A stretch of 10,448 nt of DNA. It comes from Candidatus Elarobacter sp. (GTDB taxonomy: Bacteria > Vulcanimicrobiota > Vulcanimicrobiia > Vulcanimicrobiales > Vulcanimicrobiaceae). Each line of letters opens with the position of its first letter. The stretch's first letter is position 1. The notes under the pieces were generated by a model. It was given only the letters and a program-made list of their open reading frames with translations. It searched no databases and had not been told where the DNA came from. The translations under genes were made by a program, and so were the position numbers. Of the stretch, positions 1 to 10,448 are shown one piece after another. The DNA lies in assembly GCA_030150085.1 (NCBI GenBank), contig JASLGJ010000008.1, positions 1 through 10,448 on the forward strand, in the 5' to 3' direction.

Positions 1-657
1 CCCGCGCAGCGCGGGTTCGCCGCCGCGCGGGCCGAGATCGAGGCCGTCTTGGCGCGCCCGCGGGCGAGCGCCGAGGCGCCGATGCGCGAGGCGATCGACG
101 AGGTGGACGTCGCGCTCGACGGCCTGCTCACCAGGCTCGATCAGACCGACGTGCTGACCGCCGAGCACTCGCGCGCGGTCGCTTCCTGGTGCGCGCGCCT
201 GGGCAAGCGCCTCGCGTTCTCCAAGCCGGAGATCCTGCACCTGACCCGGGCCGGGCTCGTGCACGACATCGGCAAGGTGACGACGCCGCTCGCGATCCTC
301 AACGCGCCGCGCCGGCTCGACGACGCCGAGATGGCGATCATGCGCGACCACGCGCGGGCCGGCGCGGCGATCGCCGAGGAAGTGCCGCTGATCGTGCCGT
401 TCATCCCGGCGATCCGCAACCACCACGAGCGTTTCGACGGCAGCGGCTATCCCGACAAGCTGAGGTTCGAGACGATTCCGCGCGTGGCGCGGATCGTCGC
501 GGTCGCCGACGCCTTCAACGCGATGATCGGGCGGCGCCCGTACCGCCCGCCGCTCGCGCCGTCCGAAGCGCTGGAGCGGCTGACCGCGGGGCGCGGCGAC
601 CAGTTCGATCCCGACATCGTCGACGCGATGGTCGACGTCGTCACGAACCGCGCGTAG
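1..657 (+). CDS. HD-GYP domain phosphohydrolase, 5'-partial
   Basis: The reading frame is open from base 1 to the TAG at 655-657, so the N-terminus probably lies outside the window. A TTG at 49 and an ATG at 82 are possible internal starts, but neither is needed. The protein carries the HD-GYP signature: the HDIGK metal-binding motif, then NHHERFDGSGYPD, which holds the second His pair and the GYP motif. After these come VADAFNAM, RPYR and QFDPDIVDAM, all typical of the family's C-terminal part. HD-GYP proteins usually hydrolyse cyclic di-GMP to pGpG or GMP using a di- or tri-iron centre; whether this one does cannot be read from the sequence. Any sensory or receiver domain would be upstream. 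The next gene begins about 40 nt downstream on the same strand. The family call is secure; the substrate is inferred. Confidence 0.9.
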   Translation, partial: PAQRGFAAARAEIEAVLARPRASAEAPMREAIDEVDVALDGLLTRLDQTDVLTAEHSRAVASWCARLGKRLAFSKPEILHLTRAGLVHDIGKVTTPLAILNAPRRLDDAEMAIMRDHARAGAAIAEEVPLIVPFIPAIRNHHERFDGSGYPDKLRFETIPRVARIVAVADAFNAMIGRRPYRPPLAPSEALERLTAGRGDQFDPDIVDAMVDVVTNRA

Positions 658-695
658 CCACAGGAACGCCGGGCCGCCCTGAGAACGTCGGCCTC

Positions 696-1610
696 GTGCT
701 GACCCCCGCCGCTCCCCCGCAAGCCGTCCCGGTCTACTCGGGCTTCGACTACGTCACCGTCGACGCCCGGCGCCGGCGCGTCTACGCCGCGCACTCGGGC
801 TCGCGCGCGCTGCTGATCGCCGACGCCGACTCGGGCTCGGTCGTGGGGCAGGTTCGCGTCGGGCAGGTGCACGGCGTCGCGGTCGATCCGGCCAGCGGTC
901 ACGTCTACGTCGGCACCGGCGACGGCCAGGTGAGCGAGGTCGACCCGGTCGCGCTCAAGGTGCTCGGCCGCCTCGACGTCGGCGGCTCGGTCGACGCGAT
1001 CGCCTACGACCCCGGCAACGGCCGCATCTACGCCGACGAGGACGACGGCACGAGGATCTGGGTGGTCGACGCGAAGACGTTCAAGCTGCTCAAGACGATC
1101 GCGATCCCCGGCCACAAGCCGGAGTACCTGGCGATCAATCCCAAGACGCACGAGGTCTACCAGAACATCGACTCGGACTCCGAGATCGCGGTGATCGACC
1201 CCGCCACGATGAGCGTGTCGCGCACGATCGCGACGCCCGAGATCAAGCACAACCACCCGCTGCAGTACGATCCCGGCTACGACCAGATCGTGGTCGCGGG
1301 CGGGGGCGTGATGAGCGCCTACGCACCCGGCGGCGCGAAGCTCGGCCAGCTCGCGGTGGGGCGCTTCGACCAGTGCGACCTCGACCCGACCCAGCACGTG
1401 ATCGCCTGCGCGGGCGACGGCGGGATCGCCCGCTTCACCCTGCGCCGCGGCGCGGCGCCGGCGCCGCTCGACCGGGTCGCGGTCGATCCCGGCGTCCACA
1501 CTAACGCGATCGATCCCAAGACGCACGCGGTGTTCGCGGTCTGGGGCGACCGCGACGGCAAGGGCGACTTCGTGCAGAAGTTCACCCCGCAGGCCGCGGC
1601 CGGCCCTTGA
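696..1610 (+). CDS. YVTN/YncE-like seven-bladed beta-propeller protein
   Basis: The proposed start is the GTG at 696, which gives 304 residues. The frame is open further upstream, but there it is an Arg-rich shadow of the HD-GYP gene, so the start must lie near 660-700; no clear Shine-Dalgarno marks it. The protein is about seven repeats of 35-42 residues with the pattern (V/A)x(D/N)P, x(V/I)Y, then a strand ending in a turn such as VDPVALKV or VIDPATMSV. This is the YVTN/40-residue propeller pattern found in YncE and related proteins. No signal peptide or lipobox is visible after this start, which is unusual because many relatives are exported. It has no catalytic motif; a binding or scaffold role is likely. 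Its TGA (1608-1610) lies inside the -35 element of the metY promoter. It shows no functional link to methionine synthesis. Confidence 0.72.
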   Translation: MLTPAAPPQAVPVYSGFDYVTVDARRRRVYAAHSGSRALLIADADSGSVVGQVRVGQVHGVAVDPASGHVYVGTGDGQVSEVDPVALKVLGRLDVGGSVDAIAYDPGNGRIYADEDDGTRIWVVDAKTFKLLKTIAIPGHKPEYLAINPKTHEVYQNIDSDSEIAVIDPATMSVSRTIATPEIKHNHPLQYDPGYDQIVVAGGGVMSAYAPGGAKLGQLAVGRFDQCDLDPTQHVIACAGDGGIARFTLRRGAAPAPLDRVAVDPGVHTNAIDPKTHAVFAVWGDRDGKGDFVQKFTPQAAAGP

Positions 1611-1636
1611 CGGGCCGCCCCATAGTCTGGTACGGT
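1607..1636 (+). promoter_or_regulatory. Promoter of the met leader/metY operon
   Basis: A -35 TTGACG (1607-1612), an 18-nt spacer and a -10 TACGGT (1631-1636) preceded by an extended-10 TGG (1628-1630). Exactly 7 nt separate the -10 from the leader ATG at 1644, so transcription should start at or next to the A of that ATG, giving a leaderless leader peptide. The -35 overlaps the stop codon of the propeller gene. The hom leader promoter at 5755-5784 has the same geometry. Confidence 0.72.
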
Positions 1637-1643
1637 GCCCCGC

Positions 1644-1715
1644 ATGGGCCTTCGCTGTACGGCGATGATGATGCGCGCCTCCCGCGAGGGACGGTGTAGC
1701 TCGTCGTCGCCCTGA
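1644..1715 (+). CDS. Methionine-type leader peptide (attenuator uORF)
   Basis: A 24-codon ORF (23 residues) starting ATG GGC CTT and ending CCC TGA. It has three consecutive Met codons (ATG x3, 1665-1673) directly before the regulatory helices, plus two Cys codons (TGT) at positions 5 and 18. The C-terminal part, SREGRCSSSSP, closely matches the end of the hom leader peptide (LREGPSASSSP). The match is strongest at the DNA level, which points to constraint on the RNA rather than the peptide. No Shine-Dalgarno precedes it; the promoter places +1 at the ATG. The proposed role is to couple translation across Met codons to formation of the terminator at 1739-1766 ahead of metY. Leader-peptide attenuation of amino acid operons is well known; this instance is inferred from sequence. 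The two TGT codons may add sensitivity to cysteine supply. Confidence 0.8.
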   Translation: MGLRCTAMMMRASREGRCSSSSP

Positions 1716-1766
1716 GAGGCGGCCCCGGGACTACAGCGGCCCTCGCCAACCGGCGGGGGCTTTTTT
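1661..1766 (+). promoter_or_regulatory. Transcription attenuator upstream of metY
   Basis: Three alternative RNA helices can be drawn by hand. A:C pairs the control-codon segment GGCGATGATGA (1661-1671) with TCGTCGTCGCC (1701-1711), 11 bp including two G-U pairs. B:D (antiterminator) pairs 1684-1699, starting GCGAGGG, with 1731-1746, ending CCCTCGC, giving 14 bp with two mismatches. D:E is the terminator at 1739-1760. B lies in the loop of A:C. A ribosome stalled on the ATG run should prevent A:C, free B and let B:D block the terminator. With Met available, A:C reforms and D:E terminates. The helices are visible in the sequence; the mechanism is inferred. No SAM riboswitch or T-box is recognisable here. 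Confidence 0.75.
1739..1766 (+). terminator. Rho-independent terminator of the met attenuator
   Basis: A 9-bp stem, GCCCTCGCC (1739-1747) with GGCGGGGGC (1752-1760), including one G-U pair. The loop is AACC and six T residues follow (1761-1766). It sits 38 nt before the metY ATG, so it acts as a conditional terminator inside the leader and not as the end of the propeller gene. Confidence 0.88.
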
Positions 1767-1804
1767 CGTACCTGCGCTCCACGCATTCGTGAAGGAGACC
1801 CACG

Positions 1805-3103
1805 ATGAGCAGCACCCTCGATCCCGCCGCGCAGCGCGGCTTCGACACCGTCGCGCTGCACGGCGGCCACGGCGGCGACCCGGCCACCAAGTCGCGCGCC
1901 GTGCCGATCTACCAGACGACCTCGTACACCTTCGACGACACCGCGCACGCCGAGCGGCTCTTCGCGCTGCAAGAGTTCGGCAACATCTACACCCGCATCA
2001 TGAACCCCACCACCGACGTGCTCGAGCAGCGGCTCGCGGCGCTCGAGGGCGGGGTCGGCGCGCTCGCGCTCGCCAGCGGCCAGGCCGCCAACGTGTACGC
2101 GATCCTCAACCTGGCGCGGGCCGGGGACCACGTCGTCAGCGCGGCGGCGATCTACGGCGGAACGCACAACGCGTTCGTCCACACCCTGCCGCGCTTCGGG
2201 ATCGAGACCACCCTGGTCGACGCGCGCGATCCGGCCAAGGTCGCGGCCGCGATCCGGCCTACCACCAAGGCGGTGTACGCCGAGACGATCAGCAACCCGC
2301 GCGTCGACGTGCTCGACGTCGAGGCGCTGGCGAAGGTCGCGCACGATGCGGGCATTCCGCTGGTCATCGACAACACGATCGCCACGCCGTACCTGCTGCG
2401 CCCGATCGAGTACGGCGCCGACGTCGTCGTTCACTCGGCGACCAAGTTCATCGGCGGCCACGGCACGACGATCGGCGGCGCGCTCGTCGACGCGGGTACC
2501 TTCGACTGGGCCAAGTCGGGCAAGTTCGCCGACTTCACCGAGCCCGACGCGTCGTACCACGGCGTGAAGTACGTCGAGGCGTTCGGCAACCTGGCCTACA
2601 TCATCAAGGCCCGGGTGCAGCTGCTGCGCGACATCGGCGCGGCGCTCTCGCCGTTCAACGCCTGGCTCTTGCTGCAGGGCATCGAGACGCTCGGGCTGCG
2701 GGTCGAGCGCCACAGCGCGAACGCGCTGCGCGTCGCGCAGGCGCTCAAGGACCATCCCAAGGTGCTGTGGGTGAGCTACCCGGGCCTGCCCGGCGACCCG
2801 GCCTACGACCTGGCGCGGAAGTATCTCCCCAAGGGCGCGGGCGCGGTGCTGTCGTTCGGCGTCAAGGGCGGGGCGAGCGCGGCGCGCGGGGTGATCGACC
2901 GGCTCGAGCTGTTCTCGCTGCTGGCCAACATCGGCGACGCCAAGTCGCTCGCGATCCATCCCGCCTCGACCACCCACCAGCAGCTCTCGCTGGCCGACCA
3001 GATCGCCTGCGGCGTGAGCGAGGACGGGATCCGGCTCTCGATCGGCCTGGAGTCGATCGACGACATCCTGGCCGACCTGACCGGCGCGCTCGACGCGGCC
3101 TAG
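1805..3103 (+). CDS. metY: O-acetylhomoserine sulfhydrylase (aminocarboxypropyltransferase)
   Basis: A 432-residue cytosolic PLP enzyme of the Cys/Met metabolism family, expected to convert O-acyl-L-homoserine plus sulfide to L-homocysteine. The start is supported by a strong Shine-Dalgarno, GAAGGAG (1791-1797), 7 nt before ATG. Visible motifs are YTR with NPT (residues 62-69; Tyr62 and Arg64 bind PLP phosphate of the partner subunit), SGQAA (91-95), YGGT (117-120), Asp189 in VIDNT, which contacts the pyridine nitrogen, and the Schiff-base lysine Lys214 in SATKFIGGHG. The full length and the SATKFIGGHGT context match MetY better than the roughly 380-residue MetB/MetC/MetZ enzymes. MetX follows 41 nt later, which fits an acylhomoserine substrate. 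Expression should depend on the upstream Met-codon attenuator. Confidence 0.95.
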   Translation: MSSTLDPAAQRGFDTVALHGGHGGDPATKSRAVPIYQTTSYTFDDTAHAERLFALQEFGNIYTRIMNPTTDVLEQRLAALEGGVGALALASGQAANVYAILNLARAGDHVVSAAAIYGGTHNAFVHTLPRFGIETTLVDARDPAKVAAAIRPTTKAVYAETISNPRVDVLDVEALAKVAHDAGIPLVIDNTIATPYLLRPIEYGADVVVHSATKFIGGHGTTIGGALVDAGTFDWAKSGKFADFTEPDASYHGVKYVEAFGNLAYIIKARVQLLRDIGAALSPFNAWLLLQGIETLGLRVERHSANALRVAQALKDHPKVLWVSYPGLPGDPAYDLARKYLPKGAGAVLSFGVKGGASAARGVIDRLELFSLLANIGDAKSLAIHPASTTHQQLSLADQIACGVSEDGIRLSIGLESIDDILADLTGALDAA

Positions 3104-3144
3104 CTCCGCTGGTTGCCGCAATCGCGGCGGCGCGCGAGACCGAC

Positions 3145-4137
3145 GTGCGGATCGGCGCGCTCGAGCTGAGCTCGGGCGCGACCCTTCCGGACGCCGTCCA
3201 GCGCGTCACGCTGCACGGCGCGGACCCGCTCCCCGACGGCTCGAACGTCGCCTTCGCCCCGCACGCGCTGACCGGCTCGTCGCGGGTGGCCGACTGGCGG
3301 GGCGGGCTGATCGGCCCGGGCGCGCTGTTCGACCCGGCGCGCTGGTGCGTGGTCGGGATCAACGCGCTGGGAAGCTGCTACGGTTCGACCGGGCCGCTCT
3401 CGCCCGCACCCGACGGCCGGCGCTGGGGCCCGCGCTTTCCGCTCGTCACGGTGGCCGACATGGTCGCCGCGCAGCGGCGCGCGCTGCGCGCGCTGGGCAT
3501 CGAGCGGCTGGCGGTCGTCATCGGCGGCTCGCTGGGCGGCTTCCAGGCGCTGCACTGGGCGCGCGCGCACCCGGACGAGGTCGGCCACGCGGTCGTGGCC
3601 GGCGCGTACGACCACCTGCGCGCGCAGGGGATCGCGCAGAACGCCAACGCGCGCGCCGCGATCGCGCTCGACCCGGCCTTCCGGCGCGGCTGGTACGCGA
3701 GCGCGCCGCGCGAGGGTTTGGGGCTGGCCCGCGCGATCGCGACGCTGACCTACAAGAGCGAAGCGCTGTTCGAGCGGCGCTTCGCCAACCGCCCCGACCG
3801 GCGCGGCGCGGCGCGCTTCGACGTGGAGGGCTATCTGGCGTACCAGGGCGAGCGCTTCGCCGAGCGGATCGACGCCAACGCCTACGTGGCGCTGACCCGC
3901 GCGATGGACCGCTTCGACCTGCGCGGCCGCGAACGGCCCGCCGGCGCGACCCGGCTGACGTTCGTCGGCATCGAAGGCGACCAGCTCTTCCCGCCCGAGC
4001 ACGTGCGGGCGTGCGCGCTGCGCTGGCGCGCGGCGGGCTGGAACGCGGTCTACCGCGAGCAGCGCAGCGACCACGGTCACGACGCCTTCCTGGCCGAGGC
4101 GGAAACCTTGGGAGCGCTGGTGCAACCAGCGGGATGA
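3145..4137 (+). CDS. metX: Homoserine O-acyltransferase (probable O-acetyltransferase)
   Basis: Alpha/beta-hydrolase-fold enzyme that acylates L-homoserine, normally with acetyl-CoA, to supply MetY. With the GTG start at 3145 it has 330 residues, slightly short for the family. No ATG lies nearby and the ribosome-binding signal is weak (GAG about 6 nt upstream), so translation may rely on coupling to metY; a CTG at 3109 is less likely. The catalytic triad is readable: Ser129 in GGSLGGFQALHWA, Asp279 in EGDQLFPPEH and His312 in DHGHDAF. The MetX motif SCYGSTGP (77-84) and the FPLVTVADMVAAQ segment are also present. MetX-family enzymes can use acetyl- or succinyl-CoA; acetyl is inferred from the MetY neighbour. 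The stop TGA overlaps the next gene's ATG (ATGA), suggesting translational coupling. Confidence 0.92.
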   Translation: MRIGALELSSGATLPDAVQRVTLHGADPLPDGSNVAFAPHALTGSSRVADWRGGLIGPGALFDPARWCVVGINALGSCYGSTGPLSPAPDGRRWGPRFPLVTVADMVAAQRRALRALGIERLAVVIGGSLGGFQALHWARAHPDEVGHAVVAGAYDHLRAQGIAQNANARAAIALDPAFRRGWYASAPREGLGLARAIATLTYKSEALFERRFANRPDRRGAARFDVEGYLAYQGERFAERIDANAYVALTRAMDRFDLRGRERPAGATRLTFVGIEGDQLFPPEHVRACALRWRAAGWNAVYREQRSDHGHDAFLAEAETLGALVQPAG

Positions 4138-5795
4138 TCCCGCTCTCGCACGTGCTCGCGTTCGCGCTCGCGCTCGCCGTGGCCGGCTGCGCGCACGGCG
4201 GCGGCGATGGCCTGGGCGCGAAGCCGCTGGTCGTCGTGCGCGCCATTGCGCCCGCGACGCTGGACCCGCTGCTGCTCTCGGGGCCGGCGGCCTCGGACGT
4301 CGGGCCGCTGCTGTTCTCGTACCTGCTCACCACCGATGCGAGCGGGCGGCTCGCGCCCGATCTGGCCGTGCGCGTGCCGTCGCTCGCCAACGGCGACATC
4401 GCGCCCGACGGGCGCACGATCACCTACCGCCTGCGGCGCGGGGTGCGCTGGCACGACGGCACGCCGTTCGGCGCGCGCGACGTCGTGGCGACCTACCGCG
4501 CGGTGATGGACGGGCGCAACCCCGTGCCCTCGCGGCTGGGCTTCGACCAGGTCGCCGAGATCCGCGCGCTCGGCGAGGCCGCCGTGCGGGTCCGGCTGCG
4601 CGCGCCGTTCGCGCCGTTCTTGAGCTATTTCTTCGCGGCCGAGAACTACCCGGTGCTGGCGGCGCACCTGCTGGCGCGGCACGGCGCGCTGCGGAACACG
4701 CCGCTCGACGACGCACCGGTCGGGACGGGCCCGTACCGGCTGCGCGCCTGGCGGCGCGGCGAGCTGCTCTCGCTCGCAGCGAATCCGAGCTACTTCCGCG
4801 GCGCGCCGCACGTCGCGCGGCTCGACCTGCGCTTCGCCGCCGACCCGCAGGCCGCCGCGAACGCGCTGCGCGCGGGCGACGCGCAGGCCCTGCTCGGGAT
4901 CGACCCGCTGGTCGCCCAGGAGCTGCGCGGCGACGCGCGCTTCGCGGTCACGGCGACCCCGGTGTTCGGCGTCGAGGAGCTGCTGTTCCAGACCCGCGAC
5001 CCCGCGCTGCGCGATCCCGCGGTGCGGCGGCGCATCGTCGCGGCGCTGCGCCTCGAGCGCGACGTTGCCGTCGCGAGCCGCGGGTTGCTCGACACGCGCG
5101 ATGCGAACGCGGGCTTGTGGACCTGGGCGACCGTGCCGCCGGCCTTGCCGGCGAACCGGCCGTTAAGTGCGCCGCGGTCGCGAGCCGCGGACACGCCCGC
5201 GCCTGCCGTGGCATCGCACCGCAGTCCGCCGCTGCCGGCGCGGCTGACGCTCGCCTACGACGGCTCGCGCGTCCTCGACCGGGTCCTCGCCACCACGCTG
5301 CAGGACGATGCGCGAAGGGCCGGGCTGGCGCTCGTGCTGCGCGGCTATGCGCCGCAGCAGTTCGGCGCGACGGCCGACGCGCGCGGTCCGCTCGCGAGCG
5401 GGGCGTACCAGCTCGCGCTGCGGGCCGAGGTCACCGGCGCGGACCCCGAGACGTCGTGGCTGCTGGCCTGCGACCAGATCCCGCCGCCGGCCGGCTGGAA
5501 CTTCCCGCGCTGGTGCGCGCCCGAGGTCGACCGCGCCTTGCGCGCGGGCCTGAGCACGTTCGACCAGCGCCGCCGGGCCGCCGCGTACGCCGCGATCCAG
5601 CGCCGGGTCGCGCGCGAGGTGCCGTTCGTGCTGCTCTGGCGCGCGCGCTCGTTCGACGCCACCGTGGCCGGGCTGGAGCGGCCCGAGCGCAACCCGGACA
5701 GCGCGTTCCTGGGCGTCGAGCGCTGGCGGCTCGGTTCGATTTCGGCTCGCCCCCTTGCGCCCCGGCCGGTCGCCGTGGTACCGTTCGCCCCATGA
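4134..5795 (+). CDS. Peptide-type ABC substrate-binding lipoprotein (SBP_bac_5 family)
   Basis: 553 residues beginning MIPLSHVLAF, a hydrophobic signal segment ending in the lipobox VAGC, so Cys19 should be lipidated and the protein held on the outer face of the cytoplasmic membrane. Family 5 solute-binding features follow: the TLDPLLL segment near the mature start, YRLRRGVRWHDGTPF around residues 96-112, and VGTGPYRL around 195-202. The C-terminal half has WCAPEVDRALRAG and a final EVPFVLLW segment. Family members deliver oligopeptides, dipeptides or nickel to ABC importers. No permease or ATPase gene is in the window, so it is an orphan binding protein here. Its ATG overlaps the metX stop (ATGA), placing it in the met operon. 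Residues about 333-362 form a Pro/Ala/Arg-rich stretch not expected in the family. Its own TGA overlaps the ATG of the hom leader peptide. The ligand is unknown; Met-containing peptides are only a guess from context. Confidence 0.85.
   Translation: MIPLSHVLAFALALAVAGCAHGGGDGLGAKPLVVVRAIAPATLDPLLLSGPAASDVGPLLFSYLLTTDASGRLAPDLAVRVPSLANGDIAPDGRTITYRLRRGVRWHDGTPFGARDVVATYRAVMDGRNPVPSRLGFDQVAEIRALGEAAVRVRLRAPFAPFLSYFFAAENYPVLAAHLLARHGALRNTPLDDAPVGTGPYRLRAWRRGELLSLAANPSYFRGAPHVARLDLRFAADPQAAANALRAGDAQALLGIDPLVAQELRGDARFAVTATPVFGVEELLFQTRDPALRDPAVRRRIVAALRLERDVAVASRGLLDTRDANAGLWTWATVPPALPANRPLSAPRSRAADTPAPAVASHRSPPLPARLTLAYDGSRVLDRVLATTLQDDARRAGLALVLRGYAPQQFGATADARGPLASGAYQLALRAEVTGADPETSWLLACDQIPPPAGWNFPRWCAPEVDRALRAGLSTFDQRRRAAAYAAIQRRVAREVPFVLLWRARSFDATVAGLERPERNPDSAFLGVERWRLGSISARPLAPRPVAVVPFAP
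5070..5190 (+). repeat. Direct 14-nt repeat and hairpin inside the lipoprotein gene
   Basis: GTCGCGAGCCGCGG occurs at 5070-5083 and again at 5177-5190. The two copies are read in different frames (VASRG versus RSRAA), so protein conservation does not explain them. Between them is a perfect 7-bp hairpin, CGCCGGC-CTT-GCCGGCG (5137-5153), and a TTA Leu codon (5163-5165) that is rare in such GC-rich DNA. The block coincides with the atypical Pro/Ala/Arg-rich linker. It may be a small repeat insertion or a local duplication. Confidence 0.45.
5755..5784 (+). promoter_or_regulatory. Promoter of the hom leader/hom operon
   Basis: A -35 TTGCGC (5755-5760), an 18-nt spacer and a -10 TACCGT (5779-5784) preceded by an extended-10 TGG (5776-5778). 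The leader ATG at 5792 is exactly 7 nt after the -10, so the transcript should be leaderless. The promoter lies inside the last codons of the lipoprotein gene. Spacing and the TGGTAC core match the metY promoter at 1607-1636. Transcripts from the upstream metY operon can also run into this leader. Confidence 0.65.
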
Positions 5796-5878
5796 CCGCG
5801 CTGCCCATGATCGCTTCGATCATGACGACGACGATGACGACCCTCCGCGAGGGACCGTCCGCATCGTCGTCGCCCTGA
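5792..5878 (+). CDS. Threonine/methionine/isoleucine leader peptide (attenuator uORF)
   Basis: A 29-codon ORF (28 residues) with the peptide start MTALPMIASI, the control run MTTTMTT and the tail LREGPSASSSP. It holds six Thr, four Met and two Ile codons, the three products of the homoserine branch. The central run is ACG ACG ACG ATG ACG ACC (5825-5842). Of the Thr codons four are ACG, while hom itself uses about 13 ACC to 5 ACG; ACG is the codon read by the tRNA-Thr(CGU) encoded just after hom. Composition resembles the enterobacterial ThrL principle, but the sequence is unrelated. The ATG overlaps the stop of the lipoprotein gene (ATGA), so translation can begin by coupling on read-through mRNA as well as leaderless on mRNA from the promoter at 5755-5784. 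Confidence 0.85.
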   Translation: MTALPMIASIMTTTMTTLREGPSASSSP

Positions 5879-5929
5879 CGCGGCGCACACGATGACGAAG
5901 ACGGCCCTCGCGAAAGCGGGGGCCGTTTT
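5826..5929 (+). promoter_or_regulatory. Transcription attenuator upstream of hom
   Basis: It has the same helix plan as the metY leader. A:C pairs CGACGACGATG (5826-5836, the ACG control codons) with CATCGTCGTCG (5862-5872), 11 perfect bp. B:D pairs CGCGAGGG (5846-5853) and CCGTC (5855-5859) with GACGGCCCTCGCG (5900-5912), 13 bp with one bulged A. D:E is the terminator at 5901-5926. The block from GCGAGGG to the leader TGA is 32 nt in both leaders. The outer part of B:D changes on both sides between copies (TGTAG/CTACA versus CCGTC/GACGG), which is compensatory change supporting the helix. Stalling on scarce Thr-, Met- or Ile-tRNA should favour read-through into hom. Confidence 0.8.
5901..5929 (+). 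terminator. Rho-independent terminator of the hom attenuator
   Basis: An 11-bp stem, ACGGCCCTCGC (5901-5911) with GCGGGGGCCGT (5916-5926), including one G-U pair, closed by a GAAA tetraloop, with the T run TTTTC ending at 5930. The stem can be extended outward by GAAG/TTTC pairs. It lies 72 nt before the hom start and shares its 5' arm with the antiterminator. Confidence 0.9.
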
Positions 5930-6001
5930 CATATTCCGTTCCAATCGCCACGACGTCGTTCCGGCGCCGTCAGCATCGCAACCGCAACAGAAAGGCCCAC
6001 C

Positions 6002-7195
6002 GTGGAAACCGTCGCCCGCGTCCTGTGCTCGTCCGATTCCGTCCCCGTCGCGGCGGCCGGCACGACCGCGCGCCCGCGCGGCGTGGGCCTGCTGGGCTGC
6101 GGCACCGTCGGCGCGGGCGTGGCGCGGCGGCTGCTGGCTTCGCACCCGGGCCTGCTGCGCGCGATCGCGGTGCGCCGGCCGGAGAAGCCGCGCGCCGTCG
6201 CATGGGATTCGTACGCGAGCGATCCGTTCGCGCTGGTCGACGACCCGGCGCTCGGGGTGATCGTCGAGTGCATCGGCGGCCTGGGGCTGGCGCGCGAGCT
6301 GGTGCTGCGCGCGATCGCGCGCGGCAAGGACGTCGTCACCGCCAACAAGGACCTGATCGCGACCGAGGGCCCGTGGCTGGCGGCGTTCGCGGCCCGCACC
6401 GGCGCGTCGCTGTGCTACGAGGGCGCGGTCGGCGGCGCGATCCCGATCGTGCGCGCGCTCAGCGGCGCGCTGGCGGACGAGGACGTGCTCGAGGTGGGCG
6501 GGGTGCTCAACGGCACGACCAACTTCGTGCTCGACGCGATGGACGCCGGCGCCGAGTACGGCGAGGCGCTGGCCGAGGCGCAGCGGCTGGGCTTCGCCGA
6601 GGCCGACCCGCGCGCGGACGTCGACGGGCACGACGCGGCCCACAAGCTGGCGATCCTGGCCGGGCTGGCCTTCCGCCGCCCCGCGACCTCGCCCGCCATC
6701 GCGCGGCGCGGGATCGGCGCGCTCTCGGCCGCCGACGTGCGGGCCGGGGCGGAGCTGGGCCTGCGCCTCAAGCTGGTCGCGGTCGCGCGCCGGACCGCGG
6801 CCGGAATCGAGGCCGGCGTGACCCCGGCCTACGTGCCGGCCGGCCACCCCTTCGCCCAGCCGCGCGGGGCGGAAAACGTGGTCCGGGTCCGCGGCCGGGG
6901 CTGCGGGACGCTGACCTTCGGCGGCGCCGGGGCCGGCGGCGATGCGACCGCCTCGGCGGTGGTGGCCGACGTCCTGGCCGCGCTGGGCGCCCGCGAGCGG
7001 GTCGTGCCGGCTCTCGGCGGGGCCGAGGAGCTGGCGGTCCGGCCGCTGCGGGCGCCGGCCCTGATCCGCTTCGCCCAGGGGAGCGTGGTGACCGACGAGG
7101 CCGTCCCGCTGGACGCGCTGGAGGCGGCGGCCGGGACGTACCGGGCCGGGCGCGAGGTGCAGGCGGTGATCCCGCTCTGGACGGACGCGGCCTGA
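6002..7195 (+). CDS. hom: Homoserine dehydrogenase, lacking a C-terminal ACT domain
   Basis: 397 residues; reduces L-aspartate-4-semialdehyde to L-homoserine with NAD(P)H in the cytosol, the branch point to Met, Thr and Ile. GTG start with AGAAAGG 6 nt upstream; the first 26 residues extend beyond the usual N-terminus. The Rossmann motif GLLGCGTVGAG has Gly32, Gly34 and Gly37. The catalytic Lys116 lies in TANKDL. YEGAVGGAIPI and NGTTNF form the substrate domain, and DVDGHDAAHK contains the Asp211/Lys215 pair. After the catalytic domain only about 60 residues remain and they show no ACT-type sequence, whereas many bacterial monofunctional Hom proteins of about 430 residues end in an ACT domain for Thr feedback. 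Control by the upstream attenuator may compensate. tRNA-Thr(CGU) follows 97 nt downstream with no terminator between. Confidence 0.95.
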   Translation: METVARVLCSSDSVPVAAAGTTARPRGVGLLGCGTVGAGVARRLLASHPGLLRAIAVRRPEKPRAVAWDSYASDPFALVDDPALGVIVECIGGLGLARELVLRAIARGKDVVTANKDLIATEGPWLAAFAARTGASLCYEGAVGGAIPIVRALSGALADEDVLEVGGVLNGTTNFVLDAMDAGAEYGEALAEAQRLGFAEADPRADVDGHDAAHKLAILAGLAFRRPATSPAIARRGIGALSAADVRAGAELGLRLKLVAVARRTAAGIEAGVTPAYVPAGHPFAQPRGAENVVRVRGRGCGTLTFGGAGAGGDATASAVVADVLAALGARERVVPALGGAEELAVRPLRAPALIRFAQGSVVTDEAVPLDALEAAAGTYRAGREVQAVIPLWTDAA

Positions 7196-7218
7196 GGCGA
7201 GGGAGACGCGGGCCGTAG

Positions 7219-7296
7219 GAGAGCGGCTGCCGGCGCGCGAACCGGTGTCGGTCGCTCTCGGCCCAGCCCGGCCGGGACACCGGCGCCCGAGCGCCG
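7219..7296 (+). promoter_or_regulatory. Overlapping hairpins between hom and tRNA-Thr
   Basis: GAGAGCGGCTG (7219-7229) can pair with CGGTCGCTCTC (7249-7259), 11 bp with two G-U pairs, extended inward by CCGG/CCGG. Alternatively CCGGTGTC (7242-7249) pairs with GACACCGG (7276-7283). These two structures share bases and exclude each other. A third hairpin, CGGCGC-CCGA-GCGCCG (7281-7296), reaches into the tRNA acceptor strand. There is no T run, so this is not a terminator. It may serve tRNA processing or be a by-product of GC-rich sequence. Confidence 0.4.
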
Positions 7297-7368
7297 ACGT
7301 AGCTCAGTTGGTAGAGCAGCTGATTCGTAATCAGCAGGTCGCCGGTTCGAGTCCGGCCGTCGGCTCCA
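7293..7368 (+). tRNA. tRNA-Thr (anticodon CGU)
   Basis: A complete 76-nt cloverleaf with encoded CCA. The acceptor is GCCGACG (7293-7299) with CGTCGGC (7358-7364). The D stem is GCTC/GAGC around AGTTGGTA. The anticodon stem is GCTGA (7319-7323) with TCAGC (7331-7335), and the loop TTCGTAA puts CGT at 7326-7328. The variable loop is AGGTC. The T arm is GCCGG-TTCGAGT-CCGGC (7341-7357). The discriminator is T7365, then CCA. Anticodon CGU reads only ACG, the main Thr codon of the leader peptide ahead of hom. No convincing promoter lies in the 97-nt gap after hom; a weak TGAGGC-17-TAGGAG (7193-7221) is the best candidate. Co-transcription with hom is therefore likely. Confidence 0.97.
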
Positions 7369-7372
7369 GCAG

Positions 7373-7396
7373 AAACCGCGTACCACGCGGTTTTTT
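7373..7396 (+). terminator. Rho-independent terminator after tRNA-Thr
   Basis: A 9-bp perfect stem, AAACCGCGT (7373-7381) with ACGCGGTTT (7385-7393), a 3-nt loop ACC, and a run of T that extends to 7396. It is 5 nt past the tRNA CCA end and should end both the tRNA transcript and any hom-tRNA read-through transcript. Confidence 0.9.
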
Positions 7397-7654
7397 CATT
7401 TCCGGGGCCAGTCTCCGGGGCGCCCCTGAGCCCGCCTCTGACCGCAGTTCTGACCACGGTTTTACGGCGGAGGGCCGCCCGGAAGCACAACTGCCGTCGC
7501 CACGCCGTCACCGACTCCGGCCCCATCCCACGGCAAGGCATCGGCGCAACTGGTACAACCGCCGGAAGCGCGCGAGGCGGCCGGGTGCGAGATGAGCGAT
7601 AGCTTGCGCCGAACCCGATGGGAATTGACGAGGGAGGACGGTTCGTGAAAGCGG
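7397..7654. other. Intergenic stretch without a recognisable gene
   Basis: 258 nt between the tRNA terminator and the end of the convergent FabH-like gene. No ORF with plausible codon use, no tRNA 3'-end repeat that would mark an attachment site, and no clear terminator for the minus-strand operon are visible. A short direct repeat, TCCGGGGC, occurs near its start. It marks the switch from the very GC-rich met block to the less GC-biased minus-strand operon. Confidence 0.5.
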
Positions 7655-8644
7655 CTATACCACCCAGCGCAGGCTGCAAGCGCCCCACGTCCAGCCCGCG
7701 CCGAAGCTCGCCAGCACGATGCGCTGACCGGGGCGAATGTCGTTCCCGCGCACCTTTTCGTCCAGCAGGATCGGCACGGTCGCGGCGACGGTGTTTCCGT
7801 AGCGCTCCAGGTTCGTCGGCAGCTTGACCGCTGGCAGTCCGAGCGCTGATTGGACGCTGGTCAGCAGTTTGCGCGAGGGCTGGTGCAGGATGAACCAGTC
7901 GACGTCGTCGGTCGTCAGCTCCGACTCGGCCAGCACCTCGCGGATCGAACGGGGAAAATAGCGCAGCGCGTTCTGCGCGACGCGCCGGCCGTCCATCGTG
8001 AAGCGGTCGCGCCGCTCGGCCAAAGCGTGCGCGTCGACGGGCCACTCCGCGCCTCCCGCCTCGACGGTGAGACCGAGGCGGTGTGTGCCGCCCGCGCCGC
8101 AGCGGATGCGCTCGATGCCCGGTACCGCGCTGGCCGAGACGACCGCCGCGCCCGCGCCGTCGCCGAAGAACACGTTGTCGCGGTGCTCGAAGTCGATGAT
8201 CGAAGAGATGGTGTCCGCTCCGATGACGAGTACGTGCTCGGCTCGGCCGGCGGCGATCGCATCGTGTGCCACACTCAAGCCGTAGAGAAATCCCGCGCAC
8301 GCGGCGTTGAGGTCGAATGCCGGAATTCCCTCGAGCTCGAGCTTCTCGTGCGCGATCGCCGCGCACGAAGGCACCTTGCGGTCGGGTGTCGTAGTCGCGA
8401 GCACCAACAGGCCGACGTCGTGCGGTTGCAGCCCGGCGGCACCGAGCGCTCTGCGGGCCGCAGCGACCGCCATGTCGGAGGTCGTTTCACCGGGCCGCGC
8501 GTAGCGCCGCTCGCGGAAGCCGAACAGTTCCTGCACGCGCTGCGGGTCTCCGCCCCAGCGCGCGGTCAACTCCGTGTTGAGCACCGTCCGCTCGGGCAGG
8601 TACGCGCCCGTTCCCGAGATGCGGGCATGACGCGGCGTCAGCAC
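7655..8644 (-). CDS. FabH-like 3-oxoacyl-ACP synthase III
   Basis: 329 residues, thiolase fold, full length for the KAS III family. The catalytic triad is intact: Cys116 in DLNAACAGF, His254 in FILHQPSRK and Asn284 in RYGNTVAA, matching Cys/His/Asn of E. coli FabH. The glycine-rich [11 protein letters not shown] and the C-terminal SFGAGWTWG motif are present. Two departures are HQPS in place of the usual HQAN and a specialised operon partner. It starts with GTG at 8644, overlapping the upstream acyl-CoA dehydrogenase stop by 7 nt (GTGCTGA), so translation is probably coupled. KAS III enzymes join acyl-CoA to malonyl-ACP; relatives also act as acyl transferases or ketone/quinolone-type synthases. 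The pairing with a dehydrogenase suggests supply or modification of a special starter acyl group more than housekeeping fatty acid synthesis. Codon use is less GC-biased than in the met block. Confidence 0.88.
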
Positions 8645-9759
8645 CGGCTGAGCTCCTGGTGCAGGATGTTCACGCGCTGGATGTCGCTCGTGCCGCCGGC
8701 GAGGCGCGTTCCCAGCGCGTCGAGCGCTTGGGTGGAGACCGCGCCGGTCATATAACCGGTGTGGCCGTGGACGAGCATGTTGGCTTGGGATGCCAGCACC
8801 AGCGACTCGCTGGCGACCAGCTTGGCGGTGGAGCAGGCCTGCACCAGCCGCGGGTCGTCGGCATCGACCTTCGCCAGCGCGTCGCGGGCCAGAGCGAGCG
8901 TGGTGTCGCGTCCGACGACGATGTCGGTCAGGTGGCGCTGGACGTATTGGTGCCTGATGATCGGCTGGCCGAACGCATGCCGCTCGCGGGCGTACGCGAT
9001 GGCGCTCTTCGCGATGCCGTCCATGACGCCGGCCGCCGCCATCGCGAAGAGCGCGCGATCGAGCGCGAGCGTCGCGTAGAGGGCACCGAGAGGCTGGCTC
9101 CGCTCGCCGATCAGGCGGTCCGCAGGCACCACGACGGCGTCGAGCGTGAAACCGCCGGTTGGGCTGTCGCGGTGGCCGATCAGATCCTCGGGCGCTTCGA
9201 ATGCCGCGCCGTCACGCGGTCTGTCGATCAGGAACAGACCGACGTGGCGCGAATCGCCGCCACCCGCGATGCGCGCCACGACCATCAGGACGTCGGCGAT
9301 CGGCGCGTTGGTGACGTGCGCTTTGGCGCCCGAGAGCAGGTAAGCTCCGGCCGCGGGCCGCGCGGTGGTGGTCAGAGCGCGCACGTCCGAGCCGCCCCCC
9401 GGTTCGGTGACGGCGGTCGAGCCGACCACGCCGCCGCCGCTCAGCAGCGGCACGAAGCGGCGGCGCTGCTCTTCGGTGCCGAAGCGCAACAGCAAGCGGA
9501 CCAGTCCGGCTTGCGAGATGAGCGAGATGCACAAGCCGATTCGCCCGCTGCACCGGCCCAGCTCGTAGAACGCGCCGCCGAGCGCGCTCCAGTCGCGGCC
9601 CTCGCCGCCGTACCGCTCCGGCACCGGGATGCGCCACAAGCCGTCGTTGCTGAGCAGCTCCCAGCCGCGGTAGTCGAACCCTTCGCGCGCCGTGCTGCCC
9701 GCGAGATGATTCCTGACCCGCTCGCCGAGCGCGCGGACGGAATGAGGCTTCTCGATCAT
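8638..9759 (-). CDS. Acyl-CoA dehydrogenase family flavoprotein with an atypical catalytic base
   Basis: 373 residues, standard length. ATG at 9759; no clear Shine-Dalgarno. Family motifs in order: [10 protein letters not shown] (46-54), the FAD/substrate motif [12 protein letters not shown] (114-125), [10 protein letters not shown] (258-267) and the C-terminal GGTSDIQR (355-362). In medium-chain-type enzymes the last motif is YEGTxxIQ, with the catalytic Glu. Here the Glu position is Gly355. The alternative helix-G position used by isovaleryl-CoA dehydrogenase (LDLER) is LALDR here, giving Asp234. It may use Asp234 as base, or act on an unusual acyl-CoA/acyl-ACP, or not be a classical dehydrogenase. 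It is the first gene of a two-gene operon with the overlapping KAS III gene. Confidence 0.9.
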
Positions 9760-9795
9760 CGTTACACCCGAACTGACGTGAGAGGCGATACCGCC

Positions 9796-9818
9796 ATTCT
9801 AGTGCATCGCCCGCACCA
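9796..9818 (-). promoter_or_regulatory. Promoter of the acyl-CoA dehydrogenase/KAS III operon
   Basis: On the minus strand, TAGAAT (9801-9796) is a good -10, about 36 nt before the ATG at 9759, predicting a short untranslated leader. No convincing -35 is found at 16-18 nt. An imperfect inverted repeat, TAGTGC (9800-9805) and GCACCA (9813-9818) with a 7-nt spacer, abuts the -10 and could be an operator. The flanking 9819-9873 shows nothing else. Confidence 0.5.
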
Positions 9819-9873
9819 GCACACCGGCGCGCCGTCACAGTCTCGGCCCCGCCGTCGCAGCGCCGAAATTCGT

Positions 9874-10161
9874 CTACCTCAGCGACGCCCGCAGCGCGTC
9901 CACCCGGCGCTGCACCTCGTCCGCTTCGCGGCGGCAGCGCTCGATCGCGGCCTCGCCGTGCGCGATGGCGCGCTCGACGGCGTCCTTGCGGTCGGCGTGG
10001 AGGTCGGCGTCGGCGGCTTCGAAGATCGTGCTGTCGGTGACGTTCCGCACCACCGCGCTGGCGGGGTGGTCCTTGTCGGCCGCGCGGGTCGCGGCCCGGA
10101 TGTACTCGACCTCCTGGACGTCGTTGCCTTGCACGATCCAGCAGCGTTCGCCGTTGTTCAT
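9874..10161 (-). CDS. Small protein of unknown function with C-terminal helix
   Basis: 95 residues from ATG at 10161 ([20 protein letters not shown]). The frame is open further upstream to a GTG at 10260, but that extension is Gly/Ala/Arg/Pro-rich and looks non-coding, and a candidate promoter would start transcription inside it, so the ATG is preferred. The first half, to about residue 50, is likely a small beta-rich unit (WIVQG, SAVVRNV). The second half, rich in Ala, Glu, Arg and Asp with [23 protein letters not shown], should be a long amphipathic helix or coiled coil. No signal peptide or membrane segment. I do not recognise the family. It is divergent from the downstream SDR gene and not clearly part of the acyl-CoA dehydrogenase operon, from which a 114-nt gap with a promoter separates it. 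Confidence 0.6.
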
Positions 10162-10260
10162 GGCCCCCGCATTCGCGCCCGGTGGCGGTGCAGCATTCCA
10201 GCGCCCGATTCCTCGCCGCTCGCCCCGAGAGCCCGCGCCCGCTTCGGCCCGGCTCTTCAC

Positions 10261-10268
10261 GGTATAAG
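10261..10268. promoter_or_regulatory. Shared -10 region between divergent genes
   Basis: On the plus strand TATAAG (10263-10268) ends exactly 7 nt before the SDR ATG at 10276, again predicting a leaderless mRNA. On the minus strand the same TATA core reads TATACC (10266-10261), a usable -10 toward the small protein gene, with about 90 nt of untranslated leader. No good -35 is evident on either side. Confidence 0.5.
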
Positions 10269-10275
10269 GGCTTCC

Positions 10276-10448
10276 ATGACGACCTCGACGACTTCGTCCG
10301 AACTCGCAGGGACCGTCGCGCTGGTGACCGGGGCCAGCTCCGGGATCGGCGAGGCGACCGCACGGGCGCTCGCCGGAGCGGGGGCGGCCGTCGCCCTGGT
10401 GGCGCGCCGGCGCGAGCGGCTCGACGCGCTGGCGGCCGAGCTGCGCGG
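10276..10448 (+). CDS. Short-chain dehydrogenase/reductase, 3'-partial
   Basis: The frame runs from ATG 10276 off the end of the window (57 codons seen). After a Thr/Ser-rich start ([12 protein letters not shown]) comes the first beta strand VALVTG and the SDR cofactor motif TGASSGIG, then an Ala-rich helix and [18 protein letters not shown]. The Arg-Arg after the second strand fits NADP(H) preference. The catalytic Tyr-x-x-x-Lys lies beyond the window, so substrate and exact function cannot be told. The start is supported by the 7-nt spacing from a TATAAG -10 (leaderless); no Shine-Dalgarno is present. Confidence 0.88.

Follow-up and report, generated by a model that had tools for sequence, protein, structure and literature searches.

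Leader-peptide transcription attenuators are classically known from the trp, thr, his, leu, ilv, and phe operons of proteobacteria. Canestrari et al. (2020) reportedly described leaderless polycysteine attenuators of mycobacteria, and Morbach et al. are said to have dealt with leader peptide formation without a ribosome binding site in Corynebacterium ilvBNC. The mycobacterial polycysteine case is termed translation attenuation (PMC13236596), the Corynebacterium ilvBNC leaders are connected with the ilvB-II motif (PMC10272879), and similar leaders with control-codon runs precede two genes of bacilli, hisZ and hisS* (PMC2965389). A survey of Actinobacteria reports no conservation of RNA structure upstream of operons for methionine or threonine in that group, and no attenuators for the methionine ones (PMC1262725).

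Here we analyze two leaders, one ahead of metY and one ahead of hom, in a 10,448-nt stretch of DNA from Candidatus Elarobacter sp. (the window), which belongs to the phylum Vulcanimicrobiota (Eremiobacterota). Like the classical attenuators, they appear to combine codons for the product amino acids, mutually exclusive antiterminator and terminator hairpins, and a three-arm logic; they differ in the predicted leaderless start, in the Met/Cys codons before metY and the Thr/Met/Ile codons before a separate hom, in the presence of two related copies in one gene neighborhood, and in the phylum. With the mycobacterial attenuators they share short frames with Cys codons, which here are probably leaderless too, but a predicted intrinsic terminator/antiterminator pair and Met, Thr, and Ile codons are found here. 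The Corynebacterium ilvBNC system is similar by description, with a leader peptide, transcription attenuation of an amino-acid operon, and, according to the cited title, no ribosome binding site, whereas it carries branched-chain codons and belongs to another phylum. Finally, the two leaders of bacilli use the same codons (His), while each copy described here has control codons of its own.

Results

Two leaders with one layout

The predicted features of the window are listed in Table 1. In both leaders the ATG (1644 and 5792) lies 7 nt after the -10 box, and GCGAGGG (1684-1690 in the metY leader, 5847-5853 in the hom leader) is matched by CCCTCGC (1740-1746 and 5905-5911). An earlier note on this DNA had proposed one layout for both leaders, with the same promoter and 18-nt spacer, the same ATG position, and CCCTCGC in the terminator 5' arm, and this was borne out base for base; the distance of 32 nt from GCGAGGG to the end of TGA, also given there, can be read from both sequences. 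Its further statement that only the control codons differ was too strong, since only 26 of the 32 block positions match in the window, and the two leaders also diverge between block and terminator. In the metY leader peptide the control codons are Met8-10 and Cys5.

Table 1. Predicted features of the window, in order of position
Feature	Position	Strand	Basis
metY leader promoter: TTGACG 1607-1612, 18-nt spacer, TACGGT 1631-1636 (extended -10, TGG before it)	1607..1636	+	sequence
metY leader peptide MGLRCTAMMMRASREGRCSSSSP, ATG 1644, stop TGA 1713-1715	1644..1715	+	probably leaderless
Conserved RNA block GCGAGGG...CCCTGA (metY), putative antiterminator 5' arm and control-codon partner	1684..1715	+	alignment, folds
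Putative antiterminator 3' arm CTACAGCGGCCCTCGC (metY), overlapping the terminator 5' arm	1731..1746	+	alignment, folds, covariation
Putative intrinsic terminator GGCCCTCGCCAACCGGCGGGGGCT and T run (metY), hairpin 1738-1761	1738..1766	+	terminator scan, folding, covariation
metY, O-acetylhomoserine sulfhydrylase	1805..3103	+	NCBIfam TIGR01326, 665.5 bits (cut-off 495.1)
metX-like homoserine O-acetyltransferase	3136..4137	+	NCBIfam NF001209/TIGR01392, 301.4/293.7 bits, both below curated cut-offs
Peptide/nickel-type ABC transporter substrate-binding protein	4134..5795	+	best NCBIfam matches well below curated cut-offs
hom leader promoter: TTGCGC 5755-5760, 18-nt spacer, TACCGT 5779-5784 (extended -10)	5755..5784	+	sequence
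hom leader peptide MTALPMIASIMTTTMTTLREGPSASSSP, ATG 5792, stop 5876-5878, control codons Thr/Met/Ile	5792..5878	+	probably leaderless
Conserved RNA block GCGAGGG...CCCTGA (hom), putative antiterminator 5' arm	5847..5878	+	folds, alignment
Putative intrinsic terminator ahead of hom	5897..5930	+	folding, covariation
Putative antiterminator 3' arm GACGGCCCTCGC (hom)	5900..5911	+	folds
hom, homoserine dehydrogenase	6002..7195	+	NCBIfam NF004976, 338.5 bits (cut-off 205)

Between metY and hom lie the metX-like gene, whose coordinate 3136 is the point where the profile match begins rather than an assigned start, and the gene of the peptide-type substrate-binding protein, whose stop codon overlaps the start of the hom leader (ATGA). 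A tRNA-Thr(CGU) gene beside hom was considered as a part of the unit and rejected: the window has it, as does locus L064 on the opposite strand, and the other 12 hom loci scanned lack it.

The whole-leader folds have z scores of -3.66 (metY) and -7.99 (hom). A simple terminator scan of the window detected the metY hairpin, with 1.0 expected in shuffled sequences, and did not detect the hom hairpin. A scan for sigma-70 promoters found none in the window, and the -10 boxes of both leaders are poor matches to the consensus.

Conservation of the leaders in related genomes

A scan of a species-genome collection with a degenerate pattern of the block yielded 26 loci. In only one of them (L011, from the metagenome-assembled genome Eremiobacterota palsa_1490) is the block followed within 90 bases by both CCCTCGC and TTTT; in another, L012, TTTT alone follows. 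Starting from the genome of L011 (G001), we searched 149 genomes of the phylum. The hom protein of the window is 74-78% identical to those of G001 and G120-G129, and for MetY the identity is 79-81% with the best counterpart in G001, G120, G121, and G123-G129 (partial in G125) and 73% with that of G119; G122 contains a distant homolog only (55%).

Leaders of the metY type were read in 13 sequences (the window, G001, and G119-G129), including G122, where the leader stands before metX, and leaders of the hom type in 14 (the window, G001, G092, G093, and G120-G129). Both types occur together in 12 genomes, and there are 27 leaders overall. GCGAGGG and CCCTCGC are nearly invariant in the alignments. 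The hairpin GGCCCTCGCC-N3-8-GGCGRGGGCC gave 28 rows, with perfect palindromes counted on both strands, in 14 of 17 genomes, all of them at metY- or hom-type leaders; it was not found in the remaining genomes, G130-G132, and the reversed pattern gave no match in the 17 genomes. With a looser pattern there were 23 rows, spread over 13 of the 17 genomes: 20 leaders, one opposite strand of a leader, and two places elsewhere.

The block reported in the earlier note proved to be partly general. The GCGAGGG-CCCTCGC pair and a similar, non-identical block are common to both types, but the exact strings quoted there, CGCGAGGGAC and TCGTCGTCGCCCTGA, occur among the 14 hom leaders in that of the window only, and most of the other 13 have the form GGCGAGGGC...TCGACGTCGGCGTAA. 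Counted from the first base of GCGAGGG, the stop codon is at a distance of 29 nt in 22 leaders. The metY-type leaders of G119, G120, G122, G124, and G126 instead end with the UAG of GTGTAG, at 13 nt, a distance that in G119 depends on the anchor chosen for GCGAGGG. The block itself is shorter in G119; in the other four genomes it is read in another frame and nonetheless retained, which argues that the RNA, rather than the peptide tail, is what is kept.

Upstream of all 13 metY-type leaders stand TTGAC and a -10 box with the spacing seen in the window. The leader AUG follows the -10 box by 6-9 nt in each of the 26 leaders with upstream sequence (the hom leader of G124, cut by a contig end, is outside this count), and therefore the mRNA is probably leaderless, and the leader peptides would be translated from such a start. 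A pattern for leaderless starts matched 17 places in G120 and 21 in G001, and its reversed form 2 and 4. Many of the 30 places inspected among these 38 are starts of longer open frames; thus leaderless mRNA may be common in genomes of this kind. Two ilvE-like leaders, named from the printed protein start only, were also seen among these places.

Control codons

The attribution of Met (plus Cys) codons to the metY leader and Thr, Met, and Ile codons to the hom leader, made originally for the window, extends to the relatives. The 13 metY peptides contain 40 Met residues, the initial one left out, and 31 Cys, and the 14 hom peptides contain 105 Thr, 27 Met, and 22 Ile. The leaders prefer codons that are less used in the metY and hom genes of the window: ACG accounts for 71 of 105 Thr codons in the hom leaders and 13 of 46 in these genes (Fisher p 1.4e-5, a guide only because the leaders are related), UGU for 26 of 31 Cys codons in the metY leaders and 0 of 6 in the genes, and AUU for 13 of 22 Ile codons in the hom leaders and 1 of 39 in the genes.

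We also considered that AUG and ACG might be freely interchangeable in the helix formed by the control run, an idea that the computed folds half supported. Replacing AUG by ACG in 12 metY leaders keeps 18.2 of 19.9 expected pairs, and GAC keeps 18.0; replacing ACG by AUG in the 14 hom leaders reduces them from 17.8 to 13.2, and CTG keeps 16.6.

Proposed mechanism and computed folds

Judging from the sequences, their conservation and genome distribution, the codon content, and the computed folds, we propose, with a probability of about 0.85, that each leader is a ribosome-mediated transcription attenuator on a leaderless mRNA, and that the two are most likely paralogs of one cassette, with one reading Met/Cys and the other Thr/Met/Ile. 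When the amino acid is ample, the ribosome would pass the control codons to the stop codon and cover GCGAGGG; CCCTCGC would then pair with GGCGGGGG as the terminator, leaving metY or hom untranscribed. When charged tRNA-Met/Cys (metY) or tRNA-Thr/Met/Ile (hom) is scarce, the ribosome would stall on the control run, so that GCGAGGG and the following sequence are free to pair with CCCTCGC; the resulting hairpin of about 65 nt would block the terminator and allow the gene to be made. With no ribosome, the control run would pair with the UCGUCG part of the block, occupying GCGAGGG, and the terminator would form.

All 27 leaders have a short frame between promoter and terminator with a product-matched codon run. 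An intrinsic terminator is predicted before the structural gene and, in silico, an antiterminator that excludes it depending on the ribosome position. The computed folds fit attenuator behavior in 26 of the 27. With the stretch from GCGAGGG to the terminator 5' arm unoccupied, the antiterminator has a probability of at least 0.85 in 26 leaders, the exception being G119, where it is 0.00 with the anchor used (a shifted register) and the best fold is nonetheless an antiterminator hairpin. With the ribosome at the stop codon, the terminator probability is at least 0.85 in 27 of 27. In free RNA it is at least 0.70 in 25 of 27, the antiterminator being favored in the metY leaders of G126 and G129, and at least 15 pairs are expected between the control region and the block in 23 of 27. 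If all of the RNA from GCGAGGG onward may equilibrate, 21 of 27 leaders favor the terminator; therefore the switch would have to be decided during transcription.

A ribosome mask, assumed to reach 13 nt beyond the first base of the A-site codon, was moved codon by codon along 26 leaders (G119 left out). In all of them the antiterminator probability has a maximum of 0.85-1.00 over the control codons, is lost where the control run ends or shortly beyond it, and is 0.0 with the mask at the stop codon. For 11 of the 14 hom leaders a stall at the final control codon would already hide GCGAGGG, the probability being at most 0.14 when that codon occupies the A site.

Covariation support for the antiterminator is weak: one pair changed on both sides in the metY set, a number reached by 75 of 500 shuffles, and one in the hom set, reached by 417 of 500, where the version slid by -3 columns has two. 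The terminator is better supported, with two such pairs in each set, reached by 14 (metY) and 33 (hom) of 500 shuffles.

Probable shared ancestry of the two leaders

A covariance model built from the 13 metY leaders was used to search 51 sources (205 kb). It finds all 14 hom leaders at 39.3-56.9 bits, that of the window at 48.2 bits (E 1.5e-9 over 205 kb, the E-values being rough), and the next match, at 24.9 bits, is itself a metY leader of another family (G077). In the 25 nt after GCGAGGG, 15.0 positions are identical on average over 168 metY-hom pairs (12 by 14, with G119 left out), compared with 6.7 after shuffling.

We then used a combined model of 25 metY and hom leaders to search the 149 genomes of the phylum. 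Its own leaders score at least 59 bits, followed by the ssuA leaders of G124 (45.2 bits) and G120 (38.8) and the hom leader of G110 (37.7). In the control phyla, matches reach 29.2 bits in 148 Actinomycetota and 31.8 bits in 150 Armatimonadota; nine control loci were read, and no product-matched leader was found in them. One control locus, L240, precedes a glutamate synthase-like gene, judged by its printed start. The best non-leader match within the phylum, L173, has 33.0 bits. Thus noise extends to about 33 bits, and the metY and hom leaders are more alike than that.

The alternative that stands up best is that two attenuators of the same mechanism arose separately and converged on one terminator sequence and the UCGUCG block. 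The block is indeed under pairing constraint with the control run, and since UCGUCG must pair with AUG or ACG codons, a part of its similarity could come from convergence; other attenuators of the phylum with other codons also share the general layout and little sequence. But the combined model gives only 23.1 bits to the ilvC leader of G001 and 20.9 bits to the cysI leader of G120, the exact hairpin is found nowhere else in the 17 genomes, and the metY model separates the hom leaders clearly from its next match, which makes wholly separate origins unlikely. By the hairpin scan, the metY model, block identity, and the control phyla, the similarity of the metY and hom leaders exceeds that of unrelated attenuators and terminators. 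A single ancestral RNA, as the earlier note had supposed, is supported by the search with the metY model and by the restriction of the hairpin to both leader types, and the two leaders likely share ancestry as paralogous copies of one cassette. Gene conversion, in which the metY leader would have overwritten the hom leader of the window, was dropped: own-genome block identity between the two types is 19-26 of 32 across the 12 genomes, and the value of 26 is found in G121 as well.

Other readings of the leaders

The leader peptide or the terminated leader RNA might also act in trans, a role with a published precedent in peTrpL of Sinorhizobium (PMC7298713). We consider this improbable here, as the peptide tails differ between frames and there is no pointer to a target.

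Somewhat less probable still is a metabolite riboswitch (SAM-type) or a T-box in place of the leader-peptide switch. Both metY and hom are common targets of such elements elsewhere, and both leaders are structured and end in a terminator. However, no Rfam riboswitch or T-box matches either leader at the gathering score or appears among the matches to E 10 (11 per leader), and the open frame with product-matched control codons is found in 27 of 27 leaders, including the four in which the block is read in another frame. In fact, nothing in Rfam matches the two leaders at the gathering score, in agreement with the initial impression that they belong to no named RNA family; the best sub-threshold match is BjrC68 (26.8 bits, threshold 39), and Trp_leader, among the leader families, has 12.3 bits (threshold 41).

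That we are dealing with ordinary terminators of the upstream genes plus a chance short frame is highly improbable, for although gene-end terminators of the phylum match the combined model at 20-33 bits (L173 being the top one) and those of the control phyla come close, a promoter-like site lies between upstream gene and terminator, 12 genomes preserve the codon runs matching the product, the constant spacing, and the complementarity of GCGAGGG with CCCTCGC, and the metY and hom leaders score far higher, if with a model built from them. The geometry, the computed folds, and the conservation in relatives thus favor leader-peptide attenuators.

A wider set of attenuators and a possible origin

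Further copies ahead of amino-acid genes, which the earlier note had expected a covariance search to reveal in related genomes, were found. We read 37 further matches of the combined model from the 20-45 bit range, a non-random sample. Behind a short frame and upstream of an amino-acid, sulfur, or (L178) peroxiredoxin gene lie 25 of them, and in 22 of the 25 the codons fit the gene by eye. The fit is less clear in the remaining three (L178, L180, and L181), of which L180 has a frame of 110 amino acids between the leader and the kinase-like frame. One match (L190) is at a contig end, and 11 are not such sites, among them L188 and L200, opposite-strand matches at an apparent ilvC start. Among 10 downstream genes compared with NCBIfam, ssuA, two cysI, leuA, ilvB, thrC, a pheA-DAHP synthase fusion, and ilvC pass the curated cut-off, and the peroxiredoxin and partial aspartate-kinase matches remain below it; the other downstream genes are named by resemblance of the printed start or by comparison with hom and metY. 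The pair seen originally is real, but its picture as a matter of two leaders was too narrow: it appears to be part of a wider set of candidate attenuators in the phylum, at hom-metY, ssuA, cysI, leuA, ilvB, ilvC, pheA, and thrC.

We scanned 24 distinct hom loci of sister families, and 11 of them have a predicted leaderless Met/Cys leader ahead of hom (for instance, MFATTTAMMCSMCRMQMRTAWVVMESTV in G098) by a promoter-based rule, which does not count the Cys-containing GTG frame of L079. The other loci of the 24 have no leader by this rule, two of them having little upstream sequence. Most of the outgroup leaders that the promoter-based rule found were overlooked by a hairpin search with strict demands on the tail. 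G110 also has a Met/Cys leader ahead of hom. The metY gene is downstream of hom on the same contig in 10 of the 11 sister-family genomes with such a leader, and not in G061 or G110. Several families between the clade of the window and the sister families have no leader by the promoter rule.

In a hom tree of 37 rows, rooted for drawing only, the loci of the 14 Thr-type leaders group together in a single clade (100/100), and three changes are needed to account for the Met/Cys leader type. The sister-family loci and the tree fit a Met/Cys leader on an older hom-metY unit, the Thr type arriving with the split. We tentatively suggest, at rather less than even odds, that the separation of metY-metX from hom was accompanied by duplication of an ancestral leaderless Met/Cys attenuator, of the kind still present ahead of hom-metY in sister families. 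AUG-to-ACG changes would then have retuned the copy at hom to Thr without loss of the pairing between its control run and the UCGUCG block (G-U to G-C).

Discussion

No description of these leaders was recognized among the literature matches listed, nor any attenuator with Met control codons ahead of methionine genes; a full-text search, with most subscription journals outside its coverage, found no literature on leader peptides in Eremiobacterota. The mechanism is known, the variant is new, and so is its occurrence in this phylum. The conserved pair of leaderless-looking leader-peptide attenuators is real and very probably paralogous. It offers two attenuator copies in one neighborhood that have their RNA in common and would read different amino acids. 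Since relatives of varying distance are available, it is possible to trace how an attenuator arose and was retuned. If the origin suggested above is right, this phylum would control its amino-acid and sulfur supply broadly via leaderless attenuators.

Variation in the leader hairpins

The leaders of metY and hom, predicted attenuators whose antiterminator and terminator share one arm, vary within the phylum Vulcanimicrobiota. In the hom leader of genome G123, the arms of the terminator hairpin are swapped (CCCCCGCC...GGCGAGGG), as if the hairpin had been inverted. The antiterminator therefore gains a mismatch; its probability in the computed fold is 0.85. In the alignment of metY-type leaders, the G129 copy reads GGGTTGG / GCAACCC / GGGTTGC, so that the change in the shared arm has matching changes on both the antiterminator and terminator sides. 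The terminator side of the G127 metY leader is already TTGC, with G-U pairs.

Surroundings of the hom leader

Features at and behind the hom leader
Feature	Window position	Strand	Basis
Match to BjrC68, over hom block and terminator	5855-5935		Rfam, 26.8 bits (threshold 39)
tRNA-Thr, anticodon CGU, directly behind hom	7293-7368
Beta-ketoacyl-ACP synthase III-like gene adjoining acyl-CoA dehydrogenase-like gene	7655-9759	minus	profile search

BjrC68, a Bradyrhizobiaceae sRNA in Rfam, matches below threshold. The tRNA-Thr reads ACG codons, as found in the hom leader; among the hom loci scanned, such a tRNA was also found near hom at L064, on the other strand, and was absent from the other 12. The two adjoining genes might be part of a small natural-product cluster: the best profile matches of the dehydrogenase-like gene, all below the cut-off, include prolyl-carrier-protein and prodigiosin-pathway dehydrogenases.

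Leaders of other genes

Met/Cys leader peptides (for instance, MLTAGSFVAMSMCCLLSRGSARIGMS) and terminators were observed upstream of ssuA-type sulfonate transporter genes at six loci (L170, L171, L183, L187, L196, L199), the name being assigned by profile search for L170 only. The combined metY/hom covariance model scores the G124 and G120 copies at 45.2 and 38.8 bits, respectively, and these may form a third branch of the cassette. Peptides with Met/Cys codons, such as MLSVYAMMMCCISPLRGSA and MLLCCCLLMACPASVARRSASS, also precede cysI-type sulfite reductase genes at L174, L177, L201, and L203, of which L174 and L201 were named via profile search. The peroxiredoxin-like gene of G126 (L178), preceded by the Cys-rich leader MFETGRSAMCCCLCRPRTGRPGFSLA, would be an unusual target for an amino-acid attenuator.

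Leader peptides whose codons match the product were found at 11 loci (L175, L184, L185, L186, L191, L194, L195, L197, L202, L227, L230). They lie upstream of leuA, ilvB, ilvC, pheA-DAHP synthase, thrC, and ilvE-like genes. Vulcanimicrobiota may use attenuation as a general mode of amino-acid control.
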